From NCBI RefSeq assembly GCF_013414195.1, contig NZ_JAATTV010000002.1:186001-250000 (forward strand): 64,000 bases of DNA, read 5' to 3'. How positions within the stretch are numbered: position 1 is the stretch's first letter; every line of letters begins with the position of its first letter. The notes beneath the pieces were generated by a model, which was not told the DNA's origin, did not search any database, and saw nothing but the letters and a program-made list of their open reading frames with translations. This DNA is from Psychrobacter sp. BI730. Its GTDB lineage: Bacteria > Pseudomonadota > Gammaproteobacteria > Pseudomonadales > Moraxellaceae. The position numbers were made by a program, and so were the translations under genes. Shown here piece by piece: positions 1 through 64,000 of the stretch.

Positions 1-526
1 TGAAAGTTCTTCAGCATATCGCAAACTGCATTTGTTGCCAAAAAATGGTAAGCCTAATGAGAAGGTTGCAGACAAAAATATTTTCAATAAAGAGAGGCTT
101 ATTGTAGAAAAACATGACTCTGACCTTTCTCTAACGGCACCGCAGCCCTTACACATAATGAGTTTAATTTTGGTCTATGGCTCTGAAAATACAGAACAAC
201 CTGATTGGTCAATAGGGGTGGTACGCTGGTTCAATGTAGATACTAAAAATCCAGAAGTGGAATGGCAAATACTCGGGCATAAAATTGTGGCATGTGGATT
301 ACGTTTGGAAGGCAGTAAAACGCGAAGTCATCATTTTGTACCGGTATTTATTCTCGGTAAAGATGAACAGCTACAGACGACTGGCACGCTAATCGTACCG
401 CCTTTTTACTTTCAAGCTGATGATAGAGTCGTCATGCGTATTGGTAATAAACAAACCACTCTACGATTAGGACGCAGGCTAATGATGACTGATAAGTTTA
501 GTCAATATGAGGTGGCGCAGTTATAG
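1..526 (+). CDS. C-terminal part of an uncharacterised protein (cut by window edge)
   Basis: The frame is open from base 2 to the stop at 524-526 and no convincing start lies inside the window, so this is the tail of a longer gene; the TTG at 32 is not taken as a start. The visible residues form an alternating hydrophobic, probably beta-rich module (GVVRW, LGHKIVACGLRL, LIVPPFYF) that faintly recalls PilZ-type beta-barrels. Its position just upstream of fimX would fit a role in c-di-GMP or surface motility, but that is inference. I do not recognise the family with certainty. Confidence 0.5.
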   Translation, partial: ESSSAYRKLHLLPKNGKPNEKVADKNIFNKERLIVEKHDSDLSLTAPQPLHIMSLILVYGSENTEQPDWSIGVVRWFNVDTKNPEVEWQILGHKIVACGLRLEGSKTRSHHFVPVFILGKDEQLQTTGTLIVPPFYFQADDRVVMRIGNKQTTLRLGRRLMMTDKFSQYEVAQL

Positions 527-848
527 CGCTTAGAGGTACTTAGATGCGACAAGTATTTCAGGCCATAACGGAGAGTTTATACAGATTTTCGTCAGTAATA
601 TAGTAGGCGACAAAGGGCATAAGTTAATCTGCAGTTGGTCTAATTATTGTCTATAATGATAAATATTGTTACTCTGACTTTTATGATATCTCTAACTATA
701 AAATAATTATCATAGTGAAAACTCAGTCTATACTGATAGGGTTAATAGAATATTAACGCTAGCATGTTTTATGTGCTAGGTTAGTTTTAGGCAAAGATGT
801 AAAGTAACAGAATAAAAGATAACAATACGTACGACTAAAAGGCTCCTT
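527..848. other. Intergenic region upstream of fimX with two short dyads
   Basis: AT-rich stretch of about 320 bases with no gene. It holds two perfect inverted repeats: GTTAATA-gaa-TATTAAC at 741-757, and CTAGCA/TGCTAG arms at 759-764 and 774-779. They could be a regulator site or a weak hairpin before fimX. No strong T-run follows, so a terminator is not claimed. Confidence 0.4.
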
Positions 849-2936
849 ATGCGCTCTCAATCTCTTTTAAATTTGTTGGTGATCAATGATGATCAGCTCT
901 ATGCTGAACGTCTTGTTCAGTTATTGAGTCCTTATTATGATAGTGTGAATTTGGGGTTTTTGGACGATAAAGAAGAGCTATTAAAACTTCTGCGCCAACC
1001 GTGGGATGTACTGGTATTTGGCAAAGCTTATAATATGAGCTTTACAGATGTGGTGAGCATCGTACAAGAGCAAAATATCGATCTGCCAATGATCTGTTTA
1101 ATGAATGAAGAGATAGCGTCGACGGCCTACAATGAGTATGAGCTACCGACTGTGATTAGTGGCACGATGATCAAAGCGCTTGAAATGGATCAAGAGATGC
1201 CAGTCGTAATGGCCATTTGTCTACAGCATAGTAGTTTGCGCAGTCGTCGTGAGCTAAAAACTTTACGTCAAGTGCTTTCTGAAGCAGAACAACGTGCCAA
1301 TGTATTGATTAAGAACTCTAAGAGCGCGGTCGCTTATATAGACGAGGGTATTCATATATTTGCTAATGATCCCTATCTCCAATTATTCGGTTTCAAATCA
1401 ATGAATGAAGCGGTAGGCGTGCCTATTATTGATCTGATTTCGGGTGGTGATAGTGTCAAAGGATTTAAACAGTTTTTACGTCAGTTTGACAAAGGCAGTC
1501 GCCAAGACGTTGAGTTTAATTTTGAAAGTGTGCGGACAGATGGCAGCACTTTTGAAGCGAAACTACAATTAGCATCAGCCACGTTAGAGGGCGAGCCAGT
1601 CATTCAGATTATTATTCAGCAGAATAGTAATAATAGTGCGGAGGTTGCTAAGCGTTTAGCTGAAGCTGAACGTAAAGATAATTTAACTGGCTTAGATAAT
1701 CGTCGTGGTTTTGAAGAGCAGATGATAGCAATACATCAGCAGGCGTCCCAAGGACTAATGACCGCAGCCCTGCTATATGTGCAGGTTGATAATGTAGGAA
1801 AAATAAGAAGTAGTTTAGGTCTACAAGGAATAGATGCAACGGTCAAACAAGTTGCCCACACGTTGACTGAGCTAGTACCTGATGGGCATGTAAGCCGTTT
1901 CAGCGATACTGCATTCACGATATTAGTAAAAAACAAGACGACGAATGATCTTGAAGAACTTGCTAAAAATATCGGATCCTCTATCAAGGATATGTTTATT
2001 GAATTTGATAAACGTACAACCAATACAACAGTTAGTATTGCTGTTGTCAAGATTGAAAAAAATCCTGTAGAGCCTGTCATTATATTAGAACGTGCCATGG
2101 ATGCTATCAGCCAAATCATGGTAGAGACTTCTAACAGTGGTGGATCTTACCGTATATATGACCCAAGCGAACATGCCAATAGCGATGATCATGCGCTTGC
2201 TGAGTCATTAGTGGATGCCATTACTAATAACCGTTTTGATCTATCATTTCAGCCAATATACGACATCAATAACGATCGTAGCGACTTCTTTGAAGTGTAT
2301 CTACGGTTACCTTTGTCAGATGCTGACAATACGGTATTAACTCCTGATCAATTTATGGCGGTGGCTAAAAAACATCAACTGTTAGAAAAGATCGATCGAT
2401 GGGTGCTTATCAATGCTTGTAAGAAAATTAATGACGTCCGTAAAGTTCATCCTGAAGCCAAATTGTTAGTACAACTGACCAGTGCTTCATTAGTTGACAA
2501 AAGGTTGCCAATTGTTGCCAGCCAGTTGATAAAAGCAGTAGGCGGCGCAGCCGGTGTATTAACATTACAGTTCAATGAAATAGACATCTCTGATCATTTA
2601 ACCGTCGCCAAATCTCAATTTTCTGCGCTCAATGATGTCAACTGTCAAATTGGGATTAATAATTTCGGCTCTTCTGTCAAATCTATTGAAATTGCCAATT
2701 TTGTCCAGCCTGATATGGTACGCTTGGCACGCAGCTATATCCAAGATATTAATTCGGCAGAGAATCTAGAGACGGTCAAGTCTCTTATCACACGTACTAA
2801 TGATATTAAAGTCGATGTGCTCATGCCTTATATCGAAGATGCAGCAACGATGTCAGTCGCTTGGAGTGTGGGCGCGCGCTATTTGCAAGGGTATTATTTA
2901 GAAGAGCCTAGTAGCACGATAAAGGTAGCAAGTTAA
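849..2936 (+). CDS. fimX: FimX-like c-di-GMP effector (REC-like, PAS, degenerate GGDEF and EAL)
   Basis: 695 aa, close to the ~690 aa of Pseudomonas FimX, with the same architecture: REC-like domain (~10-130), PAS (~145-270), GGDEF-like (~275-445), EAL-like (~455-690). The signature motifs are degenerate: the GGDEF position reads SDTAF (residues 352-356) and the EAL position reads EVY (482-484), so neither cyclase nor phosphodiesterase activity is expected. FimX is known to bind c-di-GMP through its inactive EAL domain and to promote type IV pilus assembly and twitching. The ATG follows the sequence AAGGCTCCTT, a weak ribosome site. Assignment to FimX rather than another GGDEF-EAL protein rests on the full domain order and the double degeneracy. 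Confidence 0.82.
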   Translation: MRSQSLLNLLVINDDQLYAERLVQLLSPYYDSVNLGFLDDKEELLKLLRQPWDVLVFGKAYNMSFTDVVSIVQEQNIDLPMICLMNEEIASTAYNEYELPTVISGTMIKALEMDQEMPVVMAICLQHSSLRSRRELKTLRQVLSEAEQRANVLIKNSKSAVAYIDEGIHIFANDPYLQLFGFKSMNEAVGVPIIDLISGGDSVKGFKQFLRQFDKGSRQDVEFNFESVRTDGSTFEAKLQLASATLEGEPVIQIIIQQNSNNSAEVAKRLAEAERKDNLTGLDNRRGFEEQMIAIHQQASQGLMTAALLYVQVDNVGKIRSSLGLQGIDATVKQVAHTLTELVPDGHVSRFSDTAFTILVKNKTTNDLEELAKNIGSSIKDMFIEFDKRTTNTTVSIAVVKIEKNPVEPVIILERAMDAISQIMVETSNSGGSYRIYDPSEHANSDDHALAESLVDAITNNRFDLSFQPIYDINNDRSDFFEVYLRLPLSDADNTVLTPDQFMAVAKKHQLLEKIDRWVLINACKKINDVRKVHPEAKLLVQLTSASLVDKRLPIVASQLIKAVGGAAGVLTLQFNEIDISDHLTVAKSQFSALNDVNCQIGINNFGSSVKSIEIANFVQPDMVRLARSYIQDINSAENLETVKSLITRTNDIKVDVLMPYIEDAATMSVAWSVGARYLQGYYLEEPSSTIKVAS

Positions 2937-3000
2937 AAGGCCAATACCTCATATCGTTTATGTCATGGCGATAATATTCCTTAACCAAAGATTGCTAAAA

Positions 3001-3459
3001 ATGTCCCTTATCAGTAGATTTCAAATGAGCAGCCTTTTGGCTGCTGTTCTGTTGCTCGCAGCTTGTGATAAAACACCACCTGACCACCGTGCTCCTGTGA
3101 CTCTGCCCTTATATACTGACGGCGATGCGGACAACGGCTCGATAATTTATAAAGATGCTTGCGGTCAATGTCACCAACGTAATGCGGGTCTGAATAAAAA
3201 AGGCCCACAATTAATGAATATATATGGTGCGCCGGCTGCCAAGTTAAAAGACTATACATACAGCAAAGGGCTAGAAGATTCAGGTTGGGTATGGGATGCA
3301 GAGACACTCGATCCATATATTGCAGATGCCCAAAAAGCCATGCCAGACTCCAAAATGCTGTCTGACCCGATGCCAGATGCGAAAGAGCGTGCCGATATCA
3401 TTGCTTATTTATCTACGCTCCGTGCCGCTGCACCAACCGTTACAGATGATGTGAACTGA
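3001..3459 (+). CDS. Lipoprotein c-type cytochrome (class I)
   Basis: About 152 aa from the ATG at 3001. This start is preferred to the in-frame ATG at 2965 because it puts the signal peptide at the N-terminus (MSLISRFQMSSLLAAVLLLAAC). A lipobox LAAC gives an outer or inner membrane anchor facing the periplasm. A single haem-binding CGQCH motif lies at residues 54-58, and methionines in KAMPDSKM are plausible distal ligands. The size and the C-terminal helix DIIAYLSTL fit a small electron-carrier cytochrome c. No oxidase or reductase gene adjoins it, so its redox partner is unknown. Confidence 0.8.
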   Translation: MSLISRFQMSSLLAAVLLLAACDKTPPDHRAPVTLPLYTDGDADNGSIIYKDACGQCHQRNAGLNKKGPQLMNIYGAPAAKLKDYTYSKGLEDSGWVWDAETLDPYIADAQKAMPDSKMLSDPMPDAKERADIIAYLSTLRAAAPTVTDDVN

Positions 3460-3483
3460 CTTATCATCGTTATGACCTAAAAA

Positions 3484-4527
3484 ATGAGCCAACAACCTAC
3501 TATGACCCATGCAGCTAACGATAGATCATTATCCATCTCTCAGAGAACAGCGAATCCGCTTAGCCAGTCCATCCCTAGTACGGCTGATTTTCAACGCAAT
3601 CAGCAAAAAATTGCACAGCTGTTAGCGCAATTAAATCAGATTGTATTGGACAAGCCGCAAGCAGTTAGGCTAGCACTCAGTTGTATCTTAGCAGGCGGTC
3701 ATTTATTATTGCAGGACTTGCCTGGTATGGGTAAGACGACTTTGGCACAGGGCTTGGCGCAGTTGTTAGGTTTGAGCTTTAGCCGAGTGCAATTTACTAA
3801 TGATATGTTGCCTGCTGATATTTTAGGTATGAGCATCTATGACCAAAGTAAACAGCAATTTGAGTTTCGTCCGGGCCCTATCTTTACTCAGTTATTACTT
3901 GCTGATGAAATCAACCGTTCCAGTCCCAAAACGCAGAGTGCGCTACTTGAAGCGATGGAGGAGCGACAAGTCACGCAAGATGGCCAGACTTATCCTTTGC
4001 CACAGCCATTCTTTGTCATTGCCACCCAAAATCCATTGCAACAAGCAGGTGTTTATCCGCTCCCAGAGTCGCAGTTAGACAGATTTTTATTATGCTTATC
4101 ATTGGGTTATCCATCGCCTGCCGCAGAGCGTGAGCTGCTAAAAGGTAAAGATCGTCGCGAGCTGCTCAAAGATTTGGATACGGTGCTTGATACTGAAGCT
4201 GTACTATTGGCTCAGCAGGGTGTCAGGCAGGTTTATGTGGCAGATACTGTATTGGATTATTTGCAAAGACTGGTTGCAAAAACTCGTGCAAGCCAAGAGT
4301 ATCATGGTTTATCACCTCGCGGCGTATTGTCACTACAACGTGCTGCCCAAGCGCATGCCTATGTATCGGGATATATGGAAGTGACCCCTGAAGATATCCA
4401 AGCGGTGTTTGCTGCGGTCACTGATCATCGCCTCGGTCAGCGTTTCGTACCCGCGCATGTGACTGGTGGGCAGGCAACAAAAACCATCGCCCAACGTATC
4501 CTAGCAGAAGTGTCAGTCGTTGCTTAG
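3484..4527 (+). CDS. MoxR-family AAA+ ATPase
   Basis: 347 aa. Walker A GMGKTT lies at residues 81-86, Walker B ends in LLADEINR (Asp141-Glu142), followed by the sensor stretch FFVIATQNP and a C-terminal lid domain. This is the MoxR/YeaC type of AAA+ chaperone-like ATPase. It is followed by DUF58 and transglutaminase genes, the usual moxR-DUF58-tgpA set in gammaproteobacteria, often linked to envelope stress or assembly of surface complexes. A 253-base spacer holding a Correia-like repeat separates it from DUF58, so cotranscription is likely but not certain. Confidence 0.88.
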   Translation: MSQQPTMTHAANDRSLSISQRTANPLSQSIPSTADFQRNQQKIAQLLAQLNQIVLDKPQAVRLALSCILAGGHLLLQDLPGMGKTTLAQGLAQLLGLSFSRVQFTNDMLPADILGMSIYDQSKQQFEFRPGPIFTQLLLADEINRSSPKTQSALLEAMEERQVTQDGQTYPLPQPFFVIATQNPLQQAGVYPLPESQLDRFLLCLSLGYPSPAAERELLKGKDRRELLKDLDTVLDTEAVLLAQQGVRQVYVADTVLDYLQRLVAKTRASQEYHGLSPRGVLSLQRAAQAHAYVSGYMEVTPEDIQAVFAAVTDHRLGQRFVPAHVTGGQATKTIAQRILAEVSVVA

Positions 4528-4586
4528 CAGCTGGCAGACTGTTTGACCGTATTGATTAACTGCATCGGTGAAACGTAGTTCTACAC

Positions 4587-4692
4587 ATAGTCAACGCTAT
4601 ATAACTTAGAGAAAATATCAAAGTCACTCAGTTTACTATTTACGGTATTTTCACCCGCTTTTCTTGTATTCAAATTGTCCTGAATCAACTGT
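4587..4692 (+). repeat. Correia-like miniature element, copy A
   Basis: About 106 bp lying 59 bases after the moxR-like stop codon. It starts ATAGTCAACGCTATATAA and ends with TTTTCTTGTATTCAAATTG...CAACTGTAT, matching the layout of copies at 22621, 24723 and 34243 (TAGTCAA start, CTTGTATC near the right end, imperfect terminal inversion). It is diverged in its middle. Confidence 0.6.
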
Positions 4693-4780
4693 ATCGTTCT
4701 ATTCGTGAGTTTGTTTGTCAGTTAGATATAAATACAAATACTGACAGCATTATTATTTAGATGGTAATAATAGGGTAGTC

Positions 4781-5797
4781 ATGAGCTTGTTACCAAAGAC
4801 ATTAACCGCACCAATAAAATCAGCTCTGAGCCGCTGGTTTGCCGCGCGCGCACCTAAGAGTGACAGTGCTACGCTTAATTTGCGCAATGTCTATATTTTC
4901 TTTAGTCGTGAAGGAATGCTATTCGCCGTATTGTTAGTAATTACCTTTATCGCGGGTATCAACTATGGCAACAACTTAGTGCTTGGTTTGTGCTTTTATC
5001 TGGTCAGTATTTGGCTAATTAGTTTTCATGTTACTTTTGCTCATATATCTGGTCTGCAAGTGCGTCTGCTAGAAGTCACTATGACAGAGGCAGGTGCGCC
5101 TGTTTGGATGACGCTACAACTAAATAGTGATAGTCGTCAACCACGGCGTCAGTTGCTATTTGAATTTGAACAGTTAGCCAATAAGAAAACCAAAAATGTC
5201 ACAAACGCGCAAAGTTCAGTGCTCATCACGCGATTACAAGGCGAGCAAGTCATTCGACTGCCTGTCCAGACTTACAACCGTGGTCAGCTTGAACTGCCAC
5301 GGTTAAAAATAAAAACAGTTTATCCTTTAGGTATCATGCGTGCATGGTCTTACGTTTACTTTGCGCGTACAGCTTGGGTATATCCAAAACCTGAAGTTTT
5401 TGACTGGCAAGCAAAGTATGCAATCGCAAGCTTAGAGGATTTACCAACAGGTGGGCAGTATAGACAGGGTCAGGACGACTTTGCGCGATTAGATAATTAT
5501 GTCGAGGGTGAGTCATTGGCTCGAGTATCTTGGGGGCATGTAGCGCGGGGACAAGGTATGCTGACCAAGCACTTCGCTGATCCAGTCGGTCATGAGCAAA
5601 CGCTTGATTATGCAGATATGCCAGCTGCACATCACGAGCAAAAACTTGCACAATTGGCTTATGGGGCATTGACGCTCGGTCAGCTAGGCGTGCCGTTTCA
5701 AATGCGTTTACCTAGTGATACTCCTGCTACTGCGGAGATGGGTAACGGGGAACCCTTTGCGCAAGCATGCTTGCTAAGGCTTGCGAAAGCACCATGA
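4781..5797 (+). CDS. DUF58 domain protein
   Basis: 338 aa. Two hydrophobic helices near the N-terminus (around residues 45-90) are followed by a soluble region ending in the DUF58 signature: DNYVEGESLARVSWGHVARG, then TKHFADP. The family has a von Willebrand A-like fold and usually pairs with MoxR ATPases. Its stop codon overlaps the start of the transglutaminase gene (ATGA), indicating translational coupling. The biochemical role is unknown; membrane association follows from the N-terminal helices. Confidence 0.85.
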   Translation: MSLLPKTLTAPIKSALSRWFAARAPKSDSATLNLRNVYIFFSREGMLFAVLLVITFIAGINYGNNLVLGLCFYLVSIWLISFHVTFAHISGLQVRLLEVTMTEAGAPVWMTLQLNSDSRQPRRQLLFEFEQLANKKTKNVTNAQSSVLITRLQGEQVIRLPVQTYNRGQLELPRLKIKTVYPLGIMRAWSYVYFARTAWVYPKPEVFDWQAKYAIASLEDLPTGGQYRQGQDDFARLDNYVEGESLARVSWGHVARGQGMLTKHFADPVGHEQTLDYADMPAAHHEQKLAQLAYGALTLGQLGVPFQMRLPSDTPATAEMGNGEPFAQACLLRLAKAP

Positions 5798-8058
5798 CCA
5801 ACTCTAAGCGCTCATCTTCTGCTGATGTTGATACACTGTCCACAGAGTATTCTGCGCTCGATGCTACAAAAACGGCAAGCTTTGAGCAGTTGGCTTTAGG
5901 TCAAAAAGTCACGTTTCAACCTGAGCGAAATGACGCTAAATGGTATCGTAAGTTATTTGCACTGCCAGCTTATTATTGGGTATTAATTGCTCAAGTCGTT
6001 GTTGTGTTACCGCATGCCGCACATTTGCCATTATGGCTGATAGGATTTGCCGCCGTCAGTATCGCCGCTCAATTGCCTCATATCAAAGCTAAATTCAAAA
6101 AACTCTCACATCTAAAGCGTATTTATCAAAGTATGCAAATGCTAGGCTTTCTGCTGGGGCTATTAGGTCTGTGGCTGACCTACAGTACGGCATTTGGGCT
6201 TGATATGGGTGTGGCATTTTTGGTGTTATGCCTAGTTAGTAAGCTATGGGAGCTGTATAAGCGCCGCGATGCCTATGTCGTATTGAATTTATCATTGTTC
6301 GTGCTTGCGGCATTGTTTTTGATGGACCAAGGTTTACTGACTACTTTAGAAGTGATCGTTGGAGCAATCATTGTATTGCTAGCATTTATTGCGCTTAATG
6401 ATGATAGCAATGCTAGCGGTGATGGACGCTTGCGGACATTAGGTGTGTTAGGGGTTGGCGCGTTGCCATTATTGGTGGTGCTATTTTTGTTTTTTCCGAG
6501 ACTGCCGCCACTGTGGTCCGTACAGCTCTCAGGTCAGCAAGCAACTACAGGTGTCTCTGATAGCATGTCCCCTGGTGATTTTGCCAATTTAGGACAGTCG
6601 ACTGAGCTAGCCTTTCGGGTAGAGTTTACTGATGAGCGTCCGCCGCAACAGCAGTTGTATTGGCGCGGTTTGGTATTTAGTGATTTCGATGGGGTTACAT
6701 GGCGACCAGCCTCTCGAAGGGATCAATGGTCGTCGAGATTGCAAGCACCTGCATGGATTCAAAATGCCTTTTCTACTGTCCCTGATGAATCAAGGGCGGC
6801 ACCTGTCAATTACAAGGTTATCTTAGAACCCACTCAGCAAAACTGGCTATTTGGTCTTGATTATCCGTTCTCTGAGCAGCCAGATATCAATACTACCTCT
6901 GAATTTACCTTATCAAAGGATCAACCTGTTACGCAGCAACTTCGCTATGATGTATTGCAGTTTGCACAGATGCGTATTGATCCGGTTCTAACAGAGGCAT
7001 CAAGACGTGAGAACCTTGCCTTGCCTAATGAAGGTAATCCACAAGCACGCGCGCTTGCTAAGCAGTTATTTGAGCAGTCAGGTTCAGACCCTGTGCGCTA
7101 CATAGCGGCTATCGAGCAATGGATCAATCGAACCGAGTTTCGCTATACGCTGTCGCCACCACGGCTCAATACCAATCGGGTTGACGAGTTTTTATTTGAA
7201 ACCAAAGCAGGGTTCTGTGAGCATTATTCGTCAAGCTTTACCTTTATGCTACGCGCCGCTGGTATTCCTGCACGAGTAGTAGCGGGCTATCAAGGCGGTG
7301 AGCCGAGTCGCAATGGCAACGTATGGGAAGTGCGGCAAATGGATGCGCACGCATGGACTGAGGTTTGGCTTGAGGGCCAAGGCTGGGTACGTGTGGATCC
7401 GACAGCCTTTGTGGCACCTGAGCGAGTAGAGCAAGGCATGAATACGATGACCGAGCAGCAAGGGGCAGCTATGTTTGGCAATGGTGCCAGTGCACAAATC
7501 AGCTATCAGCAGTATCAGATGCTACAAATGCTACGCCGACTATCAGACCAAGCGAGCTACTACTGGCAAAAAGACGTAGTCGGCTATGATCAAGACAAAC
7601 AGGCCGACTCGCTACTCAAATGGTTCAATATCAGCTCAATCATGCAGCAAGTCGTTTGGTTAGCCACCAGTGCGGTTTCCGTTATGGCTATCTTAGTATT
7701 TGTCATTTGGTATCGCCGCCGCAAACGTTGGCATCCAGCAGACTTACCTCTTGCTCAGCTCTCAAAACGTGTTGCCAAACATGATAAATTATTAGCTCGC
7801 AATGATAACGAAGGGCAGCTAGCTTGGCTGGAACGTTTGGCATCGGCTACTGATAGCCGTCAGGGTGACAATGCTCATTCTGCTACGAGTCAGCTAACAG
7901 ATAGTAGCGACCCAATCGTTATTCAAACAAAGCTTATTGAAATTAGACAAAACTACCGTCAGTTACGCTATGGACGACTGAGTACATTTGATAGCAGTCA
8001 TAGCGAGTATCAAGAACGACTCAAACAACTTAAAAAAGATGTGCGCGCATTGTTATAG
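5794..8058 (+). CDS. tgpA: TgpA-like membrane transglutaminase (DUF3488-Transglut-DUF4129)
   Basis: 754 aa from the ATG at 5794, chosen because it overlaps the DUF58 stop as ATGA; an in-frame ATG lies 27 bases upstream. Several N-terminal membrane helices (~50-220) precede a large periplasmic domain with a transglutaminase core: Cys475 in AGFCEHYSSSF, His519 in DAHAWTEVWL and Asp535 in VRVDPTAF form the expected triad. A further membrane helix (~residues 620-645) is followed by a cytoplasmic tail. Pseudomonas TgpA has this layout and a periplasmic catalytic domain. Substrate unknown. Confidence 0.85.
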   Translation: MTNSKRSSSADVDTLSTEYSALDATKTASFEQLALGQKVTFQPERNDAKWYRKLFALPAYYWVLIAQVVVVLPHAAHLPLWLIGFAAVSIAAQLPHIKAKFKKLSHLKRIYQSMQMLGFLLGLLGLWLTYSTAFGLDMGVAFLVLCLVSKLWELYKRRDAYVVLNLSLFVLAALFLMDQGLLTTLEVIVGAIIVLLAFIALNDDSNASGDGRLRTLGVLGVGALPLLVVLFLFFPRLPPLWSVQLSGQQATTGVSDSMSPGDFANLGQSTELAFRVEFTDERPPQQQLYWRGLVFSDFDGVTWRPASRRDQWSSRLQAPAWIQNAFSTVPDESRAAPVNYKVILEPTQQNWLFGLDYPFSEQPDINTTSEFTLSKDQPVTQQLRYDVLQFAQMRIDPVLTEASRRENLALPNEGNPQARALAKQLFEQSGSDPVRYIAAIEQWINRTEFRYTLSPPRLNTNRVDEFLFETKAGFCEHYSSSFTFMLRAAGIPARVVAGYQGGEPSRNGNVWEVRQMDAHAWTEVWLEGQGWVRVDPTAFVAPERVEQGMNTMTEQQGAAMFGNGASAQISYQQYQMLQMLRRLSDQASYYWQKDVVGYDQDKQADSLLKWFNISSIMQQVVWLATSAVSVMAILVFVIWYRRRKRWHPADLPLAQLSKRVAKHDKLLARNDNEGQLAWLERLASATDSRQGDNAHSATSQLTDSSDPIVIQTKLIEIRQNYRQLRYGRLSTFDSSHSEYQERLKQLKKDVRALL

Positions 8059-8153
8059 AGGTTTTTGGTGATAGTGCTATTAAGTTGCTAAGGTGTTTTG
8101 AGCTAATTAAAAAATAGATAAGCGAATTAGTGAATAAGTAGAGAGGCGGTTAT

Positions 8154-8441
8154 ATGGCGATATATGTAGATTTTGTGCAGATAAAATTCAAAGGCCATAA
8201 GTGGTGTCATATGCTGGCGGATAGCTTGCAAGAGCTGCATGATTTTGCGGCATTTATTGATGTGGATGCGCGTCTATTTCATCGTAATGCCAGCTATCCT
8301 CATTATGATATCACGGTTCAAATGCGTGAAATCGCTATTGCACAAGGTGCTATTCCTGCCGATAGAAAAAAGATTATCGAGTGCGCAAAGAAATTAAAAG
8401 TAGAGCTGAATGACCAGATAGAGCAATCTAGTCATTCTTGA
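8154..8441 (+). CDS. DUF4031 domain-containing small protein
   Basis: 95 aa. It begins MAIYVDFVQIKFKGHKWCHM and carries the family pattern: VD near the start, W.HM, ELHDFA, then HYDIT. Short cytoplasmic proteins of this family have no known function. It follows tgpA by 95 bases and may be at the end of that transcription unit or on its own. Confidence 0.75.
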   Translation: MAIYVDFVQIKFKGHKWCHMLADSLQELHDFAAFIDVDARLFHRNASYPHYDITVQMREIAIAQGAIPADRKKIIECAKKLKVELNDQIEQSSHS

Positions 8442-8455
8442 TATGAAAGCTTTTT

Positions 8456-8499
8456 AAGTAAATAAGTAATACTTCCGTAGCACATTTCACTTATTTACT
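8456..8499. terminator. Inverted repeat between convergent genes
   Basis: Perfect 11-bp arms AGTAAATAAGT (8457-8467) and ACTTATTTACT (8489-8499) with a 21-base loop, between the DUF4031 and DUF302 genes, which converge. The position fits a bidirectional terminator, but the stem is AT-rich and the T-run is poor. Confidence 0.35.
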
Positions 8500-8532
8500 C
8501 GAATGTATATTTATTCAACTATATCGATCGCA

Positions 8533-9051
8533 TTATTTTGCTATTGCTGCAGTACTGATAGCGTTAAGTGCTTTTGAGATATTAGCAATCTCGGTATCGC
8601 AACCTTTGATATTGTGACGTGTCTTGAGGTAGTCAGGGTTGTTGTATGACAGCCATACTTTTTTATCGGCATCTTCGCTAATTAAGATTTTTTGCGGCAA
8701 ATCAATGGCAACAGTTTGCTCACAGTTCATTAATGGCGTACCCGCTTTAGGGTTACCAAACATAACGACTTGCGTTGGTCTCAATGATAAGTCGGCACTC
8801 TGTGCATTTTTCTGATGGTCGACTCGTGCAAATACTTTCATACCCTTGCTTTCGATCACTGAGACCAGCTTGTCTGCGGTATCTTTGACGGAGTGATTGC
8901 TTTGCATAGTTACTAAGCCTTTTTCGGCATTGATAGAGGTAGTAGTGTCTGTCATAGCACCAGTGCTCTTGGTTTTATCTAGCAGCGTATCGATACTGGC
9001 ACAAGAGGAAACGGCCACTGCTAGTGCAGCGATAGAGACGATTTTAATCAT
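8533..9051 (-). CDS. DUF302 lipoprotein
   Basis: 172 aa. A signal peptide with lipobox VSSC (Cys17) indicates a lipoprotein. The body fits DUF302: NHSVKDTADKLVSVIESKG, FARVDHQKNA, and PTQVVMFGNPKAGTPLM. The function of DUF302 proteins is unknown. A ribosome site AAAGGT precedes the ATG. A gene in its own unit, convergent with DUF4031. Confidence 0.82.
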   Translation of the reverse strand: MIKIVSIAALAVAVSSCASIDTLLDKTKSTGAMTDTTTSINAEKGLVTMQSNHSVKDTADKLVSVIESKGMKVFARVDHQKNAQSADLSLRPTQVVMFGNPKAGTPLMNCEQTVAIDLPQKILISEDADKKVWLSYNNPDYLKTRHNIKGCDTEIANISKALNAISTAAIAK

Positions 9052-9162
9052 AATGATACCTTTAAGTTGTCTGTAGTATGGTCAGTCCTAACTATAATGA
9101 GCAACATCGAATATTCATTGTGCGCAATCAGGTTTGTGATTGCAATACGTCTTAACAGAACG

Positions 9163-10083
9163 TTAAACCAAATGTTCTGCCAAATAATCTACGAGCAGTC
9201 TAATCTTTGGTGATAAATGACGGTTATGTGGATAAATGGCCCAAATGCTTTCTTCGGGCTCTCTATAGTCATCAAGTAAACTGACCAACTCGCCGGACGC
9301 TAAATACTTTTGTACATAATAATCAGGCAGCTGTACGATACCCAGCCCTTTTAGTGCAGCATCGACCAGACTATAGCCGCTGTTATATTGCACCGTACCA
9401 GAGACACGCAGGTTTCTTTCTACGCTCGTTTGTTGGTTATCCGTCTTACCATGAGTATGACTGTTCTCTTTTATCTTAGCAGTATCTATAAAATGCCAGT
9501 AATCACGAGTACCTAGTAGACAATTATGTTGACTTAAATCACTTAGATGGTGTGGTATGCCATGTTTTCTCAGATAAGAGGGAGCAGCGCAGACAAAATT
9601 AGTACGCAGGCTAAGTTTCTTTGCCATCATCGTCGAGTCATGCAATTTGCCAATACGAATGGCCAAATCATAACCCCCTTCAATCAAATCAATTTTCTGA
9701 TTACTCAAAAAGGCAGTCACTTCGATATCGTGATACTGCATCATAAAATCATTGATGAGTGGTAATAACTGCTGCTCACCATAAGTAACGGGCGCTGTTA
9801 GTTTTATCCTGCCTTGGGGCTTTGATTGTAAGTTGCTTACGGCTTGCTCAGCGGCATCCAAACCGTCGAGCACACTGCGGCAGTGCTGATAAAATACACG
9901 TCCTTCTTCGGTCAGTGAGACCTTGCGTGTGGTTCGATATAGCAGCTTTATACTTAAGCGTTTCTCTAACGCGCTGATCTGACGGCTGACTTGTGCAGTC
10001 GAGATACCTAGCTCTTTTGCACCACGTGTAAAGCTCTCATATTCTGCGACATAGACAAACTCACTAATTCCTTCCCAGCGCAT
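9163..10083 (-). CDS. LysR-family transcriptional regulator
   Basis: 306 aa from the ATG at 10083; a TTG four codons upstream is the only alternative. The N-terminal winged helix-turn-helix (residues ~1-60: FTRGAKELGISTAQVSRQIS, then LLYRTTRKVSLTEEG) is followed by an effector-binding domain of the CrgA-like subgroup (PVTYGEQQLLPLINDFM). It is divergent from frmA across about 290 bases, so it is a natural candidate regulator of the formaldehyde dehydrogenase or of itself. The effector is unknown. Confidence 0.88.
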   Translation of the reverse strand: MRWEGISEFVYVAEYESFTRGAKELGISTAQVSRQISALEKRLSIKLLYRTTRKVSLTEEGRVFYQHCRSVLDGLDAAEQAVSNLQSKPQGRIKLTAPVTYGEQQLLPLINDFMMQYHDIEVTAFLSNQKIDLIEGGYDLAIRIGKLHDSTMMAKKLSLRTNFVCAAPSYLRKHGIPHHLSDLSQHNCLLGTRDYWHFIDTAKIKENSHTHGKTDNQQTSVERNLRVSGTVQYNSGYSLVDAALKGLGIVQLPDYYVQKYLASGELVSLLDDYREPEESIWAIYPHNRHLSPKIRLLVDYLAEHLV

Positions 10084-10291
10084 GATTATTACCAATATGT
10101 AAAAGATATTTGCAAATATAGCATATTGTTATCCGCTCAGAAATAAATATAATGGTTAGTATTAATGTAAATAGATGGTGTTTTACTGTCATCGATGCTT
10201 GCCTATAGAAGGCAGGCAAGATAAGCTCAGCCTATCTTTATTTGTTTTAACTGTAGATATAGTGACCGCTAAAATCCATAAGATGGGTTAG

Positions 10292-11506
<1,215 letters not shown>

Positions 11507-11558
11507 TTAATGACAGCAGCAACGAGGTTATTGTCTTAGAAATACTTTATTAAAAATA

Positions 11559-11593
11559 AAAAGGCTGCTTCAATATTGAGGCAGCCTTTTTTT
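11559..11593 (+). terminator. Rho-independent terminator after frmA
   Basis: Stem AAAGGCTGC(T) / GGCAGCCTTT with loop around TCAATATTG, followed by seven Ts. It sits between convergent frmA and the HAD gene, and the A-run on the left could make it work in both directions. Confidence 0.85.
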
Positions 11594-11630
11594 AATGTTA
11601 TTTGCAGACATAGCTTAAAGGTTAAATGTA

Positions 11631-12326
11631 TCAAGCATTCTTTTTGCTAATGATTAGATCCGCTAGTGTCGATAAATCTGATGCGATCAAATCAGGAACT
11701 GGTACATTGGGCGCGTTTAGCATCGCATTATAGGGACGGGTCAAAAACGCACTGCGACAACCTGCCGCTTGTGCACCTATAGTATCCCAGAGGTGACAAG
11801 CGACAAGGCACAAATCTGACATATCAACGGCTAGCGTATCAGCCACCAGTTGATAAGTATCAGGTGTTGGCTTGAATTTGCCAACAGTCTCAACGCTGAA
11901 ATGTCGTTCGAAGAACTGGCTTAGTCCTGCTTTTTCAAGCGGGGTCGGGGAAGCGCTATTTACTGAGTTGGTCAACGTTACCAGTCGAAACCCTGCCTCA
12001 CGCAGCTTGGTTAATGCTGGTACTACATCAGGGTGAGCAGGCATTTTGCTCATACGCTCTTTTAATTCATCGATATCGTCATCTGTTAACACGATTTTAT
12101 GGATAGCCGCCGTCATCTGTAATGCACCAATACCAAGCTCACCAAAAGGCGTATAAAGGCCGGATAACGTCATAGTTTGCGAGTACAGGACCAGCTGAGC
12201 GAACCATTCTCGCAGCACTCTTTGCTTACCAAAGACGCGCGTGAATAAAGGCGTTAGCGTGTCGATATCGAGCAATGTTTCGTTGACGTCGAACACAATA
12301 ATCGAGGGAAAGCGTTCAGAAGACAT
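11631..12326 (-). CDS. HAD-superfamily hydrolase, haloacid dehalogenase type II-like
   Basis: 231 aa. Nucleophile Asp in motif I FDVNETLLD (near residue 13), motif II TLTNS, a Lys in VGKFKPTPDTY, and the acidic motif ACHLWDTIGAQAAGC. This matches L-2-haloacid dehalogenase-like HAD enzymes. In true dehalogenases the last motif reads SSNAWDATGA; here it is ACHLWDTIGA, so the substrate is uncertain. A ribosome site AAAGGA precedes the start. The DsbA-like gene lies 44 bases upstream in the same direction. Confidence 0.82.
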   Translation of the reverse strand: MSSERFPSIIVFDVNETLLDIDTLTPLFTRVFGKQRVLREWFAQLVLYSQTMTLSGLYTPFGELGIGALQMTAAIHKIVLTDDDIDELKERMSKMPAHPDVVPALTKLREAGFRLVTLTNSVNSASPTPLEKAGLSQFFERHFSVETVGKFKPTPDTYQLVADTLAVDMSDLCLVACHLWDTIGAQAAGCRSAFLTRPYNAMLNAPNVPVPDLIASDLSTLADLIISKKNA

Positions 12327-12370
12327 ACAGTATCCTTTTATAGAGTGACATTTTTATAACGTCGTATGGT

Positions 12371-13024
12371 TTACTCAGTCATGTTGGCCAATTGCTCTAA
12401 GATACTGATGTAGTTCTCGACCCCTTGCGCACCGCTGACCAGATGCCGCTCATTAAAGATAATCGCTGGTACACTTTGGATGCCTTGCTGTTGCCAATGC
12501 TGCTCTTCTGCTCGTACTTCTTTTGCAAAGAATTGACCTTCCAACACTGCTAATGACTCACTACGATCAAGCCCAGTCTCTGCTGCAATATCGGCAAGCA
12601 CATTAATATCTGAGATGTCTCTGTTATTGGTGAAATGTGCGGCAAATAAGGCTTGCTTTAACTCATGCATGCGGCCTTGTTGATCAGCGAAATGTAGCAG
12701 CTGATGCAAGTTAAAGGTGTTGTGCATACGTGTGTCATCATTGAAGTTAAATTCAAAGCCAACTTCCTGTCCAGCTTCAGTCATTCTGACTCGACTAGCA
12801 TCTGACTCTTGCTTAGTCGAGCCATACTTCTCGATGATGTGCTCACGTAGGTTTTGCCCTTCGCTTGGCATATTTGGGTTTAGCTCAAACGGATGCCAGT
12901 GGATAGTGTGAGCGGTATTAGTCTGCTCAAGCGCTGCTGCCAATTGGCGATACCCGATGACGCACCAAGGGCAGACGACGTCTGAGACGATATCTATTCG
13001 GAGTGGTTTTTCTGATGTGCTCAT
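12371..13024 (-). CDS. DsbA-family oxidoreductase, FrnE-like
   Basis: 217 aa with no signal peptide, so cytoplasmic. Thioredoxin-fold active site CPWC at residues 18-21 (IVSDVVCPWCVIGY), helical insertion, and the cis-Pro loop GIQSVPAIIF near the C-terminus. This matches the FrnE / 2-hydroxychromene-2-carboxylate-isomerase-like branch of DsbA proteins. A ribosome site GAGGAA precedes the ATG. Probably cotranscribed with the downstream HAD gene. FrnE proteins have been tied to oxidative stress in other bacteria; here that is inference. Confidence 0.85.
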   Translation of the reverse strand: MSTSEKPLRIDIVSDVVCPWCVIGYRQLAAALEQTNTAHTIHWHPFELNPNMPSEGQNLREHIIEKYGSTKQESDASRVRMTEAGQEVGFEFNFNDDTRMHNTFNLHQLLHFADQQGRMHELKQALFAAHFTNNRDISDINVLADIAAETGLDRSESLAVLEGQFFAKEVRAEEQHWQQQGIQSVPAIIFNERHLVSGAQGVENYISILEQLANMTE

Positions 13025-13438
13025 ATTTCCTCGCGGGTATTATTATGTATGTTTTATTTGGGATGTATAGATAGTGGCATATCAGTTGGAATCAAGCAGA
13101 TATACCTAGTTATCAGACAACTATAGCTAGTTACCATGTATCAAGTCAGTTCATACTAAGAGAATGACTAAGTGATTACAATGTAGTCTGCGCAGTCGGC
13201 GTCGCCAATTCGGTAGCGTAATTGTAACCATTACTAATAAGAAAGTAGGCGTTTTTGCAATACGCTGACTCAGTCATAACAAAACCTACGAATACTTAAC
13301 CAAGCAAGCATAGTTATAAAATAGCTTTTTATTTAAAGTGGCTTCGTTGAAACCATACTCCAAGAGATAACAGTCAAAAAGACGAAAATTTAAAAAGTAA
13401 GAATCGAAGAAAACATAAAAAATCAGTATCAATAATCA
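13025..13438. other. Intergenic region without recognised gene
   Basis: About 410 bases upstream of the DsbA-like gene. No coding signal was seen. Around 13110-13140 there are overlapping short repeats of the type TAGTTATC / TAGTTACC with ACTATAGCTAGT; they could be an old operator, but nothing specific can be named. Confidence 0.35.
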
Positions 13439-13621
13439 ATGTTAGGTATTGACGGATTGTTGATGGAAGGGGTGGGTCTAAGGGTACTGAATGAATAATT
13501 CGATTTACGTAAAAAGGGCTATACAGCCGGTGCAATTATCCCACTTGGCTATCGTCATGAAGATGGCTTTAACACAGGGCCGCCCGAGTCTCGCTTTAAC
13601 AAAGAGGTGATCATTGTTTAG
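13439..13621 (+). pseudogene. Remnant of a nitroreductase-family gene (C-terminus only)
   Basis: Read in one frame, this gives MLGIDGLLMEGV...VLNE, an in-frame TAA at 13496-13498, then FDLRKKGYTAGAIIPLGYRH and ESRFNKEVIIV before a stop at 13619. The order (GID..MEG, then FDLR.KGYTA, then LGYR, then SRF..E) matches the last ~60 residues of NfsB/YfkO-like FMN nitroreductases. The N-terminal two thirds are missing and there is no ribosome site, so it is a decayed fragment. Confidence 0.7.
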
Positions 13622-13961
13622 GCATTGTCACACTATAAGAAAAAGAGAGAAATATTCAATAAGCATAACCTATCTTCAACATGTTTTAGGGTATGTACAA
13701 CTCCTCCATAGAGGATTGTTTATAGCATAGTTTTATATGAAAAAAATAAAAGTACATTGGAACGAAAATAGTTTTCAATAAAGTAGCAGTCGTTAGCAGG
13801 ACTAATACCCTAATGCGATTTTAGATTAGAAACTACACTGGAATCCCTACAAAGTAAAAACAAAACAACTGTTTTCATACGTCATAATAAATTTATTGAC
13901 GCTGTCATTTTGAAGCGTATTTCACCATTCCATTATATTCATCTGCCAGCGAGAAGCCAGC
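13622..13961. other. Upstream region of the paoABC operon
   Basis: About 340 AT-rich bases between the nitroreductase remnant and paoA. No gene is visible. It should carry the paoA promoter, but no clear -35/-10 pair or operator could be fixed by eye. Confidence 0.35.
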
Positions 13962-14618
13962 ATGTCTACTTTGACCTTAACAATCAATAAGCAAGATTAT
14001 CAGCTCGAGAATCTTGACGCCCGTACGACACTGCTCGACGTCTGTCGTCAGCACCTACAAATTACTGGACCCAAAAAAGGCTGCGACCATGGTCAATGTG
14101 GGGCATGTACCATGCTCATCAATGGACGACGGGTTAACTCTTGTCTGACACTCGCCGTTATGCATGATGGTGATGACATCACAACGATCGAAGGTATTGG
14201 AATGCCAGAGTCACTATCGGCATTGCAGCAAGCGTTTAAAGACAATGACGCGTTTCAATGCGGGTATTGCACGCCCGGTCAGATTTGCTCAGCGACAGCG
14301 TTGATAGAGGAAGTAAAGCAAAACTGGCCAAGCCATGTCAGCACAGACTTAAAAAATCCTGATGGTTTCCTTGTACAAGAAATCGCTGAGCGCATGAGCG
14401 GTAACATCTGTCGTTGTTCTGCTTATCCGAATATTATCAAAGCCATCTCGCAAGTGCTTGAGAGTCAGGTATTAGAATCTAGTATTCAACCAACAGACAA
14501 CGCAGTGCAAAACTCGAGTGTCACAGGTATCTGGTCGCCACCACCGAGCGAGGCGCAACTCGGCAAAGCCTCAGCAAATAATAAGACAGCAACTGCTACG
14601 ACAGGAGGCCGCTCATGA
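13962..14618 (+). CDS. paoA: Aldehyde oxidoreductase, [2Fe-2S] subunit (PaoA/YagT-like)
   Basis: 218 aa. A plant-type ferredoxin [2Fe-2S] domain (Cys41, Cys46, Cys49, Cys61 in GCDHGQCGAC...SCL) is followed by the xanthine-oxidase-type second [2Fe-2S] domain (Cys100, Cys103, Cys150, Cys152 in CGYCTPGQ and CRCSAYPN). E. coli PaoA starts with a twin-arginine signal peptide; this protein begins directly with MSTLTLTINKQ and has none, so the complex is probably cytoplasmic. The stop overlaps the paoB start (ATGA). Confidence 0.88.
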   Translation: MSTLTLTINKQDYQLENLDARTTLLDVCRQHLQITGPKKGCDHGQCGACTMLINGRRVNSCLTLAVMHDGDDITTIEGIGMPESLSALQQAFKDNDAFQCGYCTPGQICSATALIEEVKQNWPSHVSTDLKNPDGFLVQEIAERMSGNICRCSAYPNIIKAISQVLESQVLESSIQPTDNAVQNSSVTGIWSPPPSEAQLGKASANNKTATATTGGRS

Positions 14619-15607
14619 AACGCTTTGAATATAGTCGTGCCGATGCACCAGAGCAAGCCGCAATATCTGCCCATGCCAAAGATGCTTCTTTTATCGCAGG
14701 TGGTACTAACTTATTAGACTTAATGAAGCTAGAGATTGAGACGCCAATTAAATTGGTTGATATTACCCGTTTAGCGTTAGAACAGGTCGAAACCACTACC
14801 GATGGTGGTTTGCGTATCGGTACGCTTGTGACCAACAGCGATTTGGCAGCGCATCCTGAAGTTATTGCCAATTATCCCGTATTATCCCGAGCGATTTTGG
14901 CAGGAGCGACTGGCCAGCTGCGTAATAAAGCAACGACTGGCGGTAATTTCTTACAGCGCACCCGTTGTTATTATTTTTATCAGACAGACAGCGCCTGCAA
15001 CAAGCGTGAACCGGGAACAGGTTGTCCAGCTATCAATGGCGAGAACCGTACGCTAGCTATTTTGGGCACGAGCGATGCCTGTATTGCTCAGCATCCATCT
15101 GATATGGCGGTAGCAATGCGCTTGCTTGATGCCACTATCGAGACAGTTAAAGCGGATGGATCGACTCGTTCTATCAATGTGAAGGATTTTTATTGCTTAC
15201 CAAAAGACACGCCGCATATTGAAAACGTATTAGAGGCAGGTGAGCTGATTACTCACGTTGTATTACCTGCACCTGTCAAAGGTATGCATACTTATGACAA
15301 AGTGCGAGATCGCGCCTCTTATGCGTTTGCGCTCGTGTCCTGTGCCGCAGTGATAGACGCTGATGATAACGGTAATCTGAAAACGGTGCGATTGGCATTT
15401 GGTGGTATCGGTACTGAGCCATGGCGTAACGAAGCGGTGGAGGCACTGTTGACGGATACTGATGGCAATAATGACGTTATCGCGCAAGCTGCCGATCTGT
15501 TATTGAATGATGCCAAAGGTAATGGTCAAAACGACTTTAAGATACCGTTGACGCGTCGCCTACTAAAACAAGTCATTCAGCGCGCACTAGCGGGCGAGGG
15601 AGCATAA
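14615..15607 (+). CDS. paoB: Aldehyde oxidoreductase, FAD and [4Fe-4S] subunit (PaoB/YagS-like)
   Basis: 330 aa. FAD-binding loop FIAGGTNLLDLMK near residues 26-38 and the CO-dehydrogenase flavoprotein fold. It carries the extra cysteine segment that marks PaoB: Cys118, Cys128, Cys137 and Cys156 (TRCYYFYQ, ACNKREPGTGCPAI, DAC), which in E. coli PaoB binds an additional [4Fe-4S] cluster. A strong ribosome site AGGAGG lies at 14603-14608, inside the end of paoA. It passes electrons between the PaoA clusters and FAD. Confidence 0.88.
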   Translation: MKRFEYSRADAPEQAAISAHAKDASFIAGGTNLLDLMKLEIETPIKLVDITRLALEQVETTTDGGLRIGTLVTNSDLAAHPEVIANYPVLSRAILAGATGQLRNKATTGGNFLQRTRCYYFYQTDSACNKREPGTGCPAINGENRTLAILGTSDACIAQHPSDMAVAMRLLDATIETVKADGSTRSINVKDFYCLPKDTPHIENVLEAGELITHVVLPAPVKGMHTYDKVRDRASYAFALVSCAAVIDADDNGNLKTVRLAFGGIGTEPWRNEAVEALLTDTDGNNDVIAQAADLLLNDAKGNGQNDFKIPLTRRLLKQVIQRALAGEGA

Positions 15608-15609
15608 TC

Positions 15610-18048
15610 ATGGCACTATTAGAATCAATCACCCAGTCAGAACCAACCAAAAAACTGACCATGGATGAGCCTGTTGAGTCTTTGTTTAGCACAACAGCAA
15701 GCAAGCTAGTCGGTAAGCCAATCAACCGTGTTGATGGTTCCCTAAAGGTTAGCGGTCAAGCGAAATACAGTGCCGAAATATACTTGGACAATCAAGCCTA
15801 TGGTGTATTGGTAGGCGCGACCATTGCTAAAGGTCAAGTTGAGAGTATCGATAGTGACTCTCTAAAAGGCATTCCTAATATTATTAAAGTCGTGACCGAT
15901 CCTGAGCACTTTTTGCGTAACTCTCAACAAGGGACAAAAACTAAAGCACCCAAGCAAGGGGTTAGCGAGATTTTTTATCATGGTCAGCCTATTGCTGTCG
16001 TGGTTGCTGAGACTTTTGAGGCGGCAAGAGAAGGCGCTAAAGCGCTGAAAGTGACTTATAAGGATGAGACTGACCAAGCGGCACTGAACTTTACCCAAGA
16101 GCTCTCTAACGCACATGCGGTAGATGAAGAAAAAGGCTCTGATAAAAATAATGTCCAAGGCGATCCAGACCAAGGCTTAGCTGATGCGGCAGTGACCGTT
16201 GATCGCTTTTATCATACCCCAAGTCAAAGCAACTCTCCGATGGAGCCCCATACAACGTTGGCTCATTGGGAAGGCGATAAGCTCGTTCTGTATACTTCCA
16301 ATCAGATGATCGCTTCTTGCAAACAGCAAGTCATGGATGCTCTGGACCTAAATAAAGATCAAGTACAACTGATCGCACACTATGTGGGTGGTGGGTTCGG
16401 TAGCAAGCTCGGTATTGCTCCTGAATCTATTGCAGCGGCGATTGCTGCGAAAGATCTGGGTCGTCCTGTGCTAATCACGATGACGCGTTCACAAGTGATG
16501 GAAGCAACGGTCAGACGCTCAAACACGCGTCAGCGTATCGCTATTGGTTGTAATAAAGAAGGTATTATCAACACATTTATTCATGATACTACGACCAGTA
16601 ATTTGCCAGGAGAAGCTTTTTTTGAGCCAACTGCATTATCTACCCATTATCTATACCGTGGTGAAAACCGCCGTGTACATTATCAGATGGTAGATATGAA
16701 TCAAGTATTATCAGGCTCGATGCGTGCGCCGGGTGAGGCGGTGGGTTTGATTGCGGTTGAATGTGCCATGGACGAGCTAGCCTCACAGCTGGACATTGAT
16801 CCAATCGAGCTGCGCCGCCGTAATGAGCCTGAAGAGGACCCTACCGAAGAGATTCCTTTCTCCACCCGTCAGCTAGTCGCTTGTATGGAGAAGGGCGCTG
16901 AACAGTTTGGTTGGGATAAGCATAATCCCAAGCCTGCCAGTCAATTAGAAGGTGACTGGTGGATAGGTACAGGCATGGCGGCGGCTGCCCGTGGTAACCA
17001 ATTACAGCCATCTGAAGCACGTGCAACCTTACAGGTAGATGAGTCAAAAGCACTTGGTATCAAAGCAGTTATCGAGACAGACATGACAGACATCGGTACA
17101 GGGTCTTATACGGTGTTTTCTCAGGTAGCGGCAGACCTGTTAGGACTGCCTATCGACCATGTTGAGATGAAACTAGGTGACAGTGCATTGCCACCAGCAT
17201 CAGGCTCAGGTGGCAGTTGGGGTGCTGCGAGTGCGGGTAGTGGTGTCTATCTTGCTTGTGAGCAGCTGCGTGAAATGCTAGCAGCAAAAGTCGGTCTATA
17301 TCCTGATACGATTCAGCTAGACAATGGTCAAATTAAGCAAGTAGGCAAGCACGATCTGACTGCAGTAGAGACAGCCAAAGAGAGTGGTCAAGCGTTCGCT
17401 GATAGCACTATTGATAAAATATCTGAAACCACAGGAATTTCTTTTTCAGAGAATGTATTAGAAGAACAGTCAGTATCAGAAAAATATGATTTTGACAATA
17501 CAGAATCATATGCGCTTGCTGACGTGATCGCAGGCTATGAGGAGCAAAAAGTCAGTGCCAAAGGACAGATAAAGCCAGGTAAAAATGGTAAGAAGTATCG
17601 TCAGTCTTCTTTTGGTGCAAACTTTGCTGAAGTAGCTGTGCATAAAGTTACTGGTGAGATTCGAGTAAAACGCATGACAGGCGCATTTGCTGCAGGTCGT
17701 ATTCTTAACCATAAAACAGCGACTTCGCAATGCTATGGCGGCATGGTATTCGGTATTGGTTCAGCATTGATGGAAGAGGTCATCCATGATAAACGTGACG
17801 GTCGCTTATGTAACCATGATCTCGCTGAATATCATGTGCCAGTCAATGCAGATGTACCGCAGTTAGATGTGATATTGGTCGAAGAGGATGATCCTTATAC
17901 CAACCCGATGCATATCAAAGGTATTGGTGAGACGGCTATTGCCGGTGCTGCCGCTGCGATTGCTAACGCTGTCTACAATGCCGTCGGCGTACGTGTTTAT
18001 GATTTTCCGATTACTCTCGATAAGCTGCTTTACGAGATGCCAGAGTAA
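15610..18048 (+). CDS. paoC: Aldehyde oxidoreductase, molybdenum cofactor subunit (PaoC/YagR-like)
   Basis: 812 aa, longer than the roughly 730 aa of E. coli PaoC. N-terminal Ald_Xan_dh domain (GKPINRVDGSLKVSGQAKYS) and Mo-cofactor-binding domain with SPMEPHTTL, GGGFGSK and GSMRAPGEAVG; the conserved catalytic Glu of the family is Glu774 in GIGETAIAGAAAA. Much of the extra length is a hydrophilic, Ser/Glu-rich stretch at about residues 575-632, absent from the E. coli protein as I remember it. Oxidises aldehydes to acids. Starts two bases after the paoB stop. Confidence 0.88.
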   Translation: MALLESITQSEPTKKLTMDEPVESLFSTTASKLVGKPINRVDGSLKVSGQAKYSAEIYLDNQAYGVLVGATIAKGQVESIDSDSLKGIPNIIKVVTDPEHFLRNSQQGTKTKAPKQGVSEIFYHGQPIAVVVAETFEAAREGAKALKVTYKDETDQAALNFTQELSNAHAVDEEKGSDKNNVQGDPDQGLADAAVTVDRFYHTPSQSNSPMEPHTTLAHWEGDKLVLYTSNQMIASCKQQVMDALDLNKDQVQLIAHYVGGGFGSKLGIAPESIAAAIAAKDLGRPVLITMTRSQVMEATVRRSNTRQRIAIGCNKEGIINTFIHDTTTSNLPGEAFFEPTALSTHYLYRGENRRVHYQMVDMNQVLSGSMRAPGEAVGLIAVECAMDELASQLDIDPIELRRRNEPEEDPTEEIPFSTRQLVACMEKGAEQFGWDKHNPKPASQLEGDWWIGTGMAAAARGNQLQPSEARATLQVDESKALGIKAVIETDMTDIGTGSYTVFSQVAADLLGLPIDHVEMKLGDSALPPASGSGGSWGAASAGSGVYLACEQLREMLAAKVGLYPDTIQLDNGQIKQVGKHDLTAVETAKESGQAFADSTIDKISETTGISFSENVLEEQSVSEKYDFDNTESYALADVIAGYEEQKVSAKGQIKPGKNGKKYRQSSFGANFAEVAVHKVTGEIRVKRMTGAFAAGRILNHKTATSQCYGGMVFGIGSALMEEVIHDKRDGRLCNHDLAEYHVPVNADVPQLDVILVEEDDPYTNPMHIKGIGETAIAGAAAAIANAVYNAVGVRVYDFPITLDKLLYEMPE

Positions 18049-18072
18049 ATTTTTAAGCCATATGTACGACAG

Positions 18073-18098
18073 GAACCCGCTTAATGAGCGGGTTTTTA
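18073..18098 (+). terminator. Hairpin with T-run between paoC and the XdhC gene
   Basis: AACCCGCT-taat-AGCGGGTT followed by TTT: an 8-bp GC-rich stem with a tetraloop, 25 bases after the paoC stop. It has the form of an intrinsic terminator, which would leave the maturation genes under partial read-through or a separate promoter. Confidence 0.75.
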
Positions 18099-18159
18099 TA
18101 ACTCAATCAGCAGTATATTTCGTCATTATCAAAAAAATAACTACCAAATAAGAGGCGTT

Positions 18160-19485
18160 ATGAATCAGGTCGCTGACATTCTTAAGCTGGCAATCAAAGT
18201 TAAGCAACAAGGTATTGATGCTGTATTGGCAACGGTCGTACGTACTGAAGGCTCAGCGTATCGCCGTGCTGGCGCGATGATGCTCATCTGTGAGGATGGT
18301 CGCTCAGTTGGGATGATTAGTGGTGGTTGCTTGGAGCCGCACATTATCAAACGTGCCTTTTGGCTTACTCGTAACGGTGCCAATGTGCAAGTTTATCAGA
18401 CGGGTGATGACATTAAATATACTGACGATGGCCAAGCGCAAGCAGGTGCTAAAGAAACTAAGTCTGATATATATGATGGGCCAGATAACGATTTAAATGA
18501 CGGTTTAGATGAAGCGGACTTTGATGAGCTGAATTTTGGATTGGGCTGTAATGGGCGAGTGCATGTATTGTTTGAGCGACTAACGACAGCAACGCCATTG
18601 CTAGAGACAATCCGTAATGTTCGACGTACTCAGCAGCCGATTACTGTAGCGACTTTGATTCGTGCTAACGACTATCAGCATCAAGGTTCTGTATCGCAAA
18701 ACAGGGATAACTTGCAAATCGGGATGCGGATTAATTTAGATGAATACCGCAGTTTGGGAAGCGTTTCTGCACTAGGGAAGACAGCGTTTTCAAGCATACT
18801 TGCCAATACCGTAGAAGAGTTAGCAGAATATAAGCTGTCTGATAAAAATGCCGAATATGTGACGGTGGAAAACGGCAAGGTAACAACAGAGTGGCTCGTG
18901 CAACGCCTGCAACCACAATTGCGTCTATTGATTTGCGGGGCAGGTAACGACGTGATGCCACTAGTGACCATGGCTAAGCTACAAGATTGGCATGTGACGG
19001 TCGTAGACAGTCGCGCGCAATATGCGACGCGTATGCGGTTTCCTCAAGCGGACGTTGTGATGTCGCTATCTTTAGATGACAGTGAGACTTTGCTTAAGCT
19101 GAGCAATAACGCAGCAGTTGCTTTGATGTCACACAGCTTGAGTCAGGATCGCGATCGCTTAGCGACATTACTCAAGCATCCAGACAATTATAAATACTTA
19201 GGACAATTAGGGCCGCGCTATCGTACCGAACGCTTGATTAATGAAGTCAGCATGAATCTTAGCAATCCTGCTATGTTAGAAGCGGGCACTCATAAATTAC
19301 ATTATCCGATTGGTTATAAGCTGGGTGGAGATGGCCCTGACGCACTCGCGCTTGGCATTATGGCAGAGATTAATGCAGTCATGCATGATCAAAAAGCTCC
19401 AATAAATGGTTCACACAGTAATTTTTCAAATATCCCAGCGGTGAGTAGTGATACGGATGCCAATACTGTCCAGAGTGGCGTATGA
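18160..19485 (+). CDS. XdhC/PaoD-family molybdenum cofactor maturation protein
   Basis: 441 aa. N-terminal XdhC_CoxI domain (TVVRTEGSAYRRAGAMM, GMISGGCLEPHI) and C-terminal Rossmann domain (RLLICGAGNDVMPLV, then YKYLGQLGPRYRTERL). Such proteins bind the Mo cofactor, promote its sulfuration and insert it into the large subunit; PaoD does this for PaoABC. An acidic stretch at about residues 98-124 looks like an insertion. Its end overlaps the MocA-like gene (ATGA), so the two are translationally coupled. Confidence 0.85.
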   Translation: MNQVADILKLAIKVKQQGIDAVLATVVRTEGSAYRRAGAMMLICEDGRSVGMISGGCLEPHIIKRAFWLTRNGANVQVYQTGDDIKYTDDGQAQAGAKETKSDIYDGPDNDLNDGLDEADFDELNFGLGCNGRVHVLFERLTTATPLLETIRNVRRTQQPITVATLIRANDYQHQGSVSQNRDNLQIGMRINLDEYRSLGSVSALGKTAFSSILANTVEELAEYKLSDKNAEYVTVENGKVTTEWLVQRLQPQLRLLICGAGNDVMPLVTMAKLQDWHVTVVDSRAQYATRMRFPQADVVMSLSLDDSETLLKLSNNAAVALMSHSLSQDRDRLATLLKHPDNYKYLGQLGPRYRTERLINEVSMNLSNPAMLEAGTHKLHYPIGYKLGGDGPDALALGIMAEINAVMHDQKAPINGSHSNFSNIPAVSSDTDANTVQSGV

Positions 19486-20204
19486 GTAAGCGTGCATTTA
19501 CAGAAGATGCTGAACATACAGAAAGTACTGAACAGCAGAGTCAAAATCATGCGGTCATTATCTTAGCAAGTGGCCTCAGTCAGCGTCTTGGTCAACCCAA
19601 GCAGCTACTCGTTAAGAATGGCGAGCCATTGATTATTTATATGACACGACTGGCAATAACGACCAATCCGCAAGCCATCGTCGTCGTCATTCCTGATAAT
19701 CATCATTTGATTGCTAGTGCGATTACAGCGTTGGCCAATCAATATCCAACGGTTCAAATAGTGGTGAACTCACAAGCTGATACTGGTATGGCACATAGTT
19801 TACGTTTGGGTATTGAGACAATTGCTGCTTTTGAATCGACTTTAATCGAACGAGTGCTTATCATGGGAGTCGATCAAGTATTGTTAGATAAGCCACATTT
19901 AACGGCTTTGCTAGCGGGTAAGCAGACGGTAGTGGCCAGTCGCTATCACAGTTGGCAACGTTTAGAAAAACATCAATATCTGGATGAAACGGTAACTGAT
20001 ATCATAGGTCTACCTTTAACAATTAACTATAAACTGCTGAGACAGTGGCAGCCAGAGTTGATAGGAGATAAAGGGCTTCGTCACCTCATTAGAGGATTGC
20101 CCGCTGATCAAATAGGTGAGGTCGATAATGACCAACTTAGCTACGATATTGATACAGCGGAGCAGCTAGCTTATGCAAAACAACAAGGTTGGCTTGATAG
20201 CTAG
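19482..20204 (+). CDS. mocA: Molybdenum cofactor cytidylyltransferase (MocA family)
   Basis: 240 aa NTP-transferase fold. The nucleotide-binding N-terminal motif is VIILASGLSQRLGQPKQLL (the usual LAAG.S.RMG.pK with A-to-S at one Gly/Ala position), followed by GMAHSLRLGIE and MGVDQVLL. MocA converts Mo-molybdopterin to the cytosine dinucleotide form used by PaoC-type enzymes, which fits its place behind the XdhC gene. MobA-like guanylyltransferase is the alternative, but the operon favours MocA. Confidence 0.82.
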   Translation: MSKRAFTEDAEHTESTEQQSQNHAVIILASGLSQRLGQPKQLLVKNGEPLIIYMTRLAITTNPQAIVVVIPDNHHLIASAITALANQYPTVQIVVNSQADTGMAHSLRLGIETIAAFESTLIERVLIMGVDQVLLDKPHLTALLAGKQTVVASRYHSWQRLEKHQYLDETVTDIIGLPLTINYKLLRQWQPELIGDKGLRHLIRGLPADQIGEVDNDQLSYDIDTAEQLAYAKQQGWLDS

Positions 20205-20252
20205 CATGATTAATTTAATTTGTTTTGAACAGTATTCATTTTGAACAACGAA

Positions 20253-20828
20253 ATGCGAGAGAATAAAATTATAAATACGATAGAAACCGAACGACTGTAC
20301 CTCAGACAATGGCAAGCGAGCGACTTTGCGCCATTCGCTGAGATGAATGCTAATCCTGAAGTAATGGCATACTTTCCTAAGTTATTAACTACTTCGATGA
20401 GTAATACTATCGCTAAAAAATGCAAGTCGCTGATTGATGATAATGGGTGGGGTTTTTGGGCGGTGAGTCTAAAAGAGACAGATGCTTTTATCGGTATGGT
20501 TGGGTTAAATCATGCACATGCCGATATGCCGATTTCTCCAGCTGTCGAGATTGCTTGGCGACTGCATAACGATTATTGGGGATTAGGGTATGCGACAGAG
20601 GCGGCAAGGGCTTCATTGAGTTTTGCATTCGATACATTAGGACTAGATGAAGTTGTTGCCTTTACTGCCGTTATCAATAAGCGCTCACAATTGGTTATGG
20701 AGCACCTTGGTATGACCAATGCACAGGAGGATTTTTTTCACCCTATGCTTGAGTCTAACCATCGGCTCGCTGAGCATGTGCTATACAAAATGACTCGGCA
20801 GCAGTGGCAGGATACGGTGCTCACTTAG
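20253..20828 (+). CDS. GNAT acetyltransferase, RimJ/RimL type
   Basis: 191 aa from ATG 20253; an in-frame TTG at 20241 is the other option. RimJ/RimL-like GNAT features: IETERLYLRQW, DFAPFAEMNANPEVM, AVEIAWRLHNDYWGLGYATE (acetyl-CoA loop), VVAFTAVINKRSQLVMEHLG. Substrate cannot be told: it may be a protein N-terminus, an amino acid or an antibiotic. Convergent with the methyltransferase gene. Confidence 0.85.
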   Translation: MRENKIINTIETERLYLRQWQASDFAPFAEMNANPEVMAYFPKLLTTSMSNTIAKKCKSLIDDNGWGFWAVSLKETDAFIGMVGLNHAHADMPISPAVEIAWRLHNDYWGLGYATEAARASLSFAFDTLGLDEVVAFTAVINKRSQLVMEHLGMTNAQEDFFHPMLESNHRLAEHVLYKMTRQQWQDTVLT

Positions 20829-20847
20829 CTGCATTGACGGTTGTCTT

Positions 20848-21528
20848 TTACTCTGTTTGATTAATATTATCACGCGAAAACGTCAAAATATGTCCCTTAA
20901 ACGGTAAGTCTAGGTAAGTAGTATTTTCAGGTTTTACATGCTTACTACTAAAGCCAAACTCAGTCATCTTGTTGGTTAGTTTGTTTTTGCGACCGCGACC
21001 AGGATCGACCACGATGACCTCGCAAGTTGGCATAGCATGACGGTCAATGAACTCAGCCAATATATCAATGTGTTGGTCTTCATAGAGCAAGTCACTGCCG
21101 ATAATCATATCAAACTTGCCAAGATGGCTATTATCCTCTGCCCAATCTAAACGCTCAAAATTAATCTCTTTGTTATTATTCAATGTGGTATTTCTATCAA
21201 GGAAATACTCAACCGTTGGATGATAGTCAGTCGCTGTGATGTCTGCATGCCTATGATTCAGTAGCAGACTAGAGAGCGCCATACCGCAGCCAACTTCCAA
21301 GATACGTTTACCTGCAATATCATAATCGAGCATATGATTGGCCAGCACCAAGCTTGACGGCCATATCACCCCAAACATCGGCCAAGAAGCAGAGCATATG
21401 CCAAGGTTTAACGCTTCGTCGTCAGGGTCGCTAAATTGTTGATTGTCACGCAGGGTGCAAATATGAATGTCGGTATTGCCAATTTCAATCGTTTGATAAC
21501 GCACGCGCACAGTGGTCAGCGAAGTCAT
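20848..21528 (-). CDS. Class I SAM-dependent methyltransferase
   Basis: 226 aa. SAM-binding motif I ILEVGCGMALSSLLL, motif II ADITATDYHP, and a post-motif FDMIIGSDLLYEDQH. The layout, with a preceding SSLVLANHML helix, resembles the lysine methyltransferase-like (METTL21/Methyltransf_16) group, which methylates proteins, but small-molecule substrates are possible. It is not obviously linked to its neighbours. Confidence 0.82.
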   Translation of the reverse strand: MTSLTTVRVRYQTIEIGNTDIHICTLRDNQQFSDPDDEALNLGICSASWPMFGVIWPSSLVLANHMLDYDIAGKRILEVGCGMALSSLLLNHRHADITATDYHPTVEYFLDRNTTLNNNKEINFERLDWAEDNSHLGKFDMIIGSDLLYEDQHIDILAEFIDRHAMPTCEVIVVDPGRGRKNKLTNKMTEFGFSSKHVKPENTTYLDLPFKGHILTFSRDNINQTE

Positions 21529-21946
21529 AAACTGTCCTAAAAAATAAGCAAGAATGCAAGTTTTGGCAGGGGTTGCCGATTTCGGTAGGGTACGACGTTG
21601 GAAAAGATGATGAAAATATTGGAAGCTGTGTAGATGTTTGAATGGTTATGGGTTTATGGCAACTTAAGTCGTGGCAAGAAAATACTTAAGCGTGTGAGGA
21701 GAGTATGACCTAAATTCTGACAAGTTATTGTTAATTCTGAGAGTATTGTTATTGCTGCGTAGAATTGGCTGATATCAGAGAGTGATATAGATAAGAATGG
21801 TACGAACATTTTCGTATAAGCATAAGTAGTGCGCTTAATTTGAGCTAAGCGCACTGCTTATGCTCGCGTAAAAGATTGAGATTAGGTATCAAATCAGTTG
21901 ATACAGTGGAATGAATTAAGCGAGTTAAATCAGTTAAGAAATCTCC
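21529..21946. other. Intergenic region, no gene recognised
   Basis: About 420 bases upstream of the methyltransferase and downstream of the 208-aa gene. No good coding frame was seen on either strand. At its right edge a 17-bp unit starting AGTTAAGAAATCTC is duplicated in tandem (21932 and 21949), spanning the stop codon of the 208-aa gene. Confidence 0.35.
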
Positions 21947-22573
21947 TTAGTTAAGAAATCTCAATCCAGAGGTTTTGAGTGCCCATACCAGCTCTACAAA
22001 AGCGCGACTGTTGGTCAAAGGTTCACCATCGATGATGAGAACGTAGCCTGCATTATCTATCCATAAAAACACAAAGCTGGTCTCAGGAATGAGTAGGTCG
22101 ACCTGCTGAAAAAACGAGATGGCTTGGCTTTCTACCGCCCATCCACGTTGCTTTTGGCGAAGCATAAATCCTGAAAAATCAGCGGCGGCGACACTGAGCA
22201 TATCTGCTTCTTCTTGACTATAGCCCACTCGCGCTAAACAAAACCCTTCATCAGAGCCGATCGCGGCACGGCGTTTACCAGATAAGCTCGCCACGACATA
22301 AGGCAAAAACTGGTCCAATGGCAAGTTAGGCGCTGGTAAAAACAGCGACAGCTTTTCAATCCAACCTTGTTCGATAAAGCCTTGTAGCCATTGTTCAGAA
22401 TAACGCTGAGGCCAGTCAGCAGCGAGCAGTGTCTGATCATAAGACAGCAAATCCTGTAATGCCAACTGCTCATCAGTTGGTTCGTTCTGTGAAAACGCCT
22501 CAAAAATACCAGCTGGCGTCAGGGTAAGATAGGTTTTATCAGCATTTAAGTAAGAGGACATAGTAACTACCAT
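21947..22573 (-). CDS. Unknown protein; C-terminal half resembles a Roadblock/LC7 fold
   Basis: 208 aa, not recognised as a named family. The first ~95 residues are helical and acidic with three Trp. The second half runs AAIGSDEGFCLARVGYSQEE, then ADMLSVAAADFSGFML, ending VFLWIDNAGYVLIIDGE and SRAFVELVWALK. That order (a strand of the type '.S.dG..la..G', a long Ala-rich helix, two strands, a final helix) is what Roadblock/LC7 domains show, so a divergent LC7 domain is inferred. It is the last gene of the leftward set with LC7, PAS and PhnD-like genes. Starts ATG 22573 or 22561; no clear ribosome site. Confidence 0.55.
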   Translation of the reverse strand: MVVTMSSYLNADKTYLTLTPAGIFEAFSQNEPTDEQLALQDLLSYDQTLLAADWPQRYSEQWLQGFIEQGWIEKLSLFLPAPNLPLDQFLPYVVASLSGKRRAAIGSDEGFCLARVGYSQEEADMLSVAAADFSGFMLRQKQRGWAVESQAISFFQQVDLLIPETSFVFLWIDNAGYVLIIDGEPLTNSRAFVELVWALKTSGLRFLN

Positions 22574-22620
22574 TATGATAAAAGTGATTAATAGGTGACA
22601 AATTAGGCTTTCATATCGTT

Positions 22621-22721
22621 GAGTTCAAATAATTTCGATACAAGGAAACCGAGCGTAAGTTATACATTAATATGCTTAGCGAGGATGACGACGTAGCGGA
22701 TTTATATGGATTTGACTATAG
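22621..22721 (-). repeat. Correia-like miniature element, copy B
   Basis: About 101 bp, inverted relative to copy D. Its complement reads TATAGTCAAATCCATATAAA at one end, then CGCTACGTCGTCATCCTCG, and TTTCCTTGTATCGAAATTA near the other end; it matches copy D at 34243 almost base for base. The TATAGTCA end lies inside the last codons of the 207-aa gene and supplies its stop. Confidence 0.75.
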
Positions 22722-23325
22722 TTTGATCGAGATGTTGTTGGCAGTTGTCCCAGCGTGCATCGAACTGCCAATCACTTCTACCCAAGCGAAACCATACTAG
22801 CGAAAATGCGAGACGATCATTGCGTGCAGTACAATGGGCAAAAAACTCGTTTTCGATTTGCTCAATCGTACCCCAGTCTTCGTTCTCACGCGCTTGCATC
22901 AGCTCAGTGGTGATGTCTTTAGCGATTTCTCGGGCATCGTCGCTGCTGATACGCAGTCGTTGCTTTTGCTCATTGAGAGAAGGAGATATCAGCACACTCC
23001 AACGAGTGGCCAACATACTATTGCGCTGGATGTATCTTTTCTTATCAATGCAATCGCGAAAGCCTTGCTGGACATGAGGATACAAACGATCTTTGATACG
23101 AGTAAATAGGTTGTTTACATCATATGGGATATCAAACCAGCACCCATAAAAAAAGTCCGCTACAGCACCTTGTAACGGCTCTTTCTCCGTCAACAGTAAC
23201 GCTGCATTGATACGCTGCTCATGAAAGTGACGGTTATTGGGTGCCAAAAATACTTTACGAGAGTAAAACCGAAATACTCGGTGTGCGACTCTTTCGTTTT
23301 CTTTGATCAGGTCTGAATCAGACAT
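22702..23325 (-). CDS. Unknown 207-aa protein of the LC7-PAS-PhnD-like gene set
   Basis: No family recognised. Largely helical and charged, no signal peptide or membrane segment, so cytoplasmic. Notable stretches: FYGCWFDIPYDVNN, IQRNSMLATRWSVL, and SLVWFRLGRSDWQFDARWDN near the C-terminus. A strong ribosome site AGGAGGG precedes the ATG, supporting the start and reality of the gene. The last codons (TIVKSI and the stop) lie in the terminal repeat of the Correia-like element, so the original C-terminus may have been different. Confidence 0.6.
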   Translation of the reverse strand: MSDSDLIKENERVAHRVFRFYSRKVFLAPNNRHFHEQRINAALLLTEKEPLQGAVADFFYGCWFDIPYDVNNLFTRIKDRLYPHVQQGFRDCIDKKRYIQRNSMLATRWSVLISPSLNEQKQRLRISSDDAREIAKDITTELMQARENEDWGTIEQIENEFFAHCTARNDRLAFSLVWFRLGRSDWQFDARWDNCQQHLDQTIVKSI

Positions 23326-23449
23326 AATAATACCCTCCTGTCATCGCTATTATTACGACGGTGCTTGCTTCAGTGATAATGATGTCATACGACAAACGAT
23401 GACTTCATCTCGCAAAATAGCGCTTGATATCAATACAATGATTGAGCGA

Positions 23450-24199
23450 TTAGTCCAATAACGTTTGCATCAAATCAATCATAAATTCGGCATCTTCTTC
23501 GCTCATTGGCTCAAATCCTTGAGGCATGCCCAGCTCAGACAATGCTTCTTTACCATCGTCATCGTTATGCAAATTGAGGATGGCTTCTAGGAAGATTTGC
23601 GCATCGGGAAAGTCTTCTTTAACAAGGAGTACATGACTGATATCAGCCAAGTCACTTTCGATAAGTACCGATAGCTGAGTCTTGGTCAAGCGTGAAAAGC
23701 TATGAAAAATCTCTGCCAAGAAAAACGCGACATGGGCTTCACCTTTGATGACTTTGCGGGCAGCCGCTTGATAGGTCTCGGTCACATCCCAGTTGAGATC
23801 AGACGCTTCTATATCGACGGCTTCTAGCAATCGCAAACCAATCAGTTTGACATCTCGGTTGTCAGCCATCGCGACAGTAGCCCCTGCTTGAATGTCTTCC
23901 AAACGGCTGATAGTGCTATTGGCAGCGGCTGCAATGATCATCTCGTCAGATTTACCGATAGGTCGCGCAATGGCTCGATAGCCTTGCTCTCGGATGAGAG
24001 TGGCTGCATCAAAAGGGTTGGCGTAAATAATTTGAATGTCACCAGCATCAATGACCTGCTCTTGCTCAGCGTGAGAGGTAGGAATATTGAGATGCATGTT
24101 TAAGTTGGCACGTTTTTGAATCAAGGTGTTGAACATGTGCCAGCCTGCAAAGCGATCAGGCGAAAAATCAGGGGCGATTAACATATTGTGTGTCGTCAT
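23450..24199 (-). CDS. PhnD-like substrate-binding domain protein without signal peptide
   Basis: 249 aa. The fold is that of PhnD/SsuA/transferrin-type periplasmic binding proteins: QVIDAGDIQIIYANPFDAAT, ANSTISRLEDIQAGATVAMA, AARKVIKGEAHVAFFLAEIF, VLLVKEDFP. There is no signal peptide or lipobox, and no permease or ATPase gene nearby, so it is probably a cytoplasmic ligand sensor rather than a transport component. It begins three bases after the PAS gene ends, so the two are almost certainly cotranscribed. The ligand (oxyanion, phosphonate or other) is unknown. Confidence 0.72.
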   Translation of the reverse strand: MTTHNMLIAPDFSPDRFAGWHMFNTLIQKRANLNMHLNIPTSHAEQEQVIDAGDIQIIYANPFDAATLIREQGYRAIARPIGKSDEMIIAAAANSTISRLEDIQAGATVAMADNRDVKLIGLRLLEAVDIEASDLNWDVTETYQAAARKVIKGEAHVAFFLAEIFHSFSRLTKTQLSVLIESDLADISHVLLVKEDFPDAQIFLEAILNLHNDDDGKEALSELGMPQGFEPMSEEDAEFMIDLMQTLLD

Positions 24200-24202
24200 G
24201 AC

Positions 24203-24697
24203 TTAGCCTTCCTCATCTTGTTTCATTTGGGCATATTGAGTCATCGCCGCTTCAATTTTACTGCGTGATGGCTTACGGCGTACTGAAGTGTATCCTACAG
24301 TTTCGCCGCGACGCACGTTAGGCACCACAGTGGCATAGACCCAATAATGACTTCCGTCTTTGCATAAATTTTTGACATAGCCATGCCATTTTTGTCCAGA
24401 CTCGGCAGTATTCCATAAGTCTTTATAGGCGGCTTTTGGCATATCAGGATGACGCAAAATATAGTGCTGTTGGCCAATTAATTCATCTACATGATAGCCA
24501 CTGATTTCGACAAAGGCGTCGTTGACGTGAGTGATGATACCGTCGAGATTGGTACGCGAGACAATCAGCTTACCGTCTGGGTAGGGGCGCTCTATACCAG
24601 TATCATAGACAGTCCGTGAGGTGCCATCATGATAAGTCATTGTGATTTGCTCAGCAGGCATATCGGGTTTGTGTGCATTAGGGATTGGAGAGCCCAT
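24203..24697 (-). CDS. Single PAS-domain protein, Aer-like
   Basis: 164 aa. One PAS domain in the middle (SRTNLDGIITHVNDAFVEIS, then ELIGQQHYILRHPDMP and SGQKWHGYVKNLCKDG, ending ATVVPN), of the kind found at the N-terminus of the aerotaxis receptor Aer, where it binds FAD. There is no methyl-accepting, kinase or cyclase domain after it, so it must signal through a partner protein. A good ribosome site AAGGAG precedes the ATG. Coupled to the PhnD-like gene. Confidence 0.82.
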   Translation of the reverse strand: MGSPIPNAHKPDMPAEQITMTYHDGTSRTVYDTGIERPYPDGKLIVSRTNLDGIITHVNDAFVEISGYHVDELIGQQHYILRHPDMPKAAYKDLWNTAESGQKWHGYVKNLCKDGSHYWVYATVVPNVRRGETVGYTSVRRKPSRSKIEAAMTQYAQMKQDEEG

Positions 24698-24722
24698 GGT
24701 TATCTCCTTCGTTGGTCGTTAT

Positions 24723-24829
24723 GTAGTCAATCCTCTATAAATTGGATACGGTGTCAGCCTTGCTTAGTCTACTACTTGTAGTACTTTCACTCGGCTTTCT
24801 TGTATCCAAATTATATTGAACCGACTATG
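24723..24829 (+). repeat. Correia-like miniature element, copy C
   Basis: About 107 bp between the LC7 gene and the PAS gene, forward orientation. Starts GTAGTCAATCCTCTATAAA and ends TTTCTTGTATCCAAATTATA then TTGAACCGACTAT; its last ~45 bases match copy D closely, the centre is different. Confidence 0.7.
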
Positions 24830-24874
24830 TTTATAGTAATTAAAAAGCTAATAAATTCGATAAGCAGTCGCCAA

Positions 24875-25237
24875 TCAAATGAGCTTTGCCAACGCTTCTG
24901 AGGCGCGCTTAATATCTAGGAATATCAAGCCAAGCTTGGCATTGGGTTTTGCCATGATGGTAAGTACCGCTTCATCGCCTGATGAAGTCATGATGACGTA
25001 GCCTTTCTCGCCTTGAATCATAATGCGATCGATACCACCGCGTGCCAACTCGCGTCCTGCACGATCACCCAATGATAATAATGCGGCTGACATAGCACCC
25101 ACGCGATCTTCATCCACGCCGGTTGGTAGAGCTGAAGCAATCATAAGACCATCGTTAGAGATTAGCGCAGATGCTTCAACATCTGCTGATGAACTGTTTA
25201 AGTCTTCCAATATCTGCTGAAATGAATCTGTACGCAT
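24875..25237 (-). CDS. Roadblock/LC7 domain protein (MglB-like)
   Basis: 120 aa consisting of a single Roadblock/LC7 domain: ASALISNDGLMIASALPTGV, then GAMSAALLSLGDRAGRELA, GEKGYVIMTS, and a final strand-helix AKLGLIFLDIKRASEALAKL. In Myxococcus, the LC7 protein MglB is the GAP of the Ras-like GTPase MglA; other LC7 proteins regulate small GTPases or chemosensory pathways. No GTPase gene is adjacent here. First gene of the leftward set; a Correia-like repeat lies between it and the PAS gene. Confidence 0.88.
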   Translation of the reverse strand: MRTDSFQQILEDLNSSSADVEASALISNDGLMIASALPTGVDEDRVGAMSAALLSLGDRAGRELARGGIDRIMIQGEKGYVIMTSSGDEAVLTIMAKPNAKLGLIFLDIKRASEALAKLI

Positions 25238-25860
25238 ATCGCTTTCTCTGTACTGGTGATTGGTTTTTTATTTATGAACTAATGAAGTTAGTCAAAAATA
25301 TCCTTGTTTAAAGAAAGGTGTTATAAATCCTTACTAATAATATTGATATACATTTGCCCAATTAAAAGTAAATTTTTTGGACTTTTGTGCCTTTTGTCAT
25401 CAAATCATTACCCCTTATCTTTATTTTTTCGAGGAAAATGGTGGTTTTTTATTATGTCTAATCGATGAGCGGTTGAAGACCTAGCAAGATCCTTGGTATT
25501 TTTTTTGAATAGAGGTATTCTTTGTAACTATAGATTAATGTCCACCATTGCTATCAAACGGAGCCGCTGGAATTTAGTTAATAAAAATCGCTTATAGATT
25601 CTTATGATGAAGATATTTACTAGACTTATAAGTCTCAAAAATGATATACAGTCATGAGGGGATAAATGTTGACACTTCTAAATGCGTTATAAAAATACAA
25701 ATTGAGTCAGCTTTTTTGATCCTATCAGTCTCTATACATAATCTTGTATAGGGGCAATTTCAGTTTTACATCAACGTTTATAATCCTTTTGTTTACTCAA
25801 TATATTGTAGCGTCGATGTAAATAATTACTATCACCAGTTTTATCCTAAGGAAGAAATAC
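25238..25860. other. Divergent intergenic region between the LC7 gene and gdhA
   Basis: About 620 AT-rich bases without a gene. It carries a perfect 14-bp palindrome AGACTTATAAGTCT at 25622-25635 and an inverted repeat with 12-bp arms (11 matching) at 25765-25776 (TTTACATCAACG) and 25811-25822 (CGTCGATGTAAA), close to gdhA. Both could be regulator sites; neither matches an operator I can name. Confidence 0.45.
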
Positions 25861-27207
25861 ATGAGCATCAGTGAAGCCATCCAAAAAGTCGAAGCACGTT
25901 ATGCCCATCAGCCCGAATTCATTCAAGCAGTAAAAGAGGTGGCAATTACGATTCAACCTTTATACGATGCGCATCCTGAATATAGTACGTTAAAGGTATT
26001 CGAGCGTTTGGTAGAGCCTGATCGGGTATTTGGCTTTCGTATCAATTGGGAAGATGATCAAGGCGTGGTACAAGTCAATCGTGGTTGGCGTGTGCAGTTT
26101 TGCAATGCTCTAGGCCCTTACAAAGGCGGTCTTAGATTCCATCCTACCGTCAATCAATCCGTATTGAAGTTCTTAGGCTTTGAGCAAATCTTTAAAAATG
26201 CCTTAACTGGCTTGCCTATTGGTGGCGGTAAAGGTGGGTCAGATTTTGATCCTAAAGGTAAAACAGACAGCGAGATACGTCGTTTTTGCTATGCCTTTAT
26301 GCGTGAGCTACATCATTACGTGAGCAAAGACATGGATGTGCCTGCTGGTGACATCGGCGTCGGTGGTCGAGAAGTTAGCTATATGTTTGCGATGTATAAG
26401 AATTTAACGCGTGAATCAACAGGGGTTATCACTGGCAAAGGCGTGGGCTTTGGTGGCAGCTTGATGCGTACAGAGGCGACTGGCTACGGTGCAGTCTACT
26501 TCTTAGAAAATATGCTCATCGCTCAGAACGATACGCTTCAAGGCAAAAGGGTGCTGATATCAGGAGCAGGTAATGTCTCATTACATGCTGCCGAAAAAGT
26601 GAATGCGCTAGGTGGTATGGCAATAACTGTCTCTGATTCACAAGGGACGTTGCATGATGAAAATGGTCTCAATCAAGAAAAAATTGATTGGCTCAAAAAA
26701 CAAAAGCAGCAAAACAAGCCTTTAGCAGAGTATGTTGATGTTTATGGTGGCGAGTGGCTTGCCAAACAGAAACCGTGGCAGTTTGAAGCTGATATTGCGA
26801 TTCCATGCGCTACTCAAAATGAAGTCAATGAAGCTGATGCCAAATTATTGGTCGAAAATGGCGTGAAGTATGTGGTGGAAGGCGCTAATATGCCGCTCAC
26901 TGCGGAAGCAATTGATTGTATCCGTTTGCACCGTGTTCATTATGCACCTGGTAAAGCTGCTAATGCGGGCGGGGTTGCGGTATCTGCGCTTGAAATGTCG
27001 CAAAACTCTGTCCGTCAATATCAAACCTTTGAGCAAGTCGATGAGCGTCTAAAAGGTATTATGAAAGATATCCACGACAGTGCTGCGAATGCTTCAGAAC
27101 AATATGGTCAAACTGACAATGGGTATATCGATTATATGGCTGGTGCCAATATGGTTGGCTTCAAACGTGTGGCTGATGCGTTGGTTGCTTTTGGTATTTT
27201 GAACTAG
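25861..27207 (+). CDS. gdhA: Glutamate dehydrogenase, probably NADP-dependent
   Basis: 448 aa, the length of the hexameric bacterial GdhA enzymes. Substrate-binding region GPYKGGLRFHPTVNQS, catalytic region PIGGGKGGSDFDPKGK, Rossmann segment VLISGAGNVSLHAAEKVNALG and the C-terminal VSALEMSQNSVR. It interconverts 2-oxoglutarate plus ammonia and glutamate. A ribosome site AAGGAAG precedes the ATG. NADP specificity is assumed from the GdhA subfamily. Its place tail-to-tail with the hut operon, whose end product is glutamate, suggests a shared nitrogen role. Confidence 0.93.
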   Translation: MSISEAIQKVEARYAHQPEFIQAVKEVAITIQPLYDAHPEYSTLKVFERLVEPDRVFGFRINWEDDQGVVQVNRGWRVQFCNALGPYKGGLRFHPTVNQSVLKFLGFEQIFKNALTGLPIGGGKGGSDFDPKGKTDSEIRRFCYAFMRELHHYVSKDMDVPAGDIGVGGREVSYMFAMYKNLTRESTGVITGKGVGFGGSLMRTEATGYGAVYFLENMLIAQNDTLQGKRVLISGAGNVSLHAAEKVNALGGMAITVSDSQGTLHDENGLNQEKIDWLKKQKQQNKPLAEYVDVYGGEWLAKQKPWQFEADIAIPCATQNEVNEADAKLLVENGVKYVVEGANMPLTAEAIDCIRLHRVHYAPGKAANAGGVAVSALEMSQNSVRQYQTFEQVDERLKGIMKDIHDSAANASEQYGQTDNGYIDYMAGANMVGFKRVADALVAFGILN

Positions 27208-27259
27208 TCTTACTTATAAGTGGTAAACAAGCCTTAGCGGTTGGTTCATACGGACAAAT

Positions 27260-27295
27260 AGCAAAGCTCCAGTCACTGAATGATTGGGGCTTTTT
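27260..27295. terminator. Terminator between gdhA and hutI
   Basis: AAAGCTCCAGTCA loop TGATTGGGGCTTTTTT: a stem with one or two mismatches followed by a T-run, between two convergent genes. The A-run on the left suggests it may also serve the hut operon. Confidence 0.8.
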
Positions 27296-27322
27296 TAATT
27301 GAGATAAACAAAGGTAGGTTGA

Positions 27323-28651
27323 TTACAGTGTCTCGCGCCATTGTCCTTGAACCATAATGCCTTGGGTAGGATTTAGTCCCATCTGATAGGCCAAGTCAGC
27401 AGGACGAGCGATATCCCATAGCGCTAAATCAGCATCACAGCCCACTTCCACTTTTCCTTTGTTGGACAGCCCTAACGCTTGTGCTGCATAAACGGTTGAG
27501 CCTGCCAGTACTTCTTCAGGCGTGAGGTAAAACAGTGTGCAGCCCATATTCATCGTCAATAACAGCGACGTCAACGGTGAGGTGCCAGGATTACAATCGG
27601 TTGAAATTGCCATAGGAACTTTGTGTTTGCGCAAGGCTTTAATTGGCGGCAACTTAGTGTCACGTAGTGTATAAAACGCCCCAGGTAATATCACGGCAAC
27701 CGTATTGCTAGCGGCCATTTTTTTGATGTCTTCTTCTGACAAATGCTCTAGATGATCGCTCGATAGCCCTTTATATTCAGCAACTAAGGCACTACCACCT
27801 ATATCGGACAGCTGCTCAGAGTGCAGTTTGACTGGTAGATCTAATGAGCGCGCGACCTCAAACACTCGTCTGATTTGCTCTGTGCTAAAGGCGATGTTTT
27901 CACAAAACCCATCGACCGCATCGACCAAGCCCTCTGCATGCAGAATGGGTAGCCACTCGCAGACTTGCTCAATATAGTCATCTGCATGGTCTTTGTAATC
28001 AGTGGGTAGGGCATGCGCTGCTAGATAAGTGGTGCTCACATGAATGTCGTATTTTTCTCCCAGTTGACGAGCGACCCTAAGCATTTTGCGCTCCGTGTCT
28101 AAGTCCAAGCCATAGCCAGACTTGATTTCGATACTGGTAACTCCTTCTTTCATAAGTGCGACTAGGCGTTTTTCACTTTGGGAAAATAGCGATTCAATAC
28201 TGGCCGCGCGGGTCGCGCTCACGGTTGCGACAATACCGCCGCCTTGCGTAGCAATGTCTTGATAACTGGCACCTTGCAAACGCGCTTCGAATTCATTGCT
28301 GCGGTTGCCGCCATAAACGATATGCGTATGACAATCGATGAGCCCAGGCGTTATCCATTTACCATCGACGTCTATGACTTGATTTTCTTGATAATGAGGC
28401 AGATGAGTAGCGGTTTGCTCCTGTGCCCCAATCCAAGCAATCTTGCCGTTTTTAATACCGATAGCCGCGTTCTCTAACTGACCGTATGGGATATTATTAG
28501 CATCTGAATTATCGTAAATATCGAAACCATAGTTCGCTGAAAACGTCGCAATGTTGGCATTGATAATGAGTTGATCAAACGATGTCATAGTAGACTCGTC
28601 TAGCATCTGTTCTGTAGAGTTTTTCGATACGGAGTTCTTTAATTCATTCAT
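27323..28651 (-). CDS. hutI: Imidazolonepropionase
   Basis: 442 aa amidohydrolase, slightly longer than the usual ~405 aa because of an N-terminal extension. Metal-binding [31 protein letters not shown], and [11 protein letters not shown] are typical of HutI. It hydrolyses 4-imidazolone-5-propanoate to formiminoglutamate, the third step of histidine breakdown. A ribosome site AGGAGC lies just before the ATG at 28651, which supports the longer start over an internal ATG. Last gene of hutUHGI. Confidence 0.93.
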
Positions 28652-28684
28652 AATATGCTCCTAATTATTGGGAGGCTAATGTTT

Positions 28685-29728
28685 TTAAGCGCTAAGTAAA
28701 TGCTGCTCTACAATAGTCGCTAGTAAGCGAGCAGCAACTTTGCAGCTACGACTATCAACGTCAAAAGTAGGGTTAATCTCAGCAATGTCGACCGTTTTTA
28801 CTTTGCCTGATGCCATGATGGTTTTGACCATGCGCTCAACGAAACCTAGTTCAATGCCGTAAGCGGCAGGTGCGCTCACACCCGGCACGACACTAGATGG
28901 CAAGCAGTCCATATCGACGGTTAAATATACGATATCGACCTGACCTACAAAGCTTTTGACCCGCTCAGCAAGTATATCCCAAGGCTGATAATGACAGTCT
29001 TCATCACTAATGACCTGTACGCCCAACTGCTCGGCACGATCGAAAAGCGCCGCCGTATTAGAAAAGCGACTGACGCCAATACAGCAATAGTGAAAAGGCT
29101 GATCGTGTGCGTCAAGATGCTCGGCAATCTGGCGAAACGGTGTACCAGAGGTCGCTACATCAGACTGACGAATATCAAGATGAGCATCAAAATTAATAAT
29201 TCCGATAGTAGGCGTGACATCTGCATTTTTTTGACTTTCTAGAGCCTGCCATAATCCTAAAAAGCTACCATAAGCGATGGCATGACCGCCACCAAGTCCG
29301 ATGGGCAAACCACCTTGCTTGACAATAGTACTCACTGCATCAGCATATTTGAGCTGAGCTTGCTCAAGGGTGCTCTCGGCAAAGTCGTCATTATCATCAC
29401 AATGAATGTCACCAGCATCACCCAATAAGGTTGATAATTGACTATCAGAACGTTGTTGTAAATCAGCGATGACTGGCAGCGTAGCAAATGCTCGACGAAT
29501 CAATGACGGTGCAGCTCTAGCACCCACGCGGCCTTGATTGCGTCTGACGCCTTGATCACAGGCAAAGCCAATTAGCCCAATATGTTGAGCCTCATAAGGC
29601 TGAGCAAGCTGATACCAATAACGGGCGCGCGTAGTCTCAAATGGCTCTTCACGTCCTATCCACTGGGTCATATCAGCAGGTGTATGGCTAATGTGAGTGG
29701 TAGTCGTTGTTGTTCTCGCTATTGTCAT
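28685..29728 (-). CDS. hutG: Formimidoylglutamase (arginase/agmatinase family)
   Basis: 347 aa from the ATG at 29728, which follows GGAG; a GTG at 29749 would add seven residues. Mn-binding motifs of the ureohydrolase family: GGGHAIAYGS, NFDAHLDIR, TVDMDCLPSSVVPGVSAPAA. It cleaves formiminoglutamate to glutamate and formamide in one step, so this pathway does not need HutF plus a deformylase. Between hutH and hutI, short spacers on both sides. Confidence 0.92.
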   Translation of the reverse strand: MTIARTTTTTTHISHTPADMTQWIGREEPFETTRARYWYQLAQPYEAQHIGLIGFACDQGVRRNQGRVGARAAPSLIRRAFATLPVIADLQQRSDSQLSTLLGDAGDIHCDDNDDFAESTLEQAQLKYADAVSTIVKQGGLPIGLGGGHAIAYGSFLGLWQALESQKNADVTPTIGIINFDAHLDIRQSDVATSGTPFRQIAEHLDAHDQPFHYCCIGVSRFSNTAALFDRAEQLGVQVISDEDCHYQPWDILAERVKSFVGQVDIVYLTVDMDCLPSSVVPGVSAPAAYGIELGFVERMVKTIMASGKVKTVDIAEINPTFDVDSRSCKVAARLLATIVEQHLLSA

Positions 29729-29755
29729 CGCTTTTCTCCGTTCGCACACTAATCT

Positions 29756-31318
29756 TTATTTAGACTCGTACCAATCGATGCGTAGTGACTGCCAATGTTC
29801 AGCAAGCGTACCGTTTAATACCAACTGCTTAGCTGCTTCAATATCAGGTGCGAGGTAGCGATCTTTATCATAGAAAGTCACTTTTTCACGTAGTTTTTGA
29901 TGCGCTACTGACAGAGGCTCTGATGTCTCGAGTCCTCGATGGAAGTCAATGCCTTGACCAGCAGCCAATAGCTCAATGCCAATGATGGTGGCGGTGTTTT
30001 GCGCCATCTCGTATAGGCGGCGTGCGCAATAGGTGGCCATAGATACATGGTCTTCTTGGTTGGCAGAAGTTGGAATGCTATCGACGCTACCGGGATGAGC
30101 GATAGATTTATTTTCTGAGGCCAGTGCTGCGGCGGTCACATGAGCAATCATGAAGCCTGAGTTTACCCCAGCATTATCCACTAAGAATGGCGGTAAGCCA
30201 CCTGATAGAGTCGCGTCGATCAACAAAGCGACACGGCGCTCAGACATCGAGCCAATCTCAGCGATTGCCAAGGCTAAAATATCCGCGGCAAAAGCGACTG
30301 GCTCAGCATGGAAGTTACCACCCGATATGGCGACAGGGCCATCCTCATTATTAAAGATAAGTGGATTGTCAGTTACTGCATTGGATTCAATTAATAAGGT
30401 TTTTCCTGCTTGGTTGATGATATCAAGACAGGCACCCATGACTTGCGGCTGACAACGCAGGCAGTAAGGGTCTTGCACTCTATCGTCTTGCTCACCATCA
30501 TGTGAGGCACGAATAGCGCTACCTTTGATTAATTGACGGTGTGCTTTGGCGATTTCGATTTGACCATGATGGCCACGTACTTCGTGAATACGCGCATCAA
30601 ATGGTGAGTCTGATCCTTTGGCAGCATCAATTGATAGTGAGCCGACAATAGTGGCGGTCTCAAGTAAATCACGCGCTAAGAAATAACCACGTAATGCTAG
30701 AGCAGTTGAGACTTGCGTACCGTTAATCAGTGCAAGGCCTTCTTTGGCTGCAAGAGTAATAGGCTCAAGTCCATGCTGTGCTAGAGCGTCAGCAGCAGGT
30801 ACTTTTTTGCCAGCAACAAACACATCGCCTTCACCCATCATCGCAAGTGTCATATGTGATAATGGCGCTAAGTCACCAGATGCGCCAACTGAACCTTTGG
30901 CTGGGATATTGGGTGTGATTTGATTGTTGATTAAGGCCAGTAGGCTGTCTACCACCTCGCGGCGTACACCAGAGACACCTTGCGCCAGACTGGCGACTTT
31001 CATGACCATAATTAATCGAACTACACCGTCTGGCAACGCTTCACCAGTGCCCACTGAGTGAGAAACGATTAGGTTACGCTGAAGTAGCTCAAGCTGATCA
31101 TCACTGATACGTGTCTTAGCAAGTAGGCCAAAACCAGTATTGATACCATAAGCGCTTTTGTCTCGTGCAATGATGGTACGTACATCTTCGTGCGATGCAT
31201 CTATCGCTTCATAAGCACTCTCAGGCAGTGTCAATACGACAGGCTGCTCGTAGATATTACGTAGCATCTCAAAGCTAAGCTGGCGAGGGTGTAGGGTTAG
31301 TTGTTTGATGTTGCTCAT
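29756..31318 (-). CDS. hutH: Histidine ammonia-lyase
   Basis: 520 aa. The Ala146-Ser147-Gly148 triad in [16 protein letters not shown] forms the MIO prosthetic group. Other hallmarks: [29 protein letters not shown], and a [11 protein letters not shown] segment. It converts histidine to urocanate and ammonia, the first step of the pathway. Second gene of the hutUHGI operon, about 60 bases after hutU. Confidence 0.95.
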
Positions 31319-31380
31319 AAGGGTAATCCTAGTTGCATAGTTATCTGGCTATTTATTTTTATAAAGTAAAATGATTCGAA

Positions 31381-33099
31381 TTATTTGATCATTGGCAAAT
31401 TTAGACCATAGTCTTTCGCTGTTTTAATCGCCAACTCATAACCTGCATCTGCATGACGCATGACGCCTGAGCCGCAATCATTGACAAGCACGCGTGACAA
31501 TCTTTTGGCTGCGGCGTCAGTACCATCCGCGACGATGACCATGCCTGAGTGCTGCGAGTAGCCCATGCCGACACCTCCGCCATGATGCAGTGATACCCAC
31601 GTCGCGCCACCAGCGACATTGAGCATGCCGTTTAATAATGCCCAGTCAGATACCGCATCTGAGCCGTCTTTCATGCTTTCTGTTTCGCGGTTTGGACTGG
31701 CAACAGAACCCGTGTCTAAGTGATCACGACCAATAACGATCGGGCCTTTTAGCTCGCCGTTTTTGACCATTTCATTAAATGCCAAACCTGCTTTGTCACG
31801 TTCACCAAGCCCTAACCAGCAGATACGGGCAGGCAAACCTTGGAATTGAATACGTTCCTTTGCCATATCTAACCAGCGATGGATATGTTTATTTTCAGGG
31901 AATAGCTCTTTAATTTTTTGATCAGTCTTATAGATATCTTCTGGATCACCTGATAACGCTACCCAGCGGAATGGGCCTTTACCTTGGCAAAATAGCGGAC
32001 GAATATACGCAGGGACAAAACCTGGGAAGTTAAAGGCATCTTTGACCCCTTCATCAAAAGCGACCTGACGGATGTTATTACCGTAATCAGTCGCTGGAAT
32101 GTCCATCGCTTGCAAGTCTAAAATCGCTTGTACATGTACCGCACAAGATTGAGCAGCGGCTTTGGTCAGTGCTGCATGTTGCTCTGGATCTTCTTGGGCG
32201 GCTTTCCATTCCTCTACCGTCCAGCCGCTTGGTAGATAGCCATTGATTAAGTCATGCGCTGAGGTTTGATCGGTGACCAAATCAGGCTTCATACCGCCAG
32301 CGTTAGCACGCTTGACCATCTCAGGCAAGGTATCTGCGGCATTACCAAGTAGGGCGATAGAGACGGCTTCACCAGCGTCCGTATGTTGTTTGATTAACTC
32401 ATAAGCGTGGTCAAGATTGTCCGCTTGCTTATCGACATAACCCGTGCGCAAACGGAAATCGATGCTAGACTGCTGACACTCGATGTTTAATGAAGTCGCC
32501 CCCGCAAAAGTCGCGGCTAGTGGCTGCGCGCCGCCCATACCGCCCAGACCAGCGGTTAAAATCCAACGACCCGCCCAGCTACCGTCATAATGCTGACGAC
32601 CCGCTTCCACAAAAGTCTCATACGTACCTTGGACGATGCCTTGCGTGCCGATATAAATCCAGCTACCAGCAGTCATTTGACCGTACATAAACAGGTCTTT
32701 GCGATCCAACTCGTTGAAGTGCTCCCACGTTGCCCAACGCGGTACAAGGTTGGAGTTGGCAATCAATACGCGTGGTGCGTTTTCGTGTGTTTGAAACACG
32801 CCGACTGGCTTACCAGACTGTACTAGCAACGTCTCATCATCTTCTAATTCTTTTAATGACTCTAAGATTTGATCATAGCTTTCCCAGTTACGGGCTGCGC
32901 GTCCGATACCACCGTAGACGACCAGACTTTTTGGGTTTTCTGCCACATCAGGATGCAGGTTGTTTTGCAGCATGCGATAAGGGGCTTCGGTCAGCCAGTT
33001 TTTGCAATGTAGCGTGCTACCGGTAGGCGCAGCAATATTACGGCTCTCATCGCGGCGAGTCAGCTTAGTTTCTTTGTTGGTTCCGTTGTCAGTAGTCAT
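31381..33099 (-). CDS. hutU: Urocanate hydratase
   Basis: 572 aa from ATG 33099, chosen because AAGGA lies about seven bases upstream of it; the ATG at 33105 is too close to that site. Typical segments: [56 protein letters not shown]. An NAD-dependent lyase that hydrates urocanate to imidazolonepropionate. First gene of the operon; its promoter region carries a HutC operator. Confidence 0.95.
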
Positions 33100-33261
33100 G
33101 ATCATATCCTTGTGATAGCGAATAGGGCGATAAAGTCATCAAAGTAAGTGTCTTACAGTCAGTCTAGATATTCATTTACTAAGTATTTATCTACTAAGCA
33201 TTCATCTAAATTCATAGAAATATCGAATCGATAAAACAAATTTTCTAGCACCGCTGTAAAG

Positions 33262-33273
33262 TTGTATATACAA
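33262..33273. promoter_or_regulatory. HutC operator
   Basis: Perfect 12-bp palindrome TTGTATATACAA between divergent hutU and hutC. It matches the known HutC operator type (TTGTATGTACAA in Pseudomonas). Expected to bind HutC and be released by urocanate. Confidence 0.85.
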
Positions 33274-33300
33274 ATTATCAAAGATGCTTTTTTCATGCAA
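33272..33300 (-). promoter_or_regulatory. Candidate sigma-70 promoter of hutUHGI
   Basis: On the minus strand, TTGCAT (33300-33295), a 17-base spacer, and TAATTT (33277-33272). The -10 overlaps the HutC operator by two bases, so repressor binding would cover the start site. Confidence 0.5.
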
Positions 33301-33481
33301 GGTTTTTTTTCATGAGCTGATTATTTTTGTTATTCATTTAGCCAATTTAGATAACATCGAGTGAGTTGAACAATCCCCTAGTCAATACTGAACGCTCAGA
33401 CATTTTGACTAAGGCTTGCACGGTGGTCTCGTGATATTATGTGGTCATTCCTATTAGCAAAACTGACGGTCAAAGGCGGAT

Positions 33482-34237
33482 ATGACAAAGACGATTCCGG
33501 CGTATCAACGCATAAAAAACGCCATACTAGACAATATTCATTCTGGTAAGTGGCAAGCGGGTAATGCGATTTCGACAGAAATGGCACTGGCTGAAGAATT
33601 TGGTGTGTCACGAATGACGGTCAACCGTGCGCTAAAAGAGCTGAGCGAGGAGCGGGTGTTAGAGCGTCGACAAGGGTCGGGCACGTTTGTCGCGCAGCAG
33701 CAGTTTAATCATACCTTTGTTGAGGTACGCAACATCGCTGAGGATTTAAAGTCTGCCAATCGTGATTATGAGGCACAGGTCGTCAGCAAGCGCGCCGTGA
33801 CTGCTGCTATGCTCGATAATGAGTTGCGTCGTAAGTTTGGTATTGATGAAGAGTCTGTGCCTGCTAATACAAGCGCTCAGACAGATGCTAGTGATGAAGC
33901 TGTCCTGTATGAAGTAAAAATTATTCACTTTGCCGATGGTCAGCCCATACAGTTTGAAGAACGTTGGGTCGATGCTAAAAAAGTGCCGAAGTTTATCGAC
34001 CAGGATTTTAGTGTGGTCAATACCAGTGATTACTTGATTGCCAAAAGTCCTCTAGAGAGTGGCAGCTATACCATCCGAGCATTGGCAGCGCCAGATGAGA
34101 TTGCTGAGTTTTTGCAAATTGCGCCGCAGTCACCAACGCTTGTGTTGCGTCGACAGACCTATTCGGCTGGTCAGGTCGTTACCTTTGTAAAAATGTGGCA
34201 TGCGGGTGATCGCTATCAGTTCTCAGGCGAGTTGTAG
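33482..34237 (+). CDS. hutC: HutC, GntR-family histidine utilisation repressor
   Basis: 251 aa. GntR winged helix at the N-terminus (GNAISTEMALAEEFGVSRMT, then ERRQGSGTFVA) and a UTRA effector domain (QPIQFEERWVDAKKVPKFID, ending LRRQTYSAGQVVTFVKMWHA). HutC represses hut genes and is relieved by urocanate. Divergent from hutU with a HutC-type operator in between. A ribosome site AAAGGCGGAT precedes the ATG. It is slightly longer than usual, with an insert around residues 118-140. Confidence 0.93.
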   Translation: MTKTIPAYQRIKNAILDNIHSGKWQAGNAISTEMALAEEFGVSRMTVNRALKELSEERVLERRQGSGTFVAQQQFNHTFVEVRNIAEDLKSANRDYEAQVVSKRAVTAAMLDNELRRKFGIDEESVPANTSAQTDASDEAVLYEVKIIHFADGQPIQFEERWVDAKKVPKFIDQDFSVVNTSDYLIAKSPLESGSYTIRALAAPDEIAEFLQIAPQSPTLVLRRQTYSAGQVVTFVKMWHAGDRYQFSGEL

Positions 34238-34242
34238 CAGAT

Positions 34243-34348
34243 ATAGTCAAGCCTATATAAATCCGCTACATCGTCATCCTCGCTAAGCATACCAATGTAT
34301 AACTTGCACTCGGTTTCCTTGTATCGAAATTATATTGAACTGACTATA
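34243..34348 (+). repeat. Correia-like miniature element, copy D (best preserved ends)
   Basis: 106 bp starting five bases after the hutC stop. It has perfect 8-bp terminal inverted repeats TATAGTCA (34243-34250) and TGACTATA (34341-34348). Copies B and C match long parts of it, copies A and E are more diverged. Confidence 0.8.
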
Positions 34349-34690
34349 GCTTAAGCTTACGTATGCTCACTGATTGTGTACGTTTTTCTGTCTAAAGTGA
34401 GATACTATATCCATAAGTTGCTATTTAATAAGATAGCAATTGGTGTTAATTAAACTTGTCAGAATATTTGAACAATCGTTAAAAATTAAAATATAATATA
34501 GAAACAGTATTGAAAAATAGCCCAAATAGCCTCAAATCGGGCAACCAAAGCCGAATATCATAGAGGAGCTTATATTGTTCTTCTGTATCGGCTTGTCCTA
34601 TTCATTAGCACCGTATATTTTATTAGTGCTGTGTGTCTTATTAGCATTATGCGTTTTTACTTTATTCATTCACTCTTATAAGGACGTCTT
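34349..34690. other. Upstream region of the amino-acid ABC transporter
   Basis: AT-rich stretch without a gene. A TATAAT hexamer occurs around 34491 in a run of A and T and could be a -10 box; no HutC-type palindrome was found here, so direct control of the transporter by HutC is not supported. Confidence 0.4.
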
Positions 34691-35527
34691 ATGAAACGTC
34701 GTACTCTTTTAGCCCTTGCCGCCAGCACTATGTTCCTTGCCGCTTGTGGTCAATCTACTACCAACGAAGCCGATACCAGTGCAACTGACAGCGCTGCAAC
34801 AGGCGGTTCTGATTTGCTACAACGTATCAACAACGGCGGCACCATCAACGTTGGTACAGAGGGTACTTATCCTCCGTTCACATACCATGATGAGAGCGGC
34901 AAACTAACGGGTTATGATGTTGAAGTAACGCGTGCAGTAGCTGATAAACTGGGCGTAGACGTTGAGTTTAAAGAAACCCAATGGGATGCGATGCTGGCTG
35001 GTTTGGATTCAAAACGTTTTGATATGGTGGCTAACCAAGTTAGTTTGACCACGCCTGAGCGTAAAGCAAAGTATGACAAAGCAATGGCTTATAGCTGGTC
35101 AGGTGCGGTTGTATTGGCACCTACTGATGACAACCGTTATAGCTCGTGGGAAGGTCTAAAAGGTCTACGTACTGCGCAATCACTTAGCAGTAACTACGGT
35201 GAGCTTGCAGAGCGTTACGGTGCAGAGATCGTTCCTGTCGATGGTATGGCGCAAGCGATTCAATTAGTAAAGCAAGATCGTGCTGACTTTACGATGAATG
35301 ACAATCTGGCGGTATTGGATTATCTAAAGAAATTCCCAGATTCTGATCTTGAGATCAAACTGACTGCACCTGCTAGTGAGTTACGTGGTTCAGGCCTAGT
35401 GCTTATCAAAGGTGATGATGAAGTTGTAGCGAAACTGGATGAAGCAATGGCTGAATTGGCGGCTGAAGGCACGCTAACCAAGCTTAGCGAACAGTTCTTT
35501 GGTGCTGATATAAGTCAACAAAAATAA
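34691..35527 (+). CDS. Amino-acid ABC transporter substrate-binding lipoprotein
   Basis: 278 aa. Lipobox LAAC at Cys19. SBP family 3 fold: [70 protein letters not shown]. It resembles cystine/polar amino acid binding proteins (TcyA/FliY type). Its position beside hutC suggests histidine, but the sequence does not prove it. The stop overlaps the permease start by one base (TAATG). Confidence 0.88.
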
Positions 35528-36285
35528 TGTCAGTTTCTATCATGTCAGCTTCTGTAATGTCTACATCATGGTTCGCAGACTTATTGGCAGTATTGCCATT
35601 TATGAGTCCTGATCGAGCGCAGATTGTCATCTCGTCGTTTTGGCCAATGCTCAAAGGCGGTATCTATTATTCGATACCGCTGGCATTGATCTCATTTGCG
35701 ATTGGTATGGCCATTGCACTGACAGTGGCATTGATTCGTATCATTCCGCGTGCCACTTGGTTCCATGAAATCATCTATCGGCTCGCTCGCGTCTATGTGT
35801 CCGCGATTCGCGGTACACCGATGCTGGTTCAGCTGTTTATTATTTTCTATGGTCTGCCAAGTGTCGGGGTGAAGCTTGATCCCTTTCCCTCAGCGATTAT
35901 CGCGTTCTCACTGAACATCGGTGCTTATGCATCGGAGACAGTGCGTGCTTCGATTTTGTCAATACCAAAAGGGCAGTGGGAAGCAGGCTCGACGGTTGGT
36001 TTGACGTATCTACAGACTTTTCGTCATGTGATTTTACCGCAGGCGCTTCGAGTATCGGTGCCGCCGTTGTCTAATACCTTTATCAGTCTGGTAAAAGATA
36101 CCTCACTTGCCTCACTGGTACTGGTCACTGAGCTATTCAAACAAGCGCAGATTATCACAGCTCGTAACTATGAGTTTATGCTGGTCTATACCGAAGCGGC
36201 AATTATCTACTGGGGTATCTGTCTGTTCTTGACCTTTATCCAAGGCAAGCTTGAAACTAGGCTAGATCGTTATGTGGCAAAATAA
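35527..36285 (+). CDS. Amino-acid ABC transporter permease (HisM/TcyB type)
   Basis: 252 aa with about five membrane helices. Contains the EAA loop [18 protein letters not shown] and, earlier, [20 protein letters not shown], both typical of polar amino acid permeases. Only one permease gene is present, so a homodimer is expected. The N-terminus is rich in Met and Ser and has several in-frame ATGs; the start at 35527 is coupled to the preceding stop, but a later one is possible. Confidence 0.88.
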
Positions 36286-36344
36286 GCTACGTAGTAAAAT
36301 AAATTATGGCTCAATAGACACGCCCTAGCCCAACAGGAATTTTT

Positions 36345-37088
36345 ATGATCAAAGTCACTAATATTCATAAAGCCTTCGGTGGCAATCAGGTGCTAAAAGG
36401 CATCGACTTGACCATTAATAAAGGCAAAGTAGTCGTAATATTAGGACCTTCAGGATCGGGTAAAACCACCTTTTTGCGTTGTTTAAATGCGTTAGAGATT
36501 CCTGACCAAGGTGTGATTGCTTTTGATGACGATAGCTTAAGTGTCGACTTTGCAACTAAGCCAAGCAAAAAAACGCTACTAGCTTTACAGCGTAAGTCAG
36601 GTATGGTGTTTCAGTCTTATAACTTGTTTCCACATAAGACAGCCATTGAAAACTTGATGCTTGGGCCTACGGTCGTACAAGGGCAGAGCAAAGCGCAAGC
36701 CCGTGAGCAGGCATTGGTACTACTGGAGAAAGTTGGACTGTCGGACAAAGCAGATCTGTATCCGTTTCAGCTATCTGGTGGTCAACAGCAGCGTATTGGT
36801 ATTGCTCGTGCGCTTGCTATTGAACCGTCATTGTTACTATTTGATGAGCCAACCTCTGCGCTTGATCCAGAGTTGGTGCAAGATGTGCTAGAGACAATGA
36901 AGCAGCTCGCCTCCGAAGGTTGGACGATGGTCGTAGTGACTCACGAAATCAACTTTGCCCGCGACGTTGCCGATCATGTTGTACTGATTGAAGATGGTCA
37001 TGTGGTTGAAGAAGGCAGTGCCAAGCAGCTGTTTGAGGACTCAAAACATCCTCGTACACAGGCATTTCTGCAACGTATTGAGCAGTAA
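36345..37088 (+). CDS. Amino-acid ABC transporter ATP-binding protein
   Basis: 247 aa. Walker A GPSGSGKTT, Q-loop, signature LSGGQQQRIGIARAL, Walker B LLLFDEPTSALDPE and the H-loop VVVTHE, in the form seen in GlnQ/HisP/TcyC proteins. It powers the permease upstream. Follows the permease by 59 bases and ends at a strong terminator. Confidence 0.92.
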   Translation: MIKVTNIHKAFGGNQVLKGIDLTINKGKVVVILGPSGSGKTTFLRCLNALEIPDQGVIAFDDDSLSVDFATKPSKKTLLALQRKSGMVFQSYNLFPHKTAIENLMLGPTVVQGQSKAQAREQALVLLEKVGLSDKADLYPFQLSGGQQQRIGIARALAIEPSLLLFDEPTSALDPELVQDVLETMKQLASEGWTMVVVTHEINFARDVADHVVLIEDGHVVEEGSAKQLFEDSKHPRTQAFLQRIEQ

Positions 37089-37113
37089 AAACGTTTGTTT
37101 TTGCGTAAGCGAT

Positions 37114-37155
37114 AAAAAAAGCCCCAATCATGATGCTATGGTTGGGGCTTTTTTT
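37114..37155. terminator. Strong bidirectional terminator
   Basis: AAAAAAAGCCCCAA and TTGGGGCTTTTTTT are exact complements (14-bp arms), between the convergent ABC ATPase and EamA genes. Confidence 0.92.
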
Positions 37156-37197
37156 ATCGAAATAAATGGGACGTATCTTAAATGGACAGACAGTAAA

Positions 37198-38151
37198 CTA
37201 TGCCCTTTGTCGTTGCTTTAACCAGCGAGGTACACGAGTAGCAGTACCATTTAATACAGCATTTAACAAAGCCGCCAGCAAAATAAGCGCCACGCCCAAA
37301 TATTGAATCCAAGACAAAGATTGATGCAGTAATAGCATCGCGAGCGCAATCGCAGTCAATGGCTCGAAAATCGTAAATACCGATGCACGAGTGGCGGGCA
37401 GTTTCTCTAGTGCCTTCATATATAGCCCAAATGGCACGACGGTTCCCAATAATGATAATCCTAAAACATAGCCCCAAGTCATTAAGGGCAGACTCAATAG
37501 CTGATCATAAGTGTTATAGGTCTCAGGCAAGAGCAGTAGTACGCCAGCACTAATGATAATGGAAGTGAAAAATACCAGAGGGGCAGGGTGAGCGTAATGC
37601 ATCGCGCGCTTGCCCAGTACACCATATAACGAATAGCACATCCCTGCTGACAGACCGAGTAAAATTCCCCAGTTAACTTTTGCTTGCTCACCTAACATGG
37701 TTAAGCCTACGCCAAACACCGCCATCAATGCTAGTAAAACTGATTTGCGAGTAATGGACTCACTCAGTAAGAATTTTGAGAACAATAAGCTAAATACGGG
37801 TGCGGTATAGAGTAAGGCAACGGCAGGGCCGGCACCAACGTAGCTTACCGCAAAAAAATAGCAGACCGACATGCCAAGGACACCTATCAACGACTGCATC
37901 GCCAAACCAAACCACTGTTTTGGCTGTAATTTGATAAGGTGTGGCCATAGTTTTGGTAGCATGGCTAAGATGATAAAGGCTGCCGTGACGATGCGTAATA
38001 TCGTTACCTGCCAACCACTAAATCCAATTTGGTTTAGGTAAGTCGAGAATATACCCAACGTGCCCCAGCAAATAGCAGCCGTAATGATTTGAATGGTGCC
38101 TAGCCATGATTGATGCGAATGGTTCGTCATTCCGTTGTCGATATTTGCCAT
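37198..38151 (-). CDS. EamA/DMT-family transporter
   Basis: 317 aa with about ten hydrophobic helices arranged as two EamA repeats (ITAAICWGTLGIFSTYLNQI at the start of the first, LGLSAGMCYSLYGVLGKRAM in the second). Drug/metabolite transporters of this type usually export amino acids or other small metabolites. The basic C-terminal tail RVPRWLKQRQR faces the cytoplasm. Substrate unknown. A second in-frame ATG at 38130 is possible. Confidence 0.86.
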   Translation of the reverse strand: MANIDNGMTNHSHQSWLGTIQIITAAICWGTLGIFSTYLNQIGFSGWQVTILRIVTAAFIILAMLPKLWPHLIKLQPKQWFGLAMQSLIGVLGMSVCYFFAVSYVGAGPAVALLYTAPVFSLLFSKFLLSESITRKSVLLALMAVFGVGLTMLGEQAKVNWGILLGLSAGMCYSLYGVLGKRAMHYAHPAPLVFFTSIIISAGVLLLLPETYNTYDQLLSLPLMTWGYVLGLSLLGTVVPFGLYMKALEKLPATRASVFTIFEPLTAIALAMLLLHQSLSWIQYLGVALILLAALLNAVLNGTATRVPRWLKQRQRA

Positions 38152-38235
38152 ACTGTTTTCTTCTTACGATCTAAGTGACACAAGATGTTGTAAGATTGCT
38201 GTTGATACAATCTCTCCAAACAATACTGAAATAAG

Positions 38236-38265
38236 AAAAGACAACCTGATTAAAGGCTGTCTTTT
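38236..38265. terminator. Terminator downstream of the LprI-like/trp genes
   Basis: AAAAGACAACC and GGCTGTCTTTT form an 11-bp stem with one mismatch and an 8-base loop. For the leftward trp-lprI transcript the T-rich side is present, so it likely ends that unit before the EamA promoter. Confidence 0.6.
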
Positions 38266-38449
38266 GTTTGTTCTTTTGAGTCTATCACTAAAAGATAATA
38301 AGTGGCTACTAGGTCGTATGATAAATTCAATCAATAGTTATTCAAATGGCTAAAAAATGGCTAGCGTTTGCTAAATAACCTAAGTAATATCGAATTATTA
38401 ACTCATATCATATTCGTGTTCGCGTCATTTTTTCTTTCTACAGTCTCTG

Positions 38450-39196
38450 TTAATCAATCCATAAAAAGAATGTTTGCTCTCGGAGAGCATTTCGCTGAAT
38501 AAAGCACACTTTTTCCAATTGGGTTCTTGGTAAATGATCCGTATCAGCCCCGCAGTTTTTTGAGCGCTGTTTTATCCACTGAGTCTGCTCTTTTTGAAGA
38601 TTAGCCGCCATATCCTCACCGTACAGGCGTCTGACTTCATTTCGCGTTACTCTGTAGCTTTCATTCAATGCTTTATCAGACGTGTTATATATCTGATCAA
38701 CCAAATCAGCTTGTGAGGCTAATGGCAGATAAGTCTCGTTTTCTTTGTAGGTGGCACTATAGGTATCGACTGTCCATTTACTTCTTATAGATATCTCATG
38801 GTTCGAGGTATCTATAAACCCATCAAAATCTTCGCCCTCAAAGGTATAACCCTGAAATCGACACGGGGTCACGCCATCTTTACATAAGCTATGCTTGGTT
38901 TCCGCAGAGTAGTATTTGACAGCGTAGGGCGACTTACTAGATTCTGGTGTTGTCTGCAATAGTCGTCCTAAATCGGGAGCGACCAGTAGCATATTGTTGC
39001 AAGTAACGCTTCCTTCTGCACATCTCTCATAAAGGTTAAGACGTTGACCTTGGATGTCCATGCCCATGGTAAAGTTTGCCTGTACAGGTGCTACAGCCGA
39101 ACTGACAGAGGTCATTAGCATTAAGCTTGAGAGCAATGTAGTACGTCTGAGTAAGCTGGAGGTATTTAGGCTTGAGCTAGACATGGAGACGGCCAT
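38450..39196 (-). CDS. Exported LprI/DUF1311-type protein
   Basis: 248 aa. N-terminal signal peptide (hydrophobic core TLLSSLMLMTSVSSAVAPVQA). The C-terminal ~90 residues match the DUF1311/LprI pattern: VDQIYNTSDKALNESYRVTR, QKEQTQWIKQRSKNCG, LEKVCFIQRNALREQ, which in some species inhibits lysozyme. The middle region, with paired cysteines, is unknown. It starts only six bases after trpG ends, so cotranscription with tryptophan genes is likely although the functions are unrelated. Confidence 0.72.
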   Translation of the reverse strand: MAVSMSSSSLNTSSLLRRTTLLSSLMLMTSVSSAVAPVQANFTMGMDIQGQRLNLYERCAEGSVTCNNMLLVAPDLGRLLQTTPESSKSPYAVKYYSAETKHSLCKDGVTPCRFQGYTFEGEDFDGFIDTSNHEISIRSKWTVDTYSATYKENETYLPLASQADLVDQIYNTSDKALNESYRVTRNEVRRLYGEDMAANLQKEQTQWIKQRSKNCGADTDHLPRTQLEKVCFIQRNALREQTFFLWID

Positions 39197-39202
39197 ATAG
39201 GT

Positions 39203-39850
39203 TTATACCTGTAGCAAAAAGTTACCTAGCAATCGCTTAGCGCCTTCAGTGGCAAACGACTCAGGATGAAACTGTACGCCTTGGATTGGGTACTCTTTAT
39301 GCGCCAGTCCCATAATCTCATCACCAGTCAATGCTGACTCAGCAAAGCTCAATTCAGCACAGCTATCATTGGCGACTACTGAGGTAATCGTCAGACAGCT
39401 TGGGATGGTGTCGGCTTTTACCACCAGTGAGTGATAGCGCATGATCTCAAGCTCTTGTGGTAAGCCTTGATAGATACCTGAATTATCATGGCGAATCGAT
39501 GAGACTTTGCCATGCATCGGCACACTAGCGCGTACCACATCACCGCCAAATACATGAGCAATACCTTGCATACCCAAGCAAACGCCTAGTAGCGGCACAG
39601 TTTTGCCTAGTGTTTCAATGACCTCGCTACAGATACCAAAGTACGCGGGATCGTCAGGGGAGCCAGGGCCAGGTGAAATGATAATTCTATCAAGATTCAT
39701 CGCTTGCACATCTGCTAGGGTGATTTCGTTATTGCGTTTAACGATGACGCTGGCCTCTTTATCACTGTCTAAGGTTTGCAAAATCTCACCCACATATTGG
39801 TAGAGATTGAAGGTAAACGAGTCGTAGTTATCGATAATTAAAACATTCAT
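39203..39850 (-). CDS. trpG: Anthranilate/aminodeoxychorismate synthase glutaminase subunit
   Basis: 215 aa class I glutamine amidotransferase. Catalytic Cys in LLGVCLGMQGIAHVFGG, oxyanion segment ISPGPGSPDDP, and His-Glu of the triad in GVQFHPESFATEG. It supplies ammonia to the chorismate-using subunit encoded just upstream. TrpG and PabA are hard to tell apart by sequence and one protein often serves both; the TrpE-like partner and TrpR gene favour TrpG. Confidence 0.88.
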   Translation of the reverse strand: MNVLIIDNYDSFTFNLYQYVGEILQTLDSDKEASVIVKRNNEITLADVQAMNLDRIIISPGPGSPDDPAYFGICSEVIETLGKTVPLLGVCLGMQGIAHVFGGDVVRASVPMHGKVSSIRHDNSGIYQGLPQELEIMRYHSLVVKADTIPSCLTITSVVANDSCAELSFAESALTGDEIMGLAHKEYPIQGVQFHPESFATEGAKRLLGNFLLQV

Positions 39851-39922
39851 GGGTCATAAACTCTTTTGTAAAAATAGTGCTAGGTAAAATATGGTCAATG
39901 TACACAGTACTTCTGGTAGCAA

Positions 39923-41341
39923 TTATGATTGCATAAAGCTGTCCAACACAACTTTCATCGCCGACAGTTTACGCTGAATCTCTAAGTACTCATCGGCTGG
40001 GTTTGAGTCGTAAACGTTACCACCGCAAGTTTGAGCGTAGGCAGACTCGCCATTGATAAACAGACTGCGAATAGGAATGGCAAAGATACAATCACCATTA
40101 AAATTGAACGAGCCTAATGCACCGCCATAAGCACCGCGACCATCAGGCTCTAGCTCGTTGATGACTTTGATGGCTTCTACCTTGGGCGCGCCTGATAGTG
40201 TCCCAGCAGGGAAGTTACTGGCAAGGGCACTAAACATATCTTCGTTAGGATGCAAGATACCAACGATTTCAGAAGAGATATGCTGCACGTGAGAGAAGCG
40301 TTTGATATCCATTAAGCTACGTACTTTTACTGTACCAAATCGAGCCACACGGCCAATATCATTACGATGTAGGTCGACTAGCATGTTGTGCTCGGCAATC
40401 TCTTTGTCATCGTTGAGCAAGGCGCGGGCAAGCTTACGGTCTTCGATTACGTCCGCACCGCGCTTGGCAGTCCCTGCGAGCGGATAGGTTTCCATTTCAC
40501 CCTGACGCAAGCGGAATAGCAGCTCAGGAGAAGCGCCAATGATGCACTGCTGAGCAAATTTCATAAAATACATATGCGGTGATGGATTGACGGCACGTAG
40601 CTTTTCATAAATCGGCATTTTGTCACCGGCAATACGATATTTAGATTTAAAGCCTACCTCGCACTGAAAAATACGCCCAGCGATGATGTCTTCTTTGACT
40701 TGCATGACGACATTGGCATGCTCTTCTTGGCTCATACCATCACCTAAAAATTCAACTTTAGGCGCTTCATAGCTAGGCGTTGGCTCATCGAGTAGGGCTT
40801 TGATTTGCTCGATGCGGTTTTCTTGTTGAGCAGTTGGGTAATAAAAATAAAAGATTTCCCCAGTCATCTTATCTAGGGTCAACCCATCTAAATACACGCC
40901 AAACTTAAATGGCTCAAAGTCTTCACTGGCTTTTGCATTAAGGCTAGGTTCAAAGAAGTTCACGCAGTCATAACCTAAATACCCGACCAGACCACCGCTT
41001 TGATCACGAGCGATGACATGCTGCGGCGTTATATCACGCAGTAGCTGATAAGGGTTGTCGGTCTGATAATGGTTGGTTTCAGCAGTTTTATTATCGGTAA
41101 TCGCAAGCGTGTTGCGGTCTAATGCGGCGATAGTCGTCACAGGATCAAAGCCAATCGCATGATGGCGCGAGATGTGGCTGTCTTCACCTAATGATTCGAG
41201 CAAATAGCAGGTATCAAACGCGCTTTCAATACGTTTGAATAATGCAAAAAAATCGATATCTTGCGTCAGTTTGATGCGTTGTGGTTTGCTCGGGATATCG
41301 ATAGGAGCAGGTTTGGTCTGTGTGCGAGTGCTAGAGGTCAT
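39923..41341 (-). CDS. trpE: Anthranilate synthase component I
   Basis: 472 aa chorismate-binding enzyme. The N-terminal region has the LLES motif (CYLLESLGEDSHIS), which in TrpE binds tryptophan for feedback inhibition. The C-terminal catalytic domain shows FQCEVGFKSKYR, SPHMYFMKF, ETYPLAGTAKRG, LVDLHRNDIGRVA and FPAGTLSGAPKV. With TrpG it makes anthranilate from chorismate and glutamine. PabB is the alternative, but LLES and the neighbouring trpR favour TrpE. Confidence 0.8.
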   Translation of the reverse strand: MTSSTRTQTKPAPIDIPSKPQRIKLTQDIDFFALFKRIESAFDTCYLLESLGEDSHISRHHAIGFDPVTTIAALDRNTLAITDNKTAETNHYQTDNPYQLLRDITPQHVIARDQSGGLVGYLGYDCVNFFEPSLNAKASEDFEPFKFGVYLDGLTLDKMTGEIFYFYYPTAQQENRIEQIKALLDEPTPSYEAPKVEFLGDGMSQEEHANVVMQVKEDIIAGRIFQCEVGFKSKYRIAGDKMPIYEKLRAVNPSPHMYFMKFAQQCIIGASPELLFRLRQGEMETYPLAGTAKRGADVIEDRKLARALLNDDKEIAEHNMLVDLHRNDIGRVARFGTVKVRSLMDIKRFSHVQHISSEIVGILHPNEDMFSALASNFPAGTLSGAPKVEAIKVINELEPDGRGAYGGALGSFNFNGDCIFAIPIRSLFINGESAYAQTCGGNVYDSNPADEYLEIQRKLSAMKVVLDSFMQS

Positions 41342-41455
41342 AACAAAGTCCGAAATGGTTCAAATATGTGTTGATTAATAAGCGTTGACTAATAAGTGTC
41401 GATTAATAAGTATAGGTTTCGTCAGTAAAAAGCTAGATAGTATCGTCGTTAGAGT

Positions 41456-41731
41456 CTAAGAGCAGTCTCTATGAGTAGCCAGTAACGCGCTGACATCGTG
41501 GCTTTGCTTGGCCTTGGCACCACGAGAGACAGTGGCAATACCAACACCTAGTTGCTCTGAGATATCACGTTGGGTGATGCCACGATCTAGCAAGTCAAAA
41601 ATGCGAATACGATTGGCAATGTCATGCTGTTCTTTATCCGTCAGCAGGGCACTGAGCAGCTTTTCGATATCTGCGCTATCAGTACAGTTGGTCAAATGTT
41701 TCACTAAGCTCTGATAAGGATCGGTAGTCAT
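41456..41731 (-). CDS. trpR: Trp repressor family protein
   Basis: 91 aa from ATG 41731; the open frame extends 16 codons upstream, but the conserved part starts at PYQSLVKHL. The all-helical TrpR core is clear: LTDKEQHDIANRIRIFDLL, then the DNA-reading helix-turn-helix GITQRDISEQLGVGIATVSRG. TrpR binds tryptophan and represses trp genes. It lies about 115 bases upstream of trpE in the same direction, so it probably controls its own operon. Confidence 0.85.
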   Translation of the reverse strand: MTTDPYQSLVKHLTNCTDSADIEKLLSALLTDKEQHDIANRIRIFDLLDRGITQRDISEQLGVGIATVSRGAKAKQSHDVSALLATHRDCS

Positions 41732-42066
41732 AATAGGTAATCTTAGCCAAAGAAAATAGATAGCTCGCTCATCGAGCAATTTTTCGCTGAGAACTATCTT
41801 GTTTCAGTATTCTAGTACAGTAGTACAAGAAAAACAAGTCATGAGCTAAGTTAATAACAGACTGCTATAAACGTGATGAGTTCCTATGCTTGACTACATA
41901 TAGCCTTAATGCATAGCTAGAATTATATTGAAGGATTATCTTATAACCAGTATCGAAGCATTTTTGCGCTTTGTCAGCATATTAAAAGCTAAAATTGAGG
42001 ATTTATTATATTAATTATTGCCAAATTGTTAATACTTCGTTATTATGCCTCTCATTATTTAAACGC
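41732..42066. other. Upstream region of trpR and of the first TonB receptor
   Basis: About 330 bases. Near trpR it contains CTAGTACAGTAGTAC (41812-41826), which has half-sites of the trp operator type (CTAGTAC). Around 41889-41945 there is an AATTATATTGAA string that may be a decayed Correia-like element. No gene seen. Confidence 0.35.
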
Positions 42067-42090
42067 TAATCATTATCATTAATATTAATC
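42067..42090. promoter_or_regulatory. Fur box upstream of the TonB-dependent receptor
   Basis: The sequence around ATCATTATCATTAATATTA is a good match to the Fur consensus GATAATGATAATCATTATC read as overlapping hexamers (its complement has TAATGATAATGAT). It lies about 145 bases before the receptor start. Confidence 0.75.
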
Positions 42091-42234
42091 ATGTTATTCG
42101 CACAATAGGCTTAAGCGTTTTCAAGATATTCCATCTTCTGGTAGGCACTATTTTAAGGGTTGTTTGACGACAGCCTTTAAAAATAATTCTAAACATTCTA
42201 ATTTCTGACAGTAAACAAAGTGAGTAAATGTGTT

Positions 42235-44307
42235 ATGCGCGAAGTAAAGTTATCTAGTCAATTGACAGTATTGTCTATCGGTGTCGCCGCTGTATTGTGG
42301 ACGCAAGCTGCCAGCGCTGCAACGGCAGCAGATATGCCAAACACGACATTACAGACTATCACTGTAACAGCGAATAGCTCAGTACGTGACGCTGTACAAG
42401 AAGACTCTGTCTACATAGATGACTACACCCCAGCTGCACAAGCCAGCCATTTGAGTGATTTTCTGGACGTTGTACCAGGGGTAAGCGTGGGCGGTACTTC
42501 ATCGGTCAACCAACGTATTCGTGTACGTGGTCTTGATGATACCAACCTAAAAGTAACAATTGATGGCGCACGTCAAGAAGGCGCATTGTTCTACCATATG
42601 GGTGATGTCACTATTGATCCAGATCTGCTAAAACAAGCAGAAGTATCAGTCGGCAATAACTCAGTGACGCTAGGCAATGATGCTATCGGCGGTGCGGTTG
42701 CTTTTGAGACAGTCGACGCGGCAGATTTACTTAAGCCAGGTCAAAAGGTAGGTGCTAAGCTGCATACAGGTTATGCTAGCAACAATGATGAACTGCTAAC
42801 TTCAGCCACTGTGTATGGTGCGCCAACAGAAAATATTGATTTACTGGCTTATTATGGCAAACGCAATGCGGACGCTGGTGAAGACGGTAAAGGCCGTAAA
42901 ATCCAAACGGAAGATAGCGAAGGCGAAAACATTCTATTAAAAGCCGGTGCTTATGTCGGTAGTGACCATCATGTAGGCGCTAGCTTTAGCCGTACCGAAA
43001 ACAAAGGCAAGTTCCCATTACGTCCAGATTTTCCTGCTGGTGGCTGGAACCCAATCATCCCGCAGGAAGTCAAACGCGATACCTATGCGCTTGACTACGC
43101 TTACAGTCCTGCCAACCAATTGGTCAATGTAGACGCCAATGTATATCAGACCAGCACGCAGATTTTGCGTAACTCTGATGGCGTACCTGGGTTTGAGTTT
43201 GATGCAGAAGTCAAAACCATAGGCGGCAAAGTACAGAACACCAGTATCGTTGATAGCACTATTATCAACGGTGTGCCAGGGGTTCATAAGTTAATCGCTG
43301 GGGTTGAGCATTACAAAAAAGAATCTGAGATGGCGCGCGATTTTGGCAAGGCGAGCACCGATGAGGCGACCAACACTTCAGTCTATCTGGAAGACCAATG
43401 GCAAATGGGCAAGCTTAGTTTAACGCCAGGCGTCCGTTATGACCGTTATGAATCTCCAGAGTATGTATCGGCTGGCAAGACTTACGACAATGTCGTTGGC
43501 GCATTAGCTGCTAGCTATGAGATTGCACCGCGCACCCAGCTATTTGCAAGCTATACTCAGTTATTTAATGGTCCAGATCTTAGCCAAACGATTTTTAACA
43601 CTGATGGCGCTGATACGTATGTGAACAATGACCTAAAAGCAGAAGAAGGTGACAATGCAGAAGTCGGTATTGCTACAACGCTGCGTGGTCTGACTATGGC
43701 TGATGACTCTTTAAAATTAAGTGCTAAGTACTTTGAAACCAATATCGAAAACTATATTGAGTTCGTACGTGCAGGCAATGGTAGAGTTGGTTTAGATTGT
43801 GCAACTGGACAATTAAACGGTAGCTGCCAAGGTGTCATTAATAATGACGAAGATTTCAAAATCAAAGGCGTAGAGCTATCAGCCGATTATCGCGCAGATA
43901 ACTTCAACATGGGTCTAAGCTATGCTCGTGCGCGTAGCAAAGGCGAGGATACGGGTTATAATATCTCTTCTGTCAGTGGTAGTGGCTCTGAGTCTGGCGA
44001 TAAGTACATGGTCAACCTAGGTTACGCTCCAACCAATACTACTGAGCTTGGCTGGCGCAGTACTTATGTCGCCGATGTGACACCGAATACCGCTGGTGAT
44101 GACAACGAAAAACCAGGCTATGACGTGCACGATATCTTCATGACTTACACGCCAACTCAAATCGAAGGTTTGAAGGCCACGCTAGGTGTATACAATATCT
44201 TTGATGAGACTTATGCAAGCCATGCATCACGTAACTCTATCGATGATGACTATACTGATTTTGAAATGGGACGTAATATTAAAACGTCTTTAACTTATCA
44301 GTTCTAA
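42235..44307 (+). CDS. TonB-dependent outer membrane receptor, haem/haemoglobin-type
   Basis: 690 aa from ATG 42235; a GTG five codons upstream is the alternative. Signal peptide ending ...WTQAASA, a TonB box (TLQTITVTA), plug domain (SDFLDVVPGVSVGG, RIRVRGLDD, VTLGNDAIGGAVAFET) and a barrel ending in SLTYQF with terminal Phe. The plug start and the C-terminal block (KPGYDVHDIFMTYTP, GVYNIFDETYASHASRN) look like the haemoglobin/transferrin/lactoferrin receptor group. Substrate not proven. Fur box upstream; imports iron in some form. Confidence 0.8.
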   Translation: MREVKLSSQLTVLSIGVAAVLWTQAASAATAADMPNTTLQTITVTANSSVRDAVQEDSVYIDDYTPAAQASHLSDFLDVVPGVSVGGTSSVNQRIRVRGLDDTNLKVTIDGARQEGALFYHMGDVTIDPDLLKQAEVSVGNNSVTLGNDAIGGAVAFETVDAADLLKPGQKVGAKLHTGYASNNDELLTSATVYGAPTENIDLLAYYGKRNADAGEDGKGRKIQTEDSEGENILLKAGAYVGSDHHVGASFSRTENKGKFPLRPDFPAGGWNPIIPQEVKRDTYALDYAYSPANQLVNVDANVYQTSTQILRNSDGVPGFEFDAEVKTIGGKVQNTSIVDSTIINGVPGVHKLIAGVEHYKKESEMARDFGKASTDEATNTSVYLEDQWQMGKLSLTPGVRYDRYESPEYVSAGKTYDNVVGALAASYEIAPRTQLFASYTQLFNGPDLSQTIFNTDGADTYVNNDLKAEEGDNAEVGIATTLRGLTMADDSLKLSAKYFETNIENYIEFVRAGNGRVGLDCATGQLNGSCQGVINNDEDFKIKGVELSADYRADNFNMGLSYARARSKGEDTGYNISSVSGSGSESGDKYMVNLGYAPTNTTELGWRSTYVADVTPNTAGDDNEKPGYDVHDIFMTYTPTQIEGLKATLGVYNIFDETYASHASRNSIDDDYTDFEMGRNIKTSLTYQF

Positions 44308-44342
44308 TCTAGCTTATCGAATTTCAGTCTAATCGTACTTAT

Positions 44343-44378
44343 AAAGTCAGCTGTCTTATACGGGAGCTGGCTTTTTTT
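44343..44378 (+). terminator. Terminator after the first TonB receptor
   Basis: AAAGTCAGCT and AGCTGGCTTT arms (one mismatch) followed by Ts, 36 bases after the stop codon. Confidence 0.75.
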
Positions 44379-45204
44379 ACGAGATTTTTGAGAGTGCAGT
44401 TTATTTAAGAGTAGATGTTAAGTTGCTCGTTTGGTAGAAGGTGAGGCTACCGTATAAATAGCATATGAGTTAAATCGTATGCGAGTCGTATGCGAGCACT
44501 ATGCCAATACTCTAAACAACAGCGAGCTATCATCGAAGCTCATTTATATATCTCAAATTATCAGGAAATAAGTGTGAATGAATATGGGCATAGAGTAATC
44601 AAACGTCGAAATTTTGAATCTGACGCATAATGTTTCTAACTGGCCGAACTATCATATTGGAATATCGACAAGGTTTGACAGGGTAGCGCTTATACAACTG
44701 AAACTATCAGGCATTTCTATAAATATATTAAGCATTAATTAAACCGTTAACTGAACTAGAAATAAGAATGCAAACATTAATGATAATAATTATCATTAAT
44801 GTTTGCATTCTTATATGTATCTTGCTAAAGTGTGTTTCGTTCATTACAGAACAGTTAATGGCTCTTTGCTCTATTCCATTTATAGAGACTTTTTAAACTA
44901 AATATTTAATTCGTTGACTAATGACAGTTACAGCGTCATCAAACTTTTAACCCTACTCAGTACATACCCTTATTCGTTTACTCTCAATAGCTAAGCCTCT
45001 TGGCGATATTTTAGTCATGTTTTTATAACACATATATTTACGGACACGTCTATCCGACAATCGTATGTCAATTTTAGACGTTTATTTATGTGTACTTGCA
45101 CCGAGAATGCATCCGAAGCATTGCATAAAAAGTGGCTAAAACCATTCACTGACGATGAGATAAACAGGTATTAACGAAATTGTGCGCTTCAAGGAATATT
45201 ACTT
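44379..45204. other. Long intergenic region between the two TonB receptors
   Basis: About 825 bases with no gene that can be supported. It contains the 53-nt perfect palindrome at 44762-44814. On either side it is AT-rich with no conserved coding frame. The receptor start is 390 bases beyond the palindrome, an unusually long leader if the promoter is there. Confidence 0.45.
44762..44814. promoter_or_regulatory. 53-nt perfect palindrome containing a Fur box
   Basis: Two 26-base arms are exact inverted complements around a single central A at 44788. The centre is GATAATAATTATC, a Fur-type core identical to the one before tonB; outward it continues CATTAATG...TTTGCATTCTTAT. A -35/-10 pair TTGCAT (44803-44808), 17 bases, TAAAGT (44826-44831) could fire rightward toward the FepA-like gene. 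Confidence 0.8.
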
Positions 45205-47526
45205 ATGTCAAACCAATCAGGTTGCTCTGATTTCTCAGTCATCACTTCTCCAAAAAAACTTCAACGCGTCGTGACTGGTAAGCTTTTACTAAGTATCGCT
45301 GTGACTTCTATTCTTAGTAGTACCGCTTTTGCTGCCGAGGGTGATGAGGTAGCTGTGCAAGGGGCGACCGACCAAGAAGCTGTGCCTACAGCTACATTGG
45401 ATACAATTGTGGTGCGGGCAGCAAGGGACGAGCTAGAACAAGCAGCAGGGCTGTCTATTATTAGTGAAGAAGCCATCGAAAAAGCATCAGTTTCTAATGA
45501 TATTTCAGAGATTGTACGTAAGATGCCAGGTGTGAATTTGTCGGGTTCATCGACGTCAGGTCAACGTGGTAACCAGCGCCAAATCGATTTGCGTGGTATG
45601 GGGCCAAACAACACGCTTATCTTGATCGATGGTCGTCCTGTGACTTCTCGTAATTCCTCACGACCTAGTCGTGGGAGTGAGCAAGACACGCGTGGTGACT
45701 CGCAGTGGGTACCACCAGGCGCTATCGAAAGCATCGAAGTATTGCGTGGTCCAGCAGCAGCCCGTTATGGCTCTGGTAGTATGGGCGGTGTGGTAAATAT
45801 CATTACTAAGAGTCCGACTGAGCCAGAGTTTTCTATCAGTGGTCACTATGAGGCACCAGAGAGCGATCTAGAAGGCAGTAGCTGGCGTACCAATATCAAT
45901 ATGGCAGGTGCATTGACGGATAAACTGTCCTCGCGTACCACTCTTGGTTATCACGATAGTGAAGGCGATGATCCTTATATCAATGCCAAAGATGCACAGA
46001 TTGTTGACGGGCGCAGTGGTCCGGCTGCCTCGGTAGCGGCAGGTACTGAAGGTGTCGAAAATATCGATGTGCGCCAATTGTTTGAATACGCGATGGATGC
46101 GATGAATACGGTCGGTTTTGAAGTGAATTATAGCCGTCAAGAAAACCGCTGGGCGGGTGATTCATTGTTCCAAACCGTGAACCAAAATTTGTTAGATGAG
46201 TTAGAAGGTGAAACAACGAGCAAAATGCAACGCTATGGCGCGGCGATCACACATCGCGGTGAGTATGATGACGCTAGTAGTAACAGTTTCATTGAGTATA
46301 CTCGGACAGTTAATGAGCGTTTGGGTGAAGGTAGTGCGGGTGGTGGCGAAGGACAGATTGTCATACCTGACGATGGCGAAGATTTTGAGTGGACAGAGGC
46401 GACTTACGATACGCTAAATGCCAAATCAGAATGGGATATTTACTTTGATCGTCATACCTTGACTGCTGGTGCAGAGTTTCGCGGCGAAAAGCTAGATAAC
46501 CCCGTGGTATCTGATTTGGCATTTGCAGATGGTTTTGATTTTGGTGATGTAGAGACCGATCCTGAACAGCGTGATCCAACTTCAGATGCTTATCTTATTG
46601 GTGTATATCTAGAAGATAACTACGAGATCACACCTGACTGGTATGTGACTCCAGGTCTACGCTTCGACTATCATAGCGAGGCTGGTAGTAATTGGTCGCC
46701 TAGTATCAATACTACTTGGCATTTTAGTCCTGATTGGTCAGTGAAAGGCGGCGTCAGTCGTGCGTTTAAAGCCCCATCGTTATATCAGCTTGATCCAAAC
46801 TATATTTACTATACTGGTGGCAATGGTTGTCCATCTTGGGTACCTCTTGATGAAAGAGGTTGCCACGTATTAGGGAACCCTGACCTAGAAAATGAGACAT
46901 CTTGGAATAAAGAGATCACCTTTACTTATGATGATGGTACTGGACTGAATGCAGGCTTGACTTATTACCATAATGCCTATGATAACCGCATTGGCGCTGG
47001 TACGGATCGTGTGGCGGTAGATACAGCGACAAATCGTTCTATCTTTCAATGGGACAATCAAGGTGAAGCAATTGTCGAAGGTTTAGAAGGTTTTGTACAA
47101 GTACCAGTCACTGACAAGGTTTCGTGGTCTACCAATATCACCAGTAACATCCGCTCAGAGCGAAAAGACAATGGCGAGCCATTATCACTCATTCCTAAGT
47201 TCACTGTGAACACGGGTGTGGATTGGGATATTACGCCTCGCTGGAATGCCGACTTTGATGTGAGCTACTACGGCACGATTGAAGCCCCTACGATTTCAGT
47301 TACGACTGGAGAAGATAGTGGTGACCCGTTGCTTGATCGCGAACCGTATGCCATTGCCAACGTGAGCACTCGCTATGATTTGACAAAAGCGATTACTGTT
47401 GGAGCTGGTATCAAAAACTTGTTTGATGAGGGTGTTTATCGTGAGGGTACCGCTACGAACGCAGGTGCACGTACGTTCAATGAACCTGGTCGTACTTATG
47501 TGTTCGACGTTAGCGTTGATTTTTAG
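45205..47526 (+). CDS. TonB-dependent catecholate-siderophore receptor, FepA/PfeA-like
   Basis: 773 aa. Signal peptide with core LLLSIAVTSILSSTAFA, TonB box DTIVVRA, and a plug typical of FepA/PfeA/IroN: GMGPNNTLILIDGRPVTSRN, then RGDSQWVPPGAIESIEVLRG, PAAARYGSGSMGGVVNIITK. The barrel has paired Cys in a loop (GNGCPSWVPLDERGCHVLGN) and ends in FDVSVDF. It should import ferric enterobactin-like siderophores or their breakdown products with TonB-ExbBD energy. The Fur-core palindrome lies upstream. Confidence 0.88.
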   Translation: MSNQSGCSDFSVITSPKKLQRVVTGKLLLSIAVTSILSSTAFAAEGDEVAVQGATDQEAVPTATLDTIVVRAARDELEQAAGLSIISEEAIEKASVSNDISEIVRKMPGVNLSGSSTSGQRGNQRQIDLRGMGPNNTLILIDGRPVTSRNSSRPSRGSEQDTRGDSQWVPPGAIESIEVLRGPAAARYGSGSMGGVVNIITKSPTEPEFSISGHYEAPESDLEGSSWRTNINMAGALTDKLSSRTTLGYHDSEGDDPYINAKDAQIVDGRSGPAASVAAGTEGVENIDVRQLFEYAMDAMNTVGFEVNYSRQENRWAGDSLFQTVNQNLLDELEGETTSKMQRYGAAITHRGEYDDASSNSFIEYTRTVNERLGEGSAGGGEGQIVIPDDGEDFEWTEATYDTLNAKSEWDIYFDRHTLTAGAEFRGEKLDNPVVSDLAFADGFDFGDVETDPEQRDPTSDAYLIGVYLEDNYEITPDWYVTPGLRFDYHSEAGSNWSPSINTTWHFSPDWSVKGGVSRAFKAPSLYQLDPNYIYYTGGNGCPSWVPLDERGCHVLGNPDLENETSWNKEITFTYDDGTGLNAGLTYYHNAYDNRIGAGTDRVAVDTATNRSIFQWDNQGEAIVEGLEGFVQVPVTDKVSWSTNITSNIRSERKDNGEPLSLIPKFTVNTGVDWDITPRWNADFDVSYYGTIEAPTISVTTGEDSGDPLLDREPYAIANVSTRYDLTKAITVGAGIKNLFDEGVYREGTATNAGARTFNEPGRTYVFDVSVDF

Positions 47527-47554
47527 GAGGTAGACACAGGGTTTGTTAAGTTAG

Positions 47555-47587
47555 AAAAAGGTCTGAGCTATTTGCTTAGACCTTTTG
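47555..47587 (+). terminator. Terminator after the FepA-like receptor
   Basis: AAAAGGTCTGAG / CTTAGACCTTTT stem with one mismatch and a loop GCTATTTG region, 28 bases after the stop. Confidence 0.75.
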
Positions 47588-47689
47588 CGTTGTTAGGGCA
47601 GGTTTTCATTTTTAAAATAAGCCCATGCCCCCGTAAATATTTTTAATAATTCAATAACTTACTATCACAATATAACAGCAGATTTATTT

Positions 47690-49024
47690 ATGTCATTTAA
47701 TTTTCGCTATAGCTGTCTTTGGATTCACCGTTATACTGGGCTTGCCATGGCAGCTTTTTTAATTATCACTGGTATTACTGGCACATTATTGGCATTTCAT
47801 GACGAGCTAGATGATATCTTCAACCATAAACTGGCTCAGGTTGAGAAGCAGAACGCATCACATCTGCCTATTGCTGAGCTTCATGATAAGGTCATCAGTG
47901 CGTACCCTCAATATAACTTTTCTAGCATGCCAACTTCGATAGCAGCAGAGAGATCAGCCGTATTTTCGGTAGATAGAGCACGAGGAAAAGCCGCCCAAAA
48001 CCAGCCAAAAGCACCGTTTCAACAAGTTTATGTCCATCCTTATACTGGCGATATCATTGGTACTCGTGATAGAAATGAGTGGGCATGGCACAACACCATG
48101 TGGAAAGTGTTTTGGTTACATCGCGATTTATTACTGGGTGATATTGGAAAATTGCTACTAGGGGTTGTCGCGCTCGTGTGGACGATTAATTGCTTTATTG
48201 GCTTTTACTTAACGTTTCCTAGAGCGATCAAAAAGAAAAAAGCACAGAATAAAACCTCGCCTAAAAAACGTGCCTCCTTTTTTAAACGTTGGTTACCAGC
48301 GTGGAAAATCCGTACTAAAAGTAATATGTTCAAATTGAATTATGATCTACACCATGCTTTTGGATTATGGCTTTGGGGGATCTTATTTGTCATCGCGTGG
48401 TCTAGTGTTGGTTTTAACCTAAGAGAGGTCTATCAACCTGTGATGCACGCTGTCGTAGGGCTTGAAGGAAGAGGTGAGAGACAGGAGAACTCAAGAAAAC
48501 CATCAGAAAAAACGGAGCAGGTGCCTGGTGCAGAAACAGGGACTAGGGTTGAGGCTGTAAACAATGAGGTTGTCGCTGTCGAGGCTGTTGATGTGGTCAA
48601 CAAAGCCAATAGCATTGCTTATTTAAGTGAGCAAGCAAACATCGCTGCCCAAAGCAAGGGTATGCTAGTGCGAGAGTTTTTAGGCATACGTTGGATTGAG
48701 GACGAGGGTCAATGGCAGTTGCGCTTTAAGACAGATAAGGATATTGGTAAAAAAGGCGGTGCATCATCCATCACGGTCAATGCAAGGACTGGTAGCATCG
48801 AGCGTGTAAATTTTGGCTATCAAAGTTCATCATTTGGCAGCAAAGCCGATCAATGGCTATCGACCTTACATATGGGGCATATCAGTCAAGGTATTGGCCA
48901 TTTGCTGTATCAAATATTTTTAGCATTGATAGGTTTGGCTGTGACAGTGTTGTCTATTACTGGTGTTTATCTATGGTGGAAAGGGCGTCAAAGTCGATTG
49001 AAGGCGTTGCAAAAGGGTAGGTAA
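47690..49024 (+). CDS. PepSY-associated TM protein (PiuB-like)
   Basis: 444 aa. Four membrane helices: WIHRYTGLAMAAFLIITGI near the N-terminus, one around residue 160-180 (LLLGVVALVWTINCFIGFYL), one around 220 (LWLWGILFVIAWSSVGFNL) and one near the C-terminus (FLALIGLAVTVLSITGVYLW). Typical HxxxG and WxWHNTMW-like motifs of PepSY_TM proteins, which often accompany siderophore receptors and are thought to act as inner membrane ferric reductases. A Glu/Thr-rich linker (~residues 265-300) is present. Likely part of iron release after uptake. Confidence 0.85.
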   Translation: MSFNFRYSCLWIHRYTGLAMAAFLIITGITGTLLAFHDELDDIFNHKLAQVEKQNASHLPIAELHDKVISAYPQYNFSSMPTSIAAERSAVFSVDRARGKAAQNQPKAPFQQVYVHPYTGDIIGTRDRNEWAWHNTMWKVFWLHRDLLLGDIGKLLLGVVALVWTINCFIGFYLTFPRAIKKKKAQNKTSPKKRASFFKRWLPAWKIRTKSNMFKLNYDLHHAFGLWLWGILFVIAWSSVGFNLREVYQPVMHAVVGLEGRGERQENSRKPSEKTEQVPGAETGTRVEAVNNEVVAVEAVDVVNKANSIAYLSEQANIAAQSKGMLVREFLGIRWIEDEGQWQLRFKTDKDIGKKGGASSITVNARTGSIERVNFGYQSSSFGSKADQWLSTLHMGHISQGIGHLLYQIFLALIGLAVTVLSITGVYLWWKGRQSRLKALQKGR

Positions 49025-49098
49025 TATTGCCAGATTTCTAAGGTAGGCTTTTAATTCGGTAAATAGCTATGTACTGCATTAAAGGCATGCCCTAGTTA

Positions 49099-49422
49099 TC
49101 ACTTGAATTGCAAAAATATTGTGTATGCTATCAAGACAGTAAAAATAAAGGAAGAAAATCTCTCACCTAGCATCACCCATCTATGCCATGTATTATTTTC
49201 ATCGTAGTTCTTTATGTAGTCTACTGAAGAGATGTTTTGAGTAAAATCCATAGGAATAACCACCAATCTTAAAGCATATAAAGTGATTCCTAACCAAAAA
49301 AAGGTATTTGATATCTCCTTATTTAAAGCATTAAAAATGAATAAGCAAAAGCTAATTACTAAAATGAGTAGAGATAAGTTCTTGTAGTTTATCCATCGAC
49401 TGTTTAATAGCATTTTGTGCAT
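49099..49422 (-). CDS. Small unknown membrane protein after the siderophore ABC genes
   Basis: 107 aa, not recognised. Three hydrophobic helices: LSLLILVISFCLFIFNAL, FFWLGITLYALRLVVIPM, and FIFTVLIAYTIFLQF. AAAGGAG just before the ATG supports a real gene. It begins 35 bases after the ABC ATPase gene ends and runs the same way, so it is probably in that operon. Its codon use is more AT-rich than the genes around it. Confidence 0.6.
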   Translation of the reverse strand: MHKMLLNSRWINYKNLSLLILVISFCLFIFNALNKEISNTFFWLGITLYALRLVVIPMDFTQNISSVDYIKNYDENNTWHRWVMLGERFSSFIFTVLIAYTIFLQFK

Positions 49423-49457
49423 CTATTCTCCTTTTTGTTATTAGCAAAATACTTTAC

Positions 49458-50228
49458 TTAAACCGTATCCACAATCACAGGACGACCCTGATGATTGAGC
49501 ACAGTGACGTCGACATTGTATAAATCTTTCATTGTCTCTTGAGTAATAACATCAGCAGGGCGACCAACAGCCATCACTTCTCCTGCTTTCATCGTAACTA
49601 CTGTATCTGCAAACTGTGCCGCTTGGTTGATATCATGCAGGACGATCACCACGGTTTTTTGCTGATTGTGGCTAAGCTGACGTAGCTCACGCATCAGCCG
49701 ACCAGCATGATACATGTCTAGGTTATTTAGTGGCTCATCGAGCAATAGATAGGGTGTATCTTGGCAGACAATCATAGCGATCAGCACGCGCTGTCGCTGT
49801 CCACCCGATAGCGTTGACAAGAAACGCTCGGCAAGTGGCTCCAGCTCAAAGCGCTCGAGGATTTCTTGCACTTTTTGCTGATCGTCAGCGGTCGGTTGTC
49901 CTTGATGATAAGGGTAACGCCCAAACATCAGTAGCTCATGTACGCGCAGACGTCCTTGCACATGATTGTCCTGCCCAAGCATAGCGACAGTTTTGGCCAG
50001 TGTGCGCGCCTGACAGCTGACAATGTCACGTTCCTCATTATCTACAGCGAAGCTCACCTGCCCAGATTGTAGCGGCTGCAAGCGAGCCATGACAGAAAAC
50101 AACGTAGACTTCCCAGCGCCATTAGGCCCAATCAAAGCAATCACCTGCGCCGTTGGTAGGGACAACGTAATGTCATGCAAGATTTTTTGTTTGCCAATAT
50201 GGTGAGAGATATTATTCAGTTTAATCAT
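49458..50228 (-). CDS. Siderophore ABC transporter ATP-binding protein (FatE/YclP/VctC type)
   Basis: 256 aa. Walker A IGPNGAGKST, signature LSGGQRQRVLIAMIVCQDTP, Walker B LLLDEPLNNLDMYH, H-loop VIVLHDINQAAQFADTV. The LNNLDM..H form is found in the petrobactin/catecholate importer group (FatE, CeuD, YclP, VctC). It energises the two permeases encoded upstream. End of a four-gene SBP-permease-permease-ATPase operon. Confidence 0.92.
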   Translation of the reverse strand: MIKLNNISHHIGKQKILHDITLSLPTAQVIALIGPNGAGKSTLFSVMARLQPLQSGQVSFAVDNEERDIVSCQARTLAKTVAMLGQDNHVQGRLRVHELLMFGRYPYHQGQPTADDQQKVQEILERFELEPLAERFLSTLSGGQRQRVLIAMIVCQDTPYLLLDEPLNNLDMYHAGRLMRELRQLSHNQQKTVVIVLHDINQAAQFADTVVTMKAGEVMAVGRPADVITQETMKDLYNVDVTVLNHQGRPVIVDTV

Positions 50229-50304
50229 AGTCAGTCTTATTTAAAAAGTCTTAGGGTTTTCTCTATCAACAGAATCAGCTAAATAAACAATGTCGGCTAA
50301 GTAA

Positions 50305-51390
50305 TCATAAAGAACGACGTTGAGACATAAATATCAATGCTAAGAACATCAATCCACCTGCTAGCTCTATCACGACGGACAACACGCCTGCCATATCTAG
50401 CACTTGCTCAAAGATAGTCTGACCCAGTACTAAGCAAATCATAGCGACCAAGCTGACCAATATCAGCCGCTCAGTGTGATACATATGTCGCGCGATACGA
50501 TTGGTCAATGCGCAAACCAATAGACCAAAGAAAGTCACTGGACCGACCAGGGCGGTGGCCGTGGCAACCAGTACAGCGATGACAGTTAATAGACCAAATG
50601 CTAGACGCTGATAGTTGATACCAAGGTTGACGGCCTGTGCTTGTCCGAGCATCAACACATCGCATTGATAACGCCAGCGCCATACAAATATCGCGGTGAT
50701 GGCACAGATAAATAAGCTGATGCCCAGCAGCTGAGGGTTGACCGTATTGAACTGCGCATAGCTAGCAGACTGTACGACCACAAAATCATCAGGGTTTATT
50801 AGCCGTGCAATGAGTGCTGATAAGCTGCGAAATAACACGCCAAAGATAACGCCCACCAGTATCAAGCGCGTCAGATCCTGACTGCTTTTAGAAAATAATA
50901 GCTTAAACAATAATAAAGATGCCCCAAACATCAGGACAATCTCTAGCGTGAACTTGGCAATAGGATCGAGACTGGTAAAGCTAATCGCACCTAAAAAGAA
51001 AACCAGTAAGCTCTGCAACAGAACATAGAGTGAATCAAATCCGAGTAGGGAGGGCGTTAGAATTGGATTGTGAGTCAACGTCTGAAACAGTAACGTCGAC
51101 ACGCCAATCGCATAGCCAACCACCATTAGTGCCAGCAGTTTCTTGCCGCGTAATGGTAGTGCAAAGTCCCAATAGCCATTGACATTGAGTGTCATAAACA
51201 AGGTCATCGAGATAAGTAGAATAATAGCTGCTATGGATTTTGGATGCGCAGCTATCCATGCCCAAAGCTTTGCCAAATGACCTTGTGCAGCGGCTGAATA
51301 CTGACCGTCTGCTGAAAATGAGTTATCTATCGCTGTGCTAGTGTTGGTAGCATCAGTCTTGGTGGAAGTAAGCTTAGTTGATGAGAACAT
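50305..51390 (-). CDS. Siderophore ABC transporter permease 2 (FatC/YclO-like)
   Basis: 361 aa FecCD-type permease with about nine membrane helices. It begins with an unusual ~45-residue Ser/Thr-rich soluble extension before the first helix (SIAAIILLISMTLFMTLNVN). Family motifs: LGFDSLYVLLQSLLVF and the late VGPVTFFGLLVCALTNRIAR. Pairs with permease 1 to form the channel. Separated from permease 1 by 96 bases. Confidence 0.9.
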   Translation of the reverse strand: MFSSTKLTSTKTDATNTSTAIDNSFSADGQYSAAAQGHLAKLWAWIAAHPKSIAAIILLISMTLFMTLNVNGYWDFALPLRGKKLLALMVVGYAIGVSTLLFQTLTHNPILTPSLLGFDSLYVLLQSLLVFFLGAISFTSLDPIAKFTLEIVLMFGASLLLFKLLFSKSSQDLTRLILVGVIFGVLFRSLSALIARLINPDDFVVVQSASYAQFNTVNPQLLGISLFICAITAIFVWRWRYQCDVLMLGQAQAVNLGINYQRLAFGLLTVIAVLVATATALVGPVTFFGLLVCALTNRIARHMYHTERLILVSLVAMICLVLGQTIFEQVLDMAGVLSVVIELAGGLMFLALIFMSQRRSL

Positions 51391-51486
51391 ACAAAAATCC
51401 TATGGTGCCAAGCTTATCTAATAAGGCAAAAAATGAACGACGGTAAGTGAGTGTTGAAAACTAATACACAGTTAGTGAACATAGTG

Positions 51487-52572
51487 CTACTGCTCAGCTG
51501 GCGCACGTAATAACAGCCATAAAAACAGCACCGTACCAACCACACCAAAGATAGTAGCGACCGGCACTTCAAATGGATAGCGAATAGAGCGCCCGATAAT
51601 ATCGCATAGCAACACCGCTGAAGCACCAAGTAGGGCAACTGCTGGCAAGCTACGACGTAACTTATCTCCCATTAGACGGCTCACAATGTTTGGCACGACC
51701 AGCCCAATAAAAGGAATCATGCCTACAGTCACGACCACGACAGCGCTCATCATGGCTACCATACCTACGCCAATCCAAGTGACCTGACGCTTACTAATAC
51801 CTAAGTTTAAGGCGATATTGTCACCCAAACCAACGATGGTCAGCTTGTCAGCAATAATATAAGCCAATACGCACAGCGCGCCCGTGAGCCACAACAGCTC
51901 ATAGCGCCCTGCCAATACGCCCGAAAAATCCCCAAACTGCCAAACACTGAGCATCTGTAGCGATTCGGTTTGATAGGCGATAAAGGTAGTGACTGCTTCA
52001 ATAATGCCGCCGAAAACAATGCCAATCAGTGGAATCATCAAAAAATCAGTGGGCGGAATGCGGTGAATGAGCAGCATAAATAGCATCATGCCAAAAACGG
52101 CAGCTATGGTTGCCACGCCCATTTTGACAATAAGCGCACTGGCAGGGAACAGCAGACTGACCACTAGCAAACCAAGTGCAGCACTCTGAGTTGCACCAAC
52201 CATAGATGGCTCTACAAAGCGGTTTTTTAGCACTACTTGGATAATCATCCCAGCCACTGCCATCGCAATACCAGTCAAAATAATGGCGATGGTACGCGGT
52301 ATACGGCTAACCAATAGCAATGAGCTATCGGAGTTGGTACTCTGAGTCAGCAAACTCTGCAAGATGCCTGACCACGAAAAGTCAGCCACACCAATAGATA
52401 AGCTTAATAACACCAAAAGCCCCATAAGAATGAGGCTTGCTATATTGATGAACCATGGTGGTATGACAGTACGTCGATGTAACGCATTGCCAGTACCGCT
52501 CTGCCAGCTTGACGCTGATGGAGCAGTACTGGATTTGAGCCTAGCATGAGTACGGGGTGAAAATAACGACAT
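51487..52572 (-). CDS. Siderophore ABC transporter permease 1 (FatD/CeuB-like)
   Basis: 361 aa FecCD permease. It has a ~45-residue hydrophilic N-terminus, then helices starting WFINIASLILMGLLVLLSLS. Typical motifs: RIPRTIAIILTGIAMAVAGM, FVEPSMVGATQSAALGLLVV (the FVEP..GT type), and MIPFIGLVVPNIVSRLMGDK. It forms the heterodimeric inner membrane channel with permease 2. Confidence 0.92.
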   Translation of the reverse strand: MSLFSPRTHARLKSSTAPSASSWQSGTGNALHRRTVIPPWFINIASLILMGLLVLLSLSIGVADFSWSGILQSLLTQSTNSDSSLLLVSRIPRTIAIILTGIAMAVAGMIIQVVLKNRFVEPSMVGATQSAALGLLVVSLLFPASALIVKMGVATIAAVFGMMLFMLLIHRIPPTDFLMIPLIGIVFGGIIEAVTTFIAYQTESLQMLSVWQFGDFSGVLAGRYELLWLTGALCVLAYIIADKLTIVGLGDNIALNLGISKRQVTWIGVGMVAMMSAVVVVTVGMIPFIGLVVPNIVSRLMGDKLRRSLPAVALLGASAVLLCDIIGRSIRYPFEVPVATIFGVVGTVLFLWLLLRAPAEQ

Positions 52573-52654
52573 AATCTCTACTGGCTTAAAAATGAGCAGG
52601 GTTAACGGTAATAATTACCTACTTGTACAACAATCGTTTTTATCACTAACGACA

Positions 52655-53707
52655 TTATTTAGCGTTAGTAAAAGCATCTTTAATCGTCGTTAGATCCTGC
52701 ATCCACTGGTAGTAACCGCCAAATGCTAAGTAAGAATCTGGGCTAAGATAAACCACTTGCTGCTTGCTCCATGCATTGCTCTGGGCAACCAGTGGATTGT
52801 CCAATACGGCCTTGGCACCAATACCATCTTCACCAATTGCGGCACTACGGTCGATGACAAATAACCAATCAGGATTGGCTTTTTGGATATATTCAAATGA
52901 TATCGGCTGACCATGAGGCGCATCGGCAATTTTGTCATCTGCCATTGGTACACCTAACACAGTGTGGATAAAGCCATAGCGAGACTTGTCACCATAGGCT
53001 GACATTTTATTGCCATTGACCATGACGACTAGGCCAGTACCTTTATTTTCTTTTGTTAGACTCTTGGTCTCAGTGATGAGTCCATCGATGTTCTGTTGTA
53101 ACTTTGCGGCTTGATCGCTTTTACCGAACAATGCACCTAGATCATGCAGGCGCTGCTTGCTTGACTCATAGATATTGGCTGTATCAATACTCATGTCCAA
53201 TGTCGGCGCGATACTTGATAGCTCGTCGTATTTTTCTGCCATGCGTGAACCGACCAAAATAGTTTGTGGCTGCATTGCATTCAACGCTTCAAGATCCGGC
53301 TCAAACACAGTACCTACCGATTTTGGATCAGGCTGTGTTTCTGAATGTAGATTCTTTAGTAATAGACCACCAGGCATACCATCGACCGCCACATCTAGTG
53401 CAGCCAAATCTTGCATCAATGTCATGTCATAAACGACAAGTGGCGATGGGTTCATAGCCAGCTCAACATCACCTTTTACGGTATTAACCATGATTTTTTC
53501 AGCAGATACAGCGTCGTTATTAGCAACGTTCTGTGATTCATTAGCCGTTGGGTTTTCGGTTTTGGCGTCTGCTGGCTCAGAGTCATTAGATTCAGGCGAG
53601 CTACATCCTGCCACTACGGTAGCTAACAATGCTGTCATGGCAGCAGTCAGTAATGGACGTTTGAAAGAAGAGGCGGTAGATCTGCTAGATAATAAGGGTG
53701 TCGGCAT
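52655..53707 (-). CDS. Siderophore ABC transporter substrate-binding lipoprotein (CeuE/YclQ-like)
   Basis: 350 aa. Lipobox VVAGC at about Cys35, a low-complexity Ser/Asn/Asp linker, then the class III binding protein fold: MNPSPLVVYDMTLMQDLAAL, ALNAMQPQTILVGSRMAEKY, ELSSIAPTLDMSID, SAYGDKSRYGFIHTVLGVPM, ANPDWLFVIDRSAA. This pattern is that of CeuE, FatB, YclQ and VctP, which bind ferric catecholates. First gene of the operon; Fur-box promoter about 380 bases upstream with a MITE in the leader. Confidence 0.9.
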   Translation of the reverse strand: MPTPLLSSRSTASSFKRPLLTAAMTALLATVVAGCSSPESNDSEPADAKTENPTANESQNVANNDAVSAEKIMVNTVKGDVELAMNPSPLVVYDMTLMQDLAALDVAVDGMPGGLLLKNLHSETQPDPKSVGTVFEPDLEALNAMQPQTILVGSRMAEKYDELSSIAPTLDMSIDTANIYESSKQRLHDLGALFGKSDQAAKLQQNIDGLITETKSLTKENKGTGLVVMVNGNKMSAYGDKSRYGFIHTVLGVPMADDKIADAPHGQPISFEYIQKANPDWLFVIDRSAAIGEDGIGAKAVLDNPLVAQSNAWSKQQVVYLSPDSYLAFGGYYQWMQDLTTIKDAFTNAK

Positions 53708-53829
53708 AATGAACTCGGTCTATAAAAAAATGTTTAAGCAATTGTCTAAAATAATTGCAAATGAATGACGCTAAAAATATTAAGTCTGAAAGATGCTGAG
53801 ATAAAAGCATAAAATAAATAGTCTACTTA

Positions 53830-53999
53830 GGGCGTGTCCTCAATTCAAACGAGTATCCTCTAAATGGGCTAAAAACAGCTAAATTTTGCCAAACATCGTC
53901 AAATAGTTGGTCAATATCTCGATATTATCTGCACTATTTTCCTCGTTTGACGGCAATTTATCTCATTTTTATCACCATTTTTAAAATGAGGACACGCTC
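53830..53999. mobile_element. 170-bp MITE with IS-like terminal repeats
   Basis: Terminal inverted repeats GGGCGTGTCCTCA (53830-53842) and, complemented, GAGCGTGTCCTCA (53987-53999), 12 of 13 matching. Flanked on both sides by TA (53828-53829 and 54000-54001), fitting a TA target duplication. No transposase inside. The end sequence recalls IS5-group elements but I cannot confirm the parent. Confidence 0.75.
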
Positions 54000-54069
54000 T
54001 AGTACCACTCACTAATTTTTTATACGAATAGTTTTTATAAAAATAGTATGGATAGACAGTACAGCGGTT

Positions 54070-54112
54070 ATAATAAAGTAGTTGAGACTCATTATCAATA
54101 TAAATGATAATG
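54070..54112 (-). promoter_or_regulatory. Fur-box-like dyad and leftward promoter of the siderophore ABC operon
   Basis: CATTATCA (54090-54097) and TGATAATG (54105-54112) are perfect inverted arms around 7 bases, Fur-box-like. Overlapping it on the minus strand are TTGATA (54098-54093), a 17-base spacer and TATTAT (54075-54070). Transcription would start near 54063 and run through the MITE. Confidence 0.65.
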
Positions 54113-54177
54113 GTTTTTATTAACAGCACTTGTTATATTAAACGCAACGTATCATTTGATGTAAAGATAAGATTCAT

Positions 54178-54233
54178 AGTAGTGAAGTAGTGAAGTAGTG
54201 AAGTAGTGAAGTAGTGAAGTAGTGAAGTAGTGA
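54178..54233. repeat. Octamer tandem repeat, seven copies
   Basis: AGTAGTGA repeated seven times without a mismatch between the two divergent iron-related promoters, about 95 bases upstream of the tonB -35 box. Such runs are prone to copy-number slippage. Confidence 0.95.
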
Positions 54234-54327
54234 ATGTTCATAGAAATGAGCGTTCTGAGAGGTAAAACTACTAAGCAATGCCATGTGTCAGAGATGTATT
54301 AAATAGCGAAAATATTGTAAATTATTA

Positions 54328-54356
54328 TTGATAATAATTATCGTTTGCATTATTAT
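54328..54356 (+). promoter_or_regulatory. Fur-controlled promoter of tonB-exbBD
   Basis: TTGATA (54328-54333), 17 bases, TATTAT (54351-54356). The 13-bp Fur core GATAATAATTATC (54330-54342) covers the -35 and part of the spacer. A start near 54363 gives a leader of about 33 bases. Confidence 0.75.
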
Positions 54357-54395
54357 CTACGCCATTCTACTCTGAGTAATAAACATTAGGCTTTT

Positions 54396-55355
54396 ATGAG
54401 TTCAACGGATTTAGACGCGCCACCACTTAAGTCGTTATTGCTAGCTATTGTTGCAGTACTAGGACTCCATGTGCTTGCCGCAATTGCACTAGTGGCAATA
54501 AAAACGCCTGAACTCAAACCTGAGCCAAAAAAAGAGATGTCACCACTTGAGATAAAGTTTGTGTCATTACCGGCAAAAACGGTCTCAACTGAAGTAGAAA
54601 AACAAACAGTCACAGCCAAAAAAGAAGTACAGCCTGAGGTGCAAGTTCAGCCAGCGCCGCAACCTGAACCAAAGCCTAAAGAGTCGGTTAAACAACCAAC
54701 AGAGACACCTGTAAAACCAAAAGAGCCTGTTGTAAAAAATACAGAGCCGAAAGTGACGCCTGTGATAGCGTCAGAAAAGCCTCGTCCTGATACCAGTCAA
54801 AAAGTAGCCCCAAAAGAGCCGCTACCGAAACCAAAGGTTGATAACTCAGCAGCTGAAGCACAACGTCAAGCAGCTGCCCAAGCTGAATCAGAGCGTCAAG
54901 CCAGAAAAGCTGAGCAAGAAGCGCAAGCTAGGGCAGAACAAGAAGCCAAAAGAGTCGCTGATGTCAGAGCTGCCGCTCAAGCGAAGGCTGCCGCAGAGGC
55001 CGCCGCTGCACAAGCAAGAGCTGAGGCAGAAGCAGCAGCTGCTTTAGCACAGAGTAATGAGCCTGTGAGCTTTACTGCTAGCTCAGCCAACTGGGCATCT
55101 GCGCCAAACTTTAGTTTTCCTGAGCGCGCTGCCCGTAGAGCTCGTTCTGGTGATACGCTCAACGTTGTCTTGGTATTACGAGTCAACAAACAAGGCGGCA
55201 TCGATAACGTGCGAGTTGCTCAATCATCAGGTAATCCGCTACTAGACAAAGAAGCCCGACGTCAAGTTCGATCTGGCAAGTTCAAACCCTTTACTAAGAA
55301 TGGCGTACCCGTGGTAGGTGATGTAACTCTACCGATCAGTTACGCGGTTCCTTGA
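54396..55355 (+). CDS. tonB: TonB energy transducer
   Basis: 319 aa. One N-terminal membrane helix (SLLLAIVAVLGLHVLAAIAL), then a Pro/Lys/Glu-rich periplasmic spacer, then an Ala/Glu/Gln-rich coiled-coil-like stretch (~residues 148-225), and the C-terminal TonB domain (FSFPERAARRARSGDTLNVV, then VNKQGGIDNVRVAQSSGNPL and FKPFTKNG). The Ala-rich helical region is more like TolA and makes the protein longer than E. coli TonB (239 aa). It links the proton motive force to outer membrane receptors. Heads tonB-exbB-exbD. Confidence 0.92.
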   Translation: MSSTDLDAPPLKSLLLAIVAVLGLHVLAAIALVAIKTPELKPEPKKEMSPLEIKFVSLPAKTVSTEVEKQTVTAKKEVQPEVQVQPAPQPEPKPKESVKQPTETPVKPKEPVVKNTEPKVTPVIASEKPRPDTSQKVAPKEPLPKPKVDNSAAEAQRQAAAQAESERQARKAEQEAQARAEQEAKRVADVRAAAQAKAAAEAAAAQARAEAEAAAALAQSNEPVSFTASSANWASAPNFSFPERAARRARSGDTLNVVLVLRVNKQGGIDNVRVAQSSGNPLLDKEARRQVRSGKFKPFTKNGVPVVGDVTLPISYAVP

Positions 55356-55463
55356 TAGCTCATACTTTATAACAACGTATTTATTAATCATTTTTCATTA
55401 TAAAACTAAACATGATATTTACCTCAGTATCATGTAATGGCATTACACATTAAGGAGTCTGAC

Positions 55464-56150
55464 ATGGACTTTATGCAATACTGGCAGATCAGCGACATGG
55501 TGACAAAAACGTTGTTCTTTTTGTTGCTTGCGTTATCTATTCTCTCTTGGGTGACAGGTATCGTCCGCGTATTGCAAAGCCGTAAGCTGGCGACCAATGT
55601 AGCAGATGATTTGAGTCAGCAATTACAAGCCAAACAGTCTGACTTGGCTGGTACTGATGCTGCCACTCGCCGCTTGGTGACTGAGCAGACTTTGCTCAAG
55701 CATATCGGTCGCTATCGCTTTGCTAGTGAGCGCGGTCTGCCGATTCTTGGTACGACGGCAGCGATTGCACCGTTCATCGGCTTGTTTGGTACGGTATGGG
55801 GTATTTTCCATGCCTTGCACAATATCGGTATGAGTGGTCAGGCAGGATTGGGGCAGGTTGCAGGGCCAGTCGGTGAAGCATTGATTATGACAGGTCTTGG
55901 TATTGCGGTAGCGATTCCAGCCGTGGTGTTTTACAACCTTGCGGTACGTATCAATCGCCGTGTGATGTACCAAGCCAATGATAGAGCACATGATCTGTTG
56001 TCCGGGTCTGCTGAGCCTGTGCCATCGTCTACCAGCCCGAATGCGGGCGCAACATCGGTGCAGGCGGTTAAAGGCAATCGCTCAAATGCTATTGATGCAG
56101 CAGTAGACACACAGCAAACGCGCCACTACAGCAGCTCTGTGGCAGAATAA
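55464..56150 (+). CDS. exbB: ExbB proton channel subunit (MotA/TolQ/ExbB family)
   Basis: 228 aa from ATG 55464, which follows the ribosome site AAGGAG (55452-55457); an ATG at 55437 would add nine residues without a site. Three membrane helices: MVTKTLFFLLLALSILSWVT, GTTAAIAPFIGLFGTVWGIF, and EALIMTGLGIAVAIPAVVFY. The latter two carry the Thr/Pro residues typical of the family. Forms the proton-driven motor with ExbD. Confidence 0.93.
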   Translation: MDFMQYWQISDMVTKTLFFLLLALSILSWVTGIVRVLQSRKLATNVADDLSQQLQAKQSDLAGTDAATRRLVTEQTLLKHIGRYRFASERGLPILGTTAAIAPFIGLFGTVWGIFHALHNIGMSGQAGLGQVAGPVGEALIMTGLGIAVAIPAVVFYNLAVRINRRVMYQANDRAHDLLSGSAEPVPSSTSPNAGATSVQAVKGNRSNAIDAAVDTQQTRHYSSSVAE

Positions 56151-56200
56151 AAAAGCAACTCTTGGCGGCATGACAATAAACACAAGTATTGAGAATAATT

Positions 56201-56602
56201 ATGGCATTTCAACTGGGTGATGATGACGTTCAAGGTATGAATGAGATGAACCTCATTCCGCTGATCGATATCATGCTGGTATTGATGATTATATTTTTAT
56301 TGACAGCGACCGTGCTGAATCCGACGGTGCCTTTAGATTTGCCAGAGACTAGTGCCGCGCTCAATGAAACGCCGCCAGAAGCGATTCAAGTCAGTATTGA
56401 TAAAGATGCGGGGATATTCTGGGATAGTGATCCAATCAGTATGGAAGAGTTGGAGACACGCTTGCAGCAACAAGGCGCGACTGGTAAGAACCCAGCGGTA
56501 CAGTTACGTGCGGATAAAGAAGGCAAGTACGATACGGTTGCTCAAGTCTTAGCAGCGGCAAGTAACGCTGGACTGACCAAAATCGCGTTTGTGAATGAGT
56601 AG
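56201..56602 (+). CDS. exbD: ExbD proton channel subunit
   Basis: 133 aa from ATG 56201; a TTG four codons upstream is less likely. A short cytoplasmic N-terminus (MNEMNLIPLIDIMLVLMIIF) carries the conserved Asp in the single membrane helix used for proton translocation, followed by a small periplasmic domain (VQLRADKEGKYDTVAQVLAA, ending KIAFVNE). Completes the TonB-ExbB-ExbD complex. Confidence 0.93.
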   Translation: MAFQLGDDDVQGMNEMNLIPLIDIMLVLMIIFLLTATVLNPTVPLDLPETSAALNETPPEAIQVSIDKDAGIFWDSDPISMEELETRLQQQGATGKNPAVQLRADKEGKYDTVAQVLAAASNAGLTKIAFVNE

Positions 56603-56616
56603 CTTAGTAGCTAAAT

Positions 56617-56668
56617 ACTGAATAACTTAAGCACTGAATAGTTTAAGCACTGAATAGTTTAAGCACTG
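56617..56668. repeat. 16-bp tandem repeat after exbD
   Basis: ACTGAATAGTTTAAGC repeated three times (first copy with AC for GT) plus ACTG, starting 14 bases after the exbD stop. It runs into a hairpin AGCACTG-tgagt-CAGTGCT (56662-56680). Confidence 0.85.
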
Positions 56669-56789
56669 TGAGTCAGTGCTAGTAGCTTTGGCTTTAGATG
56701 AGAAAACTGGCTAGATAAATCAATAGCCCAACCAGCAAGACAATTAGCACCACTATAATAAAAACAATTAAAATAATAAAATTTTCTCC

Positions 56790-56843
56790 AACCTCATTAA
56801 CTACTTAAACCTCAAATTAAGTCGTTAGTGAGGTTTTCTTTTT
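56790..56843 (+). terminator. Terminator of tonB-exbBD
   Basis: AACCTCATTAAC and GTTAGTGAGGTT arms (11 of 12) with a long loop, followed by TTCTTTTTTT. It ends at the stop codon of the convergent DUF2799 gene. Confidence 0.7.
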
Positions 56844-57383
56844 TTACCAGCCATAGCCAAACGGACGATAGCCGTAACCGAAGCCTGCATGTCTGTAGCC
56901 AAATGGGTAAGGTGAGCGTAAGTAGTCGAGATCGCGCTGACGGATATAGTAGTAGCGCCCTTGAGAGTAAGCTTCTTCTAACTTCTCAATACCTTCTAAC
57001 GGACAAACAGGTTGCCAGTCATAGCCTTCGCGACCGAGCTTATAAGCGCTCAGCTCGGTACAGTAGTTTTTGAGACCTTTTTGACGGCCTTGCTCCCATT
57101 GGATACGGTTAGGGCTAGCACCGCCTATACTGGCGCAGCTATTGGTATAGTGACCGAAGTAGGCACCTGAACGTCCTTGCGAGCCATCAGCGTAGCCGAC
57201 TTCTTGCCAGTTGCTGCTTTGACACTGCTGCGGGGTTAGGCTCTGAGTCGTGGCACAGCCTGATAATGTCAGTACGACCGCGCCAAGTAGCGATAGGCTC
57301 ATGCCTGTTTTGCTCATGACTTTACTCATCAGCTTGCGAGCGTGATAAGCGCCCGATGAGTTTGACTCAATAAGATAATTCAT
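56844..57383 (-). CDS. DUF2799 lipoprotein
   Basis: 179 aa. Lipobox LSGC in SLLGAVVLTLSGCATT marks a lipoprotein; the long N-terminus suggests the true start may be an internal ATG (MSKVMSKTGM). DUF2799 pattern: QCQSSNWQEVGYADGSQG, then PNRIQWEQGRQKGLKNYC. The C-terminus is rich in Gly, Tyr and Phe (FGYRHAGFGYGYRPFGYGW). Function unknown. Confidence 0.8.
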   Translation of the reverse strand: MNYLIESNSSGAYHARKLMSKVMSKTGMSLSLLGAVVLTLSGCATTQSLTPQQCQSSNWQEVGYADGSQGRSGAYFGHYTNSCASIGGASPNRIQWEQGRQKGLKNYCTELSAYKLGREGYDWQPVCPLEGIEKLEEAYSQGRYYYIRQRDLDYLRSPYPFGYRHAGFGYGYRPFGYGW

Positions 57384-57733
57384 AATAAACCTGCGCGCGT
57401 TTAAAATTATGGTTTATCATAGCACTTTTTTGCGCTGACCACTTTTCGTATCTGGTTTTTATAGCGTACTGTACTCGGTAAGTTTATATACGCTAAATAG
57501 CTGATTTAATAGCGTAACTTGCTAAATTGTCATATGCTTTAAAAGCACCTGTTGCACCTCGATTGGACGACAACGCTTGATTTTTAATGGTTCGTGCTCA
57601 TTATAAGCCCTTATATATCGTTGTTTATTATCGTGCTAACCGCAAATCTATATGTATAAATAACGGTTCATTAGCGATATTTCACTCTATATCTCTTAGT
57701 ATCTTTTTCATTTAGTCAAAAGGCCAGACCATC
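57384..57733. other. Intergenic region, nothing recognised
   Basis: About 350 AT-rich bases between two divergent genes. It should carry both promoters. No dyad, repeat family member or small gene stands out. Confidence 0.35.
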
Positions 57734-58330
57734 ATGGGAACATTGATTGGCGTTATCATTGTACTATTCGTATTAGGGAGTATGATGGCGCTCAAACCGA
57801 ACGGTATCGATCAGCGTTTGGATAAGCTGCGTATGACCGCGCGTCGTTTACAGCTCAATCCAAAACTCGTTTCGTGCCCTGATTGGATCAAAGGCCGTGA
57901 CAATGAGTATGGCCGCGGTATGCTTGGACAGTACTGCCTGATATTTGAAGACACTAAACTGCCGCATACCCGTTATCAAGTGATTGATGGACAGTGGCGA
58001 CCAGACAGCAGTTTTGTCGATACCAGTACAGACGATAAGACGCTTACTATTCCCAGTGCGATTCGTTCTAGTCAAATCAGCAATAATCCGACGGTCAAAA
58101 AGACTGATTTTAGCTTGGATCAAGTGCCGTTAGAGCTGCCAGTAAGTATCGAGCCGTTTGTTAAAGGTCTATTGACCAAGGCAAATAGCATTATTATTTA
58201 TTGGGAAGATATTGCTTATGTACGTCCAGCATCTAATCCTACGTATCATCAAAAACGGATCGAAGCGGACTTATTAGTGCTCAAAGAAAACCTTGAGAAG
58301 TGGGCGCTACAGATGCAAAAACAAGCATAA
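57734..58330 (+). CDS. Unknown membrane-anchored protein
   Basis: 198 aa, family not recognised. A single N-terminal helix (GTLIGVIIVLFVLGSMMAL) likely anchors it in the inner membrane. The soluble part has a Cys pair (VSCPDW and GQYCLIF) and ends in a helical, charged tail (EADLLVLKENLEKWALQMQK). Start ATG 57734 follows AAAAGGCC a few bases upstream. It stands alone before topA. Confidence 0.65.
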   Translation: MGTLIGVIIVLFVLGSMMALKPNGIDQRLDKLRMTARRLQLNPKLVSCPDWIKGRDNEYGRGMLGQYCLIFEDTKLPHTRYQVIDGQWRPDSSFVDTSTDDKTLTIPSAIRSSQISNNPTVKKTDFSLDQVPLELPVSIEPFVKGLLTKANSIIIYWEDIAYVRPASNPTYHQKRIEADLLVLKENLEKWALQMQKQA

Positions 58331-58598
58331 ACCTAGTAAAGCGTTTTTTCGTCTCCATTAAAGGGCAATATGCAAGCGGTTTGTCATATTCAAATTATTT
58401 AAAGTTGACAGTTTAACGCTTAGCAGTGTAACGTCTTTATAACTATATCTTTATTTTATGGTTATTATTTGTTTTATAACCTTTTTTATCAGCAGCGATT
58501 ATTACTATAAATAGCTGAACCATGGTCAAACCATGAGTATTAGCTTCCATAAATTGCCGTGCTGCTGAATTTAACCTTACTTTTAATTTACTTATATT

Positions 58599-61268
58599 AT
58601 GGTGTCGTCAAACATGGCAAAAACCACAACCAAAAAAAGTCCAGCACCAGCTGCGGACAGCCCAAAGGGTAAGTCTTTGGTGATTGTAGAATCGCCAGCC
58701 AAGGCAAAAACGATTAATAAATACCTTGGTGATGACTTTATCGTACGCTCAAGTATCGGTCACGTCCGTGATTTGCCGGTCAGTGCGAGCAAAAGCGCAA
58801 AAAAAGCAACAACCGCTAAAAAAGATGACAGTCTGACCAAAGAAGAAAAAGCGCAGCAAGCACTGGTACGCCGCATGGGCGTAGATCCAGAGCATGACTG
58901 GGCGGCAGTCTATGAAGTATTACCCAACAAAACCAAAGTCATCAAAGAGCTTAAAGCATTAGCCAAAGACGCTGACAAAATCTATCTAGCAACGGATATG
59001 GATAGAGAAGGGGAAGCGATTGCTTGGCATCTAAAAGAAGTCATCGGTGGCCCGGATAGCAAGTATCAACGTGTGGTCTTTAACGAGATTACCAAGTCAG
59101 CTATTCAAAGTGCATTTAAGCAGCCTTCGAAATTAGACATTGACCGCGTGAACGCGCAGCAAGCTCGTCGGTTCTTGGACCGTGTTGTTGGCTTTATGGT
59201 ATCGCCATTATTGTGGCAAAAGATTGCTCGCGGACTGTCTGCAGGCCGTGTACAGTCAGTCGCTATGCGCTTGGTCGTTGAGCGTGAGCATGAGATTCGC
59301 GCGTTCATTCCAGAAGAGTACTGGCAGATTCATGCTGATACGCACATTGCTAATGGAAAAAAAGACGCTGAGCAAATCGGTATACGCTTAGAGGCGACCA
59401 AACAAGGCGGCAAAACCCTAAAGCTTGGTAATAAAGAGCAGACCGATAAAGTTCTAGAAGTGCTCAAGGCAAGCGATTTTATCGTTAAAGAGCGTGAAGA
59501 AAAACCAACACAATCACGTCCAAGCGCACCATTTATTACTTCGACCTTGCAACAGGCTGCTAGTACGCGCTTAGGTTTCTCTGTTAAGAAAACCATGATT
59601 TTGGCGCAGCGTCTATACGAAGCGGGTCATATTACTTATATGCGTACTGATTCGACGTTCTTATCAGGCGACGCGCTTGCAGCTGTCCGTGGTCATATCG
59701 AAGACAGCTATGGCGCAAAATACGTGCCAGAAAAACCAAACTTCTATGGTAACAAGCAAGGCGCACAAGAGGCGCATGAAGCGATTCGTCCTTCTAATGT
59801 CAATATGAAGTCAACGCAGCTCAAAGGTGTTGAGCGTGATGCAATACGTCTATACGAGCTAATCTGGCGTCAATTTGTAGCGTGTCAGATGTTACCTGCC
59901 AAATATTTATCAGTGAACCTGTTTGTAGGCGCAGATGATATCGAGCTAAAAGCCCGTGGCCGTACCATGGTGTTTGATGGCTACACAAGAGTTATGCCAC
60001 CGGCCAAGACTGACGACACTTTACTGCCTGATGTCAAAAAAGGCGATAAGTTAAATCTAGATAAGCTGGATCCAAGTCAGCACTTTACTAAGCCTGCGCC
60101 TCGCTATACTGAAGCCAGTCTAGTAAAAGAGCTTGAGAAGAAAGGCATTGGTCGCCCATCGACGTATGCATCCATTATCTCAACCATTCAAGATCGTGGT
60201 TATGTGAAGTTAGAGAACAAGCGTTTATTTGCTGAAAAGATGGGTGATATCGTTACGGATAGATTGACAGCTAGCTTCCCAGACTTAATGGATTATACCT
60301 TTACTGCTGCGCTTGAAGACAAACTCGATCATGTGGCAGAAGGTGAGCAAGACTGGAAAGATGTGCTTGATAATTTCTATGGCGAGTTCAAAACCACTCT
60401 AGAGCGTGCCAAAGAAAAAGATGGTATGCGTCCAAACGATCCAACTGACGTGCCAGATGTCCATTGTGATATCTGTGATCGTCCGATGCAATTGCGTACA
60501 GGGTCAACAGGTGTATTCTTAGGCTGTACTGGCTACAATCTACCGCCAAAAGAGCGTTGTAAAGGCACCAAAAATCTAATGCCAGTCGAAGCATTCGCCA
60601 ATCTAGATGATGCGGAAGGTGATGACGAAGCGGCAGAAGTTAAAGATTTGATGGAGAAAAAACGCTGTCCGAAATGTGGCACGGCGATGAATGGTTACAT
60701 CGTAGATGGTGGCCTCAAACTACACATTTGCGGTAACAACCCTGATTGCGATGGTTATATCCTAGAAGAAGGCAAATTTGAAGTACCGGGCTCAGATGCA
60801 CCAACCATTGACTGTAACAAGTGCGATGGGCAGATGGAGCTTAAAACGGGACGCTTTGGTCCGTACTTTGCTTGTCAAAACTGCGATAATACGCGCAAGG
60901 TACTAAAAACAGGTGAAGCTGCGCCGCCACGTATGGATCCAATCCATCTGCCAGAGCTAAAGTCGACCAAGCATGACGATTATTTCATTTTGCGTGAAGG
61001 GGCGGCTGGGATGTTCTTGGCAGCGTCTAAGTTCCCGAAAGTGCGCGAGACACGTCCGCCAAAGCTGGCTGAGCTACGAGAAATCAAAGATAAAATGGAA
61101 GACAAGTTCCAGTATCTGTTTGCAGGGCCAGATGAAGATCCTGAAGGTAACCCAACCATCTTGCGCTGGTCACGTAAGAAAAAAGAGCAGTATATTGGCT
61201 CTGAAAAAAACGGCAAGGCCACACGTTGGGGTGTTTACTGGCGTAAAGGTGAATGGGTAGAGGAGTAA
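58599..61268 (+). CDS. topA: DNA topoisomerase I
   Basis: 889 aa from ATG 58599 (an equally plausible in-frame ATG at 58614 starts MAKTTTKK). TOPRIM domain begins [19 protein letters not shown] with [13 protein letters not shown]; the catalytic Tyr is residue 347 in [12 protein letters not shown]. The C-terminal part has zinc-finger-type repeats ([28 protein letters not shown]). It relaxes negative supercoils. An inverted repeat covers its stop codon. Confidence 0.95.
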
Positions 61269-61380
61269 CTATTGTTAAATCCAATATAGTGCTTTTATAG
61301 CGTCAGACTCATCTAATGTACTACAGGTACAATTTGCATTGGTCTTTCTTGTATTGGCTTAAACAAACATAATAGTTACT
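61264..61380 (+). repeat. Correia-like miniature element, degenerate copy E
   Basis: About 117 bp. Ends are 10-bp perfect inverted repeats AGTAACTATT (61264-61273) and AATAGTTACT (61371-61380), and the interior shows TTTATAGCGTCA and TTTCTTGTATTGG like other copies. The left arm contains the topA stop codon TAA (61266-61268). Confidence 0.5.
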
Positions 61381-61385
61381 TCCAA

Positions 61386-61421
61386 TAAAAAACCCTCTTA
61401 TAATTTAAGAGGGTTTTTTTT
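61386..61421. terminator. Terminator between topA and sodC
   Basis: AAAAAACCCTCTTA and TAAGAGGGTTTTTT are complementary with a short loop, followed by Ts. Placed between convergent genes, likely bidirectional. Confidence 0.9.
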
Positions 61422-61493
61422 GTACTTATAATATTTCTTTTAAGCTATTTTTACGTCTATAGACTTAGCCTAAGTTCATAGGTTTGGACAGTA

Positions 61494-62051
61494 TTAGTTT
61501 TTTACGATGATACCGCAACCAATACGATCGCCTGCATTACCTGAAGGCTGACTGGTATAGTCGTCAACGCCAGCATGTACGATAAAGGCCAAACGATTTA
61601 CGCTATATTTACCTGCTTCAGTCGCTGCGATTTTCTTATTCACATAGTTAATAGTAGCAACACCATCTTCATTAGCAGTTAAGTTTGGCAAGTCACCAGC
61701 ATGGCCATTCATATCATCTGGATTAGAGTGTGGCTTGTTGTCTGGGTTGAAGTGACCGCCTGCTGCTTTACCCATAACGTCACAGCTACCCGTTTCATGG
61801 ATATGTAATGAGACAGTTCTGCCTGGCTGTAAGTTAGTGAGTTTACCGTAAACTTGGACGCCGCCATCGACTGGACGTAAGAAAACTTGGCCAACTTCTT
61901 TCTTCTCACCATCTACTGTTTGTATGGTTGATTTTAGCGTTGGCTGTGCTAAAGGATTGCCTGTTTGCATTTGGCTTTCTACGGTTTGGCAACCAGTCAT
62001 TGCTAACGCTGAACCGCATAATAGGGTACTTGCAAGTAAGGTCTTATTCAT
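61494..62051 (-). CDS. sodC: Cu/Zn superoxide dismutase, lipoprotein
   Basis: 185 aa from ATG 62051, which follows GGAG; an ATG 12 bases upstream is less likely. Lipobox MTGC gives a membrane-anchored periplasmic enzyme. Copper and zinc ligands are present: VSLHIHETGSCDVMG, AGGHFNPDNKPHSNP, NGHAGD and FIVHAGVDDY, with the structural Cys pair (GSC and IGCGI). It removes superoxide in the periplasm. Confidence 0.93.
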   Translation of the reverse strand: MNKTLLASTLLCGSALAMTGCQTVESQMQTGNPLAQPTLKSTIQTVDGEKKEVGQVFLRPVDGGVQVYGKLTNLQPGRTVSLHIHETGSCDVMGKAAGGHFNPDNKPHSNPDDMNGHAGDLPNLTANEDGVATINYVNKKIAATEAGKYSVNRLAFIVHAGVDDYTSQPSGNAGDRIGCGIIVKN

Positions 62052-62063
62052 TGTTATCTCCAA

Positions 62064-62344
62064 TTGTTTGAGTTGTTATTTTTAATCTTCATTAAAGCCA
62101 CGAATATATTTCGTTATTGTTCTATAAAAATCGGCGTCAATATTCGTTAACATCGGAGTCAGTATAGCCAAGCTAACTCTATAGTTATTCATCAAATGCG
62201 CAACAATCAGTTAATAAATGTAAGTATCGTATGGATTTGAAAAACGAAGTAGCATAAATAATTTTGAAATTAAATGGCTTTAAATGTGTGAGAACCTTAT
62301 TAAGAAGGCTACGAACTGCAAGCAAATGAATAACAAACAGGCAT
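62064..62344. other. Intergenic region between sodC and lon
   Basis: About 280 AT-rich bases upstream of sodC, ending at the lon terminator. It must hold the sodC promoter; no specific site could be named and no gene is seen. Confidence 0.35.
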
Positions 62345-62377
62345 AAAAAAGCCGCTCACCATAGTGATGAGCGGCTT
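62345..62377 (-). terminator. Terminator after lon
   Basis: AAGCCGCTCA and TGAGCGGCTT with a 9-base loop; the A-run on the left is a T-run for the leftward lon transcript. Confidence 0.85.
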
Positions 62378-62411
62378 CCTAATCTATAGAACTGGCTTAA
62401 TAAAGGTTCAA

Positions 62412-64000
62412 TTAATTGTGCAGTGCTTTACCAGAGGTTTTATCAACAGTCACTTTGGCAGGCTTAATTGGTGTTGGCATACTGACCAAAGCAACCTTTA
62501 AGATTTCTTCAATCGTCGCGACTGGCTGAATGGTTAAGCCTTCTTTCACGTTATCAGGAATATCAGCCAAATCTCGCTCATTAGTCGCTGGGATCAAGAC
62601 ATGCTTGATACCACCGCGATGTGCCGCCAGCAACTTCTCTTTGAGACCGCCGATACGTAGGATTTTACCGCGTAAGGTAATCTCACCTGTCATCGCAATA
62701 TCTGGACGAATAGCAATACCTGTCAACGCAGAGACTAGCGCTGTCGTCAGTGCACCACCAGCAGATGGGCCGTCTTTTGGCGTGGCGCCTTCTGGCATAT
62801 GCACATGGACGTCTGTTGTTTTAAACGTTTCGTAGTCGATACCTAAGCTATCACCGCGAGCACGAACCACGCTCATGGCTGCGCGAATTGACTCTTTCAT
62901 CACATCGCCTAGTGAACCGGTAAAGCTAAGCTCGCCTTTACCTTTCATGCCGACCGCTTCGATGGTCAATAGCTCACCGCCGACCTGAGTCCATGCAAGA
63001 CCAGTAATACGACCAATCTCAGGCTCTTCTTCAGCCAGACCGTAGTCATACTGATGCACACCTAGATAGTCATCGATGTTTTTGTCATCGACTGTCACTA
63101 GCTGACGTTCTGCTTTTTTCGGAGCGCGAGCACCATGAGTTTCAACCGAACCGCGAACCACTTTACGGCAGATTTTATTCACTTCACGCTCAAGGTTACG
63201 CACACCTGCTTCACGAGTATAACTACGCACGATGCTGTGCAATGCCGCTTCAACAATCTCAATTTCACCTTCTTTAAGACCATTTTGCTTAATTGCTTTT
63301 GGCACTAGGTATTTCTGTGCGATATTGACCTTTTCTTCTTCGGTATAACCTGGAAGACGAATAACTTCCATACGGTCAAGCAGCGCAGGCGGAATATCCA
63401 TGCTGTTGGCGGTACAGATAAACATCACTTGCGACAAATCTAAGTCCATATCTAAATAATGGTCGTTAAATGTATCGTTCTGTGAGGGATCCAATACTTC
63501 AAGCAATGCTGACGCTGGATCACCGCGGAAGTCTTGCGCCATCTTATCGATTTCATCCAATAAGAATAGTGGGTTTTTGACTTCTACTTTTGCAAGTGAC
63601 TGAACGATTTTACCTGGCATTGCACCGATATAAGTACGGCGATGACCACGAATCTCGGCTTCATCACGTACGCCGCCAAGCGCCATACGTACAAACTTGC
63701 GACCCGTGGCACGGGCGATAGATTCGCCTAATGAAGTTTTACCAACACCTGGAGGACCGACGAGACATAGAATTGGACCACGAAGTTTCTTCACGCGTGA
63801 TTGCACGGCGAGGTACTCTAAGATGCGGTCTTTTACATCTTGCAAACCATAATGGTCTTCGTCTAATACTGTTTTGGCTTTGTCTAGATTGATAGATACT
63901 TTGGTCGTCGCATTCCACGGCGTGTCCAAAATCCATTCAATATAGTTGCGCACCACTGACGATTCGCTTGATGCAGGTGGCATCATTTTGAGCTTTTTGA
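62412..64000 (-). CDS. lon: Lon protease, C-terminal two thirds (cut by window edge)
   Basis: The frame stays open to base 64000, and the codons before MMPPAS (KKLK) are those of Lon, so the gene continues beyond the window. AAA+ domain: Walker [14 protein letters not shown], Walker [12 protein letters not shown], and sensor residues. Serine protease domain: catalytic Ser in [19 protein letters not shown] and Lys in [14 protein letters not shown]. It degrades misfolded and regulatory proteins. ATP-dependent cytoplasmic homo-hexamer. Confidence 0.95.

Follow-up and report, generated by a model that had tools for sequence, protein, structure and literature searches.

The window, a stretch of 64,000 nucleotides from Psychrobacter sp. 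BI730, contains a perfect octamer array in the spacer between two divergent promoter-like sites of iron-uptake operons. The array is quite probably a recent, lineage-specific slippage microsatellite that lies in a change-tolerant spacer between Fur-type promoters and is likely neutral. The direct observations behind this reading are the array itself, a length difference in unit steps from related genomes, an unexpanded forerunner at the same site, identical -35/Fur blocks on either side, a divergent spacer between them, and arrays between convergent genes that vary by whole units as well.

The octamer array and its surroundings

The first-pass annotation had described seven exact octamers with iron-uptake promoters on either side, and this description is borne out. 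Seven error-free copies of AGTAGTGA occupy positions 54178–54233, and one more matching base follows (from the sequence and from TRF). The flanking genes match the description, and so does the position of the array upstream of two divergent promoter-like sites. Both sites overlap Fur-box-like sequence. The features of the region are the following.

52655–53707, minus strand: periplasmic iron-siderophore binding protein (Peripla_BP_2; best NCBIfam match SstD, below cut-off)
53828–54002, no strand assigned: MITE-like insertion between the left promoter and its gene; dispersed copies, ends GGGCGTGTCC / GGACACGCTC, TA on each side
54070–54098, minus strand: predicted sigma-70-like promoter TTGATA-17-TATTAT of the leftward siderophore ABC operon; consensus match only
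54084–54124, no strand assigned: Fur-box-like AT-rich sequence at the left promoter; 13–14 of 19 positions agree with a Fur consensus
54178–54234, no strand assigned: exact octamer array (AGTAGTGA)x7.1; TRF period 8, 100% matches
54324–54348, no strand assigned: Fur-box-like sequence at the tonB promoter; 15 of 19 positions, at 54324, agree with a Fur consensus
54328–54356, plus strand: predicted sigma-70-like promoter TTGATA-17-TATTAT of tonB-exbB-exbD; consensus match, with 54320–54379 identical in relatives
54396–55355, plus strand: tonB; TonB C-terminal domain (TIGR01352, 47.2 bits vs a cut-off of 27.1)

After the binding protein, the leftward operon continues with two FhuB-type permeases and a FecE-type ATPase. 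Rightward, tonB is accompanied by TolQ/ExbB-like and TolR/ExbD-like genes. Apart from tonB, the genes in these two sentences are named after best NCBIfam matches that fall below the cut-offs. A FepA-family receptor is located at 45205, and its name is not among the below-cut-off matches.

The array is the sole exact array with a unit of 4–12 and at least three copies in the 64-kb window. No period-8 array with three or more copies appeared in 100 third-order Markov simulations of the window, and a chance origin of the array was ruled out by these simulations. The open reading frames that touch the array are only 28–36 amino acids long. Minus-strand frames of 29 and 36 residues run through or into it, and a plus-strand frame of 28 residues stops inside it. 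The array is otherwise non-coding and consists of exact head-to-tail units, as an intergenic VNTR does. A coding role appears unlikely, the relatives being without the array.

With the genome available as a draft in 42 contigs, the copy number might be an assembly artefact. We regard this as extremely improbable. The array lies in the interior of a 289,554-base contig, its 57 bp are shorter than an ordinary short read, and its excess over the relatives described below is an exact multiple of the unit.

The promoter scan returned five sites, and shuffled sequence gave 4.2 on average. The left Fur match alone is unexceptional, as 32 window positions reach 13/19; just four window positions reach the 15/19 of the right match. 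With the scan near shuffle level and the left Fur match unexceptional, the weight rests on conservation, which was scored on 17 aligned close loci that make up 15 distinct rows. The -35/Fur blocks at 54080–54119 and 54320–54379 are identical in all 15 distinct relative rows. The scorable 20-bp blocks across 54160–54279 have pairwise identities of 0.83–0.89 in the 15 distinct rows, and conservation in the region is lowest in the spacer around the array. This contrast between conserved blocks and variable spacer is weaker because the left -10/start block (54060–54079) is itself variable, at 0.88. The left promoter is identical in relatives on its -35 side, and its -10 is altered in one aligned row (L041).

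The array site in related genomes

A 901-bp region was compared with 105 Psychrobacter genomes, including the own genome, with one genome per species. Some part of this region is matched in 99 of the 105, and many of the matches cover the MITE-like insertion only. We defined 15 close relatives (L007–L020 and L022), which have 85–93% identity over the array site, among the matches listed. There were 100 aligned loci, and many named loci duplicate the same genomes, so the 15 distinct close-match genomes were used for counting. Via the binding protein, 65 named loci were found; all are from Psychrobacter except one from Moraxella, which makes it almost certain that the window belongs to Psychrobacter. 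The window's own genome and very near genomes may be missing from this set.

The array site is unexpanded in every close relative. It measures 24 bp in 14 of them and 23 bp in one, compared to 56 bp in the window, which has therefore gained 32 bp, or four units, relative to the 24-bp form. The stretch begins with AGTAGTGA in 14 of the 15 close relatives. The most repeat-like forerunner, present in two relatives, consists of the three imperfect octamers AGTAGTGA AGTATAGA AGTAAGGA. The proposal in the earlier annotation that slippage changes the length in 8-bp steps is supported by these lengths. A whole-unit length difference between related genomes is characteristic of an intergenic VNTR. A contingency locus is expected to have its tract recurrent at the locus in relatives, and the tract was found in none of the 15; a young contingency locus could still lack this recurrence.

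Three units within two mismatches are present in only one of the 105 genus genomes, the window's own. When the 104 other genomes were scanned for three AGTAGTGA units within two mismatches, none was found. A dispersed family of AGTAGTGA arrays was ruled out by this result, the three units being confined to one place in the own genome. The genome G015 (the same record as L049) has 74% identity over the site and was excluded from the close relatives for this reason. It keeps both promoter blocks, its spacer is rewritten, and it has no array.

The same comparison bears on whether the array could be an iteron-like operator, that is, a protein-binding repeat array for a regulator or a nucleoid protein at the divergent promoters. 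We consider this highly improbable, even though direct-repeat octamers do lie beside the promoters and the first of them is the one kept in nearly all close relatives. The relatives have the same promoter blocks without the array, and no other three-unit array exists in the own genome or in the 104 others. The window holds just one more single AGTAGTGA octamer, at 19444. An 8-bp period would also not be helically phased.

Insertions are found near the array site. The position of the MITE-like element (53828–54002) is uninterrupted in nine of the 15 close relatives and carries the element in the remaining six. Near-identical dispersed copies are present in many genus genomes, with at least two elsewhere in the own genome among the matches listed. 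A different insertion of approximately 279 bp, with similar ends (GGGCGTGTTGAAC...GTTCAACACGCCC), is present in the same inter-promoter spacer of P. nivimaris (L022/L040).

Promoter spacing and possible phase variation

The array is located 79 bp upstream of the left predicted -35 box and 93 bp upstream of the right one. Counted from the predicted starts, it spans approximately −115 to −171 on the left and −129 to −185 on the right. A direct change of the -10/-35 spacing was ruled out, because these distances from the predicted boxes are too large. In the window, 229 bp separate the two -35 boxes. We found the motif pair in 42 of the 65 named loci, where some pairs may be fortuitous, and this gap is 197 bp in nine loci of the close clade, 476 bp in one (P. 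nivimaris, with its insertion in the spacer) and 62–220 bp in 32 that are more distant. In the close clade it is 196–197 bp, except for P. nivimaris (476) and the window (229). This near-constant gap could mean constraint or, equally, recent ancestry. As the gap varies across the genus, a device that depends on that distance is not a shared feature.

The first-pass annotation had likened the layout to that of phase-variable genes. The likeness to known phase-variable promoters stands, but the evidence lends no support to phase variation as such. The array is far from both predicted -35 boxes, the gap varies across the genus, nowhere in the region is conservation lower than in the spacer, and arrays between convergent genes vary by whole units too.

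The main alternative to neutrality is a phase-variable or rheostat promoter element. Here the copy number would alter the spacing or the helical phase of upstream contacts and so tune the siderophore operon, tonB, or both. The array does lie upstream of both promoter-like sites, its repeats are perfect, and the close-clade promoter gap is near constant. Precedents are known in nadA (PMC2791445), in hmw and other H. influenzae SSRs (PMC2651432) and in fetA (PMC13293289). A perfect 57-bp array between two uptake-gene promoters is also the layout expected of a contingency locus, and an 8-bp step would correspond to roughly a three-quarter turn of the DNA helix; both points count against neutrality. 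We nevertheless think such an element unlikely. The distances of 79 and 93 bp, the gaps that other members of the genus have (62–220 bp, and 476 bp in one), the missing array at the site in 15 of 15 close relatives and the variation of convergent-gene arrays all speak against it. Among the matches listed, the literature search returned no report of phase variation in Psychrobacter or of this array. The papers listed that pair 'Psychrobacter' with 'phase variation' name the genus once or twice each.

We give still less credence to a young rheostat in which slippage would adjust both divergent, Fur-regulated promoters together and link the import of siderophores to the energy supplied by TonB. 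If true, this would mean parallel or opposite tuning of the two promoters within one population. Psychrobacter is largely environmental and cold-adapted, and if copy number altered iron uptake, the array would give this genus a contingency locus that acts on core nutrient uptake. Growth in one lineage alone cannot tell neutrality from new selection.

Other tandem arrays

A sample of 804,869 bases, 25% of the own genome, contains 12 exact arrays with a unit of 5–24 and at least three copies. The larger contigs (669,554 bases) and the small ones (135,315 bases) account for six each. Two relatives (G086 and G024) have three and six such arrays per 200 kb, irrespective of coding status. One array on contig C18 and two on C19 precede Rep3 replication genes, and these three, which belong to the small-contig set, are more probably plasmid iterons than products of slippage. 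Among the 12, one lies within a 1961-aa open reading frame, and two are cut by contig ends. At the start of contig C12 of the own genome (L132:1–77), an octamer array of GTATATAA with at least 9.6 exact copies runs to the contig end.

Three other arrays of the own genome were compared in the same 15 relatives. The (AGTTAGC)n array, between convergent LysR and aminotransferase genes, has 2–9 units across 15 genomes, the own genome included; one of the 16 rows (G081) was left out, its site being split by an insertion. The second is a 16-bp tandem repeat at 56617–56668 (3.2 copies), which lies just 3' of exbD and faces a convergent open reading frame. Thirteen relatives have 65 bp at this stretch and two have 49 bp, compared to 81 bp here, an excess of one and two units respectively. 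Arrays between convergent genes thus vary by whole units where there is no promoter spacing, and such variation alone is no sign of phase variation. The third is the octamer array (TTGCTACA)n, approximately 124 bp upstream of a heavy-metal P-type ATPase open reading frame. Its aligned stretch measures 66 bp in the own genome and 42–82 bp in the relatives, with differences that are multiples of 8 in 13 of the 15. The position of this array near the ATPase gene counts against a neutral interpretation, as some variable arrays do sit on the promoter side of genes.

Tandem AGTTAGC is also present at a second, unrelated locus, directly after an ABC permease gene and overlapping its stop codon, with 4–10 units in four relatives. 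Arrays of this unit are located at L122:1722–1750 and in L209, L210, L212 and L213. At least three exact units of AGTTAGC occur somewhere in 19 of the 105 genus genomes.

Growth of the array

For a neutral slippage microsatellite, the following course can be proposed. The ancestral spacer would have contained a 24-bp stretch beginning with AGTAGTGA, which takes the form of three imperfect octamers in some relatives. Neighbouring octamers would have become identical in this lineage. Replication slippage or unequal exchange may then have added four units, to reach seven. There are no substitutions in 57 bp where close relatives differ by 7–15%, which suggests recent growth or continuing turnover. 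We infer that slippage was the mechanism by which the array grew, that the copy number is still changing within the species, and that the array has little or no effect on either operon.

Comparison with known systems

FetA is an iron receptor. The hmw genes are adhesin genes of a pathogen, which sets them apart from the Psychrobacter array. The phase variability of fetA is the subject of PMC13293289. In H. influenzae, the hmw1a and hmw2a promoters contain heptanucleotide SSRs, for which modulation of expression is cited from earlier work, and an octanucleotide SSR of GCATCATC is present in 12–15 copies at 200–213 nt upstream of the hmw loci (PMC2651432). The hmw SSRs and the Psychrobacter array are alike in having a short unit in many copies upstream of genes.

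H. influenzae also has the octanucleotide SSR (ATTATTTG)1–6 between the divergent genes cmkB and pdxS, with 1–6 units between strains, and the authors are not sure whether it has a modulating effect on expression (PMC2651432). It resembles the Psychrobacter array in its 8-bp unit and its intergenic position between divergent genes. The sequences are unrelated, and strain variation is documented for cmkB/pdxS, whereas the variation here is between species only.

The TAAA tract of nadA in Neisseria meningitidis is located upstream of the core promoter, and its repeat number changes the spacing of upstream contacts. RNA polymerase protects a distal region from −116 to −154 (PMC2791445). Contacts to −154 would extend as far as part of the Psychrobacter array, as counted from the predicted starts. 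Like the hmw SSRs, the nadA tract shows that repeats upstream of a promoter are able to modulate it. At nadA, operators flank the tract, IHF binds to it and expression was measured; in Psychrobacter the inter-promoter gap varies across the genus.

Ordinary bacterial intergenic VNTRs serve strain typing. The Psychrobacter array shares with them a whole-unit length change in non-coding DNA and no demonstrated function; the comparison here has a single genome per species. The array is genuine but unremarkable, and probably neutral. On present evidence it is an ordinary species-specific microsatellite and a possible strain-typing marker, and it illustrates well how a perfect array can grow from an unexpanded forerunner.
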